A model generated the notes under the pieces. It saw only the letters and a program-made list of their open reading frames with translations, was not told the origin of the DNA and searched no databases. Positions 1 to 64,000 of a stretch of DNA of 64,000 bases are shown piece after piece (within the stretch, counting starts at the first letter, position 1; the number at the start of each line of letters is the position of its first letter). The DNA is from Chitinophagales bacterium (GTDB taxonomy: Bacteria > Bacteroidota > Bacteroidia > Chitinophagales > UBA10324). Both the position numbers and the translations under genes were made by a program. The stretch is taken from positions 626,732 to 690,731 of the forward strand of contig JAIBAY010000001.1 in assembly GCA_019694975.1 (NCBI GenBank). The letters run 5' to 3'.

Positions 1-1274
1 CATTCCTAAGCGCCGCATTACTCTGCATCATGCTGCCGCAACAGTCTAAAGGACAACTGGTGGTGGATACAGCGATCTCGGTTTCCACCATGCTGCATGA
101 TTTTTTCGATAATACCTGTGTAACCATCAGCAATATCACTTACAATGGTGATCCTGCGGCAGTGGGATTTTTCGACGGCTCCGGCACTAACCTGGGCATC
201 AATGCCGGCATCATGATGACGAGCGGCAGTGTGTTTAATGCCATTGGTCCGAATAACACAGGTTCCATCAGTGTGGCAAACAATCTTCCCGGCGATCCTG
301 CGCTCGATTTGATTGCCGCCTTTACGACGTATGATGCCTGCGTTATTGAGATGGATATCGTGCCATCGCTCGATACGCTCTATTTCAAGTATTCATTCGG
401 TTCGGAAGAATATTCAGAATGGGTGAACACTGCCTTCAACGATGTGTTTGCCTTTTATATCAGTGGCCCGGGCATAACAGGTGAACAGAATATTGCACTC
501 GTTCCGGGAAACAACAATCCGGTAACGGTCAGCTCCATTAACTGCATCAGTTCCAACCAGGCTTATTATGTCTGCAACAGTCTTTTTGATTGCCCAGCAC
601 CTTCCTCCTGCCCGGGCGATATCAATGAGACGACCATTCAATATGACGGATTCACGGTGCCGCTCACCGCGCAGATTACGGTTGTACCTGAATCTACCTA
701 TCATGTGAAACTGGCCATTGCTGATGCCGGTGACGGCATACTGGATTCAGGAATTTTCATCGGCGTAGAGAGCCTTTGTGGCGATGGACAACTGAAACCT
801 GTTGCAGGCTATAGTTTTTCACAGAATGATAACCTCGTTCAGTTTCATAACGAATCACGTTACGGCACGAGTTACACCTGGGATTTTGGTGATGGCATAA
901 CATCCACGGAAGCCAATCCTTCCCACACTTACGCTGAACCGGGTTTTTATAATGTATCCCTCAGTGTCCATAATTATTGCTGTGACAATGCGGCAACAGA
1001 AACACTGAATATCGGAATGGCTACAGGTTTGCAGCAAACCAATGAGGATAAAGTGTCGGTATTCCCTAATCCTTCAACAGGGCTTGTTACCATTCAACTG
1101 GAAAACAATCAGGCAGGCATCGTTACATTATATAATTATGCGGGAACGATGATAGATTCATACGAACTGAATAATTCCACCACACTTGATCTGTCAGGAT
1201 ATCAGAAAGGCATCCTGTTTATGCAGGTGATTACAAATGATAAGGTATACCTGAAGAAGTTAGCGCTGAAGTGA
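1..1274 (+). CDS. Choice-of-anchor L / PKD / T9SS-sorted secreted protein (5' end outside window)
   Basis: The reading frame is open from the first bases: codons from base 3 read FLSAALLCIMLPQQSKGQ, which is the hydrophobic core of a signal peptide, so the true start lies before the window and the ATG at 30 is internal. After the signal comes a choice-of-anchor L domain whose hallmark FGSEEYSEWV and DVFAFYISGP segments lie about 115-150 residues from that ATG, then a PKD fold (YTWDFGDG), then a T9SS type A sorting domain (SVFPNPSTG) ending in a short basic tail (LKKLALK). By family knowledge it is exported through the outer membrane by T9SS and held at the surface or released. The ligand is unknown. 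It ends just before a strong hairpin terminator. Confidence 0.9.
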   Translation, partial: FLSAALLCIMLPQQSKGQLVVDTAISVSTMLHDFFDNTCVTISNITYNGDPAAVGFFDGSGTNLGINAGIMMTSGSVFNAIGPNNTGSISVANNLPGDPALDLIAAFTTYDACVIEMDIVPSLDTLYFKYSFGSEEYSEWVNTAFNDVFAFYISGPGITGEQNIALVPGNNNPVTVSSINCISSNQAYYVCNSLFDCPAPSSCPGDINETTIQYDGFTVPLTAQITVVPESTYHVKLAIADAGDGILDSGIFIGVESLCGDGQLKPVAGYSFSQNDNLVQFHNESRYGTSYTWDFGDGITSTEANPSHTYAEPGFYNVSLSVHNYCCDNAATETLNIGMATGLQQTNEDKVSVFPNPSTGLVTIQLENNQAGIVTLYNYAGTMIDSYELNNSTTLDLSGYQKGILFMQVITNDKVYLKKLALK

Positions 1275-1293
1275 CAGGAATAGCTGCAAAGAC

Positions 1294-1324
1294 AAAAGGC
1301 GCTGCGTGGCGCCTTTTGCTTTTT
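1294..1324 (+). terminator. Rho-independent terminator after the first T9SS cargo gene
   Basis: Perfect 9-bp stem AAAAGGCGC (1294-1302) with GCGCCTTTT (1309-1317) around a 6-nt loop, followed by GCTTTTTG. It lies between convergent genes, so it can also stop transcripts coming from the UDP-xylose synthase on the other strand. Confidence 0.8.
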
Positions 1325-1359
1325 GCACGGATTAAATTCAGTTGAACTCAGGGTTTGAA

Positions 1360-2307
1360 TCAATTACCGAGTGCTTTCCTGAAATATTCATAGGTGATTT
1401 TCAAACCTTCGCTGCGCTGCACTTTTGGTTCCCAGCCTAAAATGGTACGCGCTTTTGTAATCTCCGGTTGGCGTTGTTTAGGATCATCTACGGGAAGCGG
1501 TTTATACACCACCTTTTGATTTGTTTTCGTAAGGGCGATGATTTCTTCCGCAAACTGACTGATCGTGATTTCATCAGGATTACCCACATTCACCGGCAGG
1601 GCATAATCGCTGAACAACAGGCGATAGATGCCGTCTACTAAATCACTCACATAACAAAATGACCTTGTCTGTGATCCGTCGCCGTACACCGTAATATCCG
1701 ATCCGGTAATGGCCTGGTAGAAGAAGTTAGGAAGTACCCTTCCGTCATTGAGCCGCATCCTCGGGCCATATGTGTTAAAAATTCTCACAATACGTGTTTC
1801 CAGCTTATGCGCATTGTGATAGGCCATAGTAATCGCTTCCTGGAATCGTTTGGCTTCGTCATACATGCTGCGCGGGCCAACCGGATTTACATTGCCCCAG
1901 TATTCTTCTGTCTGCGGATGAACCAATGGATCACCATACACTTCACTTGTGGACGCGACAAGAATACGCGCCTTTTTTGCCCGGGCAAGTCCAAGGCAAT
2001 TGTGCGTGCCTAAAGAACCCACCTTCATGGTTTGTATGGGCCACTTCACATAATCCACAGGGCTGGCCGGCGAAGCAAAGTGAAGGATGTAATGCAATTC
2101 ATCAGGCACGTGTATGAACTTCGAAACATCATGATGATAAAACTGGAAATTGGAAAGCGGCAGCAGGTGTTCGATATTCTTCATGTCGCCGGTAATCAGG
2201 TTGTCCATGCCAATCACCTGGAAACCTTCATTCACAAACCTGTCGCACAGGTGAGAGCCAATAAATCCGGCCGCGCCGGTAATGAGGATGCGTTTATCTC
2301 GATTCAT
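1360..2307 (-). CDS. UDP-glucuronate decarboxylase (UDP-xylose synthase)
   Basis: NAD-dependent short-chain epimerase/dehydratase of 315 residues, the normal length for bacterial UXS. Visible are the Rossmann glycine motif GAAGFIGSH near residue 10, the STSEVYGDP segment that carries the catalytic Thr/Ser, the YDEAKR active-site Tyr-x3-Lys, and [10 protein letters not shown] and [12 protein letters not shown], which are typical of UXS rather than GalE. It oxidises and decarboxylates UDP-glucuronate to UDP-xylose in the cytoplasm. Its substrate would be made by the UDP-glucose dehydrogenase encoded at 6402-7736 on the same strand, so the two form a two-step route to UDP-xylose, with a decayed locus between them. 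Confidence 0.9.
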
Positions 2308-2477
2308 GATTGCTTTAAAAAATTATGGCGGCGAAGGTAACAAAAATGAGTTACGGAATAAGGCTGGCAAAAGGTGTTGAGGTGCGCGACAAATAATTAA
2401 TGGAGTACCGTGTCACCGCTCTGTTTACATTCCCTGATACAGCAATGCAGTATCAAAGAACAGCAACAAGTTCTTGT

Positions 2478-4547
2478 CTAATCCTGTTTGATCATCTTCT
2501 TAGTATTAATAACATTGCCATCTACGACTAATGAAAAAGTATAAACACCATTTTCCAATTGAGATGTTAGTACAGTAAGTTGACCGTTACCACGACCAAT
2601 AATTTCAACACGGTTGATTTCCCTGCCGGTTTCATTATTGAAAATGATAAGAGCTTGCTGAACTGATGCATCAATATAGTATGGAATGGTGCATTGATCT
2701 TTATGTGGGTTAGGAATAATTTGACCAAGATAGGTTTGATGATTTGATGTAAGCTCAACGATTTGCTTAATTTACATTTTCAACTCCATCATTGAAAGTG
2801 TTGCGGATACCTAAGCCGCAGCAACCATCGAGTTGTGCCTGCAGTTCATTTACTTTTTGATCTTCCTGCTGAAGGGCTGAAATCAATATTGGAATAACTC
2901 CGATATAGTTCATATAGGAAACATCAAATGCTTCGTGAGTCTGATTACCATCAGCATCGTACTGTGCAGGAATTGTAAAGTTCTTTACCAGACTTGGGTT
3001 TGTTTGATGAACATCTTCGGCAATCAAACCATATTGCAGGGTGCCGGGAAGGTTCATGAAATGGAACTGTACAGTATCAAAGTAATAGTTCTTTGGTTGC
3101 AGCAGGTTAATCATTGAAAGACCATCTGCCAAAGGTTGCACGCCAGTTTTCAAAATTGCATCAGAAGGATTCCAATTGGTGGTTCCACCTGCATTACCAT
3201 TTGCATACACGGCCCAGTTTGTAGTTCCGCCGGTTGCCTGACCATACACTCCGTAATTGGTAGTCGCAGTTCCGTTCGCGATGCCTATCACGCCGGTACT
3301 CGCCGTACTCGCATCACGGCCTAAAAAATATCCTCCATACGCCGTTGTTCCCCCACGCTTTCCCCATAAACTCCAATATTCTCATTGGTAGAACCTTGCA
3401 CCAGTGCATTAACCCCGTAGTTGGCGCTTTGTGATCCTGTATTTGTAACTGGATTAGAAATGGTTACACCGGTAGGATAAGGAGTATTCAAATTTGAAGT
3501 GCTGCCTGTCAAAGCAACGTTTACGCCGGTATATTTGGCGGCTACATTCAATCCATAATTCAATGCATTTCCTGTAGTTGTTTGAATATCCATCCGGTAA
3601 TCGGTATTGGGCGAGGTGGTTGCAACGCCGATATGCGTTCCATCATCATAAACCTGGCTGTTGCAAATGCTTGTTGAACCGGTGTACTTCGTAAGGAGAT
3701 TACTTGTTCCCGAGCAAACCGTTGCCGAAGGCGTTCCCAGGGAATTGTTTGATTCAATCTCCTTCGTGCTCGAATTATAAACAAGGTAGTTAAAGTTAGC
3801 GGTATTGGAATTGACCGTATTTATTTTTTCATTTCCAAAAACATGCAAGGTGGCGGTAGGGCTGGATGCGGTTGATCCGATGCCGACATTGGCAATGGGA
3901 ACAATCGTTAAATTCCCACTGCCATCCGTTGTAAAGTCAGTATAATAGCTCGTTCCCTGTGTAAGACGCAACTGTGCACTGCTTGCATCTTTTACCTCCA
4001 ACTGTTTGTTTGGACCTGGCACCCCAATTCCTACATTCCCTCCGGACTAAATGATCATGCGCCCCAATGGACTGCCACTACTATTGGTTTGAAAGATTAT
4101 GTCACCACTGCTGGCAGACGCATACAAGCCAAGGTCGTTATCATTGTTATTCCAGATACGACCCACTTCAGTGGTGCCTCGAAACATTTTCCAATATCCG
4201 ATAGAAGTTGAACCTACCGTCGTGCGGAAGACTTCGCTCGTGCCAGTTGTGCTTCCGTCTACATGAAGAGCAGAAGAAGGAGAAGTAACACCAATTCCCA
4301 ACCAACCTCCCGTAGACAACGTCATATACTGAGTATTGTTTGTATAGAAATTGATAGGCAATGCACTACCTCCGGTTTCTATTGTTTTGAGTTGTAGAGC
4401 AGATGTTTACGAACCAATTGTCCCTAAGTATTGGCTTGTTAGCGTTACATTATTACCCCCTGTAAAATTCCATTGAGATTGAGCTCTGCTTGTGCACATT
4501 GCAAACAAGCAAAAAGCTAAAATTTTAATACCAAATTGATTTTTCAT
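2478..4547 (-). pseudogene. Broken S74 (tail-fibre chaperone) protein with T9SS sorting domain
   Basis: Read as one gene, this stretch encodes about 690 residues: a signal peptide from the ATG at 4547 (MKNQFGIKILAFCLFAM), phage tail-fibre-like repeats with many GIG and NYGVYG motifs, an S74 intramolecular chaperone domain (SDAILKTGVQPL, YGLIAEDV), and a C-terminal T9SS sorting domain that follows in a shifted frame (GQIIPNPHKDQ near 2710, GVYTFSLVVDG near 2520). The frame is broken four times: in-frame TAA at 4407-4409, in-frame TAG at 4047-4049, a frameshift near the GGGGG run at about 3350, and a frameshift near 2771-2776 before the sorting domain. Neighbouring genes are intact, so gene decay is the simplest reading. 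Confidence 0.8.
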
Positions 4548-4573
4548 TTTGATTTAATTAAATGATGAAAATT

Positions 4574-4810
4574 TTAATGATCAATTATGATCGCTTGAGA
4601 AAATATCCGTTGATTCAACTCAAATTTTATTAAGTAAATACCATTCGGATAATCTCTTACATCAATTTGTTCTGCTTCTCCTATTACTGGCGATTCATAG
4701 ACGAGTTGCCCTACAGAATTGAAAACAGATAGGGTTTGGGGTAAGCTGAAATTGAAACGTAAAACAATTAAACTCGAAGCCGGATTGGGGAAAATTGAGA
4801 ATGGCGTTAT
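4574..4810 (-). pseudogene. Orphan T9SS type A sorting domain (gene remnant)
   Basis: An open stretch of 78 codons with no start codon, preceded by two in-frame stops, reads as a complete T9SS C-terminal domain: FSIFPNPASS at the start, LSVFNSVGQLVYES in the middle and PNGIYLIKFELN before a short tail ending IIIDH and TAA at 4574-4576. The upstream cargo portion is not recognisable. It lies directly upstream of the broken S74 gene in the same orientation, so two decayed T9SS genes sit next to each other. The region looks more AT-rich than its neighbours. Confidence 0.65.
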
Positions 4811-5214
4811 TCATCAACCAGCATTATCTAAATCTGTGGTCGGTGAAAACACCGAACGCAGGCAGAAAGATACAGATGCAGGCAACATCGTTTATAGCAA
4901 CTGTTTCTCTCAGGTGATATGAAAGAAACAGTGAGCAGGTTGGGTTGACCTGATGAAAAATGAAAGACGGAATGTGGAAGAAACATTTGCATATAATACG
5001 TATTTAATATGATTAAGTTACAGATTAGTTGAAGTTTACCTGCATGAGCTTTTGCAAATCTATTCATCACGCGAATTCCCAACTGGCGCGATCTTCCCTG
5101 CCACACAGCTTCAGTAAGACTTGGTCTGTCCAAGACAATTTATCAATGGTGTACTGTGCCACAGTTCATTTCATATGCCGGACATTTTTTATTTTCGTCT
5201 CCCGTAATTTACTG
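4811..5214. other. Intergenic stretch with no recognised gene
   Basis: About 400 bases between the orphan sorting domain and the thioredoxin gene. Short open frames on both strands show no family features. TATTTTCG at about 5189-5196 resembles the Bacteroidota -7 element and lies about 20 bases before the thioredoxin ATG, but I could not find a matching -33 element. Confidence 0.5.
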
Positions 5215-6378
5215 ATGAAACCTGGCCTGTTTTCTATCCTTTTGCTGCTTGCCGGAATTGCGACGGCTCAATCCCAGCCACTCTTCCGTGAACTGAGTTA
5301 TGCAGCAGCATTGGAAAAATCAGCCGATGAGTCGAAGCCGGTCTTCCTCATGTGCTATACTTCCTGGTGCGGTCATTGTAAAAAAATGAAGGAAGAAGTG
5401 CTGACCGACAGCGCAGTTGCTGCATTCTACACGGCGCATTTCATTTGCATTAAAGCAGATATGGAAGCCGGTGAAGGCATTAACTTGCACAACAGGTTTT
5501 CGGTAAAGATGTACCCGACCTTTATTTTTCTAGATAAAAACGGGACCACGCTTTACCGGTTGATGGGAGAATTTAAGCCTGCCGAATTAATTGAGCAGGG
5601 CAAGAATGCCTTAACGCCGGAGAAGCAGCTGCCATACCTGCAACAGATCTTTGAAGCTGACCCTTCCAACGCCGAGAAGTGTTACACCTACCTGATGGCT
5701 TTGCGGCGCGGCGCCATGGATTTCACTGCAGTAGCCACCACATATTTCGCCACCAAGCAAGATGCTGATTTACTGAATGAACTCAACTGGAAAATTATTG
5801 CCAACGGTGTTACGGATATCAACTCTCATCAATTTCAGTTTGTATTGAAACACCAGCAGGAATTTTCGGCCATTGCTTCGCCGGGAAGGGTGCAGCGCAA
5901 GATCAGCAATATGGTAACAGAAACATTATCGCCCATGGTGGAAGCAAAAGACACTGCTGCGTATTTCCGGATGCGACCTTCAGTGGTTGCGATTCAGAAC
6001 TATAAAGCTGATTCGCTGCTGTTCCTGATGGACAAAGAAATTTATGAGCACACCTTCAACTGGAATGGCTATAAACGTACCTGCCTGGCCGGTGCGGAAA
6101 AATTTGCCTGGAACGACTATCACCAGTTGCACGACATGGCTGATGTGTTTTATAAAAACATTACGGAAACAGGGGCGCTCTCCCAGGCTGCCTTATGGGT
6201 GCAACATTCAACCGAGTTGAACCAGAACTATGCGGCCTTTGTGCTTGCTGCCAGGCTTTTCCAGAAAACCGGCAATAAACCGGAAGCAACACGCATGGCA
6301 CAGCAAGGCAAGGAACTTGCGTTGAAAAACGGCTGGGACACTTCAGAAGCTGATCAGCTGTTGTTACAGCTACAATAA
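5215..6378 (+). CDS. Exported thioredoxin-family protein
   Basis: The ATG at 5215 is chosen because it starts a clean signal peptide (MKPGLFSILLLLAGIATAQ); the open frame extends further upstream but without signal-like sequence. The 387-residue product has a thioredoxin fold in its first third with the redox motif WCGHC (Cys52 and Cys55), a partner segment YPTFIFLDKNG, and a long helical C-terminal half of unknown role. By family it should act in the periplasm as a thiol reductant or disulfide exchanger. The gene stands alone between the decayed T9SS region and the convergent UDP-glucose dehydrogenase. Confidence 0.85.
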   Translation: MKPGLFSILLLLAGIATAQSQPLFRELSYAAALEKSADESKPVFLMCYTSWCGHCKKMKEEVLTDSAVAAFYTAHFICIKADMEAGEGINLHNRFSVKMYPTFIFLDKNGTTLYRLMGEFKPAELIEQGKNALTPEKQLPYLQQIFEADPSNAEKCYTYLMALRRGAMDFTAVATTYFATKQDADLLNELNWKIIANGVTDINSHQFQFVLKHQQEFSAIASPGRVQRKISNMVTETLSPMVEAKDTAAYFRMRPSVVAIQNYKADSLLFLMDKEIYEHTFNWNGYKRTCLAGAEKFAWNDYHQLHDMADVFYKNITETGALSQAALWVQHSTELNQNYAAFVLAARLFQKTGNKPEATRMAQQGKELALKNGWDTSEADQLLLQLQ

Positions 6379-6392
6379 TGATATCTGTTTTC

Positions 6393-6425
6393 AGCAGGTG
6401 ATTACTGACTGTTCCTGCTTTTTTT
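6393..6425 (+). terminator. Probable terminator of the thioredoxin gene
   Basis: AGCAGG (6393-6398) pairs with CCTGCT (6414-6419) over a 15-nt loop and is followed by a run of T. It overlaps the 3' end of the convergent UDP-glucose dehydrogenase, whose stop codon is at 6402. The stem is short, so confidence is moderate. Confidence 0.5.
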
Positions 6426-7736
6426 GCCGGTCACCGTTTGCCGGCCGATACTGTTATAGTAGAAGCCATATTCCTCAATCTGGTCTAGGTTGTAAAGATT
6501 GCGGCCATCAAAAATCACTTTCTCTTTCATCAGCGAGGCCATCTTTTCAAAATCCGGTGTACGAAACAGGCTCCATTCCGTCAGCACCATCAACGCATCA
6601 GCATCCTTCAGTGGCGCATAGAGATCGGTACAATATTCCACCTTGTCACGGAATGTCTTTTTCAGGTTTCCGAGTGCTTCAGGATCATAAACGGCAACCG
6701 AACAACCTTTCTTCAGCAACTCATTGATGATGTATAATGCAGGTGCTTCGCGGATATCGTCGGTATTGGGCTTAAAGGCAATGCCCCAGATGGCAATCCT
6801 TTTATGCTCCAGTTTTCCTTTGTAATACTCTTCCATTTTCTTCACCATGCCTACCCGCTGCTTTTCGTTCACACCCATTACTGCATTCAGTATCTTCATT
6901 TCATAACCAACATCTTCCGCTGTTTTTGCCATGGCTTTCACATCTTTTGGAAAACAGCTGCCACCATAACCGATGCCGGGAAACAGAAAACGTTTGCCAA
7001 TACGTGCATCACTTCCCACGCCTTTGCGCACCATATCAACATCGGCGCCCAGCAATTCGCATAAGTTGGCAATCTCATTCATGAACGATATGCGGGTAGC
7101 GAGGTATGAATTGGCGGCGTATTTTGTCATCTCAGCCGACCGTTCATCCATAAAAATAATCGGGTTGCCCTGCCGCACAAAGGGTTCATACAACTGTTCC
7201 ATAAGTTTCTTCGCACGTTCCGATGAAGTGCCAATCACTACACGGTCGGGTTTCATAAAATCTTCCACCGCTATTCCTTCCCGCAGGAACTCGGGGTTCG
7301 ACACCACGTCAAAATCAACTTTCGCATTTTCAGCAAGCATCGCCCGCACGCGTTCCGCTGTTCCGACGGGCACCGTGCTCTTGTCCACGATCACTTTATA
7401 TTCTGTAATGATCTTGCCGATATCGCGTGCGCAGTTCAGCACATAAGAAAGGTCAGCGCTGCCATCTTCACCTTCCGGCGTGGGAAGGGCAAGAAACAAA
7501 ACCTTCGACTGGTCAACTGCTTCTTTCAGACCGGTAGTGAAACGCAGCCGCCCCTGCTTTACGGTTCTTTCAAAAAGCACATCCAAATCCGGCTCAAAAA
7601 TGGGCACCTTGCCATTGCGCAATGCATCAATTTTTTCCTGGTTGATATCAACACAGATCACGTTGTTGCCCATTTCGGCAAAACATGTTCCTGTAACCAA
7701 ACCAACGTAACCTGTTCCTATAACTGCAATGTTCAT
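6402..7736 (-). CDS. UDP-glucose 6-dehydrogenase
   Basis: A 444-residue enzyme of normal family length. It shows the NAD-binding GTGYVGLVTG at residues 7-16, the central helix of the family, and GYGGSCFPKD with the catalytic Cys at residue 261; GIAFKPNTDDIREAP lies in the C-terminal UDP-binding domain. It oxidises UDP-glucose to UDP-glucuronate with two NAD+. The product feeds the UDP-xylose synthase encoded about 4 kb downstream on the same strand. A DegT-type aminotransferase lies 180 bases upstream on the same strand, which fits a surface-polysaccharide or glycosylation role. Confidence 0.95.
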   Translation of the reverse strand: MNIAVIGTGYVGLVTGTCFAEMGNNVICVDINQEKIDALRNGKVPIFEPDLDVLFERTVKQGRLRFTTGLKEAVDQSKVLFLALPTPEGEDGSADLSYVLNCARDIGKIITEYKVIVDKSTVPVGTAERVRAMLAENAKVDFDVVSNPEFLREGIAVEDFMKPDRVVIGTSSERAKKLMEQLYEPFVRQGNPIIFMDERSAEMTKYAANSYLATRISFMNEIANLCELLGADVDMVRKGVGSDARIGKRFLFPGIGYGGSCFPKDVKAMAKTAEDVGYEMKILNAVMGVNEKQRVGMVKKMEEYYKGKLEHKRIAIWGIAFKPNTDDIREAPALYIINELLKKGCSVAVYDPEALGNLKKTFRDKVEYCTDLYAPLKDADALMVLTEWSLFRTPDFEKMASLMKEKVIFDGRNLYNLDQIEEYGFYYNSIGRQTVTGKKSRNSQ

Positions 7737-7916
7737 CTTCCTGAGTATTCTGTAATGTGAAAATTAATTTGTGGTCTGCTGATTTTTTGACGCAAGAGCC
7801 TGATGTCTTCATGCCACCACTGCTTCATTGCTGTCCGGCATTCTATACGCCTAAAACCTTTTTGCAACGCACTGCTTACTGTTACTATAGTTTACTATCC
7901 AACCGTTATTTATTAA

Positions 7917-9041
7917 TCATTTCAAAAATTGCAACACCGCTGCTGTAATGTAACCCAGCTGTTCCTCATCCAGTTCCGTATGCATCGGCAATGAAATCAC
8001 GCGCTGTACGAGCTGCATTGTGTTATGCATGTCGCCTGTTACTCTTCCCTTTCCCTCAAATGCTTTCTGCAGGTGGCAGGGCACAGGATAATAGATCATG
8101 GACGGAATCCCCTTTTCCTGCAAATACTGCACAAGCCCGTCACGATCGCCCTCCACCTGCAGCGTATACTGATGAAAAACATGATCGGAATAAGCTGCCT
8201 GAAGCGGAATGGTTATGCGCGGATGATTGGCAAATGCATTGTCATAAAAGGCGGCGGCCTTTCTTCTTGCCGTGATGTATTGATCGAGCAACGGAAGTTT
8301 CACACCCAATACTGCAGCCTGTAATGTGTCGAGCCTTGAATTCACCCCAATCATATCATGGTAATACCTGGTCTGCTGCCCGTGATTGGCAATCATGCGC
8401 AGGACAGTTGCGAGTGCATCATCATTGGTAAACATAGCACCGCCGTCGCCATATCCGCCGAGGTTTTTGGATGGGAAAAAAGAAGTGCATCCGATAATTC
8501 CCATCGAACCTGTTTTCTTTCGCGTACCATCGGCGTACGTATAACTGCTGCCGATACCCTGGGCATTATCTTCAATAACCGGTATGGAATATTTCGCAGC
8601 CAATGCAAGCAAAGGCTCCATATTGACAGACTGACCGTAGAGATGAACCGGAACAATCGCTTTTGTCTTAGGTGTAATCGCCTTCTCCACGTTAGCGGCT
8701 TCCATGGTAAATGTGCGGAGATTCACATCCACAAATACCGGTGTCAGCTTCAGCAGTGCTACTACCTCCACCGTTGCATAGTAGGTGAAAGAAGGGCAGA
8801 TCACTTCATCACCGGGCTGTAAGCCGAGCGCCATCATGGCAATCTGCAAAGCGTCTGTTCCATTGGCGCAGGGAATCACATGCTTCACTCCCAGATAAGT
8901 GGCCAGCGCTTTTGAAAATTCCTGCACGGGCTTACCATTTATGAATGCAGCCGACGTCACCACATCCTGAATGGCAGCATCTATGGCAGGCTTAATCTGC
9001 TGATACTGCGCCTTCAGATCCACCATTTCAATCTTTCTCAT
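7917..9041 (-). CDS. DegT/DnrJ/EryC1/StrS sugar aminotransferase
   Basis: PLP-dependent aminotransferase acting on nucleotide-linked keto-sugars. I place the start at 9041, where MRKIEMVDLKAQY gives the usual N-terminus of the family; the open frame continues upstream without homology. The product has 374 residues, with Asp158 in IEDNAQ for the PLP ring nitrogen and the Schiff-base Lys192 in FFPSKNLGGYGDGG. The N-terminal VDLKAQYQQI pattern is common in enzymes that aminate 3-keto or 4-keto sugars, but the exact sugar cannot be told from sequence. It probably forms one unit with the UDP-glucose dehydrogenase downstream. Confidence 0.9.
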   Translation of the reverse strand: MRKIEMVDLKAQYQQIKPAIDAAIQDVVTSAAFINGKPVQEFSKALATYLGVKHVIPCANGTDALQIAMMALGLQPGDEVICPSFTYYATVEVVALLKLTPVFVDVNLRTFTMEAANVEKAITPKTKAIVPVHLYGQSVNMEPLLALAAKYSIPVIEDNAQGIGSSYTYADGTRKKTGSMGIIGCTSFFPSKNLGGYGDGGAMFTNDDALATVLRMIANHGQQTRYYHDMIGVNSRLDTLQAAVLGVKLPLLDQYITARRKAAAFYDNAFANHPRITIPLQAAYSDHVFHQYTLQVEGDRDGLVQYLQEKGIPSMIYYPVPCHLQKAFEGKGRVTGDMHNTMQLVQRVISLPMHTELDEEQLGYITAAVLQFLK

Positions 9042-9307
9042 AGCTGCAGTTTCTCCATTGAAGGCGCAAATATAGGCAGCCGATGTGAATAAGAAAGGGA
9101 AAGTTGACAGCGCGTACTTTACATGCAGCAGTCGAACATCCACGTCACAATTTATCAGCTTCGCTTCAAGTGATGGCCATCTCTGGCAATGCATACGGAC
9201 ACACCATTGCATGATAATCAGTCCAACGCTGATGGCTGCATTAAGTCAATGCTTAACCGCCAAACGATTCATCTGAAAAATATTAATTGAATTACTTTTA
9301 CCGGCAG

Positions 9308-10078
9308 ATGCAACCCATTCGCAATATCTGTTTCCTGTTCCTGCTGCTGCTCGCTGTTCCGGCATTCGTGCACGCTCAGTTTAAAAGTAATATCAATGAT
9401 ACCACGGTGAATGCGAAGCTGCTCACATTCAGCTATGCCATACAGTTACCGTTTGGTGATTTGGCCGATCGTTTCGGGCCTGCCAACAGCTTGAGCGCCG
9501 GTTTTTACTTTAAGCTTTCCCATAATTTTCTGCTTGGCGCAGAGGGCAGTTACCTGTTCGGTGGCGCGGTGAGAGAAGACACTATACTGGATTATCTCTA
9601 CACGCAATCAGGCGGATTAGTGGGTATTGACGGATACTATGAAACAGTCTTTCTGTTTGAAAGAGGGACGGTCTTCCTGGGCAAGTTTGGTAAAATCATT
9701 CCTGTCGGGAAATCCAACCCTAACTCCGGAATTACCCTGATGGCAGGTGCCGGTTTCATGCAGCACCGCATCAAGCTATCTTCGCCAAATCATACGCTGC
9801 CCTATGTGGAAGATGACTACGCCAAAGGCTATGACAGGCTGACGAACGGGCTGGCGCTTTCGCAGTATGTCGGGTTCACGCATCTCGACAAGCGAAGGCT
9901 GATCAATTTCCAGTTGGGGCTGGAAGCGACCGAAGGATTCACCCAAAACAGGCGCGACTGGAATTTTGATCAGATGAAAAAAGATGAGCAGCAACGGCTC
10001 GATGTGATGCTGGGTATTAAACTGAGCTGGATACTTCCGTTTTACGGCAGCGGCGAAGAACGTATCTATACTTTCTGA
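9308..10078 (+). CDS. Outer-membrane beta-barrel-like hypothetical protein
   Basis: The ATG at 9308 begins a signal peptide (MQPIRNICFLFLLLLAVPAF) ending at AHAQ-like VHAQ; a TTG 21 bases upstream is also in frame. The mature part of about 232 residues has alternating hydrophobic and polar strands with many aromatic and glycine residues (GFYFKLSHNFLLGAEGSYLF), as in small outer-membrane barrels, and ends in Phe, which is typical of proteins handled by the BAM complex. I recognise no closer family. It is followed after 90 bases by waaA on the same strand. Confidence 0.7.
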   Translation: MQPIRNICFLFLLLLAVPAFVHAQFKSNINDTTVNAKLLTFSYAIQLPFGDLADRFGPANSLSAGFYFKLSHNFLLGAEGSYLFGGAVREDTILDYLYTQSGGLVGIDGYYETVFLFERGTVFLGKFGKIIPVGKSNPNSGITLMAGAGFMQHRIKLSSPNHTLPYVEDDYAKGYDRLTNGLALSQYVGFTHLDKRRLINFQLGLEATEGFTQNRRDWNFDQMKKDEQQRLDVMLGIKLSWILPFYGSGEERIYTF

Positions 10079-10168
10079 CGCTGAAAAGTCAACATGCCTA
10101 GCATATCATAAAGCAGACTTACTCTTAACGGTGAAAGGAAAACGCCAGCAGTCATATAAGTCAACCTG

Positions 10169-11431
10169 ATGCATCCATTCTTCACCCTGCTCTATAACCT
10201 CGCCATTCAATGCTACTATGCAGGCATCGTAATAGCCGCTCCCTGGAACAGCAAGGCGAAGCAATGGCTCAACGGCAGAAAAAATCAGTTTGCACTTTTA
10301 CAAAACACTTTGCAAGAAGATGAGCAACGCATCTGGTTTCACTGTGCCTCAGCAGGTGAATTTGAACAGGGACGGCCGGTGATGGAAGCCTGTAAAAAAA
10401 GGTGGCCGCAACATAAAATCTTACTGACTTTTTTTTCACCATCAGGATATGAACTGCGGAAGAATTATGCCGGCGCTGATTATGTGTTTTACCTGCCGCT
10501 GGATACTGGGGGTAATGCACAGCAATTTGTATCGCTGGTGAAGCCTGCGGCAGTTATCATTGTAAAGTATGAGTTCTGGTATCATCACCTGCAGGTTTTA
10601 CACAAACAGGGAATTCCGGTATTGCTCATTTCCGCCATCTTCCGGAAAAACCAGCTTTTTTTTACCTGGTATGGAAATCCCTGGCGTAAGGTGCTGCATC
10701 TCTTCCAGCATATTTTCATACAGGATCAGCAATCACTGCAACTGCTGCATTCAATAGATATTGAACATGCCGGTATTGCGGGCGATACACGCTTTGACCG
10801 GGTTTGGGAGATTGCACAGCATCCGCAAGTGCTTCCCATCATCCAAAGCTTTAAAGGCAATTCACATCTGTTTGTGGCCGGGAGCACATGGCCGGAGGAT
10901 GAAAAGTTACTGGCTGATCTGATCCGCATGAATCCGCCGCAATGGAAGTTCCTGATCGTACCGCATGAATTAAAACCACTCCATCTTACTGCATTAATCA
11001 ATAGGTTTAAGGAAGAAGCTATCCTTTATTCATCTGCCACCGTGGAAAACTGTACTTCCAAACGAATCCTGGTTGTGGATGCAATAGGTTTGCTGTCATC
11101 CATCTATAGCTATGGAAATATGGCTTATACCGGTGGTGGTTTCGGCAAAGGCATTCATAATGTGCTGGAAGCCGCCGTATTTGGGTTGCCGGTCATTTTC
11201 GGACCGAACTATCATAAGTTCAATGAAGCGGTCGCACTGCTTGCGAATAACGGAGCCATCGCTGTGCATACTGCCGGAGAATTGCACGAAGGTTTTGATC
11301 AGTTCAATGAACAGGCAGATGAAGTACACACAATCAACCGGAATTTCATTGCAGCAAATAAAGGAGCAACCGATCGTATCATGGCATACCTGACTCCAAT
11401 CATTGAAGATACCGGCGCATCAGCAACGTAA
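10169..11431 (+). CDS. waaA: 3-deoxy-D-manno-octulosonic acid transferase
   Basis: GT30-family Kdo transferase of 420 residues. It begins with a hydrophobic membrane anchor (FFTLLYNLAIQCYYAGIVIA), then the WFHCASAGEFEQGRP segment that carries the catalytic Glu, ILLTFFSPSGYE, FVAGSTWPEDE, and the nucleotide-sugar segment GGGFGKGIHNVLEAA near the C-terminus. It transfers Kdo from CMP-Kdo to lipid A precursor at the inner membrane, so the cell makes a Kdo-bearing lipid A. Its last 32 bases overlap the 3' end of the convergent gene at 11400-12143. Confidence 0.93.
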   Translation: MHPFFTLLYNLAIQCYYAGIVIAAPWNSKAKQWLNGRKNQFALLQNTLQEDEQRIWFHCASAGEFEQGRPVMEACKKRWPQHKILLTFFSPSGYELRKNYAGADYVFYLPLDTGGNAQQFVSLVKPAAVIIVKYEFWYHHLQVLHKQGIPVLLISAIFRKNQLFFTWYGNPWRKVLHLFQHIFIQDQQSLQLLHSIDIEHAGIAGDTRFDRVWEIAQHPQVLPIIQSFKGNSHLFVAGSTWPEDEKLLADLIRMNPPQWKFLIVPHELKPLHLTALINRFKEEAILYSSATVENCTSKRILVVDAIGLLSSIYSYGNMAYTGGGFGKGIHNVLEAAVFGLPVIFGPNYHKFNEAVALLANNGAIAVHTAGELHEGFDQFNEQADEVHTINRNFIAANKGATDRIMAYLTPIIEDTGASAT

Positions 11432-12143
11432 AAAATTCCGAGACAAGCGGCGCATCATCTCTCCATTGATAAACGGGCGCAAGTTGCTCCTGCACAAATT
11501 GCAATGCATCATGATAGCTGCCAAAACCATCGAGCTTTGCAATAGCATCATCAAACTGCTGCTCGGAGCCATTAAATAACTGATGAATAAAATTTACGCG
11601 CTTATTCAGGCCGATATAGGATTTAAGATCCCTGATTGGTGTATGCTTTAAGGCATCCGCAATCTCCTTTCCCTGGCTTTTGTAGCGGTCATTCAGGGTT
11701 ACACGGCCATTGTCTTTCTTTTCCGCATATATCTCTGAAATACTTTTTTTAACGGAAGTATCTGCTGCAGGCTTGCTCCCGGTAGCATGTGCACCACGGA
11801 TAACTTCCGGTTTCGTTACCGGAACCTGTTCTTCAATAAAGTCAGGCAAAAGAGTTTCAATCTGTATCGGCTGCTGATTAAGTGCCGTCAACTCCTGCTG
11901 CTCCATTGTTGCTTTGTCGGTTATGATGACTTTTTCTTCCATGGCGGGTGGTGATGCAGGTGATGGCTGCAATGGCAGGTTGCTATCGGCTTGAACCGCC
12001 AATACTAATTCATATAATTCCCGCATATAACCGGCTAACAGGTCTTTTTCGATACCTGAAAAACGCTCTCCATGTTTCCCTGCCGTTTCCAGCACGTTAC
12101 TGATCTTCCTGTTCAGTTCGCTGATCCTGCTGTAATCACTCAT
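11400..12143 (-). CDS. Conserved Bacteroidota protein of unknown function
   Basis: 247 residues, cytoplasmic (no signal or membrane segment). The N-terminal 60 residues look helical ([15 protein letters not shown]), the middle is a Pro- and Gln-rich linker, and the C-terminal 110 residues form a compact helical block beginning ISEIYAEKK with [14 protein letters not shown] and [15 protein letters not shown] recall this C-terminal block as widely conserved in Bacteroidota without an assigned function. It is convergent with waaA, with a 32-base overlap, and divergent from thymidine kinase. Confidence 0.8.
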
Positions 12144-12212
12144 CCTTTACATTTTTATTTTCAAAAATACAAAGCAAAACGGAAGCGCAGATTCTTTTAT
12201 TTTCACGCCTGC

Positions 12213-12803
12213 ATGTTTATTGAACCCTACATACGTCAGCAGAAAGCGGGATGGATTGAAGTGATCTGCGGCTGTATGTTTTCCGGCAAAACAGAGGAAC
12301 TGATCCGCAGGCTGAAACGCGCAAAAATTGCGAATCAGCAGGTAGAGATCTTCAAGCCCGCCAATGACGTGCGTTACCACGAAACAAATATCGTTTCGCA
12401 TGATACCAATTACATCCATTCCACACCGGTGGCACATTCCGATCAGATATTACTGATGGCCGGTAACATAGAAGTGGTGGGCATTGATGAAGCGCAGTTT
12501 TTTGATATGGAATTACCGCGTGTGCTGGAAACACTGGCCGGTAAAGGCATCCGCGTTATTGCTGCGGGGCTCGACATGGATTACACCGGTAAGCCGTTCG
12601 GGCCAATGCCCGAACTGCTGGCCAGGGCTGAATATGCAACAAAGGTGCATGCCATCTGCGTAGTGTGCGGAAACCTCGCCTCCTACTCCTTCAGAAAATC
12701 GCATGAAAAATCACAGGTGTTGCTGGGCGAAAAAGATTTATACGAACCGCGCTGCAGAGCTTGTTTCCTCGAAGGCATGAAGAAGCCGGACAGTGGCGGA
12801 TGA
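12213..12803 (+). CDS. tdk: Thymidine kinase
   Basis: The ATG at 12213 is chosen because [18 protein letters not shown] matches the family start; the open frame runs further upstream through the neighbouring gene. The product has 196 residues, normal for type II thymidine kinase: P-loop [11 protein letters not shown], the DEAQFF segment with the catalytic Glu, the lasso region, and structural zinc cysteines in CVVCG and CRAC. It phosphorylates deoxythymidine to dTMP for salvage. Confidence 0.95.
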
Positions 12804-12978
12804 AGTGCATGCTGCCAAAAATACAGATACCGTGATGCGCTGGAAGGCAGCAGCAACATCAGCAGTATGACCGGAAGCGCGAAAGGAAATGCAGACATGG
12901 TAATTGTTTGAAATGTCCCTGAATAACCTTTCTTTTATGATTCCTTATTAATTCCAAATTTCTAACTCCAAATTCCTG

Positions 12979-15039
12979 ATGTCCGAACCAATCAAATCAT
13001 TCAAACCCTACATCGAGCCCGAATCTTCGATGAAAGAATTTACGCCGCGTGCCATTGTGCTTGGCGGCATATTCGGAATACTGTTTGGCGCAGCAACCGT
13101 TTACCTGGCGTTGAAAGCCGGCCTTACCGTTTCCGCATCCATACCGATTGCCGTACTGGCCATCTCGCTGGGTAAAAGATTTCTGGGTACAACGATTCTT
13201 GAAAACAACATCATTCAGACGACAGGATCAGCGGGAGAATCAATCGCCGCAGGCGTGGTGTTTACGCTGCCGGCCTTCCTGTTTCTCAGCACCGATGATG
13301 CCACCGGCAACAGCATCGGCCTTGAATATTTTTCTTACTGGACCATTCTGACATTAGCCATATTCGGTGGCATTTTAGGTGTGCTGATGATGATACCGCT
13401 GCGCCGTTCACTCATTGTACAGGAACATCATAATCTGCCTTACCCGGAAGGAACAGCCTGCGCTTCGGTGCTGATTGCCGGTGAAAAAGGCGGCGACTTC
13501 GCCAAACCGGCCTATATCGGATTAGCTGTTTCCACCTGCTATGCCGTTTTGCAACATATCTTCCATGTAGTGGCGGAATCACCTACGTGGATCACCGCAC
13601 AAAAAAATAAATATTTTCCTTCGGCGCAGATTGCCGCTGACATCACACCGGAATACATGGGTGTAGGATACATCATCGGCCCAAAAATTTCAGGTGTACT
13701 CGTGGCCGGTGGCGTGCTGGCATGGATGTGCCTGATACCGTTGCTTGCCACTTTAATTTCACCGGACCTGATCGCATTGCAACAGATTAAACTCGGCATG
13801 CTAAAAGATATGATGACTGCCGGCGGACGCGGAAGCTGGAATCCGGAAACACATGAATGGGGCAACATGGCCGAAGCGCTTTACAGGGCTTACGTCAGGC
13901 AGATTGGTGCTGGTGCCGTGGCAGCGGGCGGATTTATTACGTTGCTGAAATCCATTCCCACGATTGCCAATGCATTCAAAGGCGGCATGGCCTCCATGCG
14001 CGAAAAAGGCGATGTGATGCGTTCCCGTACGGAAAATGATTTGAACTTTAAGATCGTGATTTTCGGAAGCATCGCCTTGGTTGCTTTGATGGCCTTTCTT
14101 CCGCAGATTCCCGGAACGAACATTTTCTACAAGCTGCTGCTCGGTCTGCTGGTGATCATTTTCGGATTTTTCTTTGTCACCGTTTCCAGTCGCATCGTAG
14201 GCCTCATCGGAAGCAGTAACAACCCTATTTCAGGAATGACGATTGCCACCATCATGGCTACTGCGCTTGTATTTATTGCCATCGGCTGGACCGGGCATGT
14301 TTATGAACCAATGGCATTAGTGGTTGGCGGAATGATCTGCATCGCCGCTGCCAATGCCGGTGCAACTTCGCAGGATCTAAAGACCGGTTATATCATCGGT
14401 GCAACACCACGCTATCAGCAGATAGCTTTGTTTATCGGCGTTATTGTTTCTTCACTTGTCATAGGATTCACGGTCGCCTTTCTCGATCAGCCTACTGCAG
14501 ATCAGGCGGCGCAGGGTATCACCCATCGTATCGGCACGGAGTTTAATGCACCACAGGCAACGCTGATGGCAACACTGATCAAGGGCTTATTGTCCTTCAA
14601 TCTCGACTGGCAATTTGTACTGGTAGGCGTATTTATCGCCATCGTAGTGGAACTCTGCGGCGTGAAGTCACTGTCGTTTGCCGTTGGTTTATACTTACCA
14701 CTTTCTACCACGTTTCCTATTTTTATCGGTGGTGCAATCAAAGGGCTGGTTGATTACCTGACTAAGCGCCGTGGCGATAAACAAGAGGATGCTGAATTGG
14801 GAAGAGGAAGTCTGCTGGCAACCGGATTAGTGGCTGGCGGCGCTTTGATGGGAGTAATTGTTGCGTTCATGCAGGCTTCGGATGGAATCAGTAGCTGGCT
14901 GAAAGATCACAGCCAGGAACATACGCTGATTACCCTGCTCGGTGAAAACGGTTATCAGTTGCTGGGTGTATTATTTTTTGCGGCAATGGGATATATCCTG
15001 TTCCGCACTGCAATGAAGAAATCTGAAATAGAATCGTAA
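12979..15039 (+). CDS. OPT-family oligopeptide transporter
   Basis: A 686-residue integral membrane protein with about 14-16 hydrophobic segments. It begins with a short cytosolic stretch (KPYIEPESSMKEFTPRA) followed by GGIFGILFGAATVYLALKAG, a typical OPT start, and contains the NLPYPEGTACASVL signature and SSNNPISGMTIAT. The family takes up peptides or metal-siderophore complexes by proton symport. The gene appears monocistronic. A large hairpin starts six bases after its stop codon and tRNA-Cys follows. Confidence 0.93.
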   Translation: MSEPIKSFKPYIEPESSMKEFTPRAIVLGGIFGILFGAATVYLALKAGLTVSASIPIAVLAISLGKRFLGTTILENNIIQTTGSAGESIAAGVVFTLPAFLFLSTDDATGNSIGLEYFSYWTILTLAIFGGILGVLMMIPLRRSLIVQEHHNLPYPEGTACASVLIAGEKGGDFAKPAYIGLAVSTCYAVLQHIFHVVAESPTWITAQKNKYFPSAQIAADITPEYMGVGYIIGPKISGVLVAGGVLAWMCLIPLLATLISPDLIALQQIKLGMLKDMMTAGGRGSWNPETHEWGNMAEALYRAYVRQIGAGAVAAGGFITLLKSIPTIANAFKGGMASMREKGDVMRSRTENDLNFKIVIFGSIALVALMAFLPQIPGTNIFYKLLLGLLVIIFGFFFVTVSSRIVGLIGSSNNPISGMTIATIMATALVFIAIGWTGHVYEPMALVVGGMICIAAANAGATSQDLKTGYIIGATPRYQQIALFIGVIVSSLVIGFTVAFLDQPTADQAAQGITHRIGTEFNAPQATLMATLIKGLLSFNLDWQFVLVGVFIAIVVELCGVKSLSFAVGLYLPLSTTFPIFIGGAIKGLVDYLTKRRGDKQEDAELGRGSLLATGLVAGGALMGVIVAFMQASDGISSWLKDHSQEHTLITLLGENGYQLLGVLFFAAMGYILFRTAMKKSEIES

Positions 15040-15044
15040 GATGC

Positions 15045-15102
15045 GGAATTTCTGAAGCCAATTTCTGATGGTAAGCTATCAGAAATTGGCTTCAGAATTT
15101 CC
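15045..15102. terminator. Composite 24-bp hairpin after the OPT transporter
   Basis: Left arm 15045-15068 and right arm 15079-15102 are complementary over 24 positions with a single T-T mismatch, around a 10-nt loop. The left arm itself contains a direct repeat: AATTTCTGA occurs twice, separated by AGCC. No T run follows on the plus strand, so it is not a canonical intrinsic terminator; it could be a processing or stability structure for the OPT transcript or a small palindromic repeat element. Confidence 0.6.
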
Positions 15103-15140
15103 AAAATATCGATTAGCTTTGCTCCCCCTTAAAAAAATAA

Positions 15141-15211
15141 GGTCAGATGGCCGAGTGGCTAGGCAAAGCTCTGCAAAAGCTTCTACAGCGGTTCGAATCC
15201 GCTTCTGACCT
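15141..15211 (+). tRNA. tRNA-Cys (GCA)
   Basis: A complete cloverleaf can be drawn: acceptor arms GGTCAGA (15141-15147) and TCTGACC (15204-15210) pair perfectly, the anticodon stem AAGCT/AGCTT encloses CTGCAAA with anticodon GCA, and the T arm is AGCGG TTCGAAT CCGCT. The discriminator base is T, as is usual for tRNA-Cys. No CCA is encoded. Confidence 0.95.
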
Positions 15212-15474
15212 CTGAATTATATACGGCAGATGAAAATTATGTCTCTTGCCGGCAAGCGATGAACCTGCAGCGGCGTTATTTCAACACTACCCGTATATAT
15301 TTTTGAAAGTCGCCAATCATCATTGTGCATAAATCTATATTCCCGGAAAGTAAATTGACAGAACATGTCTCATAGCGGCAAAGTGGTTTCCGGTTTTAAT
15401 AGGGTAATTTTTATATAAACTGAAACTTGAAATTGCCGCCGGGATTTTTTTTATGTACCATACTGTTAACCGGA
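15212..15474. other. Intergenic stretch with no recognised gene
   Basis: Between tRNA-Cys and the sorting-domain remnant I see no gene, RNA or clear promoter. The next gap, 15691-15872, also looks empty. Confidence 0.5.
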
Positions 15475-15690
15475 TTATTGCCTTACAATAATTTCACCTT
15501 GCTTCCGGTCAAGCTGTATGGCATGCAGGTAAAAAATGCCAGGTGAAAGATCGGCAGTATCAAAGTATAGGATGGAGGATTTCCCTTCAACAATCATGGT
15601 GGTCTGTGATCCTGGCTGCATACATTTAATCGCCCGTAACGCGACCACGATAAATTGCATATTGATTACCTCTAACCTGGAACAAGCAAC
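15475..15690 (-). pseudogene. Degraded T9SS sorting-domain remnant
   Basis: An open stretch of 72 codons, bounded upstream by an in-frame TGA at 15691-15693, ends like a T9SS C-terminal domain: FDTADLSPGIFYLHAIQL followed by a short tail IIVRQ. The part before it (LEVINMQ) also fits the middle of such a domain. No PNP segment and no cargo portion are visible, so it is either the last part of a decayed secreted protein or a chance resemblance. An internal ATG at 15660 could give a 61-residue peptide, but I see no reason to think it is used. Confidence 0.4.
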
Positions 15691-15872
15691 TCAGCGGAAG
15701 AGGTGAAGAGATGCTTTGATTTTGAAACAGCATGCCTCATCTATGAAACATACTGTGAGAGCTATATCACAGACGGATAAAAAACCAAATCAGCAACCTG
15801 GAAAAATTTTCCATTTTGCGATTTGGGCACTTATCCTGCTGAATCATTTCAGCAAATACCGACTCTCAGCAG

Positions 15873-16607
15873 CTAATCTTTAGCTGTTTCCACCGGCAGG
15901 TACAATTTCATCATTCCATTCAGCGCGAGGTCATCGGCATGACCAGAGACCTTTCTGTCGTCGCTCACGAAATGAATGTGCATCTTGGTGCTGTGCTCGG
16001 CAAGCACGCGGTACTGTTTGGTACAATAGAAACCAACCAGCGTTGTCTCCACATTGTTGGCTGTGCCTGTAAGCCCTGAACTCTTGACTTTTTTATTGGT
16101 TACTTCCTTATCGTTGATGTCCCAGTCTGTCACACGCCAGTCTACGCGTTGCAGCTCGCCTTTCAGCAAAAACGGGAAAGCGACATCCAGGTTGATCTTT
16201 TGTCCTTTCGCGGAATTCATGACAAATTCTTCCAGTTGTTTCCAGTTTTGAATATCGGCCGGAACCGGAACCTCAGTCCATTTTTCTACCGATGCGTACA
16301 CCAGCAAGGTCGCTTCCGTATTCCAGCTTGAATCAATCGCCACTGAATCGCCCTGCACAAATGAAGTATATGGTTTTCCATCATCCACCACTATAAAGCC
16401 TTTGAGGTTGGTGACCGAACCGATGGCATAACTGTGTGGCGCAGCGGAGATATCCTTCAATGCAATGTGCGTAGTCATATCGCCTTTCTTGATGAGATCT
16501 TCCATCTCACCGATGGTAGTGGCATTATAACTTTTGAAGGAATTGCACGAATTCAGCGATACCGCTGCCAGCAACAGCAGGGTCAACATTCCCAGGTAAT
16601 GTTTCAT
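15873..16607 (-). CDS. Lipoprotein of the acetolactate decarboxylase fold
   Basis: The start at 16607 gives MKHYLGMLTLLLLAAVSLNSC, a lipoprotein signal with lipidated Cys21. The 244-residue product follows the BudA (alpha-acetolactate decarboxylase) pattern throughout: EDLIKKGD, AIGSVTNLKGFIVVDDGKPY, an Arg at 158 in DWRVTDW, and MHIHFVSDDRKVSGH near the C-terminus. His210, His212 and His223 keep the H-x-H-x10-H spacing of the zinc ligands known in BudA. The LDGE segment, whose Glu is conserved in true decarboxylases, reads LKGF here. It is therefore a membrane-anchored relative whose reaction is uncertain. A diverged paralogue lies directly upstream. Confidence 0.75.
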   Translation of the reverse strand: MKHYLGMLTLLLLAAVSLNSCNSFKSYNATTIGEMEDLIKKGDMTTHIALKDISAAPHSYAIGSVTNLKGFIVVDDGKPYTSFVQGDSVAIDSSWNTEATLLVYASVEKWTEVPVPADIQNWKQLEEFVMNSAKGQKINLDVAFPFLLKGELQRVDWRVTDWDINDKEVTNKKVKSSGLTGTANNVETTLVGFYCTKQYRVLAEHSTKMHIHFVSDDRKVSGHADDLALNGMMKLYLPVETAKD

Positions 16608-16647
16608 GGATTTTTTTTCGCGCAAAGATGCTGACTAAATCGGCATT

Positions 16648-16663
16648 AAGCTGTGAACAGCTT
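16648..16663. promoter_or_regulatory. Palindrome upstream of the first acetolactate-decarboxylase-like gene
   Basis: AAGCTGT-GA-ACAGCTT is a perfect 7-bp inverted repeat in the 79-base gap between the two paralogous lipoprotein genes. Read on the minus strand it lies just upstream of GCATCTTTGCG (about 16621-16631), which is one base from the TAnnTTTG -7 element. It could be an operator or a weak hairpin. Confidence 0.35.
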
Positions 16664-16686
16664 GTAAATCTTTTTTTAACATGCCA

Positions 16687-17430
16687 TCACTCGGGAGCGG
16701 CTTCGGGAAGCAATAATTTCATTCTGCCATCCAGCCTGATATCTTCAATACGCGCCGCCAGCGAATGATCGTGATTCACAAAATGCATGTTCAGTACCGT
16801 TTCCTGGTGAACGAATATTTCCTTTGCATCCTTGGAGAAAAAACCAACTACATCCACCTGCTCATCAGATAAATTACCGGTAATGCCGAGCGTATGCATC
16901 TTTTTATAGGTAATTTCCCTGATGTTGGGCCTCCACTTCAATACATGCCAGTTGATATTTGCAGCAGTTCCCACAAGACGGAAACAAAATACGGATGTCC
17001 TCGAGACATTGTACTTGGTAGTGATATTGGAAATAAATTGTTCGAGTTGCTTCAGTGTAGTTACTTCAGCGGGAATGTCAAATGATTTCCATTTCGAGAC
17101 GGTTGAATATAGCAGCAGGGTTGCTTCGGTATTGCAACTCGAATCGATGGTCATCGTTCTCATCGTATCAACGGAGCTGGCATAACACTTCCCGTCTATA
17201 ACGGTAATAAACCCTTCATTATTGGTGGCATTGCCAATGGCGTATAAATGAGGCTGACGATTCAGCTCACTGAGGCGGGCATGCGTGGACAGATCACCGT
17301 CGCGAATGAGCTTTTCCAGCTCTCCGGCACGGGTAACGCTTACCACTTCCCTGCTTTCGCAGGATTGGATTAACTGGAGCGGCAGGGCAACCGTAATGAT
17401 GAAAAACAGCCGGTGAAATGAGTGCAGCAT
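16687..17430 (-). CDS. Diverged acetolactate-decarboxylase-fold lipoprotein with lost metal ligands
   Basis: Tandem paralogue of the gene downstream. The start at 17430 gives MLHSFHRLFFIITVALPLQL and a lipobox-like IQSC at Cys24, for 247 residues; ATG 17466 is an alternative. The fold-defining segments are kept (EKLIRDGD, YAIGNATNNEGFITVIDGKCY, TEATLLLYSTVSKW, VDVVGFF), but the metal site is not: the H-x-H of the paralogue reads N214-M-H216, and the third His position is Arg227. The Arg of DWRV is His162. His220 and His222 lie close by and might form a different site. It is likely not a classical decarboxylase and may be a binding or structural protein. Confidence 0.7.
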   Translation of the reverse strand: MLHSFHRLFFIITVALPLQLIQSCESREVVSVTRAGELEKLIRDGDLSTHARLSELNRQPHLYAIGNATNNEGFITVIDGKCYASSVDTMRTMTIDSSCNTEATLLLYSTVSKWKSFDIPAEVTTLKQLEQFISNITTKYNVSRTSVFCFRLVGTAANINWHVLKWRPNIREITYKKMHTLGITGNLSDEQVDVVGFFSKDAKEIFVHQETVLNMHFVNHDHSLAARIEDIRLDGRMKLLLPEAAPE

Positions 17431-17726
17431 ACCGAACAAAAATAGAAAAATGATGGTGTGAACCATAATAATACAGCGTGAAAAATCTCCAACACCGCAA
17501 GAGGATGTCAGTTGCAGCGTCAATAACGGAAACTTGCGCTGCTGCAATCGTCCTTTCATCACCTGTCAATTCAGAGAAATCCGGTTGGCATTTTATTGAA
17601 ATAAATACTTTTACCTTTTGCCACGTCAGCCTTTTCAATGAATAGATGAAACGCATGACAAAGGCAGCGTGCTCCTTAGAAGGTATCGGAATAAATTAAA
17701 AAATAGTAATCGTTACTCACCATAAA

Positions 17727-18704
17727 ATGCATCTTATGGAATACAGAAGATTGGGTAAGTCAGGTTTGCCGGTCAGTGCTTTATCACTCGGTTCATGGCT
17801 GACCTTCGGAAAACAAATTGAAGACGCTGTTGCGGAAGACCTGATGAAGACAGCCTATGACCATGGTGTGAATTTTTTTGATAATGCGGAAATCTATGCA
17901 CGCGGTAAATCAGAAAAGGTGATGGGAAAAATACTGAAGAAGATGAAATGGCAGCGCGACTCTTATTGCGTCTCCAGTAAAGTCTTCTTTGGTGTAGGCA
18001 GGCTACCCACGCAAAAAGGGCTTCACCGCAAGCATGTAACAGAAGCCTGTGAACAAGCCATGAAACGGCTGAACGTTGATTACCTTGATCTCTTCTTCTG
18101 TCACCGGCCTGATCCTGAAACACCTATAGAAGAAACGGTATGGACGATGCATCAGCTTATTCAGCAGGGGAAAATTCTATACTGGGGAACATCGGAGTGG
18201 AGTGCCGGTGAGATCACGGAAGCGCATACCATTGCAGAAAAACATCACCTGATTGGCCCTGCCATGGAACAACCTCAATATAACATGCTCCACCGGCAGA
18301 GGTTTGAATCGGAGTACGCCATACTTTTTGCAAGGTATGGCATGGGCACCACCATCTGGTCGCCGCTTGCTTCCGGGCTCTTAAGCGGAAAATACCTGTC
18401 GGGCAAAACAGGAGAAACCAGGCTCAGCATGGCAGGCATGGAATGGCTGAAGGAACAAAAACTGAATGATGTTGCAGCCTTGGAAAAAGTGCAAAAGCTG
18501 AAAACTGTCGCTGATGATTTACAGGTTTCCCTTGCAAAACTGGCCATTGCCTGGTGTCTTAAAAATCCGCATGTCAGCACCGTGATATTAGGCGCCTCCA
18601 AAGTTCAGCAGCTTAAAGAAAACCTTGCCGCACCCGAAGTGGTGCCCCTGCTGACAGAGGATGTCATGCAACTTATCGAAGGCTTGCTGAATAATAAAGC
18701 ATAG
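17727..18704 (+). CDS. Aldo/keto reductase (potassium-channel beta-subunit type)
   Basis: 325 residues forming the TIM-barrel of the AKR family. The YRRLGKSGLPVSALSLG start, FDNAEIYARGKSE with the catalytic Asp and Tyr, the Lys in VSSKVFFG, the His in LDLFFCHRPD, and the C-terminal NADPH segment VILGASKVQQL are all present, so the catalytic tetrad looks complete. The DPETPIEETV and ILYWGTSEWSA segments resemble the YghZ/Kv-beta branch, which reduces aldehydes such as methylglyoxal with NADPH. ATG 17736 is an alternative start. The gene stands alone between the lipoproteins and a large secreted protein. Confidence 0.9.
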   Translation: MHLMEYRRLGKSGLPVSALSLGSWLTFGKQIEDAVAEDLMKTAYDHGVNFFDNAEIYARGKSEKVMGKILKKMKWQRDSYCVSSKVFFGVGRLPTQKGLHRKHVTEACEQAMKRLNVDYLDLFFCHRPDPETPIEETVWTMHQLIQQGKILYWGTSEWSAGEITEAHTIAEKHHLIGPAMEQPQYNMLHRQRFESEYAILFARYGMGTTIWSPLASGLLSGKYLSGKTGETRLSMAGMEWLKEQKLNDVAALEKVQKLKTVADDLQVSLAKLAIAWCLKNPHVSTVILGASKVQQLKENLAAPEVVPLLTEDVMQLIEGLLNNKA

Positions 18705-18737
18705 TACGCCGCCATTTCTATATTAATAGCAAAACAT

Positions 18738-18753
18738 GCTTACTTTGGTAAGC
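18738..18753. other. Short hairpin before the lamin-tail protein gene
   Basis: GCTTAC-TTTG-GTAAGC forms a 6-bp stem with a 4-nt loop, 25 bases before the start of the next gene. It is too short and lacks a T run, so its role as terminator or operator is uncertain. Confidence 0.3.
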
Positions 18754-18778
18754 AAATCACAAGGCATCAGACATCCAT

Positions 18779-21373
18779 ATGAAGGCGTTATCGTTCCTCC
18801 TTTTCACACTATTATTTTTCGACCACTCTTTTGCCCAGGTACAGGATGATTTTACCGATGGCGATTTCACGGCCAATCCGGCATGGACCGGTGATGCAGC
18901 GAAATTCGAGATAAACACCGAACATCAACTGCATCTGAATGCTCCTGCCGTAACCGATATTGCTTATCTTTCCGTACAGAATACAAGCATCAATAACACA
19001 GAATGGCTGTTTTATGTTAAGCTTGATTTTTCTCCTTCCAACAGCAATTACCTGAAAGTTTACCTTGTGGCGGATGCGCCCGACCTGAAGCAACCGCTGA
19101 ACGGATATTTTTTGAGAATGGGTGAAGACGGAAGCAATGATGCCATCGACCTTTACCTGCAGCAGGGAACCACTACAACTTTGATCATGCCTGGCATCGA
19201 CGGTCATATGGCCGCTTCGGTGAACACCGTTGGCATAAAGGTGGTTCGTGATAATGCCGGTCATTGGGAGGTGTATTCCGATCTTACCGGTGGCACCAGC
19301 TTTTCGCTGGAAGGCACCGCTACAGACAATACTATCACATCAACGTCTTATTTCGGATTTCTTTGCACCTATACCAGTACACGGTCCGACGCATTTTATT
19401 TCGACAATATCTATGCCGGGCAGCCTGTGGTGGATGTTGATCCTCCGCTGCTTTTGCAGGCCACTGCCCTGTCATCCAATCAGCTTGATATGTTGTTTAA
19501 TGAACCTTTGGAGCAATCGTCAGCGGAAACAGCTTCCAACTATTCCGTAAACAACAGTATCGGAGTTCCTTCCTCATCGCAGCTTGACTTCAGCAATCCG
19601 GAACTGGTGCACCTCTCATTCATTAATGCGTTTCCAAATGGTATTACCTGCACCGCCACTGCCATGCATATTAAAGACCTTGCGGGAAACGAGTTGCTTT
19701 CGGCCACCGCCGATTTTGCCTACTACACGTCGCAGGCAAATGATGTTATCATCAATGAAATAATGGCGGATCCCGATCCTGTAGTCGGGTTGCCTTCCGC
19801 AGAATATACGGAGTTGTATAATCAGTCGTCGCTGCCTGTTGACCTCAGCGGCTGGACCTTCAGCGATGCCAGTTCCACACAAAACATCTCCGCTTATGTG
19901 TTACAACCCGGTGCTTATGTGATACTATGCGACGATGCCAATGCAGGCCTTTTCTCTTCTTTCGGAAATGTAGTCGCTCTTACCTCCTTTCCCAGTTTAA
20001 ATAATGATGGCGACCAACTGACGCTGAAGAATGCTTCAGGCAGCGTGATAAATTCTGTCGCGTACAGCAGTGCATGGTATGCAGATGTTGTGAAAGCCGA
20101 AGGCGGCTGGTCGCTGGAACTGATTGACCCCAACAGCCCCTGCCAGGGAAGCAATAACTGGATCGCATCCACGGATGTGAGTGGCGGGACACCTGGAAAA
20201 CAGAATGCTGTTTTTGGCGCTAATCCGGATACGACAGGCCCGCACCTTATCAGCGCCGCATTGCTGAATGCTTCCAGCATAAGATTGAATTTTAATGAAA
20301 CACTTGACAGCGCAGTGGCCTCACAAATAATCAACTACCAGGTGGATCCGGTTACGGCAGTGCTTGCTGCCGATGTCATTGCCCCCGACTTTACAACAGT
20401 GGAATTGTTATTGAATCCTGCGGCAGATTCAAATGTAGTTTACACGATCACAGTAACCGGACTTGCTGATTGTTCCGGCAATGTGATAGACAGCAATAAC
20501 ACGGCGCAGTTTGCCATTCCGGGAAAAATTACAACCGGTGATATACTGATCAATGAAGTGCTCTTCAACCCGGCTAGCGGAGGCTATGATTACCTGGAAA
20601 TCTACAATAACTCACAAAAGATAACCGACCTCAAAGAGCTGAAGGTGGCCACAACTGATGATTTCGATTCTTTGGTCAGCGTGAAAAGCATTACCACGGA
20701 AAGCAACCTGCTTTTTCCGGGACGATATATGGTGCTCACAGAAAACCCCGCGGCTGTCCGGCAATTTTACTTTGCTGAAAATCCGGATTGGTTCATCGAA
20801 ATGGATCTGCCATCTTTCAATGATGATGAAGGCGTGATCGTATTGGTAAACACAGATGGCACACGGATCGATCAGCTGCATTATTTTGATTCCTGGCAGT
20901 TTCCATTGATTGATAATGTGGAAGGGGTGTCGCTCGAACGTATCTATTTCAGTTCACCAACGCAGGATTCTCTCAACTGGCACTCAGCAGCATCAACGGT
21001 TGGTTTTGGTACGCCGACCTATAAAAACTCGCAGTACATGCAGCCCGGAATTGGTGATGAGATTACGGTTTCACCGCAGGCATTTTCTCCTGATCAGGAT
21101 GGGTTCAATGATGTATTGTCAATCGCCTATCAATTTGATCAGCCGGGCTACACGGCCAACGTTCGCATCTTTGATGATAAAGGAAGGCAGGTGAACGACC
21201 TGGTGCACAATGCCTTGTTGCCGCAGTCAGGATCCTTTACCTGGGACGGCTTAACCGATAAGAATGAAAGAGCCTCCATCGGCATATACATCATTTACCT
21301 CGAAATCTTTAAGTTGGATGGCACAGTGAAACATTATAAGAAAGCCTGTGTACTGGCTGCCAAAAAAAGTTAA
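18779..21373 (+). CDS. Large secreted lamin-tail-domain protein with type B (CHU_C-like) sorting domain
   Basis: 864 residues. A signal peptide (MKALSFLLFTLLFFDHSFAQ) is followed by a jelly-roll-like domain (DDFTDGDFTANPAWTGD), Ig-like repeats that start LLQATALSSNQLDMLFNEPL and again LISAALLNASSIRLNFNE, and two lamin-tail folds (VIINEIMADPDP, ILINEVLFNPASGGYDYLEIYN). The C-terminus is a gliding-motility-type FlgD-like domain (FSPDQDGFNDVL, FTWDGLTDKN, IGIYIIYLE), the type B signal for T9SS export. Proteins of this build are surface or released adhesins and nucleases; no nuclease site is visible here, so an adhesive role is more likely. Confidence 0.88.
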   Translation: MKALSFLLFTLLFFDHSFAQVQDDFTDGDFTANPAWTGDAAKFEINTEHQLHLNAPAVTDIAYLSVQNTSINNTEWLFYVKLDFSPSNSNYLKVYLVADAPDLKQPLNGYFLRMGEDGSNDAIDLYLQQGTTTTLIMPGIDGHMAASVNTVGIKVVRDNAGHWEVYSDLTGGTSFSLEGTATDNTITSTSYFGFLCTYTSTRSDAFYFDNIYAGQPVVDVDPPLLLQATALSSNQLDMLFNEPLEQSSAETASNYSVNNSIGVPSSSQLDFSNPELVHLSFINAFPNGITCTATAMHIKDLAGNELLSATADFAYYTSQANDVIINEIMADPDPVVGLPSAEYTELYNQSSLPVDLSGWTFSDASSTQNISAYVLQPGAYVILCDDANAGLFSSFGNVVALTSFPSLNNDGDQLTLKNASGSVINSVAYSSAWYADVVKAEGGWSLELIDPNSPCQGSNNWIASTDVSGGTPGKQNAVFGANPDTTGPHLISAALLNASSIRLNFNETLDSAVASQIINYQVDPVTAVLAADVIAPDFTTVELLLNPAADSNVVYTITVTGLADCSGNVIDSNNTAQFAIPGKITTGDILINEVLFNPASGGYDYLEIYNNSQKITDLKELKVATTDDFDSLVSVKSITTESNLLFPGRYMVLTENPAAVRQFYFAENPDWFIEMDLPSFNDDEGVIVLVNTDGTRIDQLHYFDSWQFPLIDNVEGVSLERIYFSSPTQDSLNWHSAASTVGFGTPTYKNSQYMQPGIGDEITVSPQAFSPDQDGFNDVLSIAYQFDQPGYTANVRIFDDKGRQVNDLVHNALLPQSGSFTWDGLTDKNERASIGIYIIYLEIFKLDGTVKHYKKACVLAAKKS

Positions 21374-21469
21374 GGCCCGAAGCCTCCGGCACATCGCACC
21401 GCGAAAAATATTTAAACTTTTTTCTATCTAATTACGTAAACCTGTACAAACAACTTATTCCGCTTTAAA

Positions 21470-22366
21470 TTGTCTCACACACTGCTCCTGGTTGACGATG
21501 ATGTCACCTTCTCCAACGTCATCAAACTCTCACTTGAAAAGGAAGGGTACAAGGTACATGCTGCGCACCATGCCACCGAAGCGATGCAATACCTGAACAA
21601 GCATCCGCACGATATACAGGTGATGCTGCTGGATTGGAGCATGCCTGATATATCAGGTATTGAGTTATTGCGGAGCATGAAACAAAACAAGAACTATGAA
21701 GACATACAGGTGATCATGCAAACCGTACTCGGAAGTGCTGATGACATCAGGCAGGGCATTGATGCAGGCGCCTTCTTCTACCTCGTTAAACCCGTAAAGA
21801 AGAACCTGCTGATCTCCACGATCAATGCTGCTATCCTCGATTTTGAAAGGAAGAAAGCACTGCTCAAAAAACTGTCGGAAAGCGAACGGGCGCTGCACAA
21901 CCTGTACGAAGGCACGTTTCATTTTCAAACGGTGGCGGAAGGCGATAACCTCGCTGTACTGATCGCCAATGAATGCCCGCAACCGGAGGAAGCCGTTTAT
22001 ATCTCAGAATTGCTGGCCAATGCCGTGGAACATGGAAATGCCGGACTCACTTATGACGAAAAAACAAAACTGATCAGCAAAAATCAGTTGGCTGCAGAAG
22101 TAGAACGCCGGCTGTCACTGCCGGAAAACCGGAATAAGTTCGTATCCGTCACACTGAAAAGATCAGACGAATACTTTTCCATTATGATAGAAGATATGGG
22201 CAAGGGATTTAACTTCAGCAAATACCTGCAGTTTGAGGATGACCGCATCTTTGATAATCACGGTCGTGGCATTGCCATTCTCAATTCATTGTTTCCGGTT
22301 CAGTTCAAGGAAAGAGGAAACAAGGTGATGGTGAAGATTCCCTTGGGAGGCCCTGCAAAACTGTAA
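21470..22366 (+). CDS. Response-regulator receiver fused to an RsbW-like HATPase domain
   Basis: 298 residues. The start is TTG at 21470: no ATG lies nearby in frame, and SHTLLLVDDD gives the receiver domain from its first strand. The receiver has the acidic pocket at residues 9-11, phospho-acceptor Asp55 (LLDWSMP), Thr85 and Lys107 (LVKPVK), so it looks fully active. After a helical linker comes an HATPase fold with N-box YISELLANAVEHGN (177-190), EDMGKGF (241-247) and HGRGIAI (264-270). The ELxxNAxxHG form is that of anti-sigma kinases and serine kinases rather than a sensor histidine kinase; there is no HisKA phospho-acceptor helix. It probably binds or phosphorylates a partner under control of phosphorylation, but no partner gene is adjacent. 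Confidence 0.85.
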   Translation: MSHTLLLVDDDVTFSNVIKLSLEKEGYKVHAAHHATEAMQYLNKHPHDIQVMLLDWSMPDISGIELLRSMKQNKNYEDIQVIMQTVLGSADDIRQGIDAGAFFYLVKPVKKNLLISTINAAILDFERKKALLKKLSESERALHNLYEGTFHFQTVAEGDNLAVLIANECPQPEEAVYISELLANAVEHGNAGLTYDEKTKLISKNQLAAEVERRLSLPENRNKFVSVTLKRSDEYFSIMIEDMGKGFNFSKYLQFEDDRIFDNHGRGIAILNSLFPVQFKERGNKVMVKIPLGGPAKL

Positions 22367-22512
22367 AGATTTTTCTTGCTTACCTCCCGTATCATCGCCG
22401 TCCAGCATTCATCTGCCTTCCGCGCATTGTCTACGCTGGTCAAAGTAACTTAATCTCAATTCTTACAATCCTTTCTGCATTCAGGTCAAAAGGATATTTT
22501 TGAGCATTCGTC

Positions 22513-23997
22513 ATGCGCACTCATCACCTTTCTTTTGGCACTGTAATAGTTTTCAGCGTGTTGCTGTTCGCAGCCTGTAAAAGTTCACTGGAAGGCAACC
22601 TGTTGCCTGATACACCTCCCGAGACCTTTACGATTGTAGATACCATTATCCGCAATGGCGACGATCGTTTCAACTCGCAGGTGGAAATACACTGGTGGGC
22701 AGATGATCCTGATGGCTACATTGCCGGATATGAATATACCTTCGACAGTATTATTGATGAAGATCACAGCTGGCATTTTACTACCCGGCAGGATAGTATT
22801 TTCCTGCTGGCTACGCCTCCGGGCGAAGATACCCTCGATTTTAATTTCCGTGTCCGTGCCATTGACAACCTCGGCATAAAAGATCCGACTCCGGCTACAT
22901 TAGTGTACCCGGTAAAGAACTCTCCTCCTGCCGTCAAATTTGTTCCGGCTGCCAATAACCCGACAGTCACCTTTCCGGTGATCCGTTTCTATTGGGAAGG
23001 AACTGATCCCGATGGATTCGAAAACCTGCATCATTATGAATGTTGCTGGAATGATACAACGTCGCTTCCTTACACTATCGAAATTTCTGCTACAGGTGCT
23101 GTGTTTGAAGCGAATGACCTGTCATCAGACTTCCCGCTTTGCAGGGTTTACCTCAACAACAATGGCGACCCGCAGCAAGAGTTGATGAATGGCATGGCGC
23201 TCAACGACACTAATGTGTTCTACATACGTGCCGTTGATAATGCGCTGGCGGTATCTCCATTTGTTGCTTCCTACAAAGTGTATGTAAAAAAACCGGTGAG
23301 TTCCATCTTGCTCGTTGATGGCTACACATCGGGAACAGCGGCCGTTGAAAGTTTCTTCACACAGCAACTCGCCTCCGCCGGATTCCCGACGGCAGATACG
23401 ATGCAGATTTTCCAGCAAGCCAACGGCGCCTATACACAGCTGTCAGCCGATAATATTTCTCAATCGAAATTGTTCGCCCTCTTTAACACCATCATCTGGT
23501 TCAGCAATGATGCTGTTAACTCACTGTCACTCGGTCAGCGCACGCTCAACGATTTCTTCAATAATAATGGTAAGCTACTGATGTCAGTTTATGTTTCTTC
23601 CTTGTTTGATGAACAATCAGACTTCCTTGATTTTACTCCGGTGCAGTCATTCGTCGTACCGGCTGATACCACCTTACTGCTGACCGACACTTCTTCCATC
23701 ATTCACCTGGCAGCAGGTTACAGCGACCTGAGAAGCGCTTCCTTCCTTGGCGTGGTGCGGCCTTTCCATCTTGCAGTGGGAGCCACAGCATTGTATGATG
23801 CAAACCTGATAGCAAAAGACAACAATACGCTTGCGCTCTCTGACTGGACGGGCATCTCCACCGTCATGGCCAAAAAATATGATGGCGCCGGCCATACCAA
23901 TTTTGTTATCTCCACGCTGGAATTGCAAAAGCTGGACGGGCTGGGCAACATGCATACATTTTTTGAACAGGTACTGATCAACGAATTCGGCCTGTAA
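22513..23997 (+). CDS. Lipoprotein with fibronectin-like repeats and a Rossmann-like C-terminal half
   Basis: The 494-residue product starts with a lipoprotein signal (SFGTVIVFSVLLFAAC, lipobox FAAC). Residues of about 40-250 contain two repeats with WWADDPDGYIAGYEY and YWEGTDPDGFENLHHYE, the pattern of fibronectin/cadherin-like modules in bacterial surface proteins. From SSILLVDGYTSGTAA onward the sequence looks like an alpha/beta fold related to class I glutamine-amidotransferase-like domains, without a visible catalytic triad. Function unknown. It stops five bases before purN and probably shares its transcript. Confidence 0.75.
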   Translation: MRTHHLSFGTVIVFSVLLFAACKSSLEGNLLPDTPPETFTIVDTIIRNGDDRFNSQVEIHWWADDPDGYIAGYEYTFDSIIDEDHSWHFTTRQDSIFLLATPPGEDTLDFNFRVRAIDNLGIKDPTPATLVYPVKNSPPAVKFVPAANNPTVTFPVIRFYWEGTDPDGFENLHHYECCWNDTTSLPYTIEISATGAVFEANDLSSDFPLCRVYLNNNGDPQQELMNGMALNDTNVFYIRAVDNALAVSPFVASYKVYVKKPVSSILLVDGYTSGTAAVESFFTQQLASAGFPTADTMQIFQQANGAYTQLSADNISQSKLFALFNTIIWFSNDAVNSLSLGQRTLNDFFNNNGKLLMSVYVSSLFDEQSDFLDFTPVQSFVVPADTTLLLTDTSSIIHLAAGYSDLRSASFLGVVRPFHLAVGATALYDANLIAKDNNTLALSDWTGISTVMAKKYDGAGHTNFVISTLELQKLDGLGNMHTFFEQVLINEFGL

Positions 23998-24002
23998 CAG
24001 CT

Positions 24003-24569
24003 ATGAAACGCATCACCATCTTTGCTTCAGGCACAGGCACCAATGCAAGGGCCATACTCCAGCACTTCCGCCATAATCCGCAGGTTAAAGTGGAAGCCAT
24101 CATCTGCAACAAGCCTAAGGCAAAAGTGATCAGTGTTGCACAGGAATTCCAGGTTCCCTACTACCTCATAACAAGACAAGATCTTTATGAAACGAGTCAT
24201 GTGCTGGATTTATTAAAAAGTTCTGCAACGGATCTTGTGGTGCTGGCAGGATTTCTCTGGCTGATCCCGGAAAACTTATTGCAGGCATTCCCAAGGCGCA
24301 TAATCAACATTCACCCTGCCCTGCTTCCTTCACACGGCGGACCAGGAATGTATGGCAGCAAAGTACATGAAGCTGTTTTACAGGCGAATGAAAAAGAAAC
24401 CGGCATCACGATACATTACCTCAATGATAAGTATGATGAGGGAGAAATTATACTGCAACAACGCACAGCAGTTGATGCAACTGACACGGCGGAAACCATT
24501 GCAGCCAAAGTACATGCATTGGAACATGAATGGTATCCGAAAGTGATAGAAGATTTGCTGCTTCATTAA
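24003..24569 (+). CDS. purN: Phosphoribosylglycinamide formyltransferase
   Basis: 188 residues, the usual length. It has the N-terminal IFASGTGTNARAIL phosphate-binding motif, NIHPALLPSHGG with the catalytic Asn and His, and the conserved Asp in HYLNDKYDEGEII. It transfers the formyl group from 10-formyl-tetrahydrofolate to GAR in step 3 of purine synthesis. It starts five bases after the stop of the preceding lipoprotein gene. Another purine gene, the long amidophosphoribosyltransferase form, lies at 55903-57783. Confidence 0.95.
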   Translation: MKRITIFASGTGTNARAILQHFRHNPQVKVEAIICNKPKAKVISVAQEFQVPYYLITRQDLYETSHVLDLLKSSATDLVVLAGFLWLIPENLLQAFPRRIINIHPALLPSHGGPGMYGSKVHEAVLQANEKETGITIHYLNDKYDEGEIILQQRTAVDATDTAETIAAKVHALEHEWYPKVIEDLLLH

Positions 24570-24818
24570 CCGGTCGTTGCCATCCGTCAGTATTGCTGCT
24601 GCAGGAAATCAATCATCCGCAAGTTATTTGGTCATGAAATCAGTTTTCGAAACGGATTTCACTATCCGTCTAAAGGAACGAAAATGCTGAATCTGTCAAG
24701 GAAGCCGTTCTCAATACATGCTGAAATCTAATGTTGCTTTCAGGTTTACATCATATGCATGTCGCATTGGCTGATCCGGAAAACCGTTAATCACATTGCA
24801 TGCTCAAACAGCGACTGG

Positions 24819-24848
24819 TTGTATTTAACACTTCATCATGTATATTTG
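24819..24848 (+). promoter_or_regulatory. Bacteroidota promoter for the methionine synthase operon
   Basis: TTG at 24819-24821, a 19-base spacer, then TATATTTG at 24841-24848, an exact match to the TTG-N19-TAnnTTTG consensus of the phylum's main sigma factor. Transcription would begin about 6 bases downstream, exactly at the first helix of the SAM riboswitch. Confidence 0.8.
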
Positions 24849-24853
24849 CCCCG

Positions 24854-24954
24854 CTTATCAAGAAAGACGGAGGGAATAGGCCCTGCGATGTCTTGGCAAC
24901 CCATCCCGGTGGGTGCTAATTCCTAATCCCGGCTGCAGCAGGGATGAAGATAAG
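24854..24954 (+). promoter_or_regulatory. SAM-I (S-box) riboswitch
   Basis: P1 is formed by CTTATC (24854-24859) and GATAAG (24949-24954). Between them lie the conserved S-box blocks GGAGGGA and GGCCC, then TTGGCAACC, then GGTGCTAATTCC, in the right order. SAM binding closes P1 and should lower expression of the downstream methionine synthase genes. The expression platform is unclear: CGGTTTAACCG at about 24960-24970 followed by ATTTTT could be a weak terminator, but the stem is only five pairs. Confidence 0.93.
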
Positions 24955-25072
24955 ATCAGCGGTTTAACCGACGATTTTTCCTGGTAAGTATTATGCAATG
25001 AAGAAAGGCGGTGCAATAAACTGTACCGCATAAATCATTTTTCAGACTTATTCAACAAAGAAATTACTTACC

Positions 25073-26077
25073 ATGGAAATAAAAGCTATTCTCAATGAAA
25101 GAATCATGATCCTGGATGGCGCAATGGGCACTATGATTCAACGCTATCAGCTGCAGGAAGCTGATTACCGTGGCAACCGGTTTAAAGATTACGAGGCTGA
25201 TCTGAAAGGCAACAACGACCTGTTAAGCATTACACAACCATCGGTTATACGCGAAATTCATGAAGCCTACCTCGAAGCAGGTGCCGATATCATTGAGACC
25301 AATACATTCAATGCTCAAAAAATCTCACTCGCCGATTATAAGATGGAGACATTGGCATATGAAATAAACTTTGAGTCGGCGAAAATTGCCAAAGCTGCTG
25401 CCGAAAAATTTTCACAGCTCACGCCCGGCAAACCGCGTTTTGTTGCCGGTGCACTCGGACCCACCAATAAAACTGCTTCGCTTTCACCGGATGTGAATGA
25501 TCCCGGCTTTCGTGCAGTTACTTTTGATCAGCTGGTGGATGCCTACACCGAACAGGTACGCGGGCTGATGGATGGCGGTGTCGACCTGCTGTTGGTGGAA
25601 ACTATTTTCGATACCCTGAATGCCAAGGCAGCATTGTTTGCCATCTATGAAAATTTCGATTCAGTCAACCGGCAGTTACCGGTCATGATTTCAGGTACCA
25701 TTACCGATCAAAGCGGCAGAACACTGTCCGGTCAGACACCAGAGGCATTCTGGAACTCAGTCGCACATGCCGAACCATTGTCGGTGGGCCTCAACTGTGC
25801 ACTCGGTGCTGAATTGATGCGGCCTTACATCGAAGAGTTGTCGAATGTTGCCACCTGTTTTATCAGCTGCTATCCGAACGCTGGACTCCCCAATCAGTTT
25901 GGCGCCTACGATGAATCACCCCTGCACATGGCAGGCGTGATGCGTCAGTTTGCCGTAAGCGGTTTTCTGAACATCGCAGGTGGCTGCTGTGGTACTACCC
26001 CTGAACATGTCAAAGCAATTGCTGCGGCTTTACAGGATTTGGCGCCGAGAAAAGTGCCTCAGCTTGAGCATGCATAA
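25073..26077 (+). CDS. metH: Methionine synthase, homocysteine-binding half
   Basis: 334 residues, equal to the N-terminal barrel of B12-dependent methionine synthase. It shows the [12 protein letters not shown] start, [12 protein letters not shown], the zinc ligand Cys in GLNCALGA and the paired Cys in [10 protein letters not shown]. It activates homocysteine on zinc for methylation. The rest of the enzyme is encoded as a separate protein at 26340-29081, a split I know to be usual in Bacteroidota. Both genes should be under control of the SAM riboswitch 118 bases upstream of this start. Confidence 0.95.
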
Positions 26078-26339
26078 ATAATTGAATCCCGGCTATTGGA
26101 AATTTTCTCATCACAGAAATATTGTACCTCGTGCCGGCTAAAAATCCTGAACTATTTCCTCATGAACAAAGACTCTTTCAACGGCAAAAGTATTGATGAT
26201 GTTGGAACAATTTTTTTGCATCTGCTTTCAAATGCATGTAAATACAAGTTGTCATTGCGGAATATGAAAGATCGTTGCTTTCATACAGCAGCGATATTAT
26301 CGTATTTAACCATGCAGTAAAAAGCCGTTCATACAATCC
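26078..26339 (+). other. 262-base gap between the two metH genes
   Basis: No recognisable gene. A short open frame (26096-26320, TTG start) would encode 74 residues with no family features, and codon use gives no support for it. I see no promoter consensus or terminator, so the two metH halves may share one transcript. Confidence 0.5.
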
Positions 26340-29081
26340 ATGACCACTCATACCATAAAACCATACCTGAGACTTAGCGGGCTTGAGCCACTCACGCTTA
26401 CACCTGAAACTAATTTCGTCAATATCGGTGAACGCACCAACATCACCGGCTCGAAAGAATTTTCCCGGCTGATCCTGGCCGGAAATTATGAAGCCGCCGT
26501 CGCTGTTGCGCGGCAACAGGTTGAAAACGGCGCACAGATTATTGATGTGAATATGGATGAAGGCATGCTTGATGGCAAAGCCGCCATGGTGAAATTCCTG
26601 AACCTGCTTGCTGCGGAACCGGATATCTCAAAAGTTCCCGTGATGATTGACTCATCAAAATGGGAAATTATAGAAGCGGGGCTGAAATGCCTGCAGGGAA
26701 AAGGCATCGTGAATTCAATTTCTTTAAAAGAAGGTGAAACAGGTTTTCTCCGGCAGGCCACAAAAATAAAACGTTATGGTGCCGCAGTGGTGGTAATGTG
26801 TTTCGATGAAAAGGGGCAGGCTGATACTTTTGAAAGAAAAATCGAGATCGCTAAAAGGTCATATGACCTGCTTACTAAAAACATACATTTTCCTCCGCAG
26901 GATATCATTATTGATCCAAACATTCTGGCCATTGCCACCGGCATGGAAGAGCATAACAGTTATGCAGTGCACTACCTGCGCGCCACGAAATGGATTAAAG
27001 AAAACCTCCCGCATGCCAGCGTGAGTGGTGGCGTAAGCAACCTTTCTTTTTCATTCCGCGGCAACAATACCGTGCGTGAAGCCATGCACACCGCTTTCCT
27101 CTATCATGCCATCAAAGCGGGAATGGACATGGGCATCGTGAATGCAGGCATGATCAGTGTCTATGATGAAATTCCAAAGGACCTGCTCACGCTGGTGGAA
27201 GATGTGATCCTCAACCGGCGCGCTGATGCCACCGAACGGCTCGTGGCTTTTGCCGATACGGTAAGGTCAAAAGGCAAAAAAGCGGCGGAGGAAGATGCAT
27301 GGCGCAAACTTCCTGTGCAGGAGCGGCTGAAGCATGCGCTTGTTAAGGGCATCACTGAATTTATTGATCAGGACACCGAAGAAGCACGTTTGCTGTACAA
27401 GGCACCCATCGAAGTGATTGAAGGTCCGCTGATGGAAGGCATGAACATCGTAGGCGACCTTTTCGGCTCCGGTAAAATGTTTCTGCCACAGGTGGTGAAG
27501 AGTGCCCGCGTCATGAAAAAATCTGTAGCGCTCCTCACACCTTATATTGAAGCCGCGAAAACGGCAGGCAGCTCAAAAAATGCGGGAAAGATTTTACTCG
27601 CCACGGTGAAAGGAGATGTTCATGATATCGGAAAAAATATTGTTGGTGTTGTGCTCGCCTGTAACAACTATGAGATCATTGATCTTGGCGTGATGGTGCC
27701 GGCGGAAAAAATTCTTGATACGGCCAAAAAAGAAAATGTAGACATTATCGGATTAAGCGGACTGATTACTCCGTCGCTGGATGAGATGGTTCATGTAGCA
27801 GGTGAACTGCAACGGCTTGGCTACTCAATACCGTTGCTCATCGGCGGTGCCACCACATCGCGCATACATGCCGCCGTAAAGATCGCACCGGCATATGCTG
27901 CTGATACGATTCATGTGGTAGACGCTTCAAGAAGTGTTACGGTAGCCGGCAGCCTCATGGGCAAGGAAACGAAGCAGTCATTTTCGCAAAAGATAAAAGA
28001 GGAATACCGCGAACTGCGGGAGCAATATGCAGGCCGCAGGCAAGACAAAAAATATGTTCCGCTCGCCTTTGCCCGCAGCAACAAAATAAAAATCAACTGG
28101 GAAAATTACGTGCCGCCACAGCCTTCCTTTACCGGCATAAAAACCTTAACAGCGTATCCGTTGGAGGAAATAAGAAAAAATATTGACTGGACGCCATTCT
28201 TTCAGACATGGGAATTGTACGGCAAATACCCTGCTATACTCAGCGATGAAAAAGTGGGAGCAGAAGCGAGGAAGCTGTTGGAGGATGCCAACACTTTGCT
28301 TGATGAAGTGGTAAGCAGGCAGCTGCTCACGGCGAATGCCGTCATTGGATTTTTCCCGGCTGCAGCCATTCATGATGATGATATTGAGATCAGCATGCCG
28401 CAGCATCATCAGCCTTCAACCGGCTCCGCGGCTGTCAATGACATGCACATGACCTTTCATTTCCTGCGGCAGCAAAATGAGAAGGCAATTTCACAACGTT
28501 ATTATTCACTCGCAGATTTTATACTGCCGAAAAAACACGCAAAAACCTTAGCTCCTTGCGTACACGACCACCTTGGCTTTTTCGCTGTTACTGCAGGCAT
28601 TGGCATTGAGTCTTTAATTGAACGGTTCGAACAGTCACATGATGACTATAATGCCATCATGATCAAAGCCCTTGCCGACCGGCTGGCGGAAGCATTCGCG
28701 GAAACCTTGCATCAAATGGTGCGGAAGGAATACTGGGCATATGCACCGGCGGAAAACTTATCACCGCAACAGTTAATTGAAGAAGCCTATTCCGGGATAC
28801 GCCCTGCTCCGGGCTACCCGGCCTGCCCTGATCATACAGAAAAGAAAAAGATATTTGAACTGCTGCAGGTGGAAAAAAATACGGGCATCCGCCTCACAGA
28901 AAATTACGCCATGTATCCCGCTTCCTCCGTTTGCGGATTTTATTTCTCGCATCCGGATTCAAAATATTTTGGTGTCGGAAAAATTACACGGGAGCAGGCG
29001 GAGGATTATGCCAAACGCAAGGCAATGACGTTGGAAGAAACAGAAAAGTGGTTATCGCCTAACCTCTCTTACCGGCTTTAA
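26340..29081 (+). CDS. metH: Methionine synthase, folate/cobalamin/reactivation half
   Basis: 913 residues in the domain order of MetH without its first barrel. A pterin-binding barrel ([24 protein letters not shown]-like [18 protein letters not shown]) is followed by the helical cap, the cobalamin Rossmann domain with the axial ligand His428 in [22 protein letters not shown], and a C-terminal AdoMet-dependent reactivation domain with [12 protein letters not shown]. It passes the methyl group from methyl-tetrahydrofolate through cobalamin to homocysteine held by the partner protein encoded upstream. Confidence 0.95.
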
Positions 29082-29217
29082 TTTTTTTTATCTGCCCGTT
29101 CCCTGCTACATCGCTATCTGACCATGTTATCCGGTGAACAGCTTTACTTATTACATGGCATTGTTCCCCTGCCTTTCAAAATATTTTAGTCTAAATTTAC
29201 TGCCCTTAAATGCCACC

Positions 29218-31140
29218 ATGAAGCAAATTCATAGCTACGCTTTCCTGACTTTTTTCACCCTGTTTTCCCTGCAACTTTCCGCGCAGTCACCGGTAATCTC
29301 CCTGCAGGTGTTTTCATCCGGTTACAGCAGCCCGGTTGACATAAAAAATTGTGGCGACAACCGTTTGTTCATCGTACAGCAAAACGGTTATATCTACTGG
29401 TGCGACTCCGCCGGCGTTAAGAATACAACCCCATTCCTGGATATTCATACCAAGGTCCTTTTTGGCAGTGAACGCGGCTTGCTGGGATTGGCATTCCATC
29501 CTGATTATGCAAACAACGGCTACTTCTATGTCTACTATACAAGGACCACTGACGGCTATCTGCGTATTGCGCGTTACACCACCGATTCGCTGAATGCAAA
29601 TGTGGCAGATCCAAACAGCGAACTGATATTAAAGGAAGTTCCACATCCTAACTTTGCCAATCACAATGGCGGCGGCCTTCAGTTTGGACCGGATGGCTAC
29701 CTGTATGCAGGCACAGGCGATGGCGGAAGCGGCGGCGATCCGGATGAAAATTCACAAAACACGAAAAAGTATTTAGGTAAACTTTTGCGGTTTGATGTGG
29801 ATGGCGGTTCACCCTATGCCATACCCGCCGACAATCCTTTTATTGCAGACACTGCCAACTATTATCCTGAGATATGGGCTTATGGCCTGCGCAATCCATG
29901 GCGTTTCAGTTTCGATAAACTGACCGGCGATTTGTGGATTGGCGATGTCGGCCAAAACACATGGGAAGAAATAGACTATATGCCGGTGGATGCCGGTGGT
30001 GGTCAGAACTATGGATGGGACTGCTATGAAGGCACCCATAACTATGAACCCGGAAATTGCTCCGTCGGTGATGTGCTTACCTGGCCGGTATATGAATATC
30101 AGCATTGCATCGGATCTAATTGTGATTGTTCTATCACCGGCGGTTATGTTTACCGCGGCGGACAATATGCCAATCTGTTTGGCAGCTACCTTGCTGTTGA
30201 TTATTGCAGCGGGAAATTCAGGGCTACCGTACAAAATGCAAACGGCACATTCACCACCTCGCTGGTCGGTGATGAAGTTATCACGCAGGATGAATCTGCC
30301 TTCTCATCATTCGGACAAGACCGATATGGTGAGTTGTATGTTGCCAATGTTACCAACGGTAAAATTTATTCCGTGATTGATACCTCCTGTTTACCGGTAG
30401 CACAAATTCTTGCGAACAACATCAATGGTTATGCAATAGATTCATTTATCTGTGCCGGAACGCAGTTACAGGCAGTAACCGGCGTGAGTAACAGTTACCA
30501 ATGGCAATTAAATGGCTTTGATATTATTGGCGCTACATCACCGGCACAGATGGCAGATGAAGCAGGCGTTTATACTGTAGTAGTTACGAATGCGGCAAAT
30601 TGCACGAACACCTCTGACGCCGTCACAGCCGGGCTGCCAACTCAGCCTGCCATTGACGGCATTGATCTTCTCTATTGCGTGGCACAAGCATCGGATACCC
30701 TGCTTGGTAACCCGGCCGGCGGAACCTTTTCCGGCGACGGGATGAATGGCAATGTCTTTAATCCTTCCGATGCAGGTATTGGTTCACACATCATTACCTA
30801 TACCTATGAAAATTCTTATGGTTGTACGGCCATGCAATCGGAAACCATTGTTGTGGATGCATGTACCGGCATTCAGCAAACTAAAGACAATGCTGATTGT
30901 ATCATTTCTCCAATGCCCAGCAACGGATCTTTCACCATCTCATTTCATCATCCGGTGATAGAGCCGATTGAACTCAGCATGTTCTCCATGTCCGGTAAAC
31001 TTATCAGCGAAAACATTTACACCGCATCTCCATCAGGATCCATCGCATGCAATGTTCAGCCATCAGCGGATGCCATGTACCTGTTAAGAATAAAAACAGG
31101 TAATGCAATAATTTTCCGGAAATTAGTGATAGCCCATTAA
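29218..31140 (+). CDS. Secreted PQQ-type (Glucose/Sorbosone) sugar dehydrogenase with T9SS signal
   Basis: I choose ATG 29218, which begins a signal peptide (MKQIHSYAFLTFFTLFSLQL, then SAQ); the frame is open 84 bases further up. The 640-residue product has a six-bladed propeller of the soluble aldose sugar dehydrogenase family: ERGLLGLAFHPDY, NHNGGGLQFGPDGYLY, GDGGSGGDP, YGLRNPWRFSFD and GQNTWEEIDY. Cys-rich inserts around GSNCDCSITGGYVYRG are as in family members from this phylum. An Ig-like stretch follows and a T9SS sorting domain ends the protein (IISPMPSNGSF, IIFRKLVIAH). It probably oxidises extracellular sugars; the substrate is not known. Confidence 0.88.
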   Translation: MKQIHSYAFLTFFTLFSLQLSAQSPVISLQVFSSGYSSPVDIKNCGDNRLFIVQQNGYIYWCDSAGVKNTTPFLDIHTKVLFGSERGLLGLAFHPDYANNGYFYVYYTRTTDGYLRIARYTTDSLNANVADPNSELILKEVPHPNFANHNGGGLQFGPDGYLYAGTGDGGSGGDPDENSQNTKKYLGKLLRFDVDGGSPYAIPADNPFIADTANYYPEIWAYGLRNPWRFSFDKLTGDLWIGDVGQNTWEEIDYMPVDAGGGQNYGWDCYEGTHNYEPGNCSVGDVLTWPVYEYQHCIGSNCDCSITGGYVYRGGQYANLFGSYLAVDYCSGKFRATVQNANGTFTTSLVGDEVITQDESAFSSFGQDRYGELYVANVTNGKIYSVIDTSCLPVAQILANNINGYAIDSFICAGTQLQAVTGVSNSYQWQLNGFDIIGATSPAQMADEAGVYTVVVTNAANCTNTSDAVTAGLPTQPAIDGIDLLYCVAQASDTLLGNPAGGTFSGDGMNGNVFNPSDAGIGSHIITYTYENSYGCTAMQSETIVVDACTGIQQTKDNADCIISPMPSNGSFTISFHHPVIEPIELSMFSMSGKLISENIYTASPSGSIACNVQPSADAMYLLRIKTGNAIIFRKLVIAH

Positions 31141-31178
31141 CCCTTAGCAATCCCGCCAGCCTCCAAAATATTTTCATC

Positions 31179-32864
31179 ATGCTCCCTTCATTCACAAAAA
31201 AGCCGCTGCTGATCATCATCATCATTGTATTGCATGGATACCATGTCAGCTTATTTGCACAGGAGTCAGCGCATGTTCCCGGCGATGTGATCGTGCTGTT
31301 AAAACAGGGAAGTGATGTGAACCGTTTGGTTGCTGATTGCAGGATGATAGAAAATCAGTCAACGGAGTTTGCTGCCTTACAACAACTCTCGGCACGATTA
31401 AATATTTGGTTGCTTCATTTTAACAGCACGCTTGTTGATGAAGCAAAGATGCTCTCTGCCATTAAAGCACATGCATCAGTGACCCTTGCGCAGTACAATC
31501 ATTTCACCGAAAGCCGCAACGTGCCCAATGATGATCAGTTTGGTGCGCAATGGAACATGCTGAATATCGGGCAAACCGGCGGAACATCGGGTGCAGATGT
31601 GCGGGCAACCAATGCCTGGGACATCACTACCGGTGGCTTTACCGCCGGAGGCGACACCATTGTAGTAGCGATTGATGATGACGGATTTGACCTTGCGCAT
31701 CAGGACCTCAACTTCTGGAAAAATCACCAAGAAATTCCGGGTAACCTCGTGGATGATGATCACAATGGTTATACAGATGATTATGATGGATGGAATTCAC
31801 AGACAAGCAGTGGTGTCATCACCTCAATCGGAAGCGGCCATGGAACGCATGTGGCCGGCATAGCCTGTGCCAGGGGAAATAATACCATCGGCGTTGCGGG
31901 TGTGAACTGGAATGTTAAGATTCTGCCGGTACAGGGAAATTCAGGCACGGAATCCATTGCAGTGGCAGGCTATGGATACATTCTCGAGCAGCGGGCAAGA
32001 TACAATGAAACGAATGGTGACTCGGGCGCCTTCATAGTTGCCGTGAATTCATCCTGGGGAACTGATTTTGCTTTACCTGCCAACTTCCCTGTCTGGTGTG
32101 CCATGTACGATTCAATGGGCGCTCAGGGCATATTGAATGCTGCAGCCACCAATAACAGCAGCAATGTGAATGTAGACGTGCAAAGCGATATGCCGACAGC
32201 CTGCAGCAGCGATTATCTTATTTCCGTTACGAATACGGATAAAAATGATAACCGCACCGCTGCCTTTGGCGCCACCACCATTGACCTGGGTGCACCGGGT
32301 ACTTCGATTGTTTCCACCATTCCCGGTAATGGCTATGCTTCCAAAACAGGAACCTCCATGTCATCGCCACACGTAGCCGGAGCCATTGCCCTGATCTGCT
32401 CGCTTCCCTGCGATTCTTTAAGCAATGATTTAAAGCATGACGCCGCTGCAACCATGTTGCGTATCAAAGGATTTATTCTCGATGGCGTTGATCCTGTCAG
32501 CGGGCTTGATGGCGTTACCGTCAGTGGCGGACGACTGAATGTGAACCAGGCACTCCTTAATGCCGCTGCTTATTACAATTGTAATGTTGGCGTGAAAGAT
32601 CCTGCACAGGCTGTAAACGGAATCAGCGTTTTTCCGAATCCGTCAACCAATGAAGTGACCATTACTGCCGGTGTGCGACTGAGTGGAAATATTTCCATCG
32701 CGCTCATCAATGTAATGGGACAAGTAATGAAAGCAGCAACACTGCCGGGCAGCAATAACTATGAAATGCAGACGAATGTATCCGACCTTCCTACAGGAAT
32801 TTATATGCTCCTCCTGAGCAATGAGCAGGGCGTGATCGGGCAAGAGAAAATCATAGTAGAGTAA
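31179..32864 (+). CDS. Secreted subtilisin-like serine peptidase (S8) with T9SS signal
   Basis: 561 residues: a signal peptide, an inhibitor-like propeptide (about residues 30-110), then a subtilase core with the catalytic Asp in VVAIDDDGFD, His in GHGTHVAGIA and Ser in GTSMSSPHVAGA, plus the oxyanion-hole region AVNSSWG. A T9SS type A sorting domain (ISVFPNPSTN ... GIYMLLLS) ends the protein. It is a secreted endopeptidase for protein breakdown or maturation. It starts 38 bases after the sugar dehydrogenase on the same strand and may share its transcript. Confidence 0.92.
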   Translation: MLPSFTKKPLLIIIIIVLHGYHVSLFAQESAHVPGDVIVLLKQGSDVNRLVADCRMIENQSTEFAALQQLSARLNIWLLHFNSTLVDEAKMLSAIKAHASVTLAQYNHFTESRNVPNDDQFGAQWNMLNIGQTGGTSGADVRATNAWDITTGGFTAGGDTIVVAIDDDGFDLAHQDLNFWKNHQEIPGNLVDDDHNGYTDDYDGWNSQTSSGVITSIGSGHGTHVAGIACARGNNTIGVAGVNWNVKILPVQGNSGTESIAVAGYGYILEQRARYNETNGDSGAFIVAVNSSWGTDFALPANFPVWCAMYDSMGAQGILNAAATNNSSNVNVDVQSDMPTACSSDYLISVTNTDKNDNRTAAFGATTIDLGAPGTSIVSTIPGNGYASKTGTSMSSPHVAGAIALICSLPCDSLSNDLKHDAAATMLRIKGFILDGVDPVSGLDGVTVSGGRLNVNQALLNAAAYYNCNVGVKDPAQAVNGISVFPNPSTNEVTITAGVRLSGNISIALINVMGQVMKAATLPGSNNYEMQTNVSDLPTGIYMLLLSNEQGVIGQEKIIVE

Positions 32865-32932
32865 AATAATTGTGCTGTCGGTGATGCATGGTATCTCATC
32901 TCAGACATGCCACTGATTTCACCAATGATAAA

Positions 32933-35731
32933 TCAATGCGCATCTAACCAATTTCTCCCTACGCCTGCTCCCACCTCAATGGGCACACCAAGCGGCATAG
33001 CGTTTTTCATCAGCTCCACAACCATTTCTTTCACTTCTTCAACTTCGGCAACATGCGCGTCAAACACCAATTCATCATGTACCTGTAAGGTCATCCTGGT
33101 TTTGAACTTCCGTTGCTTAAACGCGCGGTGAATATTGATCATAGCCACCTTGATCATGTCGGCAGCCGAACCTTGTATAGGTGCGTTGATCGCCAATCGC
33201 TCAGCCTGTGCGCGCACGGTGAAATTCGCCGAGTTAATATCACGCAGATAACGCTTCCGGCCAAGCACTGTTTTTACATAGCCATGTTCATGCGCGAAAG
33301 CGATATTACTCGCCATCAGCTGACTCACACCCGGAAATTCCTTCTGGTAATTATCAATGATCTCTTTAGCTTCTGTGCGGGAGATGCCAAGTGTCTGTGA
33401 CAATCCGAATGCAGATTGTCCATATGCAATGCCGAAATTCACCGCTTTTGCATTCCTGCGCATTTCCGAAGTCACCATACTCAGCTCAACATTATACACT
33501 TTTGCTGCCGTAGCGGAATGAATATCAAGTCCCTTCTTAAAAGCATCGAGCATATTTTCATCACCGCTCAGCGCTGCAATGATGCGTAATTCAATCTGAG
33601 AATAATCGCACGACAACAAGACATACTCCTCATCACGTGCGATAAAGGCCTTGCGAATTTCTTTTCCGCGATCAGTACGGATCGGAATATTCTGCAGGTT
33701 AGGATCCACCGAACTCAGCCTTCCGGTGGCAGCAATGGCCTGGTTGAATGAAGTATGTACTCGTCCTGTCTTTGGGTTGATCAGCAATGGCAATGCATCC
33801 ACATAAGTTGATTTCAGCTTGGTCCATTCACGATAGTCCTGTAATTTCTTCGCGATCTCGTAGTCCTTCACCAGCTTGCCGAGCCTATCTTCATCGGTCG
33901 AATACTGCCCGGTTTTTGTCTTTTTTCCCTGGTAAGGAATCTTCAGTTTGTCGAACAGTACTTCCCCTAATTGTTTGGGCGATGCCAGGTTAAAGCGGAC
34001 GCCGGCCAGATCATACACTTCCTTTTCCACCTGAATGATCTCTTTCTCCAGCTGTTTAGAATAATCATTCAGAAATGTCTTATCAATTTTTACTCCTTCA
34101 AATTCCATATCGGCAAGCACCGGCACCAATGGCACTTCCACTTCCATGCATAACTGTTCCACTTCTTTTTCTTTCAGCAATGGCATGAAGATTTCTTTAA
34201 GCTGCAGTGTTATATCAGCATCTTCGCCTGCATACTCCGCCACCTTCGACACTTCCACATCGCGCATATTGCCCTGTCCTTTTCCTTTTTTTCCAATCAG
34301 CTCCTCAATATGAATCGGTTCATAGCTGAGATAGTTTTCGGCAAGTATGTCCATATTATGCCGCTGATCGGGCTCAATGAGGTAATGCGCCAGCATGGTA
34401 TCAAACATCGGCCCCTGCACTTGCACGCCATACCACTTCAGCAGCAGCATGTCGTACTTGATATTCTGTCCGATCTTCCGGATTGTTTCACTTTCCAGCG
34501 CTGGCCGGAACAGGGCAAGTATCTTCATCACCCTGTCACGATCAGCAGGCAACGGAATATAAAATGCCTCAAAAGTTTTAAAGGAAATGGCAAGCCCAAC
34601 CAGTTCAGCGAGGTTCGCATCTACATGGGTTGATTCTGTATCAAAACAGAATTCCTCCTGTTTCATCAGTTCCTCCACCAGGTTTTTCATTTTCTCTTCC
34701 GTATCAACAAGGTGATAGGTATGCGGTGTTGAAGCTGCATTTTTTGAAGCCTGTGGCTTCGTGGCCGGTGAATCAGGCAGTGTTGCACTTTGGGCAACAG
34801 GAACTTCCTGACCGAACAAATCCCTTTGCCTTGCTTCCGGCGCCACTACGGAGTAACCCTCTCCGATTATCCTTTTGCCGAGTGTCCGGAACTCGAGGTC
34901 ATTAAAAAGCCTGGTGAGCTCTTCCTTATCCGGTTCTTCCATCACCAGTTGTTCTTCTGTTGCTTCCACCGGTACATCGGTTATGATAGTGGCCAGCTTT
35001 TTCGAAAGCAATGCCTGCTCTTTCAGGTCGATTACAGTTTGCTGCAGTTTACCTTTCAGTTTTTCCGGATGCGCTATGAGGTTTTCCACGGATCCAAATT
35101 CATTCACCAGTTTTTTGGCTGTCTTTTCGCCCACACCGGGCAAACCAGGAATATTATCTACGGAATCACCCATCAACCCTAAGATGTCAATCACTTTTGT
35201 TACATCGTCAATCTCCCATTTTTTCATGATCTGTTCAGGACCTAACACTTCTACCGGCCTTCCCTGATATGCCGGTTTATACATAAAAATATTGGGTGAA
35301 ACGAGCTGGCCATAATCCTTGTCAGGGGTAACCATATATACTTTGTAGCCGTCCTTCTCCGCTTTCTTTGCCAGTGTGCCAATCACATCATCCGCTTCAA
35401 AGCCATCGAGCTCGACAATAGGAATCTTAAATGCTTCGATAATCTTACGGATATAAGGAATGGCGATGGTGATATCTTCCGGTTGCTCCTGCCGGTTGGC
35501 TTTGTAGTCGGCAAAGTCATCTTCGCGGTTGGTTTTCGCAGCGGTATCAAAGCAGACTGCTATATGCGTGGGCTTCTCGCGCTGTATCAGGTCAACGAGT
35601 GTATTGGTGAAGCCAAATACTGCCGTCGTATTTATTCCCTTGGAATTATAAAATGGTGTTTTACTCAACCCGAAGTAGGCGCGGTAGATGAGTGCGAAAG
35701 CATCGAGCAGGAACAGGCGTTTATCGGTCAT
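32933..35731 (-). CDS. polA: DNA polymerase I
   Basis: The ATG at 35731 gives MTDKRLFLLDAFALIYRAYF, the usual start; the open frame continues 99 bases upstream without homology. The 932 residues contain the 5'-3' exonuclease (FEADDVIGTL, TPDKDYGQLV, GLMGDSVDNIPG), a 3'-5' exonuclease whose first motif FDTEST keeps the metal-binding Asp and Glu, and the polymerase with motif A DYSQIELRII, motif B RRNAKAVNFGIAYG and motif C QVHDELVF. All three activities therefore look intact. It works in Okazaki-fragment maturation and repair. Confidence 0.96.
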   Translation of the reverse strand: MTDKRLFLLDAFALIYRAYFGLSKTPFYNSKGINTTAVFGFTNTLVDLIQREKPTHIAVCFDTAAKTNREDDFADYKANRQEQPEDITIAIPYIRKIIEAFKIPIVELDGFEADDVIGTLAKKAEKDGYKVYMVTPDKDYGQLVSPNIFMYKPAYQGRPVEVLGPEQIMKKWEIDDVTKVIDILGLMGDSVDNIPGLPGVGEKTAKKLVNEFGSVENLIAHPEKLKGKLQQTVIDLKEQALLSKKLATIITDVPVEATEEQLVMEEPDKEELTRLFNDLEFRTLGKRIIGEGYSVVAPEARQRDLFGQEVPVAQSATLPDSPATKPQASKNAASTPHTYHLVDTEEKMKNLVEELMKQEEFCFDTESTHVDANLAELVGLAISFKTFEAFYIPLPADRDRVMKILALFRPALESETIRKIGQNIKYDMLLLKWYGVQVQGPMFDTMLAHYLIEPDQRHNMDILAENYLSYEPIHIEELIGKKGKGQGNMRDVEVSKVAEYAGEDADITLQLKEIFMPLLKEKEVEQLCMEVEVPLVPVLADMEFEGVKIDKTFLNDYSKQLEKEIIQVEKEVYDLAGVRFNLASPKQLGEVLFDKLKIPYQGKKTKTGQYSTDEDRLGKLVKDYEIAKKLQDYREWTKLKSTYVDALPLLINPKTGRVHTSFNQAIAATGRLSSVDPNLQNIPIRTDRGKEIRKAFIARDEEYVLLSCDYSQIELRIIAALSGDENMLDAFKKGLDIHSATAAKVYNVELSMVTSEMRRNAKAVNFGIAYGQSAFGLSQTLGISRTEAKEIIDNYQKEFPGVSQLMASNIAFAHEHGYVKTVLGRKRYLRDINSANFTVRAQAERLAINAPIQGSAADMIKVAMINIHRAFKQRKFKTRMTLQVHDELVFDAHVAEVEEVKEMVVELMKNAMPLGVPIEVGAGVGRNWLDAH

Positions 35732-35973
35732 TTCGTGAAACTGTTTTTGCGGCGGATCAAAAATAACTGCAAATACTGATGAATGAATCTTGCAAATGTG
35801 GCAATTAATTGATGATTGATGAGGTGACAATACTGCTAAAGAATCTCGCCGTATAAAACACTGCTGTAGTCATATCCATTTACATGATCACCACTGGCGG
35901 ATTACGATTAAACAACTTTTCGCTGCTGCCAACACATTGGCCTCCGGCAATTGCAATTCAATCGCTTAAGCGT

Positions 35974-36312
35974 TTAACCTAATTCCTCCCAATACTCCAC
36001 GGCTCTTCTGAAATGAGGAATCACAATCGTCCCGCCGACAATATTAGCAACCGCAAACACCTCATAAATTTCATCAGTGGTCACACCTTCCTCTTTGCAT
36101 TTTCCAAGATGATACTTGATGCAGTCATCGCAGCGGAGCACCATCGATGCCACCAGGCCGAGCATTTCCTTGGTCTTCACAGGCAATGCACCTTCAGCAT
36201 ACGTATTAGTATCAAGATTGTATAACCGGTTAATCACTTTGTTGTTTTGTGCAAGAATCTTCTCATTCATCCTCGAACGGTAAGCGTTGAATTCATCTGC
36301 TGACTGGCTCAT
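35974..36312 (-). CDS. Carboxymuconolactone decarboxylase / AhpD-like protein
   Basis: 112 residues. The helical AhpD-like fold carries the redox motif CDDCIKYH (Cys61, Cys64, His68), preceded by LPVKTKEMLGLVASM and followed by TDEIYEVFAVANIVGG. Members with this Cys-x2-Cys-x3-His set usually act as alkyl-hydroperoxide or disulfide reductases rather than decarboxylases. It is divergent from lemA, with about 90 bases between the two starts. Confidence 0.9.
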   Translation of the reverse strand: MSQSADEFNAYRSRMNEKILAQNNKVINRLYNLDTNTYAEGALPVKTKEMLGLVASMVLRCDDCIKYHLGKCKEEGVTTDEIYEVFAVANIVGGTIVIPHFRRAVEYWEELG

Positions 36313-36351
36313 GTTTTATTTTTTTGTATGAGTTAAAGAACTTCAAATAAG

Positions 36352-36359
36352 TACCTTTG
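36352..36359 (+). promoter_or_regulatory. Probable -7 element of the lemA-TPM operon
   Basis: TACCTTTG matches TAnnTTTG exactly, 43 bases before the lemA ATG. The nearest TTTTTG lies 25 bases upstream instead of the usual 19-21, so the -33 part is weak. Confidence 0.45.
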
Positions 36360-36402
36360 TTATTCGTCTTTCTTCAAAGTAAACACAAAAAAAATTATCG
36401 CC

Positions 36403-37026
36403 ATGAACAAAACCATTATCACCATTGCAGTCATCGCATTGATTGCATTCGTGCTGTACTCTACCTTCAAAGGCGCCTACAACAACATGGTGACAAAGGG
36501 AGAGGATACCAAATCCAAGTGGTCGCAGGTGGAAAGCCAGTATCAGCGCCGCACCGATCTTTATAACAGCGTAGTGAAAGTGATTGAAGGTTCTGCCAAC
36601 TTCGAAAAGAGCACACTCGTAGAGGTGATCCAGGCAAGGGCCAATGCCACTGCAGTAAATGTGGATGCTTCCAAACTGACTGCGGAATCTATTCAGCAAT
36701 TTCAACAGGCCCAGGATCAGCTGAGTTCGGCATTCAGCAAGCTTATGGTAGTGGTAGAACGCTATCCTGAGCTGCAAACCACACAGCAATTCAAGGACTT
36801 TCAAACGCAGATTGAAGGCACTGAAAACCGCATCAATAAATCGCGCGATGACTTCAACCTCTCGGTGCAGGATTACAATACCTACATCAAAAAATTTCCC
36901 ACCAACCTGATAGCCGGCATGTTTGGATTTGCGGAAAAAGGTTATTTCAAATCCAATGCAGGTTCAGAGAATGCACCTGACATCAACTTTAAGATCAACT
37001 CATCCGCGCCTGATACGGCCAGGTAA
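36403..37026 (+). CDS. lemA: LemA family membrane protein
   Basis: 207 residues with one N-terminal transmembrane helix (TIITIAVIALIAFVLY) and a long helical body. The family hallmarks are NNMVTKGEDTKSKWSQVESQYQRR (a long first helix), RRTDLYNSVVKVI and ALIERYPEL-like VVVERYPELQ, then a terminal segment RDDFNLSVQDYN followed by FPTNLIAGMFGF. The role is not established; LemA genes are almost always followed by TPM-domain genes, as here, and are thought to act in envelope stress. First gene of a three-gene operon. Confidence 0.92.
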   Translation: MNKTIITIAVIALIAFVLYSTFKGAYNNMVTKGEDTKSKWSQVESQYQRRTDLYNSVVKVIEGSANFEKSTLVEVIQARANATAVNVDASKLTAESIQQFQQAQDQLSSAFSKLMVVVERYPELQTTQQFKDFQTQIEGTENRINKSRDDFNLSVQDYNTYIKKFPTNLIAGMFGFAEKGYFKSNAGSENAPDINFKINSSAPDTAR

Positions 37027-37040
37027 TATCATCAGCCCAA

Positions 37041-37484
37041 ATGGCAACATCCGGTACATTTCTATCTGCTGAACAGCAGGCACAGATTGTGACTGCTATC
37101 AGGGAAGCGGAAGGCAAATCTTCAGGCGAGATAAAAGTCTATTTCGAAAAAAACTGCAGGAAAGACCTGCTCGACCGTGCCGTGGAAATATTCCACAAGC
37201 TAAAGATGGAACAGACCGCGCTGAAAACAGGTGTGCTGATTTACATTGCCTATGGTGACCGTGTCTTTGCGATAATCGGTGATAGCGGCATCAATGAAAA
37301 AGTTCCTGCCGGTTTCTGGGAATCCACCAAAACGCTGATGGAAGGTTACTTCAGGGAAGAAAAATTTACGGAAGGATTGCTGAAAGGCATCAAACTGGCC
37401 GGCGAACAACTGAGTCAGTTCTTCGAAATTTCCGGTAACAACACCAATGAAATCTCTGACGATATCATCATAAGTAATGAATAA
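37041..37484 (+). CDS. TPM-domain protein (cytoplasmic form)
   Basis: 147 residues without signal or membrane helix. It consists of one TPM domain: FLSAEQQAQIVTAIREAE, GEIKVYFEKNC, TALKTGVLIYIAYGDR and FAIIGDSGINEKV. It starts 14 bases after lemA and overlaps the next TPM gene by eight bases (ATGAATAA), so translation of the two is probably coupled. TPM domains have been reported as phosphatase-like and, in plants, as acting in photosystem repair; the bacterial role is open. Confidence 0.88.
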   Translation: MATSGTFLSAEQQAQIVTAIREAEGKSSGEIKVYFEKNCRKDLLDRAVEIFHKLKMEQTALKTGVLIYIAYGDRVFAIIGDSGINEKVPAGFWESTKTLMEGYFREEKFTEGLLKGIKLAGEQLSQFFEISGNNTNEISDDIIISNE

Positions 37485-38250
37485 GCTGAAGCATTTACTG
37501 TTGTCTGTGATGATACTGTTGACAACAGGATGGTATTGCATGGCCTTTGATATTCCGTCAAGGCCCCAACCACCCAGGCTGGTGAATGATTTTGCCGGCA
37601 TGCTGAGCAGCGAACAGGCGGATCGTCTGGAAACAAAGCTGGATGATTACAGTGATTCCACCTCCACACAAATTGCCATCGTCACCATTGTATCCCTTGA
37701 TGGCAGCGACATCACGCAAACAGCTTACCGCATAGGTGATGCATGGGGTGTTGGCGGAAAAAATCAGGATAATGGTGTGGTAATCCTGCTTTCAAGAGAT
37801 GACAGGAGTGTATGGGTTGCCACCGGAAAAGGTATGGAAGGTGCTGTTCCTGATGTGACAGCCAAAAAAATCATCGACAATATCATGCTGCCTTCCTTCA
37901 GGAACGGAGATTTCTATTCCGGGCTTGATGAGGGAACGGATGCCATCATGAAGCTGGCTTCGGGTGAATTTGTGGATGAACTCGGCGATCAGCAGTCACA
38001 GGATAAAATTCCGCTCATCGTCATCATTATCATCATCATCATTATTCTGTTTATCATTTCAAGAAACAACCGTGGCCGCGGCGGAAGGTACATCAGCCGT
38101 GGCGGCACCTTTTCGCCCTGGTACTGGGGAGGCGGCGGCTTTGGCAGTGGCGGCTTCGGCGGCAGGGGATTTGGAGGAGGCGGAGGTGGAGGCTTTGGTG
38201 GATTTGGAGGCGGAAGTTTTGGCGGTGGTGGTGCCGGTGGCCGGTGGTGA
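37477..38250 (+). CDS. Membrane-anchored TPM-domain protein with Gly-rich tail (YgcG type)
   Basis: 257 residues: signal peptide (LLLSVMILLTTGWYCMAF), an extracytoplasmic TPM domain (LVNDFAGMLSSEQADRLE, IAIVTIVSLDGSD, DNGVVILLSRDDR, VATGKGMEG), a transmembrane helix made almost wholly of Ile (IPLIVIIIIIIIILFII), then a tail rich in Gly, Phe and Ser that ends GGRW. This build is the YgcG form usually encoded next to lemA. The domain faces the periplasm and the Gly-rich tail the cytoplasm. Confidence 0.9.
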   Translation: MNKLKHLLLSVMILLTTGWYCMAFDIPSRPQPPRLVNDFAGMLSSEQADRLETKLDDYSDSTSTQIAIVTIVSLDGSDITQTAYRIGDAWGVGGKNQDNGVVILLSRDDRSVWVATGKGMEGAVPDVTAKKIIDNIMLPSFRNGDFYSGLDEGTDAIMKLASGEFVDELGDQQSQDKIPLIVIIIIIIIILFIISRNNRGRGGRYISRGGTFSPWYWGGGGFGSGGFGGRGFGGGGGGGFGGFGGGSFGGGGAGGRW

Positions 38251-38359
38251 GAAATATCGGACAGACACAATTTAAGATGCTATTAATGACAGGCATGCCA
38301 ACTCATCATACTTACTGCATCTTTTTAATAAATCATTGCGTGGAGATTATATTCGTGTT

Positions 38360-39238
38360 ATGATATTGATCGGAAGACTCCCTCAAACCTTCACACTTTG
38401 TTGCCTACTCATCGCAGGACTATCTCTTATGGAATCCTGCACACCGTCCGGTAATCACCGGCAGGATCTGAAACCTTATTTTGATGCGTTCCAGGTAGAC
38501 GGCTGCTTTGAGTTGTTTGATCTGAACAAAGGCGATTTCACCGACTACAACACCGACCGTTGCAGTCAGCGATTTATTCCTGCATCCACATTTAAAATAT
38601 TCAATGCACTTGTTGGACTGCAGCTGGGTGTTGTGTCCGATGAGCACTATGTCATGCACTGGGACAGTGTGCAGCGATCCGTTCCTTCCTGGAACCACGA
38701 TCAGGATATGGAAGAAGCAATGAGAAATTCTACCGTATGGTATTACCAGGAGGTGGCGCGAAAAATCGGGCCGGGCAAAATGCAGCAGTATCTCAACCTC
38801 GTGCACTATGGCAATGCGAATATGACCGGTGCGATAGACAGCTTCTGGCTGAATGGCGGCCTGCGCATTTCCTGCGATGAACAAATTGAATTTCTGAAAG
38901 ATTTTTACCAGAATACATACCACTTTTCAAACCCTGCCATAGCGGCTGTCAAAAAAATGCTAGTGCTGGTGGATACGATGGGCTACCGGCTGAGCGGAAA
39001 AACAGGATGGGGAGAAATGAAGGGCGAAGAAACCGGAGGACAGGCCTTAAACATCGGCTGGTTTGTAGGTTATGTGGAGAAAGAGGGGAATGTTTATTTT
39101 TTCGCCACCAATATCAGCTCACCGGAACCTGCGCCTGAAAATTTTGGAAGCGCAAGCCGGCAGATCACCTTAAAAATTCTGGAGGAAATGGGCATCGTCA
39201 GCAACACAACCCTATCAGGTTCTTTACAAGCACATTGA
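38360..39238 (+). CDS. Class D (OXA-type) beta-lactamase, lipoprotein form
   Basis: The ATG at 38360 starts MILIGRLPQTFTLCCLLIAG followed by a lipobox-like LMESC at residue 27, so the enzyme is probably lipid-anchored. The 292 residues carry every class D motif: active-site PASTFK (Ser76 and Lys79), the S-x-V box in NSTVWYYQE, YGN in LVHYGNANM, the Trp of FWLNGGLRIS that stabilises the carbamylated Lys, and KTGWG. The serine hydrolase should therefore be catalytically competent on beta-lactams. It lies alone between the TPM operon and a deoxyhypusine-synthase-like gene, with no transposon or integron parts, so it looks like a resident chromosomal gene. Confidence 0.93.
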   Translation: MILIGRLPQTFTLCCLLIAGLSLMESCTPSGNHRQDLKPYFDAFQVDGCFELFDLNKGDFTDYNTDRCSQRFIPASTFKIFNALVGLQLGVVSDEHYVMHWDSVQRSVPSWNHDQDMEEAMRNSTVWYYQEVARKIGPGKMQQYLNLVHYGNANMTGAIDSFWLNGGLRISCDEQIEFLKDFYQNTYHFSNPAIAAVKKMLVLVDTMGYRLSGKTGWGEMKGEETGGQALNIGWFVGYVEKEGNVYFFATNISSPEPAPENFGSASRQITLKILEEMGIVSNTTLSGSLQAH

Positions 39239-39410
39239 TTTGTATGTTTTCAGAAACGACCTGCTATATGATAAGAAGGTCTGTAATACTTGCTGATCGG
39301 TACAGGATGCATTAGACGAATTATTAATTGTGCTTTCAATCACTTCACACAATACGCCTTACGGCAACATTTTCAGGATTACAAAATTATTATCGTGCAC
39401 TAAGATTGTA

Positions 39411-40385
39411 TCACCAGCCCAATATCCATCCAAACATCAGTGGTGCAACGATGCTTGCATCTGATTCCACGATAAATTTCGGAGTGTCAATTCCCAGCTT
39501 TCCCCATGTAATTTTTTCATTTGGCACGGCGCCGCTGTAGGAACCATAACTGGTGGTTGAATCGGATATCTGGCAGAAATAACTCCAGAAAGGAACATCA
39601 TGCCATTCCAGGTCCTGGTACATCATCGGCACAACGCAGATAGGAAAATCACCTGCAATACCGCCTCCAACCTGGAAAAACCCTACTCCTTTACCACCTG
39701 AATTTTTCCTGTACCAGTCGGAGAGTTGTACCATGTATTCAATGCCCGACTTCATCGTTGATGCCTTCAACTGATTTTTGATCACATAGCTGGCGAATAT
39801 ATTTCCCATGGTAGAGTCTTCCCAACCGGGCACTATAATCGGAATATTTTTCTTTGCCGCTGCCAGCATCCATGAATTTTCCGGATCAATCTCATAGTAC
39901 TGCTCCAACACGCCACTCAGCAGCATCTTGTACATGTATTCGTGCGGAAAGTAACGCTCGCTTTTCGTCTCAGCTTCCTGCCAGATCTTATATATATGCT
40001 GCTGTATCCTGCGAAAGGCTTCTTCCTCTGGAATACAGGTATCGGTAACCCTGTTATAATGATTTTCGAGCAAGTCCCATTCATCCTTCGGTGTCAGGTC
40101 GCGGTAACCGGGCACGCGTTTATAGTGACTGTGCGCCACAAGATTCATGATATCCTCTTCCAGGTTGGCGCCGGTGCAGGAGATAATCTGCACTTTATCC
40201 TTTCGTATCATCTCTGCAAAGGAAATCCCCAGTTCAGCGGTACTCATGGCACCGGCCAGCGTTACCATCATCTTTCCGCCATCATCCAGATGCTGCACAT
40301 ATGCTTTGGCAGCATCCATCATGGCAGCAGCGTTGAAATGGCGGTAATGTTTTTCCATAAACTGCGAAACAGGTCCCTGTGGCAT
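39411..40385 (-). CDS. Deoxyhypusine synthase-like protein
   Basis: 324 residues of the DHS family. The NAD-binding segments VTLAGAMSTAELG, ISCTGANLEED, IIVPGWEDSTMGN and FFQVGGGIAGDFP are visible, and KITWGKLG keeps the Lys (residue 296) that forms the covalent spermidine intermediate in the eukaryotic enzyme. Bacteria have no eIF5A, so the bacterial proteins must act on something else; some family members make homospermidine or related polyamines. No polyamine gene is adjacent. Confidence 0.9.
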   Translation of the reverse strand: MPQGPVSQFMEKHYRHFNAAAMMDAAKAYVQHLDDGGKMMVTLAGAMSTAELGISFAEMIRKDKVQIISCTGANLEEDIMNLVAHSHYKRVPGYRDLTPKDEWDLLENHYNRVTDTCIPEEEAFRRIQQHIYKIWQEAETKSERYFPHEYMYKMLLSGVLEQYYEIDPENSWMLAAAKKNIPIIVPGWEDSTMGNIFASYVIKNQLKASTMKSGIEYMVQLSDWYRKNSGGKGVGFFQVGGGIAGDFPICVVPMMYQDLEWHDVPFWSYFCQISDSTTSYGSYSGAVPNEKITWGKLGIDTPKFIVESDASIVAPLMFGWILGW

Positions 40386-40475
40386 AGCTTATTATTTTTT
40401 GCGAAGATAGAAAAAGAGTAGTGAGCTAATGTGAAGCAATGCAGCACAACATGCCTGCCGGCTGCCGTCCTTTCA

Positions 40476-41366
40476 TTACTGCTTCACCCGTTGCAGCGTG
40501 GCTACCTGCAGATTGGAAATGCTGTACACGCCAATTAATGGGATGGTATCGGCAGGGTGCTCAATATTTCCGGTAGACCACTGAATGCTTTCCCTGCCGG
40601 CAGCGATACTGAACTTCAGCTCATCATAGTTCAGCAATTCATAATCACAATCGAGGAGGCTTCCCATAACAGAAAACCGGCTGACAAAGTGGTTACCGAA
40701 TAATCCACTCATGATATCAATGCCGTTGCGCTCATCCAGCGAGTAGGAACCCAGTGCCGAGTCGCGCACCACTAACTCATAATTGCGCGGAATGCCATCG
40801 TAAATAATATCCCAGCAGTAACGGTCAAGGGCCGGCGTCGGCATAATCGTCAGTTTCATCGGCACATTTTTCTCCAGGCCGCGTTCAGAATATATTTTTA
40901 ATATGCCGTCCCATTCTCCGATCCAATCTTCCGGAAAACACAATTTATACGGATCAGCCAGCGGAGGTACCGGCAGCGTATTCAAAACAATCACCGGCTC
41001 AGGACTCACCTCCTCCACTTTCACCATGGCCCAGCCGGCATGTATGATATCGAGCGAATCTGCCGCGGCACGGGAAAGATCAATGATGCGGCTTTTAATA
41101 TATGGCCCCCTGTCATTTATGCGCACTATTACAGACTTGTTGTTTTTCAGATTGGTTACCCTTACCAGCGTGCCAAAGGGAAGTGTAAGGTGCGCTGCCG
41201 TTAATTTCCTGTTGGAAAAAATTTCTCCATTCGCTGTTTTGCGGCCATCAAACTTGGAAGCATAATAGGAGGCATGACCGGTAGTGGAATACAGTTTTTG
41301 TGCATGACTTGTGCCGTACAACAGACACAAGGCTGCCATCAACAAATATTGCCGGAATGGTTTCAT
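40476..41366 (-). CDS. RlpA-like double-psi beta-barrel protein
   Basis: The ATG at 41366 starts a signal peptide (MKPFRQYLLMAALCLLYGTSHAQ). The 296-residue product has an RlpA barrel: GHASYYASKFDGRKTANGE, AAHLTLPFGTLVRVTN, VIRINDRGPY and IIDLSRAAADSL. The second half (from about residue 140) has no SPOR repeat and is instead an unassigned beta-rich domain (WDGILKIYSERG ... STGNIEHPADTIPL). RlpA proteins bind or cleave denuded septal glycan, so a cell-envelope role is likely. Confidence 0.85.
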   Translation of the reverse strand: MKPFRQYLLMAALCLLYGTSHAQKLYSTTGHASYYASKFDGRKTANGEIFSNRKLTAAHLTLPFGTLVRVTNLKNNKSVIVRINDRGPYIKSRIIDLSRAAADSLDIIHAGWAMVKVEEVSPEPVIVLNTLPVPPLADPYKLCFPEDWIGEWDGILKIYSERGLEKNVPMKLTIMPTPALDRYCWDIIYDGIPRNYELVVRDSALGSYSLDERNGIDIMSGLFGNHFVSRFSVMGSLLDCDYELLNYDELKFSIAAGRESIQWSTGNIEHPADTIPLIGVYSISNLQVATLQRVKQ

Positions 41367-41574
41367 CCTGAAGAAAATTTCTGCTTCCACTAATATTTTT
41401 ATTTGCACAGCACTGCGCCGCTGTTATCACGGAGACAAACCGGCTACATGAGCCACGAACTGCACTGCGGGCGAATGCACATGTTGCTCAATATAAACAA
41501 AATCAAGAGACGGGAAAGTAAGGACAGGTACCGGATTTTTTGATCAACGGCCGAAGCAATAACATTGCTATGAT

Positions 41575-42018
41575 TTAAAGCTCAGCAATCTTCTCCACCC
41601 TGCGCTGATGACGGCCACCTTCAAATGAGGTATTGATGAATTCCGTCACCATCAGTTTTGCAGACTCCAGCGAAACAAAGCGGGCAGGCAGGCAAATCAC
41701 ATTGGCATCGTTGTGCTGACGGGCGAGATGCGCTATCTCCACGGTCCAGCAAATGGCGGCACGAATCTTCAAATGCTTATTAGCGGTAATTGCTACGCCG
41801 TTGGCACTTCCACAAAGGAGAATACCGAGGGCGGCTTCTGCCTGCTCAATAGCCCGGCACAAAGGATGAACGAAGTCAGGATAATCTACGGAGGATAATG
41901 AGTCTGTTCCAAAATTGATTACGACATAACCCTGGCTGCCGAGCCATTCGCGTAATGATTCTTTATACTCAAAACCTGCATGGTCGCAACCGATGGCGAT
42001 TACTTTTTTGTCATTCAT
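41575..42018 (-). CDS. rpiB: Ribose 5-phosphate isomerase B
   Basis: 147 residues, the normal length. AIGCDHAGFEYKESL at the start, the catalytic Cys in GILLCGSANGVAI, ARQHNDANVICLPAR and FEGGRHQRRVEKI near the end are all family signatures. It interconverts ribose 5-phosphate and ribulose 5-phosphate. It lies 43 bases downstream of tatC on the same strand and probably belongs to its transcript. Confidence 0.96.
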   Translation of the reverse strand: MNDKKVIAIGCDHAGFEYKESLREWLGSQGYVVINFGTDSLSSVDYPDFVHPLCRAIEQAEAALGILLCGSANGVAITANKHLKIRAAICWTVEIAHLARQHNDANVICLPARFVSLESAKLMVTEFINTSFEGGRHQRRVEKIAEL

Positions 42019-42061
42019 GTTTCATTAATTTATTTGAGCATGATGTGGTGCATGTCATTGC

Positions 42062-42937
42062 TTATGCTGCATGGTAGGTATCATCTGCCGATTCGTTCTC
42101 CGCAACCAGCTTGCGGTTGGCTGCCACCTTCCTGGAAATGATGATGCCTATTTCAAACAATCCATATAAAGGTACGGCCACGAGAGTCTGACTGAACATA
42201 TCCGGCGAAGGCGTGATGACAGCTGCAATCAGCAAGATCACCACCAGCGCCATTTTCCGGTATTGCGACAAGAGCTCGTGGGTTGTCAGCCCCACCTTTG
42301 CCAGAAAATAAATCAGCAACGGAAATTCAAAAACCAATCCGCAGGAAAAACTTAAGCCGGTTACCGTATCAATATAAGAGGAAAGGTTGATATTGTTCTT
42401 CACCTCCTCACTCACCTGGTAAGAACCCAAAAAATTTACCGTAAACGGAACAATGAGGTAATAACCGAATAACACGCCCAGGTAAAAAAGCAGGGAGGCG
42501 GCGAAAACGGCACCACCGGCCTGTTTTTGTTCTCCTTCAAACAATGCAGGCTTAACAAACTTCCAGAACTCCCAGAAGATATAGGGAAAAGTGAATACCA
42601 GGCCGAGTACAAAAGCGATCTGCAGGTGGATCATGAATGGTGCCGACAGATCGATATTGGTCAGCGTAAAGGAAATTTCAGTAGTGCACAAACTTTTCCA
42701 GTGCAGCAGGTCACCAAGCCGGCACATCATCCGGTATGTCCAGAACTGCGGATTCTTCGGTGCCAGTATCACCTGGTCGAAAACAAATGATTTGTTCAGA
42801 AACAAAACAATGCCGACGATGATGATGGCCAGCAAAGAACGGATGATATGCCAGCGTAATTCCTCCAGGTGTTCGAGAAACGACATCTCCGCATCACGGC
42901 CACCCCTGCGCTGAATAAATCCATCTAACCAACCCAT
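42062..42937 (-). CDS. tatC: Twin-arginine translocase subunit TatC
   Basis: 291 residues with six predicted membrane helices. MSFLEHLEELRWHIIRS is the conserved cytosolic start with the Glu pair that recognises Tat signal peptides, and FPYIFWEFWKFVKPAL and FGLVFEFPLL-like CGLVFEFPLLIYFLAKVG are the usual internal landmarks. It exports folded proteins together with TatA, whose gene is not in the window. There is an insert of about 40 residues after the first helix (FDQVILAPKNPQFWTYRMM), as I know from other Bacteroidota TatC proteins. Confidence 0.95.
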   Translation of the reverse strand: MGWLDGFIQRRGGRDAEMSFLEHLEELRWHIIRSLLAIIIVGIVLFLNKSFVFDQVILAPKNPQFWTYRMMCRLGDLLHWKSLCTTEISFTLTNIDLSAPFMIHLQIAFVLGLVFTFPYIFWEFWKFVKPALFEGEQKQAGGAVFAASLLFYLGVLFGYYLIVPFTVNFLGSYQVSEEVKNNINLSSYIDTVTGLSFSCGLVFEFPLLIYFLAKVGLTTHELLSQYRKMALVVILLIAAVITPSPDMFSQTLVAVPLYGLFEIGIIISRKVAANRKLVAENESADDTYHAA

Positions 42938-43025
42938 GCAGAATATTCCCTCTTAAAATTCAAGTTCATAGCGTAAGCAACTCAAAGCAACAAACAGCTT
43001 CCATCACAATCCGGAATAGAGCCGC

Positions 43026-43985
43026 TTAGTTACCCAATATCTTCATCAATTCATCCAGCCGCGGGGAGAGAATGATTTCCGTGCGCCTGTTTTTTGATTT
43101 TCCTTCCGGTGAAGTGTTGGAGGCAACCGGGAAATATTCGCCCCTGCCCGATGCTGTTATTTGCCTCGGGTCAACGCCGTTTTCCGTGAGTATCCTGATG
43201 ATGCTGGTGGCACGTAAAACACTCAGATCCCAATTATCTTTCATGGCACCGGTTCCTGCCAGCGGAACATTATCGGTATGGCCTTCCACTTCAATAGTAA
43301 GATCCGGATTCTGTTTCAGCACAACAGCCAGCTTCCTGAGTGCATCAGCTCCTTTGGGATCCACTGCAGTGCTGCCTGATTTGAACAAGAGTTTTTCCGC
43401 CATGCTAACGTACACCTTGCCATTGCGTTGTTCCACGGTCAGATCGCTTTTTTCAAATCCGAGCAAAGCCTTATTCAGCTGTGCTTTTAATGCGGAAGCA
43501 GCAGAGTCCTTTTGATGAAGCATTGATTGAAGCTCAGACAGTTTCTTCTCACGTGCCGCCAGGTTTTGCTGTAATGAATCAAGCTCCTTTCCTTTATTAT
43601 ACAGATCCGCCTGTTTCTTCTTCAGTGAATCATTGAGCGCCAACCGCTCTGAAGAAGCCTTTGATACCAGCAACTGATTCTGTTGAATAGCCTGTTCGTA
43701 CAGTTCATTGACATCACTATTGATCTCATTCGCTTTCCGGTATTTTTCTCCCAGGTAAGCAGTATCGCCTGCCAGTTTATTCACCTGGTCATTTGCTTCA
43801 TTAATCTTCTCTGTAAGCATCTTCAGCTGACTGCCCTGTTCATCCAACTGTTTTCGCATGCTGCTGTTTTCATCCATCAGCCTGCTGTTCAGCGCAGTGG
43901 CATCTTCCAGCTTCTTAGCGGGAACACAGGCACTGAAAAGCCCGGCAAGCAGGAGCAGCGACAACATTACTCTGTATCTCATCAT
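43026..43985 (-). CDS. OmpA/MotB-domain lipoprotein with coiled coil
   Basis: The ATG at 43985 (a second follows at once) starts MMRYRVMLSLLLLAGLFSAC, a lipoprotein signal. The 319-residue product has a long coiled-coil region (about residues 30-180, LNSRLMDENSSMRKQLDEQ onward) and a C-terminal OmpA peptidoglycan-binding domain with LFKSGSTAVDPKG, VEGHTDNVPL and NRRTEIILSP. It should tether the outer membrane to the cell wall. It lies 88 bases upstream of tatC on the same strand. Confidence 0.9.
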   Translation of the reverse strand: MMRYRVMLSLLLLAGLFSACVPAKKLEDATALNSRLMDENSSMRKQLDEQGSQLKMLTEKINEANDQVNKLAGDTAYLGEKYRKANEINSDVNELYEQAIQQNQLLVSKASSERLALNDSLKKKQADLYNKGKELDSLQQNLAAREKKLSELQSMLHQKDSAASALKAQLNKALLGFEKSDLTVEQRNGKVYVSMAEKLLFKSGSTAVDPKGADALRKLAVVLKQNPDLTIEVEGHTDNVPLAGTGAMKDNWDLSVLRATSIIRILTENGVDPRQITASGRGEYFPVASNTSPEGKSKNRRTEIILSPRLDELMKILGN

Positions 43986-44150
43986 GTGTTTTGATTTTAA
44001 GCGCCCGAAATTACAACAAATCATCCCTAACCCGTTCATCCGGCTAACATTCTAATTTGTGGAAAACCGGAGTACATGTTCAACGAATAAATAAGAAAGC
44101 AAGGAAGAACCATTACCGGATTTGTCGCCATGGAAATTATTGCAGGCATA

Positions 44151-44181
44151 AAAAAAGCCACCCCGCAAGAGGTGGCTTTTT
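44151..44181. terminator. Bidirectional terminator after the M43 protease gene
   Basis: AAAAAGCCACC and GGTGGCTTTTT form an 11-bp stem around CCGCAAGA. A-runs and T-runs on both sides let it work on either strand. Its main role is to end the protease transcript coming from the minus strand. Confidence 0.88.
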
Positions 44182-44199
44182 AATTGATGCAAAGAAATT

Positions 44200-46116
44200 T
44201 TACTTATCGATGCTGAACTTCATGCGGCTGGCTTCATTGCCATTGCGCACTTCGAACATGTACATTCCGGTAGCAATGTTGCTGATGTTAATGCTGTAAG
44301 TGTTGGTACCTTCTGTCGCAAAAGTCGACTGGTTGAAGATAACCTTGCCAAGCATATCATACGCGATGAGTTGTACGGCAGAATTTGAAGTACTGCTGTA
44401 TTCAACTACCATGTTACCGTTGGAAGGATTCGGGTAGATGTTGGTCATTTCACCGCCAATTACCTGGGCAGCAAGTTCAACAGTACGGAAAGGTGAGCTG
44501 CTGATACTAGCGGTAAGTGCATAGCAAACAGTTGCATTGGCTGCACCGCCGGTGCTGTAAACTCTTGCTTTGTAAGTACCCACCACGCTAGTGTTATAGT
44601 TGATAATATCATCCTGCGTGCCTGTCTTCTTGGAAGCCACGATCTTAGTACCGTTCGGGTCATAAAGATCAAGGTTGTAGTTGGCCGGCAAAGAGGTGAG
44701 CGCTACCTGTATATTCGGCTCTGAAACAGTGTTGGCAAATGAGAAGAAGTCAACATCTGTGGAGACATTAATCAAAGCATTAATGGTAACACCGGTAGAG
44801 ATCGGCTTAGCGGTTGATTTTGTATTATTAGCTTCGTAAGCATCGGTGCAACTTGGTGCGCCGGTAGTGAAGTTAGTAGAAGCAGAGAAAGCACTCGTAT
44901 TTCCGCCGGAGCATGATGATTGAACCTGGAATTCATATTGTGTGCTTGAACTCAGGCCGCTGATCGCTTTAGAAGTGGTAGCCGAAGTAGTAGAAGTCCA
45001 GGTGCCTGAACCTACCATTCTGTATTGAATATTGTAGGTCAATGCGCCGGTAGCAGCACTCCAGTTTAAAGTAGCGCCTGAGGAAGTGATACCGGTGACA
45101 TTTAAGCCTGCAGGCACATTACAGGTTCCGCCACCGCCCGGAGGGGTGCAACCATCAGAAGAAAGAATGGAAACGCGTGAACCACCTACGCCAAACAAAG
45201 CCTGCATTCTTGATTTCTGGCCGGTCGTGAAGAGGTTCATGCAACCATCATCCGTGTAATCCATGTAGTTGGAATACATGTCGCCGTTAGGACCATTGGT
45301 ACAGCTGATACGAACCGTAGGAAGCGGGCAACCATAGGTCTCATCTGCCTGATTTGGTGTATCGCTTACCTGGTCAGAGCCATTGCAGCCGTTACCATCA
45401 TCACCCCAGATGTGATAAAGATTCAGCCAGTGGCCAACCTCATGGGTAGCTGACCTGCCATACTGATAAGGAGGCGTAGCACCAATGTTGCCGGTGTAAG
45501 CATAATCAATTACAACGCCGTCCGTGTTAGCGGGGCCGCCGGGGAATTGTGCATATCCCAGCAATCCGCTGCCAAGGTCGCAGATCCAGATGTTCAGGTA
45601 TTTACTGCGGTCCCAGACATCATGTCCGCCCTGTGAAGCGAACTTCACATTGTTATTGCTGGAGAATGAAGTCTTGGTGGTGGAAGTACGGGTGATACCG
45701 GTAGTGGCATTTCCTGAAGGATCGCGTGCTGCAAGGCAGAAGTTGATTTCGCAGTCAGCAGCTACACCGGCAAAAACAGCAGGTGTTTCATTAACATCAG
45801 GATTCAAACGACGGTAGTCCTGGTTCAACACGTCCAGTTGTGATAATACCTTTGCGTCTGAAATATTTTCAGCAGTGGTATTGTAAACAACGTGAAACAC
45901 AACAGGAATGGTAACCTGCGTGCGCGTTCCGGAAGGATTTGCCTTGATGTATTCACTGGTGAATGCATCAATCTTTTGCAATTCCTCCTGGTAACCGGGA
46001 TTTTCCTCGAAGAGTTGTTGCATTACTTCAGTAGTTCCGCAACGGTTTACCTGCTGGGAGAAGGCTGAAGTTGCCATCATTGCAATGACAGCAGAAAGTA
46101 GAAACAATTTTCTCAT
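44200..46116 (-). CDS. Secreted M43 (pappalysin-type) zinc metalloprotease with FnIII and T9SS domains
   Basis: 638 residues: signal peptide (MRKLFLLSAVIAMMATSAFSQ), a propeptide, and a metzincin catalytic domain with zinc motif HEVGHWLNLYH (residues 225-235) and the Met-turn SNYMDYTDDGCMNLF. A fibronectin type III domain follows (LNVTGITSSGATLNWSAA), then a pre-peptidase-type beta domain (DAYEANNTKSTAKPI, VDFFSFAN) and a T9SS type A sorting domain (NIYPNPSNGN). It is a secreted endopeptidase of the cytophagalysin group. Confidence 0.94.
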   Translation of the reverse strand: MRKLFLLSAVIAMMATSAFSQQVNRCGTTEVMQQLFEENPGYQEELQKIDAFTSEYIKANPSGTRTQVTIPVVFHVVYNTTAENISDAKVLSQLDVLNQDYRRLNPDVNETPAVFAGVAADCEINFCLAARDPSGNATTGITRTSTTKTSFSSNNNVKFASQGGHDVWDRSKYLNIWICDLGSGLLGYAQFPGGPANTDGVVIDYAYTGNIGATPPYQYGRSATHEVGHWLNLYHIWGDDGNGCNGSDQVSDTPNQADETYGCPLPTVRISCTNGPNGDMYSNYMDYTDDGCMNLFTTGQKSRMQALFGVGGSRVSILSSDGCTPPGGGGTCNVPAGLNVTGITSSGATLNWSAATGALTYNIQYRMVGSGTWTSTTSATTSKAISGLSSSTQYEFQVQSSCSGGNTSAFSASTNFTTGAPSCTDAYEANNTKSTAKPISTGVTINALINVSTDVDFFSFANTVSEPNIQVALTSLPANYNLDLYDPNGTKIVASKKTGTQDDIINYNTSVVGTYKARVYSTGGAANATVCYALTASISSSPFRTVELAAQVIGGEMTNIYPNPSNGNMVVEYSSTSNSAVQLIAYDMLGKVIFNQSTFATEGTNTYSINISNIATGMYMFEVRNGNEASRMKFSIDK

Positions 46117-46245
46117 TGATTGTAAAGGGTTTTGAAGGGGGTGAAAAATTAATTAAGTGGGGAGTACTTTAAAATGAGGCGGTAAATGTAAAAAGAATGC
46201 GCTAAAAGAAAAAAATTTATTTTACCTCCTGCTTATCGCATTTAT

Positions 46246-47613
46246 ATGGCTGCAAACAAGACCATTTTCTTATGCCAGCACTGTGGCGCACAGTCTCCTA
46301 AATGGATCGGGAAATGTCCATCCTGTGGTGAATGGAATACTTATGTGGAAGAAGTGATCCGGAAGGAAAGCAGGGCTGCGAACTGGCGCAAGAAAGACCG
46401 CGGACTGAAAGAACTTCGGCCGCAGCGAATTGATGAAATCAGTAATGAACTGAATAAAAGATATGTGACGCCCGATGAGGAGATCAACAGGGTATTAGGA
46501 GGCGGAATTGTAGCGGGCTCCATTATCTTGATTGGCGGAGAGCCCGGATTCGGGAAATCGACATTGCTGTTGCAACTGGCCCTCAGGCTCAAAGGGAAAA
46601 AAGTACTGTATGTGTCGGGCGAAGAGAGTGAGCAACAGATAAAGCTTCGTGCAGAACGGCTGCAGCAGCAGCATGCGGAATGTTATGTACTCACGGAAAC
46701 CAATACGGAAAATATTTTCTTCCAGGTGGCTTCCCTGGAGCCGGATATTCTCATCATTGACTCCATTCAAACCATGCAGACACCGACGATTGATGCATCG
46801 GCCGGAAGTGTGTCGCAGGTGCGGGAATGTACCAATGAATTGCTGCGCTATGCCAAGGAATCAGGAACACCTGTTTTCCTGGTCGGACATATCACTAAGG
46901 AAGGTACGCTGGCGGGGCCGAAGGTGCTGGAACACATGGTTGATACCGTTTTACAACTCGAAGGTGACCGTCACTATGCTTACCGTATTTTGCGTACCAT
47001 TAAAAACAGGTACGGTTCCGCCTCTGAGCTGGGCATCTATGAACTAACGTCGACAGGTATGAGGGAAGTGAAGAATGCTTCCGAACTGCTCATCACACAA
47101 CGCGATGAAGCTGTAAGTGGTATTGCAATCGCTTCCATGATGGAAGGCATACGGCCAATGCTGATAGAAACACAGGCACTGGTGACTCCTTCCGTATATG
47201 GAACGCCTCAGCGTACTTCCACCGGATTTGATTTAAGAAGGATGAATATGCTGCTGGCGGTTTTGGAAAAACGTTGCGGCTTTCATTTTGGCGTAAAGGA
47301 TGTGTTCCTGAACATTGCCGGCGGATTACGCGTGGAAGATCCGGCAATTGACCTGGCCGTTGTGGCTGCATTGCTGTCTTCTTATGAAGATGTGCCTGTT
47401 CAGAATAATTACTGCTTTTCGGGGGAAGTAGGACTCTCCGGCGAGATCAGGGCAGTGAACCGGATTGAACAACGTATCAGTGAAGCGGATAAACTGGGCC
47501 TGCAGAAAATATTTGTTTCCAAATACAACCGTAAGGGTTTGGATGTTTCCAAATATGCGATTGAAGTAAACTGGGTGGGAAAAGTGGAAGATATTATCAA
47601 CCGCTTGATTTAA
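46246..47613 (+). CDS. radA: DNA repair protein RadA
   Basis: 455 residues: an N-terminal zinc finger (CQHCGAQ then CPSCGEW), a RecA-like ATPase with Walker A GEPGFGKST and Walker B ILIIDSIQT, the RadA-specific KNRYGSASE motif and a C-terminal Lon-like domain (FLNIAGGLRVEDPAIDLAV, FSGEVGLSGEIR). It promotes branch migration in homologous recombination. It is divergent from the M43 protease gene and followed by a bidirectional hairpin. Confidence 0.96.
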   Translation: MAANKTIFLCQHCGAQSPKWIGKCPSCGEWNTYVEEVIRKESRAANWRKKDRGLKELRPQRIDEISNELNKRYVTPDEEINRVLGGGIVAGSIILIGGEPGFGKSTLLLQLALRLKGKKVLYVSGEESEQQIKLRAERLQQQHAECYVLTETNTENIFFQVASLEPDILIIDSIQTMQTPTIDASAGSVSQVRECTNELLRYAKESGTPVFLVGHITKEGTLAGPKVLEHMVDTVLQLEGDRHYAYRILRTIKNRYGSASELGIYELTSTGMREVKNASELLITQRDEAVSGIAIASMMEGIRPMLIETQALVTPSVYGTPQRTSTGFDLRRMNMLLAVLEKRCGFHFGVKDVFLNIAGGLRVEDPAIDLAVVAALLSSYEDVPVQNNYCFSGEVGLSGEIRAVNRIEQRISEADKLGLQKIFVSKYNRKGLDVSKYAIEVNWVGKVEDIINRLI

Positions 47614-47622
47614 TACAAAGAA

Positions 47623-47654
47623 AAGAGGCCGTCTTATTATTGAGACGACCTCTT
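47623..47654. terminator. Bidirectional terminator between radA and the small T9SS gene
   Basis: Twelve-base arms AAGAGGCCGTCT and AGACGACCTCTT pair with one C-A mismatch as plus-strand RNA; on the minus strand the same position is a G-U pair and a T-rich tail follows, so it works better for the minus-strand gene. Confidence 0.75.
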
Positions 47655-47674
47655 ATTCAATATTCCGGCTCAGC

Positions 47675-48532
47675 TTATTTGCGAATGGCAATCTTTTGTG
47701 TGTAGACCGCTCCGCCATTGATTACGGTAACAGCATAAATGCCATAGGCAAGATCTGACACATCAACCTGTGTGGATGAATTGTTAAGTTTCAGCGATTT
47801 CACCTGTTGTCCCATCATGTTCGTCATCAGCAGTGAAGCATTGTCAAGCTGCTGACTGATAAGGGTAGCATGCAAAATGCCGTCATAAGCAAAAATGGTA
47901 ACCGGCTGTGCTGTCGGAACAGCAGCTAGCGCCGTCGGGTCTCCCTGCCCTGCAAACAATCCTTCATTTGCGGTCGGGTTATATGCTATATCTTTTATGG
48001 TGATTGCATTTACCAAGCCTGACACATCCAGCCTTGCCCATCCGTAGAATTTATTGGTTCCGATTTTAAAACGCAATGGGATGTAACGGTCTTCCACGCC
48101 ATACCATTTTCCGAAAACAGAATAAAGCGAACTGCTTCCCGGCAACAATATGCCTTTTCCCATGGTTTGTGAAGCAGCGTTCTGCCATGGAATATTGGCA
48201 TCAATCATTTCACCGGCTTCAAGCGCATAGGGAAAATGATACACACCGGAATGCGTGCCACCGATAGATCCATTGTATGGTTTGGCAAATATTCTGTTCA
48301 CGGAATTACCACCGGCTGAGGTGCTGTGCGACAAACCAAGCGTAAAATCATTGGCTGCATTGTTATCCAGATCAATCATGTAAACAGAGCCGCTCTGATC
48401 CAGCATAACATCCGGTTCGATATCCGTATAGATCACCTGTGCACTGGCTGTTCCGGCAACTGCCACAATGGAACCTGCCATCGCAGAATAGGAGGTTAGC
48501 TTTCTTAAGAGTGTAGTATTTTCCTTTTTCAT
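47675..48532 (-). CDS. Secreted T9SS protein of unknown function
   Basis: 285 residues. A long N-region (MKKENTTLLRKLTSYS) precedes the hydrophobic part of the signal peptide ending ASAQ. The mature part starts VIYTDIEPDVMLDQSG and contains YMIDLDNNAANDF and WARLDVSG, a beta-rich pattern seen in secreted proteins of the phylum without a known activity. A short T9SS-like domain closes it (LLMTNMMGQQVKSL, YGIYAVTVINGG, ending IAIRK). A consensus promoter lies directly upstream. Confidence 0.8.
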   Translation of the reverse strand: MKKENTTLLRKLTSYSAMAGSIVAVAGTASAQVIYTDIEPDVMLDQSGSVYMIDLDNNAANDFTLGLSHSTSAGGNSVNRIFAKPYNGSIGGTHSGVYHFPYALEAGEMIDANIPWQNAASQTMGKGILLPGSSSLYSVFGKWYGVEDRYIPLRFKIGTNKFYGWARLDVSGLVNAITIKDIAYNPTANEGLFAGQGDPTALAAVPTAQPVTIFAYDGILHATLISQQLDNASLLMTNMMGQQVKSLKLNNSSTQVDVSDLAYGIYAVTVINGGAVYTQKIAIRK

Positions 48533-48549
48533 AGATATTGAGTTTGGCT

Positions 48550-48578
48550 CAAATGTAAATTATTTTTTTGTTCATCAA
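48550..48578 (-). promoter_or_regulatory. Bacteroidota promoter of the small T9SS gene
   Basis: On the minus strand, TTG (48576-48578), an 18-base spacer and TACATTTG (48550-48557) match the phylum's consensus. The predicted start point is about ten bases before the ATG at 48532, so the leader is very short. Confidence 0.6.
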
Positions 48579-48587
48579 TACTTCGTG

Positions 48588-51152
48588 TCAGACCTTTTCG
48601 ACAAATTTATTCCTGTATAGTGATTTATCGACAGCAGCCACCATTTTGGCGATATCCATGTCTTCCCCGAGAAATTCTGCTACAGCTTCCGCCACTTCTT
48701 CCGGCCTTTCAACAGCATCAGCATATTCGACAAACAAGGCATTCACATTTGGCGAGCGCTTGATCCATGCCATGGATTGCTCCAATTGTTTACTGAATGC
48801 TTCACTTAATACAATTGGAAAAGCATTTTGCTGCACGGCTGATTTTCTTCCCAGCATCACCTGCTGCGATTTAAGCACTTCGGCCATATCACGCTGCATG
48901 AATATTATCTTGTAATCATATTTTGCCGGAAGGTAACTTAACAGCGGTGCCACTATTTTCAGTGTCTTGTTATTGGCTTCTTCCAGCCACGACACATCCG
49001 ACATCATCTTCTTCACTTTTTCATATTCCCAATATCCTTTCGGATTGTTATTGTCTGCCTGCCGGATTTCATCGGTAACAATTTCCGCGCCGCCGGCTTT
49101 CAGCATCTGCATCATCATGCTGGTGCCTGAACGTGGCAAACCGGATACTACGGTGATAACACCTTTTATTCGTTCCTGGATAAACCTGCGGTGCTCCGAT
49201 GCTTTTTCCGGCTGTTGCAGCTGTTCTTCATACAGCCTGATCAGCCATAAATGCGCTTTGCGGTTACCGGGACTGATGGCACAGCACACTTCAAACGCTT
49301 CAGCGGCCCTTTCATATTCGCCTAAATTCATCAGTGCTTCTGCAAGATTATAATGCGCAACGGGATAATAGTATAACAGTCCGATGGCATTTAACGCTGA
49401 CTCTGCAGCCTCTTCAAATTTGCCCTGCCGCAGATAAACGCCGCCCAGCCCCTGGTGTGCATTGGCATTCTGTGCATCAATAGAAAGTGCTTTTAAAAAT
49501 GCACGTTCCGCGTCCGGCAGGTGCTGACTCCGCAAATAGATTCTTCCGATCTGCACATGCAGCTGCGACATATGACCGGCCCGTGCTTCCGCCTTCAGCA
49601 ACATTTCAAGCGCCTTCCTCGGCTTATACTCCAGCAGCAGCAATGCGCCTTCCAGCATATCGAGCTGTACCATATTATTCGATTCAGACTCCGCCTGACG
49701 CACTTTTTCCAGGATTGCCCTGAACTCCGCCACCTTGCGCATCTGCTGATAGCAACGGATCAGCGACAAACCATAGCGTATTTCAGGTTCTTCACCGTAA
49801 ATTTCTTCCAGCAATTCCACCGCTTTATCGTACTGCTTTTTATACATGTATACCCTGGACAGGTACCATTTCGACTCACGGGTTATCTTCTCAATATTCT
49901 TCTGTTGATTTTCGCCTGGTGCTTCAATGTAACCGAGCTCGACCAGCTGTTTCATGGCCTCTTTCGCTGCCCATGGATCCTGTCGCCGCTCCGAAGGATG
50001 CATGCCCGCTTCGCCTTCCACGTTTTCCCATGATTCAATATAATCAGGCTTGTTCGGTGTTTCGAAAGCCTGCACCAGCACCTTGCCATCCATATCCTGT
50101 CCTACAGGCAAGCCTAACATGGTTAAGATGGTGGGCGTTACATCCAGCAGGGTGGCGCCGTAAATGCGCTGATCTTTCTGAATGTTATCCCCGCGCATAC
50201 AGAGTATGCCGTACGGTGAATGTTCATGCGCCGGGCCGGCCGGTTCTTTCGGTAATTTATTCGGGCGCAGATGATCCGGATGAAAGCCATGGTCACTCAT
50301 CAGGATCACAGTAGTATCCGGACCGGCAATTTGCAATAGCCTTTCCAGCATCATATCATGAAAACGATAGATGCCGCTTACTGCATCTTTATACAGTTCA
50401 AACGCCTCATCCGGAATACCTTTCCGTTGCGGCGGATGAAACTTCATGAATGCATGACTGTAATGATCAATAGCATCATGATACACGGCGAGAAAATCCC
50501 AGTCCTTATTCTCCATGATCCACGTAGAGGCATTGTGAATACATGCCGCATTAGCAAGTATCTTGGCTCCCTGTGCCAGTCGCGGATCCACATCCTGGTT
50601 GATTTTTTTGAAATTAGGAAATAATGGCGCCAGGTGAGAAAGTGTGAGTTCGCTGGGATGCACCCTTAATTCCTCAAAAACGGAATTCAAATCATCAGGG
50701 TAAACGGTTCCTTCTGCCATGGGCCATGGTTCATGATAAGCACCGACAGCACGCTGATAAAAGTTTGATACCATGACGCCGTTAATGGGCTCAGCCGGAT
50801 GACTCGGCCACCAGCCCACAACGTGCGACTTAAATCCTTTTTGTGTTAAAATATTCCAGATGGCTTTCACCTTACGGGAAGTGGAGAGCACAGGCCTAAC
50901 CTGCATCTTCTCGGCATCCGGCTCAACAAATCCAAGGATGCCATGCTTATCTGCCAGTTTACCGGTAGCAATGGATGTCCATAAGATAGGCGACAATGGC
51001 GGATCGAGTGTTGCCAGATTGGCAATCACCCCTTCATTCACCAATTTGTTCAAGGTGGGCATCATCCCGTTGTCCATTAGCGGGTTGATCACTTTCCAAT
51101 CAGCGGCATCCCAACCGATCAGCAAAACTTTCTTAGCCGTTCTTTTGCTCAT
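48588..51152 (-). CDS. Phosphodiesterase-TPR-sulfotransferase fusion protein
   Basis: 854 residues in three parts. Residues 1 to about 395 are an alkaline-phosphatase-superfamily phosphodiesterase (type I phosphodiesterase/nucleotide pyrophosphatase): KVLLIGWDAADW with metal-ligand Asp15, nucleophile region PILWTSIATG (55-64), and VILMSDHGFHPDH. Residues of about 420-650 are TPR repeats (HQGLGGVYLRQGKFEEAAE, YNLAEALMNLGEYERAAEA). Residues 666-854 are a sulfotransferase fold with the 5'-phosphosulfate loop VVSGLPRSGTS and the 3'-phosphate motif MQRDMAEVLKS. There is no signal peptide. The substrate is unknown. Its start overlaps the 90-residue gene upstream by 20 bases. Confidence 0.88.
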   Translation of the reverse strand: MSKRTAKKVLLIGWDAADWKVINPLMDNGMMPTLNKLVNEGVIANLATLDPPLSPILWTSIATGKLADKHGILGFVEPDAEKMQVRPVLSTSRKVKAIWNILTQKGFKSHVVGWWPSHPAEPINGVMVSNFYQRAVGAYHEPWPMAEGTVYPDDLNSVFEELRVHPSELTLSHLAPLFPNFKKINQDVDPRLAQGAKILANAACIHNASTWIMENKDWDFLAVYHDAIDHYSHAFMKFHPPQRKGIPDEAFELYKDAVSGIYRFHDMMLERLLQIAGPDTTVILMSDHGFHPDHLRPNKLPKEPAGPAHEHSPYGILCMRGDNIQKDQRIYGATLLDVTPTILTMLGLPVGQDMDGKVLVQAFETPNKPDYIESWENVEGEAGMHPSERRQDPWAAKEAMKQLVELGYIEAPGENQQKNIEKITRESKWYLSRVYMYKKQYDKAVELLEEIYGEEPEIRYGLSLIRCYQQMRKVAEFRAILEKVRQAESESNNMVQLDMLEGALLLLEYKPRKALEMLLKAEARAGHMSQLHVQIGRIYLRSQHLPDAERAFLKALSIDAQNANAHQGLGGVYLRQGKFEEAAESALNAIGLLYYYPVAHYNLAEALMNLGEYERAAEAFEVCCAISPGNRKAHLWLIRLYEEQLQQPEKASEHRRFIQERIKGVITVVSGLPRSGTSMMMQMLKAGGAEIVTDEIRQADNNNPKGYWEYEKVKKMMSDVSWLEEANNKTLKIVAPLLSYLPAKYDYKIIFMQRDMAEVLKSQQVMLGRKSAVQQNAFPIVLSEAFSKQLEQSMAWIKRSPNVNALFVEYADAVERPEEVAEAVAEFLGEDMDIAKMVAAVDKSLYRNKFVEKV

Positions 51153-51405
51153 GCTGCTCCTGTTCTTTTTTTAGCTTCGCTTCTTCCAACTTTTTCTGAC
51201 GTTCTTCTTTCCTGCGCGCACTCTCTGCTGCCTGTTTCCTGCAACGTTCCAACAACTGTTCCTCATATCCTGTCTCCATCCGCTTCTGTCTCCACGGTTT
51301 CATGGCAACAGCACCCAAAGCCAGTAAACCCAATGATCCTTCAACAGGAATTTCAAATACCGCACGCTTGTTTGCGGACTGGTTGTTGTTTTCTTGCCCA
51401 TTCAT
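51133..51405 (-). CDS. Small Lys/Glu-rich protein overlapping the fusion gene
   Basis: 90 residues of unknown function. The first 16 are Asn/Gln-rich; then FEIPVEGSLGLLALGAVAM forms a short hydrophobic stretch, PWRQKR a basic stop, and residues of about 48-90 a strongly charged helix (ARRKEERQKKLEEAKLKK). The hydrophobic part is too short for a typical transmembrane helix but could sit in the membrane surface. Its last 20 bases overlap the start of the phosphodiesterase-TPR-sulfotransferase gene, so the two are probably translationally coupled and may act together. Confidence 0.7.
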   Translation of the reverse strand: MNGQENNNQSANKRAVFEIPVEGSLGLLALGAVAMKPWRQKRMETGYEEQLLERCRKQAAESARRKEERQKKLEEAKLKKEQEQHEQKNG

Positions 51406-51564
51406 AGGTTATCAATTTAGATTACCCGTCTCCGGATGAACTGCTTCTTAATATTTTGAGGGCGTGAAGAAATAAAAAAAAACGACGGGTAACAAATTCA
51501 TTTGGCAGTTGATTGCGGGGCTGATTCGTTTTTACTACCTTTTCATCCTATTTTATCTGTTTGT

Positions 51565-52266
51565 ATGCTTCTTGTTAAAGAATATCTGGCTGACTTTATT
51601 TCTCTTTTCTATCCGCAGCTGTGCAGTTCCTGCGGACACGCTTTACAAAAGGGGGAAGAAGTCATCTGCACATTTTGCCGGCACTATCTGCCGAAGACCT
51701 ATTTCCACCTGGAACGCAATAACGCCATTGAAAAACATTTCTGGGGACGTGTTGCCATTACCCGTGCTGCAGCCTGTTATTATTTTCAGAAAGGCAGCCG
51801 GGTGCAGCACCTTATCCACCAGCTGAAATACAAAAACAAAACGGAAGTAGGCGTTACCATTGGAAAGATCTACGGCCATGACCTCCTGCAGTCTGTTGAT
51901 TACCGCACCGTTGATTTAATAGTGCCCGTGCCACTGCACAAGTCGAAAGAACTGCTGCGTGGTTATAACCAGGCCGACCTGTTCAGTGAAGGGCTTTCGG
52001 TAGCGATGGAAAAGCCCTGGAGTAAACATGCGCTGCAGCGTATCTCTGCAACGGAAACGCAGACGCATAAGTCGAGGTTTGAACGATGGCAAAATGTTGG
52101 TTCCGTATTTAAAGTTTCGAAGCCGGCTACACTGGCCGGAAAGCATATACTGCTCACCGATGATGTTATCACGACCGGTTCAACACTGGAAGCCTGCGCA
52201 CAAATTTTACTGGAACTGCCGGAAACGAAGGTGAGTATCGCAACGATAGCCTGTGCAGTGAAATAG
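51565..52266 (+). CDS. ComF-family phosphoribosyltransferase
   Basis: The ATG at 51565 gives MLLVKEYLADFISLFYPQLC, the usual start; the frame is open further upstream without homology. The 233 residues have two Cys pairs of a zinc-binding module (CSSCGHAL, CTFC) and a type I phosphoribosyltransferase fold with VPVPLHKSKELLRGYNQA and the PRPP loop LLTDDVITTGSTL. In competent bacteria ComF helps DNA uptake; here no other competence gene is near. It is divergent from the small gene at 51133. Confidence 0.9.
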   Translation: MLLVKEYLADFISLFYPQLCSSCGHALQKGEEVICTFCRHYLPKTYFHLERNNAIEKHFWGRVAITRAAACYYFQKGSRVQHLIHQLKYKNKTEVGVTIGKIYGHDLLQSVDYRTVDLIVPVPLHKSKELLRGYNQADLFSEGLSVAMEKPWSKHALQRISATETQTHKSRFERWQNVGSVFKVSKPATLAGKHILLTDDVITTGSTLEACAQILLELPETKVSIATIACAVK

Positions 52267-52343
52267 TATTTATGGCGATTCCTTTTATGTGACAAGGCGT
52301 ACACCATGCAACAAGTCGTAATAAAAAATGATCTTTGCCGTTC

Positions 52344-53759
52344 ATGACGTCTGTGCGTATTCCATTCATTCCGCTCTTTCTGCTTTTCCTCGCAGGAGCC
52401 GTATTTTCTTCCTGCAAAAAGGACACAATTACTACCAATGCGTCCGACAAACTCTCCTTTTCCACCGATACACTTACGTTTGATACGGTGTTCACAACGC
52501 TGGGCACCACCACCCTTTATTTCACCGTACATAATCCGCACAATCAAAGAATCAGCATCAGTGACATACATCTTGCCGGCGGGCAACAGTCATTTTTCCG
52601 CTTGAATATTGATGGCCAGCAGGTGAACAGCATCAGCAATATTGAAATTCCGGCCAACGACAGCATTTATATTTTCGTGTCGGCGACCATTGACCCCAAT
52701 GAGGAAAACAATCCTTATGTGCTGTACGATTCTGTACTTTTTGAAACGAATGGAAATTTTCAGTCAGTCACTTTACAGGCCTGGGGCCAAAATGCCAATT
52801 TCATTTATGGTGAAGTGATAGGAACACAGATATGGACACCGGAAAAGCCCTATGTCATCATACACTCCATCCTGGTTGATTCAAATAAAACGCTTACCAT
52901 TCAGCCTGGCTGCAGGATATTTATGCATGCTGATTCACGTTTTTATGTGCAGGGAACATTGAAAGTGATGGGACAAGTGAATGATTCCGTCATCTTTCGC
53001 GGCGACAGGCTGGAATCATACTATGTGGATGATCCCGGAAATTGGGAAGGCATTCATTTCCTGCGCAGCAGCCATGATAACGAGATCAACTATACGGTCA
53101 TTAAGGAAGCCATTGTTGGGATAAGAGTTGACTCGCTGAAAGAAACGGCAGCTCCCAAACTCACGTTACGCAACTCCCAGATCAGGTTCACCTTATCATC
53201 AGGCTTGCTGGGAATTACAGCTGACCTCTATGCAGAAAATTGCCTTATACAAGGTTGCGGTGAATGGAATGTTCAGCTGGAATATGGCGGCAACTACCAG
53301 TTTGAAAACTGCACCTTCGCCAATTATTCTTCCATTCTTATCAATCATCAAAGTCCCGTGGTAAGAATGAGTAACTATTATGCGTATAAAGATGAAAACG
53401 GTATTGAACAGATCTTACCGGCCAGCCTGAATGCCTCTTTCAGGAATTGTATCGTGTATGGATCACTCGAAAAAGAAATTGATCTTGATCCGAGCAGTCT
53501 TGCAGCGTATGATTATTCTTTTAATCATTGTCTCCTGAAGGTGAACGAGGACATTGACACTACTGCGGCTGCCTTCAGTGACTGCCTGTACAACAAAGAT
53601 CCCTTGTTTGCTGATCCTTTCGATCATGACGACTATCACTTGTCTGAAGGATCGCCGTGTATTAATGCAGGATTCGCCAATGGCATATTACTGGACCTTG
53701 ATGGTAAGCCGCGCAATGATGGCTTGCAGGACATCGGCTGCTATGAATATCAGCCCTGA
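52344..53759 (+). CDS. Lipoprotein with right-handed beta-helix
   Basis: 471 residues from ATG 52344, chosen over an upstream in-frame TTG. The signal (PLFLLFLAGAVFSSC) has a clear lipobox. An Ig-like module follows (LSFSTDTLTFDTVFTT, TLYFTVHNPHNQ), then repeated strand turns such as GNWEGIHFLRSSHDNEINYTV, as in parallel beta-helices that bind or cut polysaccharide. The tail SPCINAGFANG with DIGCYEY is the choice-of-anchor Q ending. No catalytic residues can be assigned. It stops 12 bases before the convergent murB. Confidence 0.85.
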   Translation: MTSVRIPFIPLFLLFLAGAVFSSCKKDTITTNASDKLSFSTDTLTFDTVFTTLGTTTLYFTVHNPHNQRISISDIHLAGGQQSFFRLNIDGQQVNSISNIEIPANDSIYIFVSATIDPNEENNPYVLYDSVLFETNGNFQSVTLQAWGQNANFIYGEVIGTQIWTPEKPYVIIHSILVDSNKTLTIQPGCRIFMHADSRFYVQGTLKVMGQVNDSVIFRGDRLESYYVDDPGNWEGIHFLRSSHDNEINYTVIKEAIVGIRVDSLKETAAPKLTLRNSQIRFTLSSGLLGITADLYAENCLIQGCGEWNVQLEYGGNYQFENCTFANYSSILINHQSPVVRMSNYYAYKDENGIEQILPASLNASFRNCIVYGSLEKEIDLDPSSLAAYDYSFNHCLLKVNEDIDTTAAAFSDCLYNKDPLFADPFDHDDYHLSEGSPCINAGFANGILLDLDGKPRNDGLQDIGCYEYQP

Positions 53760-53771
53760 TAAGAGATGATG

Positions 53772-54788
53772 TCAGATCAGGTTCACTTCAGGCATTATTT
53801 CAATTCCGAATTTTTCGCGCACCGATTGCTGAATCTCCAGGGCCAGATCATAAATCTCCTTTCCTGTGGCATTGCCATAATTTACCAGCACAAGCGCCTG
53901 TGATTTATGTGCGCCCGTGTGACCAACAACCTTCCCTTTCCACCCGCACTGTTCGATCAACCAGCCCGCCGGTATTTTTACCTCGCCGCCGGACAGCGGA
54001 TAGTTTGGCATTAACGGGTTTTTCGCAACCAGCGCATTGAACTGTTTTTTAGGTACCACCGGATTTTTAAAAAAACTGCCGGCATTGCCTGTCACTTTCG
54101 GGTCGGGTAACTTTGCTGACCGGATTTTTATCACCGCATCACTCACCGCTTTAAGGGTGATTTCATTTACCCTCATGTCCTCGAGCGTTTGCCGAATGTC
54201 ACCGTAACCAATTTTTGGTTTGAAATGTCTGCTGAGTTTGAAAGTGACTGCAGTGATCAGGAACTGATCTTTCAGCCTGTGCTTAAAGACACTTTCACGG
54301 TAGCCGAATGCGCAGTCGGTGTTTGAAAAAACCTGCATGTCACCTGATAAGATATGCACGGCTTCCACCGTTTCGCAACAATCTTTTATCTCCACACCAT
54401 AGGCGCCAATATTCTGCATAGGAGCAGCACCTGTCAATCCGGGAATCAGGGATAAGTTCTCAATGCCGGCGAGGTTACGGTTTACACAATGCAGTACAAA
54501 TGCATGCCATGGTTCCCCGGCACTGACTTTAAGCCATACATTGGCGTGATCCTCCTTCACTGTTTCGATGCCCCTGATCGCATTCCTGATCACCAGTCCG
54601 TCGAAGTTTTGTGTAAACAGGATATTGCTGCCTCCGCCAAGTATCAGTTTCTTTTCATGCCTGAAGCGTGGTTCCGCGGCCAGCATATTGAACTCATCCA
54701 CAGATTGTATTTCCGTAAAATACCTAGCTGACACATCAATACCGAAAGTGTTGAAGGGTTGAAGCGATTTATCCGATTCGATGTTCAT
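53772..54788 (-). CDS. murB: UDP-N-acetylenolpyruvoylglucosamine reductase
   Basis: 338 residues, type I MurB (E. coli-like). SLQPFNTFGIDVSARYF at the start, FAD contacts ILGGGSNILFT and GLTGAAPMQNIGAYGVE, the Ser of GNAGSFFKNPVV that gives the proton, and the type I extra loop (YRESVFKHRLKDQFLI) are visible. It reduces UDP-GlcNAc-enolpyruvate to UDP-MurNAc with NADPH. The gene is divergent from the CtlX-type hydrolase. Confidence 0.96.
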   Translation of the reverse strand: MNIESDKSLQPFNTFGIDVSARYFTEIQSVDEFNMLAAEPRFRHEKKLILGGGSNILFTQNFDGLVIRNAIRGIETVKEDHANVWLKVSAGEPWHAFVLHCVNRNLAGIENLSLIPGLTGAAPMQNIGAYGVEIKDCCETVEAVHILSGDMQVFSNTDCAFGYRESVFKHRLKDQFLITAVTFKLSRHFKPKIGYGDIRQTLEDMRVNEITLKAVSDAVIKIRSAKLPDPKVTGNAGSFFKNPVVPKKQFNALVAKNPLMPNYPLSGGEVKIPAGWLIEQCGWKGKVVGHTGAHKSQALVLVNYGNATGKEIYDLALEIQQSVREKFGIEIMPEVNLI

Positions 54789-54915
54789 GGCATAGCAGGA
54801 GGCCGGTTATGGCCGTCAATCGTAAAAGTAAAAATTACCCGCACATTGAAAGACAAGTGCTGAAGGAACAGCCTCAGCGCCGATCCCATTGAAATATTAA
54901 CTTGCATGCCACTGT

Positions 54916-55839
54916 ATGACATCAACATCACCTGCTTCGCAGGCCACGGATTGCCTGCTGATGGTACGCCCTTCGCGATTCGGCTTCAATGCAGAAACGG
55001 CAGGCACTAACATTTTTCAGCAACATATCGCCGGCGGCAACAGCAGGCAGGTACATGAAAAAGCATTAAAAGAATTTGATGGCCTTGTTCAATTACTGCG
55101 CAGCCATAAGTTATATGTATTGGTGTTACAGGATCCCGGTAATGAGGAAACGCCGGATTCCGTTTTTCCCAATAACTGGATATCATTTCATGATGACACC
55201 ATGGTACTCTACCCGATGTTAGCCCCGAACAGGCGAAGAGAACGGCGAAGCGGATGGATAAACCTGCTGAAAAATTCGCTGCGCATGGGCAAGGTGATTG
55301 ATTTTTCCGGATACGAAAACATGAATCAATACCTGGAAGGCACCGGAAGCATGGTTTTGGACAGGATGCACGGTGCCGTGTATGCAGCACTGTCATCACG
55401 TACGAATGCAAAGGTGTTGGAGCATTTTGCCGCGCAGTTGAATTTTGAACCTGTATGCTTCAATGCCACAGATTACGATGGCAGAGAGATTTACCACACC
55501 AACGTAATGATGGCTGTAGGCGAAAGGACAGCTGTGGTATGCAGTGAAGTGATTCGCAGTGACGAAGATAGAAGCAGGCTTCTGCAGAAACTATCTGCGG
55601 ATCATGAAGTCGTAAACATCAGTTACGATCAGTTACTGCACTTTGCCGGCAATATACTGCTGGTAAAAAACCGCGATGATGAAAAATTCTGGGTGATGAG
55701 CCAACAGGCATTTCTGTCATTAACGGATGCGCAGATAAAAATCCTTGAAAAAGACGGAACCATTATCTGTTCATCGCTGCGCACGATTGAAACCATAGGC
55801 GGCGGCAGTGCGCGTTGTATGATGGCGGAAATCAGCTGA
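54916..55839 (+). CDS. ctlX: CtlX-type guanidino-group hydrolase (arginine deiminase superfamily)
   Basis: 307 residues of the amidinotransferase fold. MVRPSRFGFNAET at the start, PDSVFPNNWIS (80-90), EGTGSMVLDR (141-150), the catalytic His194 in IYHTN and Cys301 in GGGSARCMMAE complete the active site. PDSVFPNNW is the hallmark of the citrulline-utilisation hydrolase CtlX group. It should hydrolyse a guanidino or ureido compound; the true substrate here is not certain, as no arginine or citrulline genes are adjacent. Confidence 0.88.
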   Translation: MTSTSPASQATDCLLMVRPSRFGFNAETAGTNIFQQHIAGGNSRQVHEKALKEFDGLVQLLRSHKLYVLVLQDPGNEETPDSVFPNNWISFHDDTMVLYPMLAPNRRRERRSGWINLLKNSLRMGKVIDFSGYENMNQYLEGTGSMVLDRMHGAVYAALSSRTNAKVLEHFAAQLNFEPVCFNATDYDGREIYHTNVMMAVGERTAVVCSEVIRSDEDRSRLLQKLSADHEVVNISYDQLLHFAGNILLVKNRDDEKFWVMSQQAFLSLTDAQIKILEKDGTIICSSLRTIETIGGGSARCMMAEIS

Positions 55840-55902
55840 AGGCAACCATTTATTGGACCAGCATAAAATACATGGAACGTAAAAGTACCATCAGGAAAAA
55901 TA

Positions 55903-57783
55903 CTATGAATAGGCTCTTACATCCTTGCCTTCCATATAGTTGATGAAGGCCCTGTTCACCACTTTATTGCCACCGGAAGTTGGATAGTTGCCTGAAAAAT
56001 ACCAGTCACCGGCATGGTTTGGACAGGCTGCATGAAGGCCATCAATGGTTTGAAAAATGATCTGAACCTCTGCTTTCACATTTTCATCTTTTACCAGCAG
56101 GCTGATTTCATCGGCAATTTCTTCATCGGTATATAAATCATACAGCACTTTCACTTCATTCACCATTTCGTGGAGCGGTTGCTGCATCTGCAGCCTGCAT
56201 TTTTCATACACTTCATCCAGCATATTTTCCTTTCCATGTTTTTTTATGAGTGAAACCAATGCACGGAAAGCGATGAAGTCCTTCATTTTACTCATGTCAA
56301 TGCCATAACAATCCGGGTAACGGATCTGCGGGGCGGATGAAACAATTACAATTTTCTTTGGCCCGAGCCGGTCGAGCATGCGGATGATGCTGCGTTTAAG
56401 TGTGGTGCCGCGAACGATGGAATCATCAATCACCACAATGGTATCAAGCCCTGCTACGATGCTGCCATAAGTAATATCGTAAACATGTTCCACCAGCTCA
56501 TTGCGTTGTGAGTCCTGCGTAATGAAGGTGCGCATCTTAACGTCCTTGATGGCTATCTTTTCCACGCGCTGCCGCAAAGCCAGCAGTTCCTTCAGCTCCG
56601 TTTCATTCAGATCATTCTTACGGATGCGTTCAAACTTGTATTGTTTCAGGTGATCTTCCAGGCCTTTCATCAGCCCGTAAAAAGCAACTTCCGCCGTGTT
56701 GGGGATAAATGAAAACACGGTATTTTTCAAGTCATAATCAATGGCATTCAACACCGGTGTGGCAAGCAGATGACCGAGCTTTTTGCGTTCCTGGTAAATG
56801 TCCTGATCGCTGCCTCTTGAAAAGTAGATGCGCTCGAAGCTGCACGGTTTAACGTTTCCTTGCTCCGCACATGGATACTCACCCACATTGCCCAGCCTGT
56901 CGGCGATGATGGCATGGCCGGGTTTTAATTCATGTATGTCGTCCACCAGCAGGTTGAATGTGGTTTGAATGGCAGGCCTTTCACTGGCTACTACCAGTAT
57001 TTCATCGCTCTTGTAATAAAATGCGGGCCTGATACCGGAAGGGTCGCGCAGGGCAAAGGCATAGCCCGCACCCGACAAACCGGCAAGTACATAGCCGCCG
57101 TCAAACTCGCTTACTGCATTGGTCAGCACCTTTTTAAAATCGATGCCATCACGCAGCCTGTTGCGGAAGTTTTCTTTTGTCACCCGCTCTTCCTGCAGCT
57201 TACCGGCAACATGTTTGAGTTCATTTTCCAGGTGCCACGTAACGCGGTCAAGCACAACGGCAGTATCGGGACGGTTTCCATCCTTTCTCCAGCCGAGGTC
57301 CTCTATATTGGTGAGGTTGAAATTTCCGGCCATGATGAGAGAGCGGGTGGAGGACTGATGATTATTGATGAACGGATGGCAACTGTCGATTTCATTTCTG
57401 CCATAGGTGCCATAGCGCAAATGACCGAGCATCATTTCCGCCACAAAACTTACATGCTTGCGCAGCCATTCCGTATCATCCATCAGTGCAGGATCCATCT
57501 TCGTCAGCTTTTCAATGTTATGATGAATTTTCTGGAAGATTTCCGCTATGGCCTGCGGTGAATTGGAACGATAACGGCTCATGAAACGATGGCCCTGGTA
57601 AGCATTGAGCTTAATTGCGCCGATGCCTGCACCATCCTGCCCGCGGTTGTGTTGCTTTTCCATCAGCAGGTAAAGCTTATTCAATCCGTATAGTGCTGTA
57701 CCGTATTTTTCGCGGTAATAACTGATGGGTTTCAGCAGGCGGATAACGGCGATACCGCATTCGTGTTTGATAGGGTCACTCAT
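55903..57783 (-). CDS. purF: Amidophosphoribosyltransferase, long Bacteroidota form
   Basis: 626 residues. The N-terminal Ntn glutaminase domain has the nucleophile Cys9 in KHECGIAVIRL, so eight residues must be removed to mature it, and KQHNRGQDGAGIG; the C-terminal phosphoribosyltransferase domain has the PRPP loop VVIDDSIVRGTTL. It makes phosphoribosylamine from PRPP and glutamine, the first purine step. It is longer than classical PurF (about 500 residues), and I know this form as a second copy in many Bacteroidota, so it may have a modified role. Confidence 0.85.
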   Translation of the reverse strand: MSDPIKHECGIAVIRLLKPISYYREKYGTALYGLNKLYLLMEKQHNRGQDGAGIGAIKLNAYQGHRFMSRYRSNSPQAIAEIFQKIHHNIEKLTKMDPALMDDTEWLRKHVSFVAEMMLGHLRYGTYGRNEIDSCHPFINNHQSSTRSLIMAGNFNLTNIEDLGWRKDGNRPDTAVVLDRVTWHLENELKHVAGKLQEERVTKENFRNRLRDGIDFKKVLTNAVSEFDGGYVLAGLSGAGYAFALRDPSGIRPAFYYKSDEILVVASERPAIQTTFNLLVDDIHELKPGHAIIADRLGNVGEYPCAEQGNVKPCSFERIYFSRGSDQDIYQERKKLGHLLATPVLNAIDYDLKNTVFSFIPNTAEVAFYGLMKGLEDHLKQYKFERIRKNDLNETELKELLALRQRVEKIAIKDVKMRTFITQDSQRNELVEHVYDITYGSIVAGLDTIVVIDDSIVRGTTLKRSIIRMLDRLGPKKIVIVSSAPQIRYPDCYGIDMSKMKDFIAFRALVSLIKKHGKENMLDEVYEKCRLQMQQPLHEMVNEVKVLYDLYTDEEIADEISLLVKDENVKAEVQIIFQTIDGLHAACPNHAGDWYFSGNYPTSGGNKVVNRAFINYMEGKDVRAYS

Positions 57784-58261
57784 TAAGCGGATCAGTGCAT
57801 TTTATTGGTAAAAAGCAGCGTGTGAAGTTAATACAATTATGACTGCCGGAAGATCAGGTGAAAACCGGATATCAACAGCAACGGCAAATGCAGCAACATG
57901 CAAACAATGCCGGGAGAATAAATAACGGTCTATTGTATAAGAATTTAAGATCAGGTAATGCCAGGACGCATACTGCTTATGGTTTGCACAAGCTGGCTCA
58001 TAGAGAAAATGGCTTAAAAATCTTCAGCGGCTTTCTTTGAGGACGGCACCATTGCAGTCATGCTATGATAAGGCGGCTTAACCTTGTTACTACCCTGTTC
58101 GGCACGCCTGTTTCCCTGCTCATACCTTCACTGCACCATCCTGTCCATAATACGGTAATCAACCTGTCTGATTAATTGTAATTTTACTTCTTTAAGAAGC
58201 AGGAATATTTATCCTGCGCAAGAATACTGAACGTCAGATTATACATTATTATCTGGAACAG
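57784..58261. other. 478-base intergenic stretch
   Basis: No gene or RNA recognised. A small inverted repeat GCAGGA-ATATTTA-TCCTGC at 58199-58217 and CAGAT/ATCTG at about 58235-58255 lie just before the small membrane protein gene and might be regulatory. Confidence 0.45.
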
Positions 58262-58618
58262 ATGAGCGCCATATCAAACAGGATAAATCCACGCAAATGG
58301 ATAGTGTTTGGTTTTTTCATAACATTTCCCAGTGTGATCTTTTGGTGCTTCGTAATTTATGGAAGGATATCTCATGATTATGCTTTACTGAACACCTTGC
58401 TTAACAGCGGCGGCGACTTCTGCGACTTGCTGTTAAAAGGATTATTTCCGGCTTTCAGCCTTATGATTGCTTATATCTGTAACAGGGCAATTCAGCGAAG
58501 GGCTATTACCCAAAATGTGTGGCACCAGGAGACGAACCTGATGCGGCTGAACAGGATACTGATTAACTGGAATGCATTGTTATTGCTGGTTATGATATTC
58601 AGTTACTTCAACAATTAA
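58262..58618 (+). CDS. Small membrane protein of unknown function
   Basis: 118 residues with three likely membrane helices: WIVFGFFITFPSVIFWCFVI (about 13-33), LLKGLFPAFSLMIAYIC (about 57-74) and ILINWNALLLLVMIFSYF (about 98-115). Arg/Lys residues between the second and third helices suggest that the loop is cytosolic. I recognise no family. It ends with a four-base overlap with the convergent lpxH. Confidence 0.65.
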   Translation: MSAISNRINPRKWIVFGFFITFPSVIFWCFVIYGRISHDYALLNTLLNSGGDFCDLLLKGLFPAFSLMIAYICNRAIQRRAITQNVWHQETNLMRLNRILINWNALLLLVMIFSYFNN

Positions 58619-59397
58619 CCTGTTTGCTCTTCTTCCGTGTTAAATTGCTTTAACTGCAATGCGGTGCCATCAAATACGGCATAACTATTAAAACGGATCC
58701 AGTCGCCGAGATTGATATAGCGGCTTGTATCCGATAACTTATAATCCAGCATGATATGGCGATGTCCGAAAATAAAATAATCAACAGTTTCCGTTTTTAA
58801 CACCGTGCGAGCATACTGCACCAGCCATTCCTTGTCTTCTCCCAGAAATTCCGCCTGTTCTTCGCCACTGATCAGCCGGTTATTCTTCGACCATCGCCGG
58901 CCCAGCCAGACTCCTATATCGGGATGCAGCCATCCGAAAAGAAAGCGGCTGAACTTTCCCCTGAACAATGTTTTTAAAAATTTATATCCATGATCACCCG
59001 GACCCAGCCCATCGCCATGAGCAATCAGAAATTTGCGGCCGGCGATATGGAAACGCCGGGGCTCATGGAATACCGTAATTGCAAGTTCCTTCTCAAAATA
59101 ATCCTTCATCCACTGGTCGTGGTTACCTGTAAAGAAATAAATCTTTATACCGGCATCATGCATTGCAGCCAGTTTGCCAAGCACCCGCACATAGCCACGG
59201 GGTACGACTTGCCGGTATTCAAACCAGAAATCAAATAAATCGCCAACGATGATAATGGTATCGGCGTCTCCCTGAATGGAATCAAGCCATTGAATGAATT
59301 TCTTTTCTCGCTTCAGCGAAGTTGCATGATCAGGAATACCAAGATGTAAATCGGAAGCAAAGTAAACTTTGCCTTTCAGGATCGGGATATCATTCAT
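58615..59397 (-). CDS. lpxH: UDP-2,3-diacylglucosamine hydrolase
   Basis: 260 residues of the calcineurin-like phosphoesterase fold. All metal motifs are present: FASDLHLG, VGDLFDFWFEY, FTGNHDQWM, IAHGDGLGPGD and FGHRH. It splits UDP-diacylglucosamine into lipid X and UMP in lipid A synthesis. It begins at the stop codon of the LUD gene (TAATG), so the two are translationally coupled; last gene of the rsfS-ftsH-LUD-lpxH unit. Confidence 0.94.
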   Translation of the reverse strand: MNDIPILKGKVYFASDLHLGIPDHATSLKREKKFIQWLDSIQGDADTIIIVGDLFDFWFEYRQVVPRGYVRVLGKLAAMHDAGIKIYFFTGNHDQWMKDYFEKELAITVFHEPRRFHIAGRKFLIAHGDGLGPGDHGYKFLKTLFRGKFSRFLFGWLHPDIGVWLGRRWSKNNRLISGEEQAEFLGEDKEWLVQYARTVLKTETVDYFIFGHRHIMLDYKLSDTSRYINLGDWIRFNSYAVFDGTALQLKQFNTEEEQTG

Positions 59398-60041
59398 TAT
59401 GCGCCGGGCTGGTCGACGAAAAATACATAAACTTCTTTAGGCCCGTGCGCCCCGAGCACGAGCGTCTTTTCAATATCGGCGGTTCGGCTGGGTCCTGTCG
59501 CAATAGAAATCATCGAAGGCGTATTGCCATTGTGTTTATCTGTCACGAATTGCAATGCTTCCTTCAGATCGTAGATCAGTTGTGAATTGTAGGCCAGCAC
59601 CAGGTGTACGGGAGGATAGACAGGGATACTTCTGCCGGAAGCCTGGCGCGAGCTGAGCAGGATGCTGCCGGTACGCGCCACAAGGCATTCACATAGGGAA
59701 ATGCCGGCATCCGCCTTTTCAAGATTGTTACCTACACGCAGTCGTTTAAATCCTTTCTGCTGTAAAAAATCCTGCAGGTAATATTCCCAGGCAAAAATAT
59801 TATTCCATTTCTTTTCATCAGCTAACGCATTCAGGTTATCGATGAAATCCTTTTCGTTCTCGCAATAGACGAAGTTGCCCTGTATTTTCGTGAACTGTTC
59901 CGCAAAAACAATATCAAGCGTGTCGGCAGCCGGCGGAAAAACTACTGCTGCTGTCTCAAAGTTGGGAAATGGCTGATCGGTTGACTGTATCAGTCCTTTC
60001 CGGATATTTTTCAGCATTCGTTCCTTCGCAGTAGGCTCCAT
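59397..60041 (-). CDS. LUD-domain (LutC/YkgG-like) protein
   Basis: 214 residues. The fold is recognised by AGISLCECLVARTGSILL, VYPPVHLVLAYNSQLIYDL and SIATGPSRTADIEKTLVLGAHGPKEV. LutC belongs to the iron-sulfur lactate dehydrogenase LutABC, but no lutA or lutB is present here, and this copy is embedded behind ftsH. I know the ftsH-LUD order as common in Bacteroidota, so the protein probably has a role separate from lactate use. It starts ten bases after ftsH. Confidence 0.9.
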   Translation of the reverse strand: MEPTAKERMLKNIRKGLIQSTDQPFPNFETAAVVFPPAADTLDIVFAEQFTKIQGNFVYCENEKDFIDNLNALADEKKWNNIFAWEYYLQDFLQQKGFKRLRVGNNLEKADAGISLCECLVARTGSILLSSRQASGRSIPVYPPVHLVLAYNSQLIYDLKEALQFVTDKHNGNTPSMISIATGPSRTADIEKTLVLGAHGPKEVYVFFVDQPGA

Positions 60042-60051
60042 GCACTATAGG

Positions 60052-62127
60052 TTAGGCAATCTTCGGTTGAATACGCCCGGAGTTTTCGATCGCCGCTTCA
60101 TCCTTAATAATGTTGTTATCTGTTTCAGCTTTTTCAGCTGTTTCCACTTCCGGTTCTGCTGCAGGGATTTCAATTTCTGCTGCATGCTTGCTTTCGAATG
60201 GCCGTTTTCCAATCAGGCGTTCGAGGTCTTGTTGAAAGAGTATTTCTTTCTTCAGCAATTCCTGGGCAAGTATCTCCAGTTCAGGACGCTTTTCTGTCAG
60301 CAATTTTTTCGTATGAATATAGGCTTTGTCTACCAGCGCCCTTACTTCCTCATCAATCATCCGTGCCGTTTCATCTGAATAAGGTTTTTGAAAACCATAT
60401 TCATTTTGCGGATCATAGTAGGAAAGGTTACCCACTTTTTCATTCATACCATAGATGGTTACCATGGCATAGCTCAGCTTCGTGATACGTTCGAGGTCGT
60501 TCTGCGCTCCGGTTGATATCTTATCGAAAATAATATCTTCAGCAGCCCTGCCACCCAGCGTCATGCAGATGCTGTCGAATAATTGCTCTGTGGTATAGAG
60601 AAACTGTTCTTTAGGCATATACTGTGCATAGCCTAATGCTGCCACACCACGCGGGATAATCGAAACCTTAACCAGCGGATCGGCATGTTCGAGAAACCAG
60701 CCGCAGATCGCATGGCCGGCTTCATGATACGCAACAATTTTTTTCTCATCCTCTGAGATGATTTTGTTCTTCTTCTCCAGCCCGCCAATAACGCGGTCTA
60801 TGGCATCCTGGAAATCACTCATATCCACTTCCTTCTTGCCTTTACGGGCGGCAATCAAGGCGGCTTCATTGCATACGTTGGCAATGTCAGCGCCGGCAAA
60901 GCCAGGTGTCTGAGCAGCCAGCTTTTTCATATCGAGGTCTTTCAGCACCTTGATATTTTTTGAGTGCACTTTAAAGATCTGTTCGCGTCCTACCAGGTCC
61001 GGTTTATCGATGGATATCTGACGGTCGAAACGGCCCGGGCGCAACAAAGCGCTGTCGAGCACATCAGGTCGGTTGGTAGCAGCCAGAATGATGACACCGG
61101 AATCTGTACCGAAGCCATCCATTTCCACCAGCAGCTGATTGAGGGTATTTTCCCGTTCATCGTTGCCGCCCTGAATCACATTCCTTCCACGGGCACGGCC
61201 AATGGCATCGATCTCGTCAATAAAAATTATACAAGGTGCCTTTTCGCGTGCCTGCTTAAATAAGTCACGCACCCGGGAAGCGCCTATTCCCACAAATAAC
61301 TCCACAAAATCAGATCCTGAGATGGAAAAGAAAGGAACCTGCGCCTCACCGGCCACAGCTTTTGCAATCAGCGTTTTACCGGTTCCCGGAGGGCCAATTA
61401 GCAATGCACCTTTGGGAATCTTGCCGCCCAGTGCAGTATATTTTTTAGGGTTTTTCAGGAAGTCCACAATCTCCATCACTTCGGCCTTCGCTTCGTCCAG
61501 TCCGGCTACATCGGCAAAGGTGATATTGACCTTCGTTCCTTTGTCAAACAATGTGGCTTTTGATTTTCCAAAATTAAAAATCTGACCACCGGGGCCGCCG
61601 ACACCACCGGTTACACGGCGCATAATAAAGAGCCAGATGGCCACCAATAACAAGATCGGCAAGAGCCAACCCAAAGCATTAAACCAGTCGGTTCTGTTTT
61701 CAGGATAAACTTCTATGGGTTTATAAGCAGGATCATTTGTCCTGACAGCAGTTTCCGCTTCACTCAGCTTTCTGGTAAAATCATCAACACTGAGAATCTT
61801 AAACCGGTAATGTGGTCCGGGATTGACGGTGTTGAAGTTAGTAGTAGCTACTGCCTTATATTTCTCTTGTTGCAGCTTATCGGGTTTGATATAGACCTCC
61901 ACATACTCCTTGTTTACCACCACAAGTTTCTGAACATCCTCCGACTGCAGCATGTTTTGATTCACTTCTTCAAAACTCACCAGCTTTGATGCTTTGGTAA
62001 AAGGGAAAAACTGCAGGGCTATCAGTATGATGGCAATAATACCATAAACCCAATAGATATTAAATTTAGGGCCATTGGGCGGCACTATTTTAGGCAGCTT
62101 TCTTTTTTCCTGATTATTATTTTCCAT
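60052..62127 (-). CDS. ftsH: ATP-dependent zinc metalloprotease FtsH
   Basis: 691 residues with two membrane helices flanking a periplasmic domain ([35 protein letters not shown]), the AAA+ module with Walker A GPPGTGKT, Walker [12 protein letters not shown] and the second region [18 protein letters not shown], then the zinc protease motif HEAGHAICG. The C-terminal tail is Glu/Ala-rich. It degrades misfolded and regulatory membrane proteins. The same transcript continues with the LUD gene and lpxH. Confidence 0.97.
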
Positions 62128-62208
62128 TCCTCACTGTTTTTTTAACTGCATTGTCTGACGTATGATGCTACGTAAAATTTTACACGGCTGCACTACCAAT
62201 TATTAAAC

Positions 62209-62216
62209 CAAATATA
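62209..62216 (-). promoter_or_regulatory. Possible -7 element of ftsH
   Basis: On the minus strand TATATTTG matches TAnnTTTG exactly, about 80 bases before the ftsH ATG. No TTG at the expected distance is visible. The 212-base gap between rsfS and ftsH makes a separate ftsH promoter plausible. Confidence 0.4.
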
Positions 62217-62339
62217 TCTGCTGACACTTCTCCGGGCTTCACATCCTGCTTATTAAACGATCCGACAGGGTGATTTGTGCAAATGAACCGGATTCAGAAA
62301 CGATGATACTGCAACTACATCTTACCGTAAAACACAAAT

Positions 62340-62738
62340 TTACTCATTATGTTCTTCAATCACGCCATCGCTCCACAATTCATCCAGCTGATAAAACCTG
62401 CGCTGTGGAGCAAGGAAAATATGCACGACCGTATCCACATAATCAAGCAGTATCCATTCGGCATGCTGCAAGCCTTCATGGTGCCATGGCTTTTCACCAT
62501 GCAACGAAGCGGTTTGCTGCATGATATGGTCGGCAATGGCTTTAACCTGCGTGGTAGATGGTGCATCACAAACGATAAAAAAATCACATACGGCGTCCTG
62601 TATCTTTCGAAGATCAATACTGATGATATGTTCTCCTTTTTTGTCGCGGATACTGTCGAGGATGATAGCAACAAGGCCCTGCGGCTTCTTTTTCCTGGCA
62701 GGTGTTTTTTTCTTTACTTTCAGCGCTTTGATAGGCTT
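62340..62738 (-). CDS. rsfS: Ribosome silencing factor, start codon uncertain
   Basis: The reading frame from 62738 to the TAA at 62340 gives a full RsfS: a Lys-rich N-terminus, LVAIILDSIRDKKGEHIISIDLR (first helix and strand), AVCDFFIVCDAPSTTQVKAI, WILLDYVDTVVHIF and FYQLDELWSDG. It binds uL14 and keeps ribosomal subunits apart in starvation. There is no ATG, GTG or TTG between the upstream in-frame TAA (62739-62741) and the ATG at 62522, which lies inside the conserved fold. A TTG four codons before that TAA (62751-62753) is in frame. Either a rare start such as CTG 62721-62723 is used, or the sequence has an error there. Confidence 0.8.
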   Translation of the reverse strand, partial: KPIKALKVKKKTPARKKKPQGLVAIILDSIRDKKGEHIISIDLRKIQDAVCDFFIVCDAPSTTQVKAIADHIMQQTASLHGEKPWHHEGLQHAEWILLDYVDTVVHIFLAPQRRFYQLDELWSDGVIEEHNE

Positions 62739-62779
62739 TTAAAATTTTGGCAAAACTAAGTAAATCCCGATAATAAAAT

Positions 62780-63538
62780 ATGCCGGATCCAGCCTTTACA
62801 GGCAAGGTGTTGCTGGAGTTTGCATCACTTGCTTCTACCAATGAATATGCACAGCAGTTACTCGCGAATCAACCTGTTTTTGAAGGCACCGTGATACGCG
62901 CAGATTATCAGACGGGCGGAAAAGGATATGCCGGAAACACCTGGGAAAGTGAAGCAGGAAAAAACCTGCTGCTCAGTATTATTTTGAAACCTTCCTTTCT
63001 GCCACCCAAAAATCAATTCTTCCTGAACCAGGCTATTTCGCTTGCATTGGCCGAGACGGTGAGTGAGGCAACAATGGCCGATGAAGTGAAAATAAAATGG
63101 CCTAATGACATCTTTTATGAAGACAAAAAAGCAGGTGGCATGCTTATCGAAAATGCTATACAGGGCAATCAGCTGCAACACTCGGTGATAGGCATTGGGT
63201 TAAATGTTAACCAGCAGGTTTTTTCCGGTGTAACAAAGCCGGTGACTTCCCTTAGCCTGATGGCAGGCCACCCACTGAATCTAAGCAACGTGCTCAATTT
63301 ACTCTTTGAAAAGGTTGAAGCAAGGTACCTGCAGCTGAGAAGCAATCATATAGATCAGCTGCAGAAGGATTATATGAAGCGGTTGTACCGTGTTACGGAA
63401 GAGGCATTATTCCTTGCCAATGGCAGGCGATTTAATGCAAGGATTGCCGGATTGACGGCAGAGGGTAAGCTGATCCTTCAACTCGGCGATCACCATGAAG
63501 TATTCGGCTTTAAAGAAGTTGAGTTTGTAATTGAATAG
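62780..63538 (+). CDS. birA: Biotin-[acetyl-CoA-carboxylase] ligase
   Basis: 252 residues. ASTNEYAQQLL, the biotinyl-AMP loop QTGGKGYAGNTW, KIKWPNDIFYEDKKAGGML and IGIGLNVNQ are visible. No N-terminal helix-turn-helix domain is present, so it is a ligase only and not a repressor. It loads biotin on acetyl-CoA carboxylase. It is divergent from rsfS across about 40 bases, an arrangement I know from other Bacteroidota. Confidence 0.94.
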   Translation: MPDPAFTGKVLLEFASLASTNEYAQQLLANQPVFEGTVIRADYQTGGKGYAGNTWESEAGKNLLLSIILKPSFLPPKNQFFLNQAISLALAETVSEATMADEVKIKWPNDIFYEDKKAGGMLIENAIQGNQLQHSVIGIGLNVNQQVFSGVTKPVTSLSLMAGHPLNLSNVLNLLFEKVEARYLQLRSNHIDQLQKDYMKRLYRVTEEALFLANGRRFNARIAGLTAEGKLILQLGDHHEVFGFKEVEFVIE

Positions 63539-63601
63539 TACCGGGAAGATCAGCATAATACCTCCAATGGAAAGCTTGTATTTTCAACAAGGGCTAATGA
63601 T

Positions 63602-64000
63602 TCATAAATGCATGTTGGCATCCGCCGCATATTCGAGGATGAAAGGATTGTGGCGCCGTTCTTCACCAATGGTTGTTACGGGGCCATGACCGCTGTAAAC
63701 CCGGGTCTCATCAGGCAACAACAGGAGTTCCTGGCAAATGCTGTTCATCAATACCTGATAACTGCCTCCCGGCAAATCAGTCCGACCAATTCCGGATCGA
63801 AACAGCACGTCACCACTGATCACAACTTTATCTTCCGCAGCATACAATGAAATGCTGCCGGGTGAGTGACCGGGAGTGAACAAAACATGCATTGAAGACT
63901 TACCAAAAGTAACCCTCTCACCTGCTGCAAGGTAGCGATCGGGTGCGGGTGAGGTTTCCGCATAAATTCCATACATTTTGCTGATCTCCTCCATGGTCTG
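63602..64000 (-). CDS. Metallo-beta-lactamase-fold hydrolase (N-terminal part outside window)
   Basis: The frame is open to the window end, so only the C-terminal 133 residues are seen. FTPGHSPGSISLY carries the third metal-site His, VISGDVLFRSGIGRTDLPGG the bridging Asp, and VYSGHGPVTTIGEERRHNPF the last His. This is the glyoxalase II-like group of about 210 residues, which hydrolyses thioesters or similar compounds; the HxHxDH motif should lie just outside the window. Confidence 0.9.
   Translation of the reverse strand, partial: QTMEEISKMYGIYAETSPAPDRYLAAGERVTFGKSSMHVLFTPGHSPGSISLYAAEDKVVISGDVLFRSGIGRTDLPGGSYQVLMNSICQELLLLPDETRVYSGHGPVTTIGEERRHNPFILEYAADANMHL

Follow-up and report, generated by a model that had tools for sequence, protein, structure and literature searches.

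A tandem pair of exported lipoproteins of the acetolactate decarboxylase fold, one without most of its metal site, in a mostly Bacteroidota branch of the family

Introduction

What might a protein with the fold of acetolactate decarboxylase (ALDC) do when it carries a lipoprotein signal, and what might a second copy do once its metal ligands are gone? The question is raised by two adjacent genes in a stretch of 64,000 nucleotides, here called the window, from the genome of a Chitinophagales bacterium. The original prediction, made from the letters of the DNA, saw in the products P0001 and P0002 two tandem relatives of BudA, arisen by duplication. Our analysis suggests that both belong to an exported, mostly Bacteroidota branch of ALDC-fold proteins which would be distinct from the cytoplasmic acetoin enzyme. 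The reading that we tentatively prefer, at somewhat less than even probability, is that P0001 is an exported three-histidine metal enzyme of changed specificity and P0002 its conserved non-catalytic partner.

Results

Both genes lie on the minus strand at the place originally given for them (Table 1). P0002 (17430-16687) comes first in the direction of transcription, followed after 79 bases by P0001 (16607-15873), and since the scan of that gap found no terminator-like site on the minus strand, a single transcript led by P0002 is plausible. The same pair in the same order is kept in a second species of the genus (G002). An aldo/keto reductase gene adjoins the ALDC-fold gene in all seven loci of the pair's clade; we rejected a functional part for it, as the association is one of conserved synteny only and the gene, on the opposite strand, is not an operon member.

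Table 1. Features of the locus, with positions in the window
Feature	Position	Strand	Description	Basis
P0001	15873..16607	-	244 aa ALDC-fold lipoprotein; H210, H212, H223, Phe71, Arg158	PF03306, model, lipobox by eye
P0002	16687..17430	-	247 aa lipoprotein paralogue; N214, H216, R227, Phe74, His162	identity to P0001, column map
P0002-P0001 intergenic gap	16608..16686	-	79 bases	scan: without minus-strand terminator-like site
Aldo/keto reductase, divergent	17727..18704	+		PF00248, E 1.8e-70

The link to BudA, originally drawn from the sequence pattern, is borne out for P0001 by profile search and by superposition. P0001 matches PF03306 (AAL_decarboxy) with an E-value of 4.8e-14 and 52.6 bits, above the gathering cut-off of 25 bits, and it finds the crystal enzyme 4bt2 at E 6e-4 in phmmer; a profile built from 12 relatives finds the same structure at E 5.7e-11. 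Its AlphaFold2 model, computed from an alignment of 55 sequences (without L051 and L033:1321), has a mean pLDDT of 94.4 and a pTM of 0.87, and a model of the His-rich relative L081 is likewise confident (pLDDT 90.8). Foldseek with the P0001 model ranks solved ALDCs first (4bt3, E 4.9e-14). Residues 25-242 superpose on residues 21-225 of the 4bt3 chain with Z 23.0 and an rmsd of 2.5 A over 202 aligned positions, and Z is 22-23 on the solved ALDCs compared; the human protein PTD012 (1xcr) follows with Z 14.3 and a Foldseek E-value of 3e-6, while its own family PF08925 (DUF1907) is absent from the Pfam matches of both proteins at E<=1. We thus regard the predicted ALDC fold of P0001 as solid. The likeness to BudA was originally said to run from end to end, which is not quite so, since the classical C-terminal part is missing and the structural alignment stops at residue 225 of 4bt3.

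P0002 is harder to place, having no Pfam family at E<=1 and no match among PDB sequences. It is, however, 38% identical to P0001 over 242 positions (E 7e-60), and its orthologue, to which it is 63% identical, scores 22.9 bits against PF03306 (E 5.9e-5), just below the cut-off; on these two grounds we assign it to the ALDC-type family. Against TIGR01252, the equivalog model of acetolactate decarboxylase, P0001 scores 33.3 bits, compared with a cut-off of 180.65, and P0002 has no score at all. For both proteins, the label "acetolactate decarboxylase" given in databases probably misleads.

Both proteins were predicted to be lipoproteins, and by eye each indeed has a lipobox cysteine after a hydrophobic stretch (LNSC in P0001, IQSC in P0002). 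Export does not set this pair apart: a crude scan of 57 branch sequences found a hydrophobic N-terminal stretch in 52, of which 36 have a lipobox and 16 the hydrophobic stretch only, with neither in the other 5. Predicted export is therefore a trait of the whole, mostly Bacteroidota branch. An exported ALDC is known from Bacillus brevis.

How widely is this branch distributed? With P0002 as query we found matches in 10 of 60 nearby genomes. A profile search that covered 395 genomes of the phylum, 298 of the order and 16 of the GTDB family found relatives in 22, 30 and 8 of them, respectively. Two of these eight family carriers, both of the window's genus, have the pair, five have one gene of its clade, and one (G013) has a different subfamily. 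Among the genomes sampled the pair is confined to the one genus, in whose third genome (G001, 74% complete) neither gene was found. The 16 named relative loci are from Chitinophagales, Saprospiraceae, Crocinitomicaceae, Portibacter and other Bacteroidota. Among plasmids a relative of P0001 turned up once, in Acinetobacter; it is annotated as acetolactate decarboxylase and lies beside an ammonium transporter, and no gene in the 20 kb viewed is annotated for metal efflux. Viral contigs encoded no relative, neither of two pattern hits being confirmed. Among the papers listed in literature searches, judged by titles and abstract openings, none describes this branch.

Our comparisons of residues started from 57 family open reading frames (ORFs) covering at least 181 profile positions. 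P0001 and P0002 stand in for the two window copies among these, the locus L034 was counted with the classical-type set instead, and the Acinetobacter protein brought the total back to 57; the table does not include ORFs that are broken or partial (L018, L032, L072), nor the second copies from G507 and G567. The resulting census comprises nine sequences of the pair's clade and 48 others, set beside six classical-type references.

In the phmmer alignment with 4bt2, F71 of P0001 stands at the glutamate of the LDGE motif, R158 at the arginine, and H210, H212 and H223 at the three histidines, which we take to be E65, R145, H194, H196 and H207 in B. brevis numbering (E65 and R145 counted along the 4bt2 alignment). 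That the three histidines of P0001 would lie near one another in space, as the original prediction required, is judged from this sequence alignment. The corresponding columns of the two copies are F71/F74, R158/H162, H210/N214, H212/H216 and H223/R227. By this mapping all residues originally named are correct, and the loss of the metal site in the second copy, with N214, H216 and R227 at the triad positions, stands. The glutamate column holds Phe in eight and Tyr in one of the nine clade sequences, Glu in 47 and Ala in one of the others, and Glu in all six references. The arginine column reads Arg in six and His in three of the clade, His in 47 and Thr in one of the others, and Arg in four, Ser in one and Ala in one of the references, so that histidine occupies it in 50 of the 57 branch sequences. 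P0001 was said to keep its arginine. Arg158 is certainly present, but because this column is His in 47 of the 48 relatives outside the clade, the residue was probably regained within the clade rather than plainly retained.

The triad itself is well conserved, being complete in seven of nine clade sequences and 47 of 48 others. The second metal histidine is invariant (57/57), the first is Asn in P0002 only and Arg in L065 only, and the third is Arg in P0002, its orthologue and L065. The last-named protein (L065:1396-2112(+)), from a different family, has lost the glutamate and two of the three metal histidines independently of P0002, so the site has gone at least twice in the branch. Most branch members outside the clade carry extra histidines, in a THH before the HxH and, in about half, in an HxH of the 169-171 loop; the extra loop histidines are gone in all nine clade sequences. 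The tail past the third histidine is 21 and 20 residues long in the pair and 8-27 in the 57 branch sequences (the 8 belonging to one cut by a contig end), as against 32-49 in the six references, and the classical C-terminal segment carries E253 of B. brevis. His220 and His222 of P0002, originally taken for new histidines, are not new: the single-copy relatives L005 (NHKH) and L006 (NHNH) have both together with an intact third histidine, which rules them out as replacement metal ligands. H162 and other histidines of P0002 could bind a metal in some other way.

Was the duplication recent? That a duplication took place is confirmed, but it was not the recent event that the tandem arrangement might suggest. 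A tree of 33 of the 57 branch sequences unites the nine of the clade (support 100/99) and divides them in two: P0001 groups with L004_628 and L009 (99/99), P0002 with L004_1489 and with four genes that are present in single copy (95/90). The copies thus sit in separate branches with single-copy relatives, and a within-genus tandem duplication, which would join all four genes from the two genomes that have the pair, is rejected (p-AU 3.6e-6). The duplication, as read from the tree, predates the genus, and the simplest account would be an old tandem duplication followed by loss of either copy in five genomes. The original prediction placed the loss or change of activity after the duplication. 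This fits the metal site of P0002; the exchange of the glutamate for Phe in P0001 is real but must be older, since all nine clade sequences have an aromatic residue there. The third histidine of P0002 would have been lost before the two species split, and the first only in the species of the window. Moreover, four of seven related carriers have only a gene of the P0002 branch, each with all three histidines, and hence partnership cannot be the role of that whole branch.

Such stepwise loss of ligands, R227 common to the orthologue and N214 unique to P0002, together with the lack of any Pfam match for P0002 alone, is what one might see if P0002 were a decaying copy without function. We consider this very unlikely, since its frame is open, its lipobox intact and the order of the pair conserved in a second species. 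Moreover, dN against the orthologue is 0.33 for P0002 and 0.26 for P0001, with synonymous sites saturated (pS 0.77 and 0.82 respectively); because of that saturation we read constraint from dN beside pS without forming dN/dS ratios, and on this reading both copies look constrained.

Could P0001 nevertheless be a true exported acetolactate decarboxylase, turning acetolactate leaked from neighbouring cells into acetoin? The match to PF03306 above its cut-off, the three histidines and arginine in place, a Z of 23 to a crystal enzyme with a bound substrate-like acid and the existence of exported Bacteroidota proteins that match classical ALDC strongly (L034, 235 bits against PF03306) all speak for it, yet the low TIGR01252 score, the Phe in place of the LDGE glutamate and the absent C-terminal segment make it clearly unlikely. 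The supply of substrate points the same way. TIGR02418 (E<=1e-5) had no match in the window genome and TIGR00118 (E<=1e-20) none in any of the eight carriers of the GTDB family, the window genome included, while each model was positive in 14 of 14 control genomes; TIGR00118 matched in 31 of 48 carriers overall. Some of the family carriers without a match are incomplete genomes. No alsS neighbour was seen among the ORFs around the pair. With no acetolactate synthase match, acetolactate of the cell's own making is unlikely as the substrate; acetolactate taken from neighbours is compatible with the missing synthase. As a separate matter, the window genome (G000) and the seven other family carriers without the synthase may lack branched-chain amino acid synthesis.

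The surroundings of the relatives could suggest a different role. Outside the pair's clade but within its GTDB family, one genome has a heavy-metal-binding domain (HMBD) fused to the ALDC-fold protein (L012:435-1289(-)), and counting this fusion, HMBD genes lie within 5 kb in four of 48 carrier genomes (the others being G142, G200 and G373, distances taken by hand), where chance, estimated by hand for about two HMBD loci per genome, would give about 0.2 of 48. Cus/Cop-like metal efflux clusters that include HMBD domains contain or adjoin the ALDC-fold gene in L094, L102 and L115 (they contain it in L094 and L115), and in L076 a MerT-like gene with a score below cut-off follows. Such findings, and the extra histidines of most relatives outside the clade, might indicate that both proteins bind metal without catalysis, as periplasmic carriers or sensors of a family tied to the efflux of copper or other metals. 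For the pair itself we find this rather unlikely: the window genome has no HMBD match, none lies nearby in the seven carriers of the clade, the extra loop histidines are missing throughout the clade, and the efflux link is seen in a small minority of relatives.

A second loose association is with genes of the rhodanese/persulfide type. Of 123 neighbours scanned, 7 have a rhodanese domain and 3 an HMBD (the 123 come from a total of 178, without the neighbours of L115 to L121 and a few more; in the synteny clustering, ORF picking dropped the family gene from 3 of the 57 loci). L090 and L101 each have an MBL-rhodanese gene resembling persulfide dioxygenase next to the ALDC-fold gene, and in L079 such a gene lies two genes away. 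An FmdE domain is fused to the ALDC-fold protein in L033:862-2154(-), and an FmdE-rhodanese protein (L113:5558-6559(+)) is encoded two genes from the ALDC-fold gene, both near an ArsP-like permease. With HMBD and rhodanese links seen in a minority of relatives, and no HMBD match in the window genome, these associations bear only weakly on the pair. In L051 / L091:6167-8128(-) an ALDC-fold lipoprotein and an amidohydrolase share one open frame, perhaps through fusion, perhaps through a stop that was overlooked.

Discussion

How, then, might the pair work? In the reading that we tentatively prefer, P0001 would most likely be a membrane-anchored enzyme facing the periplasm, with H210, H212 and H223 as the ligands of a single divalent metal, probably Zn. 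The metal would activate the carbonyl or carboxyl group of the substrate, as in ALDC and PTD012. Given an aromatic residue for the catalytic glutamate and no C-terminal segment, P0001 should either have a substrate that is not alpha-acetolactate or carry out a different reaction step. P0002, unable to hold a metal in the manner of the triad, would most likely be a non-catalytic partner under selection, perhaps the second half of a heterodimer with P0001.

A broader proposal, which we rate as rather improbable when taken as a whole, is that of an unrecognised, Bacteroidota-wide exported ALDC-fold branch with its own His-rich site, a changed reaction and loose links to metal efflux and rhodanese/persulfide genes, where the window's lineage would have been stripped to the bare triad and would have kept the enzyme and its metal-less paralogue as a heterodimer of the envelope. 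It is this wider exported branch, rather than a pair confined to a single genus, that holds more interest. Its graded loss of the site offers a natural series for asking how the chemistry of a three-histidine metal decarboxylase shifts before the protein ceases to be an enzyme. Moreover, members that score above the PF03306 cut-off can automatically receive the ALDC name despite missing the glutamate or arginine, the tail and sometimes the supply of substrate.

Among known systems the closest is the classical enzyme (BudA, AlsD, AldB; PF03306; structures 4bt2, 5xne and 6inb), which P0001 resembles in fold over residues 25-242 and in the histidine triad. Unlike it, the pair is exported and lacks both the LDGE glutamate and the classical C-terminal segment, P0002 additionally misses two of the three histidines, and the pair's genome has no acetolactate synthase match. 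A more distant comparison is PTD012 (C11orf54; DUF1907, PF08925; 1xcr), a human protein without a lipoprotein signal, which is of the same fold class as P0001 but only 10% identical to it over 206 aligned residues. PTD012 is described as a beta-ketogulonate decarboxylase with a three-histidine Zn site (PMC12435205); since this is another beta-keto acid, the fold can serve other keto acids. To the same branch as the pair belong exported proteins of PF03306 type from Saprospiraceae, Flavobacteriia and other groups (L075, L081, L016 and similar), which have in common with it the export signal, the short tail and the HxH...GHxD pattern; unlike the pair's lineage, however, they keep the LxGE, mostly have the THH, and carry His rather than Arg at position 158.

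Follow-up and report, generated by a model that had tools for sequence, protein, structure and literature searches.

The fusion gene and its putative operon

In the 64,000-nucleotide stretch of Chitinophagales DNA analysed here (the window), a single open frame at 48588..51152 on the minus strand encodes a phosphodiesterase-TPR-sulfotransferase (PDE-TPR-ST) fusion of 854 amino acids. An earlier, sequence-only reading had described an 854-residue chain of these three parts that lacks a signal peptide. Both statements hold, as the frame is as described, all Pfam matches exceed their gathering cut-offs and no signal peptide is visible at the N-terminus, MSKRTAKKVLLIGWDAADW. The PDE domain, of the alkaline phosphatase (AP) superfamily, covers residues 1-372 (50037..51152, minus strand), as judged from PF01663 and fold matches. 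It is followed by a TPR superhelix at residues 416-661 (49170..49907, minus strand), recognized by Pfam TPR families at about 430-640 and by helical hairpins in the structure model, and by a PAPS-type ST domain at residues 664-846 (48615..49163, minus strand) that matches PF13469 and PF00685. The earlier reading had proposed a domain search and a structure prediction of the fusion alone. In the former, Phosphodiest, TPR and Sulfotransfer families were all matched; in the latter, an AlphaFold2 model built from 13 homologs (mean pLDDT 75.6, pTM 0.54), a domain of the AP superfamily, an array of helical repeats and an ST domain of alpha/beta type can be seen. Flexible regions of the model are weak, with PDE active-site loops below a pLDDT of 50.

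The fusion is neither a chimera nor a chance open reading frame. Frames of ~820-980 aa were found in more than 25 genomes, and the same one-frame architecture recurs within the order (the close hits bear the name Chitinophagales), in other Bacteroidota, in Nitrospirota and in Desulfoluna, with fragments in Lentisphaerae and Thioploca. As it is present in 2 of 392 sampled high-quality Bacteroidota genomes, the fusion is rare and patchy in this phylum. Gene calls in the fetched loci are mechanical, and the Bacteroidota set comes mostly from one order and includes many MAGs.

Two genes on the same strand flank the fusion. Upstream, a small gene of 90 aa at 51133..51405 (minus strand) overlaps the fusion start by 20 nt, just as previously noted. 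Downstream, after 55 nt, 47675..48532 (minus strand) encodes an exported protein of 285 aa, here called the YGW protein, which is a candidate client of the fusion. A terminator-like stem of 12 pairs (47623..47654, minus strand; consensus scan only) directly follows the YGW stop codon, and the scan listed no same-strand terminator between the fusion and the YGW gene, making it plausible that small gene, fusion and YGW gene form one operon. No Rfam RNA was found at window positions 47000-52500.

The two catalytic domains and their paralogs

The PDE domain matches Phosphodiest (PF01663) over residues 9-292 (3.6e-27; 96.3 bits against a cut-off of 23). In a fold search, the N-terminal part of the fusion aligned with PafA, SPAP and NPPs at Z scores of 21-23, and a PDE profile search retrieved phosphonoacetate hydrolase and Xac NPP. 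Seven residues are nearly invariant in homologs and were given their roles by motif: S54 is the putative nucleophile, and D15, D226, H230, D287, H288 and H311 are the putative metal ligands. Although PafA, Xac NPP and phosphonoacetate hydrolase have the fold and the inferred catalytic residues in common with the fusion PDE, PafA, the NPPs and phosphonoacetate hydrolase are free enzymes (PafA and NPPs being exported), whereas the fusion PDE is a predicted cytosolic domain joined to TPR-ST. A formylglycine-type sulfatase was rejected, as the sulfatase signature [CS]-x-[PA]-x-R is absent at the nucleophile (S54-P-I-L-W, with no Arg at +4); PF00884 scored just 28.4 bits against a cut-off of 25.

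The C-terminal domain matches Sulfotransfer_3 (PF13469; 1.5e-10, 42.1 bits against 27) and Sulfotransfer_1 (PF00685; 8.7e-8, 32.3 bits against 22), with matches spanning residues 668-836. In its loop, SGLPRSGTSMMMQML, the LPRSGTS motif had been placed at about 671-677 and lies one residue further on, at 672-678, and RDMAEVLKS, as stated earlier, follows ~80 residues past the loop, beginning at R754. Except in two degenerate paralogs, L672, P673, R674, G676, T677, S678, R754 and S762 are kept in all homologs; the 5' phosphosulfate-loop role and the 3' phosphate-binding role of the R754...S762 motif were assigned by homology. The ST fold was checked only by sequence profile, as PDE and TPR matches took up the whole-model fold search. 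The profile search reached SULT1 enzymes at 8e-7 and, weakly, TPST at 0.002, and stand-alone STs from Nitrospirota and Lentisphaerales share 41-48% identity with the domain. Some stand-alone relatives are encoded beside the PAPS-making enzyme APS kinase (L161, L162, L164 and L167), and in one locus (L166:7649-8824) APS kinase and the same ST family form one chain. As APS kinase adjoins or is fused to ST relatives and is present in the window's own genome, PAPS-dependence of the predicted ST is well supported. The earlier concern that the C-terminus might miss sulfotransferase profiles is therefore set aside: the profiles match and APS kinase adjoins the family. Whether a genome carries the fusion cannot be told from APS kinase, which 28 of 31 genomes have.

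Two genera of one family (G016 and G036) each carry two fusion paralogs. In one type (L064 and L065:8154-10727), all seven PDE residues are kept and the ST loop is lost (L672F, P673K; S762N). In the other (L067 and L065:10733-13270), all seven PDE residues are lost and the ST residues are kept. Each type forms a 100/100 clade spanning both genera, indicating that the two types diverged before the genera did and have both persisted. These residue patterns show that both predicted activities were retained after duplication, and the complementary losses suggest that the two are useful together, not necessarily on one chain. The proposal that the two enzymes act jointly thus gains support from the paralogs; that they would share a sulfated or phosphorylated substrate, as also proposed, stays conjectural. 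PAP inhibits sulfotransferases, and the PDE might accordingly do nothing but remove this by-product (or hydrolyse PAPS) as the housekeeping half of a standard sulfotransferase. Although its NPP-like fold would suit such a role, separate PDE genes exist in several architectures, and we consider this reading rather improbable.

The YGW family and the small gene

The YGW protein and its leader, absent from the sequence-only reading, are the strongest clue to the target. The leader (residues 1-32; 48437..48532, minus strand) includes LLRKLTSYSAMAGSIVAVAGTASAQ; its [KR] is found in 21/21 sequences, L/I/M in 21/21 and Y in 20/21. The C-terminus carries a T9SS type A sorting domain (residues 225-283; 47684..47860, minus strand), matched by PF18962 at 3.8e-8 and by TIGR04183 at 33.6 bits (cut-off 23), and with a fold match to T9SS C-terminal domains at a Z of about 10. 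Across the family, the leader motif [KR][LMI]xxY[SAT] precedes a beta domain, with YGW invariant in the aligned set, and a variable tail that is of T9SS type A, IPTL-CTERM (L173, L177, L036, L061) or PEP-CTERM (L175) type; midcut-by-XrtH (NF033207) reached 18-28 bits on these tails against a cut-off of 45. For the YGW domain proper, no Pfam or NCBIfam model scored above cut-off, and the fold search returned nothing convincing, its matches covering the T9SS tail only. In the flanks of L052, L053, L054 and L056, the YGW proteins next to the fusion are very large, reaching 900 aa, and have additional domains.

Identity is 36% in the leader and 28% in the mature part. Among 22 genomes searched, the leader was confined to fusion-positive genomes and two incomplete MAGs, and it is missing from distant YGW homologs, both in fusion-negative genomes and in two proteins of the window's own genome. 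In G016, it is found on a divergent HNGW protein beside the fusion, with an IPTL-like tail just under the model cut-off. Orthology could account for the conservation of the leader, which is never seen on a protein that is clearly unrelated. A possible parallel is offered by YSIRK-type signal peptides, which carry a conserved n-region motif marking a class of surface proteins, the motif and the phyla being different.

The small protein has a variable N-terminus, a conserved core (FEIPVEGSLGLLALGAVAMKPWRQKR) and a charged, variable tail. It had been described as Lys/Glu-rich, but this is not the whole of it: the charged tail is what varies, and the conserved part is a PEP-CTERM-like core, EGSLGLLALGAxGLxAWR, at residues 22-39 (51289..51342, minus strand; EGSLGLLALGAVAMKPWR). 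Twenty homologs give the core consensus EIPxEGSLGLLALGxVGLKAWR, with G23, L25, L27, L28, A29, G31, W38 and R39 invariant in 20 sequences. Codon positions 1/2/3 vary at 0.24/0.13/0.53 in the 17-residue core (19 homologs), indicating a real coding sequence under purifying selection. PFE-CTERM (NF050011) is the best sorting-type profile for the core; it was rejected as the family of the small protein, as scores stay below threshold (12.4-20.0 bits against 24) and the motif is internal. By its name, midcut-by-XrtH offers a precedent for a CTERM-type segment away from the very C-terminus. The core is charged in many orthologs (LGDVGLKLWR, LGYRGLEAWR) and less hydrophobic than most true tails. A transmembrane anchor is disfavoured by the D, K, R or E that orthologs have within the core, and an amphipathic docking helix appears more likely.

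The small protein might instead be a detached sorting tail, a PEP-CTERM-like segment acting in trans in place of the cis tails of YGW clients in other phyla and recognized by the enzyme or a sortase-like partner. The resemblance of its core to PEP-CTERM/PFE-CTERM segments (20.0 bits against 24 in L030) is consistent with this, as is the division between Bacteroidota, where clients mostly have T9SS tails and the small gene is present, and Nitrospirota, where clients have IPTL-CTERM/PEP-CTERM tails and no adjacent small gene. However, the window's own genome lacks exosortase PF09721, the PFE-CTERM match is under its cut-off, the charged, less hydrophobic core better fits a soluble amphipathic helix, and G016 and G053 combine IPTL-tailed clients with the small gene. 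We therefore regard a detached tail as unlikely.

Of 34 loci with enough flanking sequence, neighbour clustering showed 26 to have a YGW gene no more than about 4 kb from the fusion, and the small gene was upstream of or overlapping the fusion in 25 of 34. Across 60 relatives, the small gene is present in 22/23 fusion-positive and 0/37 fusion-negative genomes (Fisher p 1.6e-15, phylogeny ignored); outside the window's own family, the figures are 11/11 and 0/33, and the link holds over eight families. It co-occurs with the fusion even on another contig (G027, G053). YGW proteins at E<1e-20 were detected in 18/23 fusion-positive and 2/37 fusion-negative genomes, and the two fusion-negative genomes are the leader-bearing MAGs mentioned above, with completeness of 74% and 85%. 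The fusion genomes G044, G036 and Desulfoluna (L038) have no detectable YGW protein. YGW proteins number 1-24 copies per genome and the enzyme mostly one, suggesting that YGW proteins are clients.

Among 295 Nitrospirota genomes, we found seven near-full-length fusions, a few partial matches and, in about a dozen genomes, stand-alone STs. A YGW gene adjoins the fusion in 7/7 cases with flank, L036 and L037 being included among the fusions so flanked; in Thioploca, a YGW gene lies near the fusion. The earlier reading would have been refuted by a small gene not conserved beside the large one; this did not occur, as the pairing is conserved in Bacteroidota. By local inspection only, no small gene is adjacent to the Nitrospirota fusions. 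In a Thioploca MAG (L045:183-1300), an in-frame stop interrupts the YGW gene within the C-terminal tail and the fusion is spread over several frames, reflecting either assembly errors or decay.

Most fusions come from one order, and RadA, ComF-like and MurB-like flanking genes are also common to close relatives, as would be expected if synteny or lineage inheritance alone, with no functional linkage, had kept these genes together. Yet distant neighbours differ between families while small and YGW genes stay, Nitrospirota and Thioploca show the partnership as well, and even an unlinked small gene goes together with the fusion, leaving a neutral neighbourhood highly improbable. The gene partnership across phyla and the restriction of the leader are evident at the sequence level.

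Candidate substrates and known systems

Together, these data suggest a model, to which we give about an even chance, where a cytosolic enzyme modifies YGW precursors, or a glycan or anchor that these receive, before surface attachment. The cassette would be dedicated to one family of exported, surface-anchored proteins, with the fusion as a cytosolic two-headed enzyme. Its TPR superhelix may read the conserved leader of YGW precursors, and its ST may sulfate the precursor using PAPS. Tyrosine is a natural guess by analogy with RaxST/RaxX: the candidate tyrosines in the window's YGW protein are Y15 and Y35 only, Y35 is missing in some clients and the leader tyrosine is missing in Thioploca. Alternatively, the ST could act on a glycan or anchor precursor bound for the YGW protein. 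The PDE might trim that intermediate at a phosphate or phosphodiester, or clear the by-product PAP, and the small protein could be an accessory docking the enzyme on a partner or the membrane. The client would then be exported and fixed by the host system, T9SS in most Bacteroidota and exosortase-type (IPTL-CTERM/PEP-CTERM) elsewhere. The fuller version, in which the leader addresses a multi-copy exported family to a cytosolic PDE-TPR-ST with a small adaptor, and modification precedes anchoring by T9SS or exosortase according to phylum, is put forward tentatively. Against YGW precursors as substrates, neighbouring genes could share only regulation, and contact between enzyme and YGW proteins is hypothetical.

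The main alternative is that the enzyme sulfates, and removes or transfers a phosphoryl group on, a surface glycan or lipid such as an exopolysaccharide or anchor precursor, YGW proteins being matrix partners and not substrates. Exosortase/PEP-CTERM systems have been linked to exopolysaccharide (PMC1569441). Two Nitrospirota loci (L163 and L168), also absent from the sequence-only reading, have separate PDE and ST genes in the company of EpsI, PEP-CTERM proteins and TIGR02915, the PEP-CTERM-box response regulator (674-675 bits against a cut-off of 502.6). L168 has an exosortase (TIGR02602, 158.5 bits against 105.55), and there are genes for a ligase and an amidotransferase that resemble exosortase-A-system ones, under the models' cut-offs. 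The enzyme pair is thereby tied to surface sorting independently of the Bacteroidota data, and separate genes within exosortase loci also suit a glycan or lipid target. Several stand-alone STs lie among glycan-biosynthesis genes, fitting glycan sulfation, with apparent sugar-nucleotide or glycosyltransferase genes near the ST in L169 and L170; L165, L178 and L044, where an ST and a membrane protein accompany a pair of PDE-like genes, point the same way. However, full fusions have no consistent glycan-gene surroundings, their constant neighbours being YGW genes and, in Bacteroidota, the small gene, and a glycan enzyme alone would leave the conserved client leader unexplained. We therefore hold a glycan or lipid target to be possible, though not the likelier outcome.

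This recurrent operon of L165, L178 and L044 (Nitrospirota, Lentisphaerales) encodes, besides the PDE-like pair and the stand-alone ST, a protein of 63-73 aa and a membrane protein of 275-285 aa, and the L165 and L178 versions add a sulfatase-type protein. Several of its proteins end in RLxxLGY[LMF], like LGYI in the fusion linker.

The nearest functional model for modification of YGW precursors is RaxX-RaxST of Xanthomonas, where a PAPS-dependent ST is encoded with the precursor that is sulfated, then processed and secreted (PMC6637879). RaxST is a stand-alone ST serving one small peptide and type I secretion, whereas here the ST is joined to PDE and TPR, and the putatively sulfated clients are of ~280 aa with a signal-peptide-like leader and T9SS/CTERM tails. 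No ABC exporter was recognized by eye among ORFs at 43-57.8 kb of the window, where flanks were profile-searched in part. The nearest sorting model is PEP-CTERM/exosortase, in which, as here, many C-terminally tagged exported clients are served by few enzymes (PMC1569441). In Nitrospirota, PDE and ST genes are found within loci of this type, and a PEP-CTERM tail occurs on one YGW client. In contrast to that model, the window's own genome gave no exosortase match (PF09721, profile search), its clients are T9SS-tailed, and the PEP-CTERM-like segment is on a separate, extended small protein. No ST or PDE component is mentioned in the 2006 description of PEP-CTERM/exosortase sorting (PMC1569441).

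The TPR part of the fusion has fold matches to TPR-glycosyltransferases. In OGT and SPY (SPINDLY), a TPR superhelix joined to a transferase serves substrate choice; unlike the fusion, they have no PDE or ST domain and act in eukaryotic intracellular O-glycosylation. Literature searches for the PDE-TPR-ST combination, PFE-CTERM and midcut-by-XrtH returned nothing relevant. The parts belong to known families; what looks undescribed is their combination, along with the leader and the small gene, with no paper found and no named Pfam or NCBIfam model. That the cassette is a new kind of system is conceivable, but we would not yet favour it.

As of 2019, tyrosine sulfation in bacteria was documented for RaxX alone (PMC6637879). 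If YGW proteins are sulfated, they would provide a second, broader bacterial case and an enzyme-client pair defined by sequence. Should a glycan or anchor be the target, sulfation would be linked to how T9SS and exosortase systems attach proteins, a step that is little understood. In either case, the cassette supplies a named enzyme, a client family without a matching model, a candidate address motif and, in its activity-splitting paralogs, a natural experiment.

Two features of the surroundings are worth recording. The genes at window positions 43026-46116, near the cassette, appear ordinary for a T9SS organism; they encode an OmpA-like protein and a secreted, metalloprotease-like one that has a T9SS-type tail. 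In the same genome, a cluster of Sulfotransfer_3 matches ~15-30 kb before the window start (G000:C1:595162-611574) is possibly a glycan sulfation locus.
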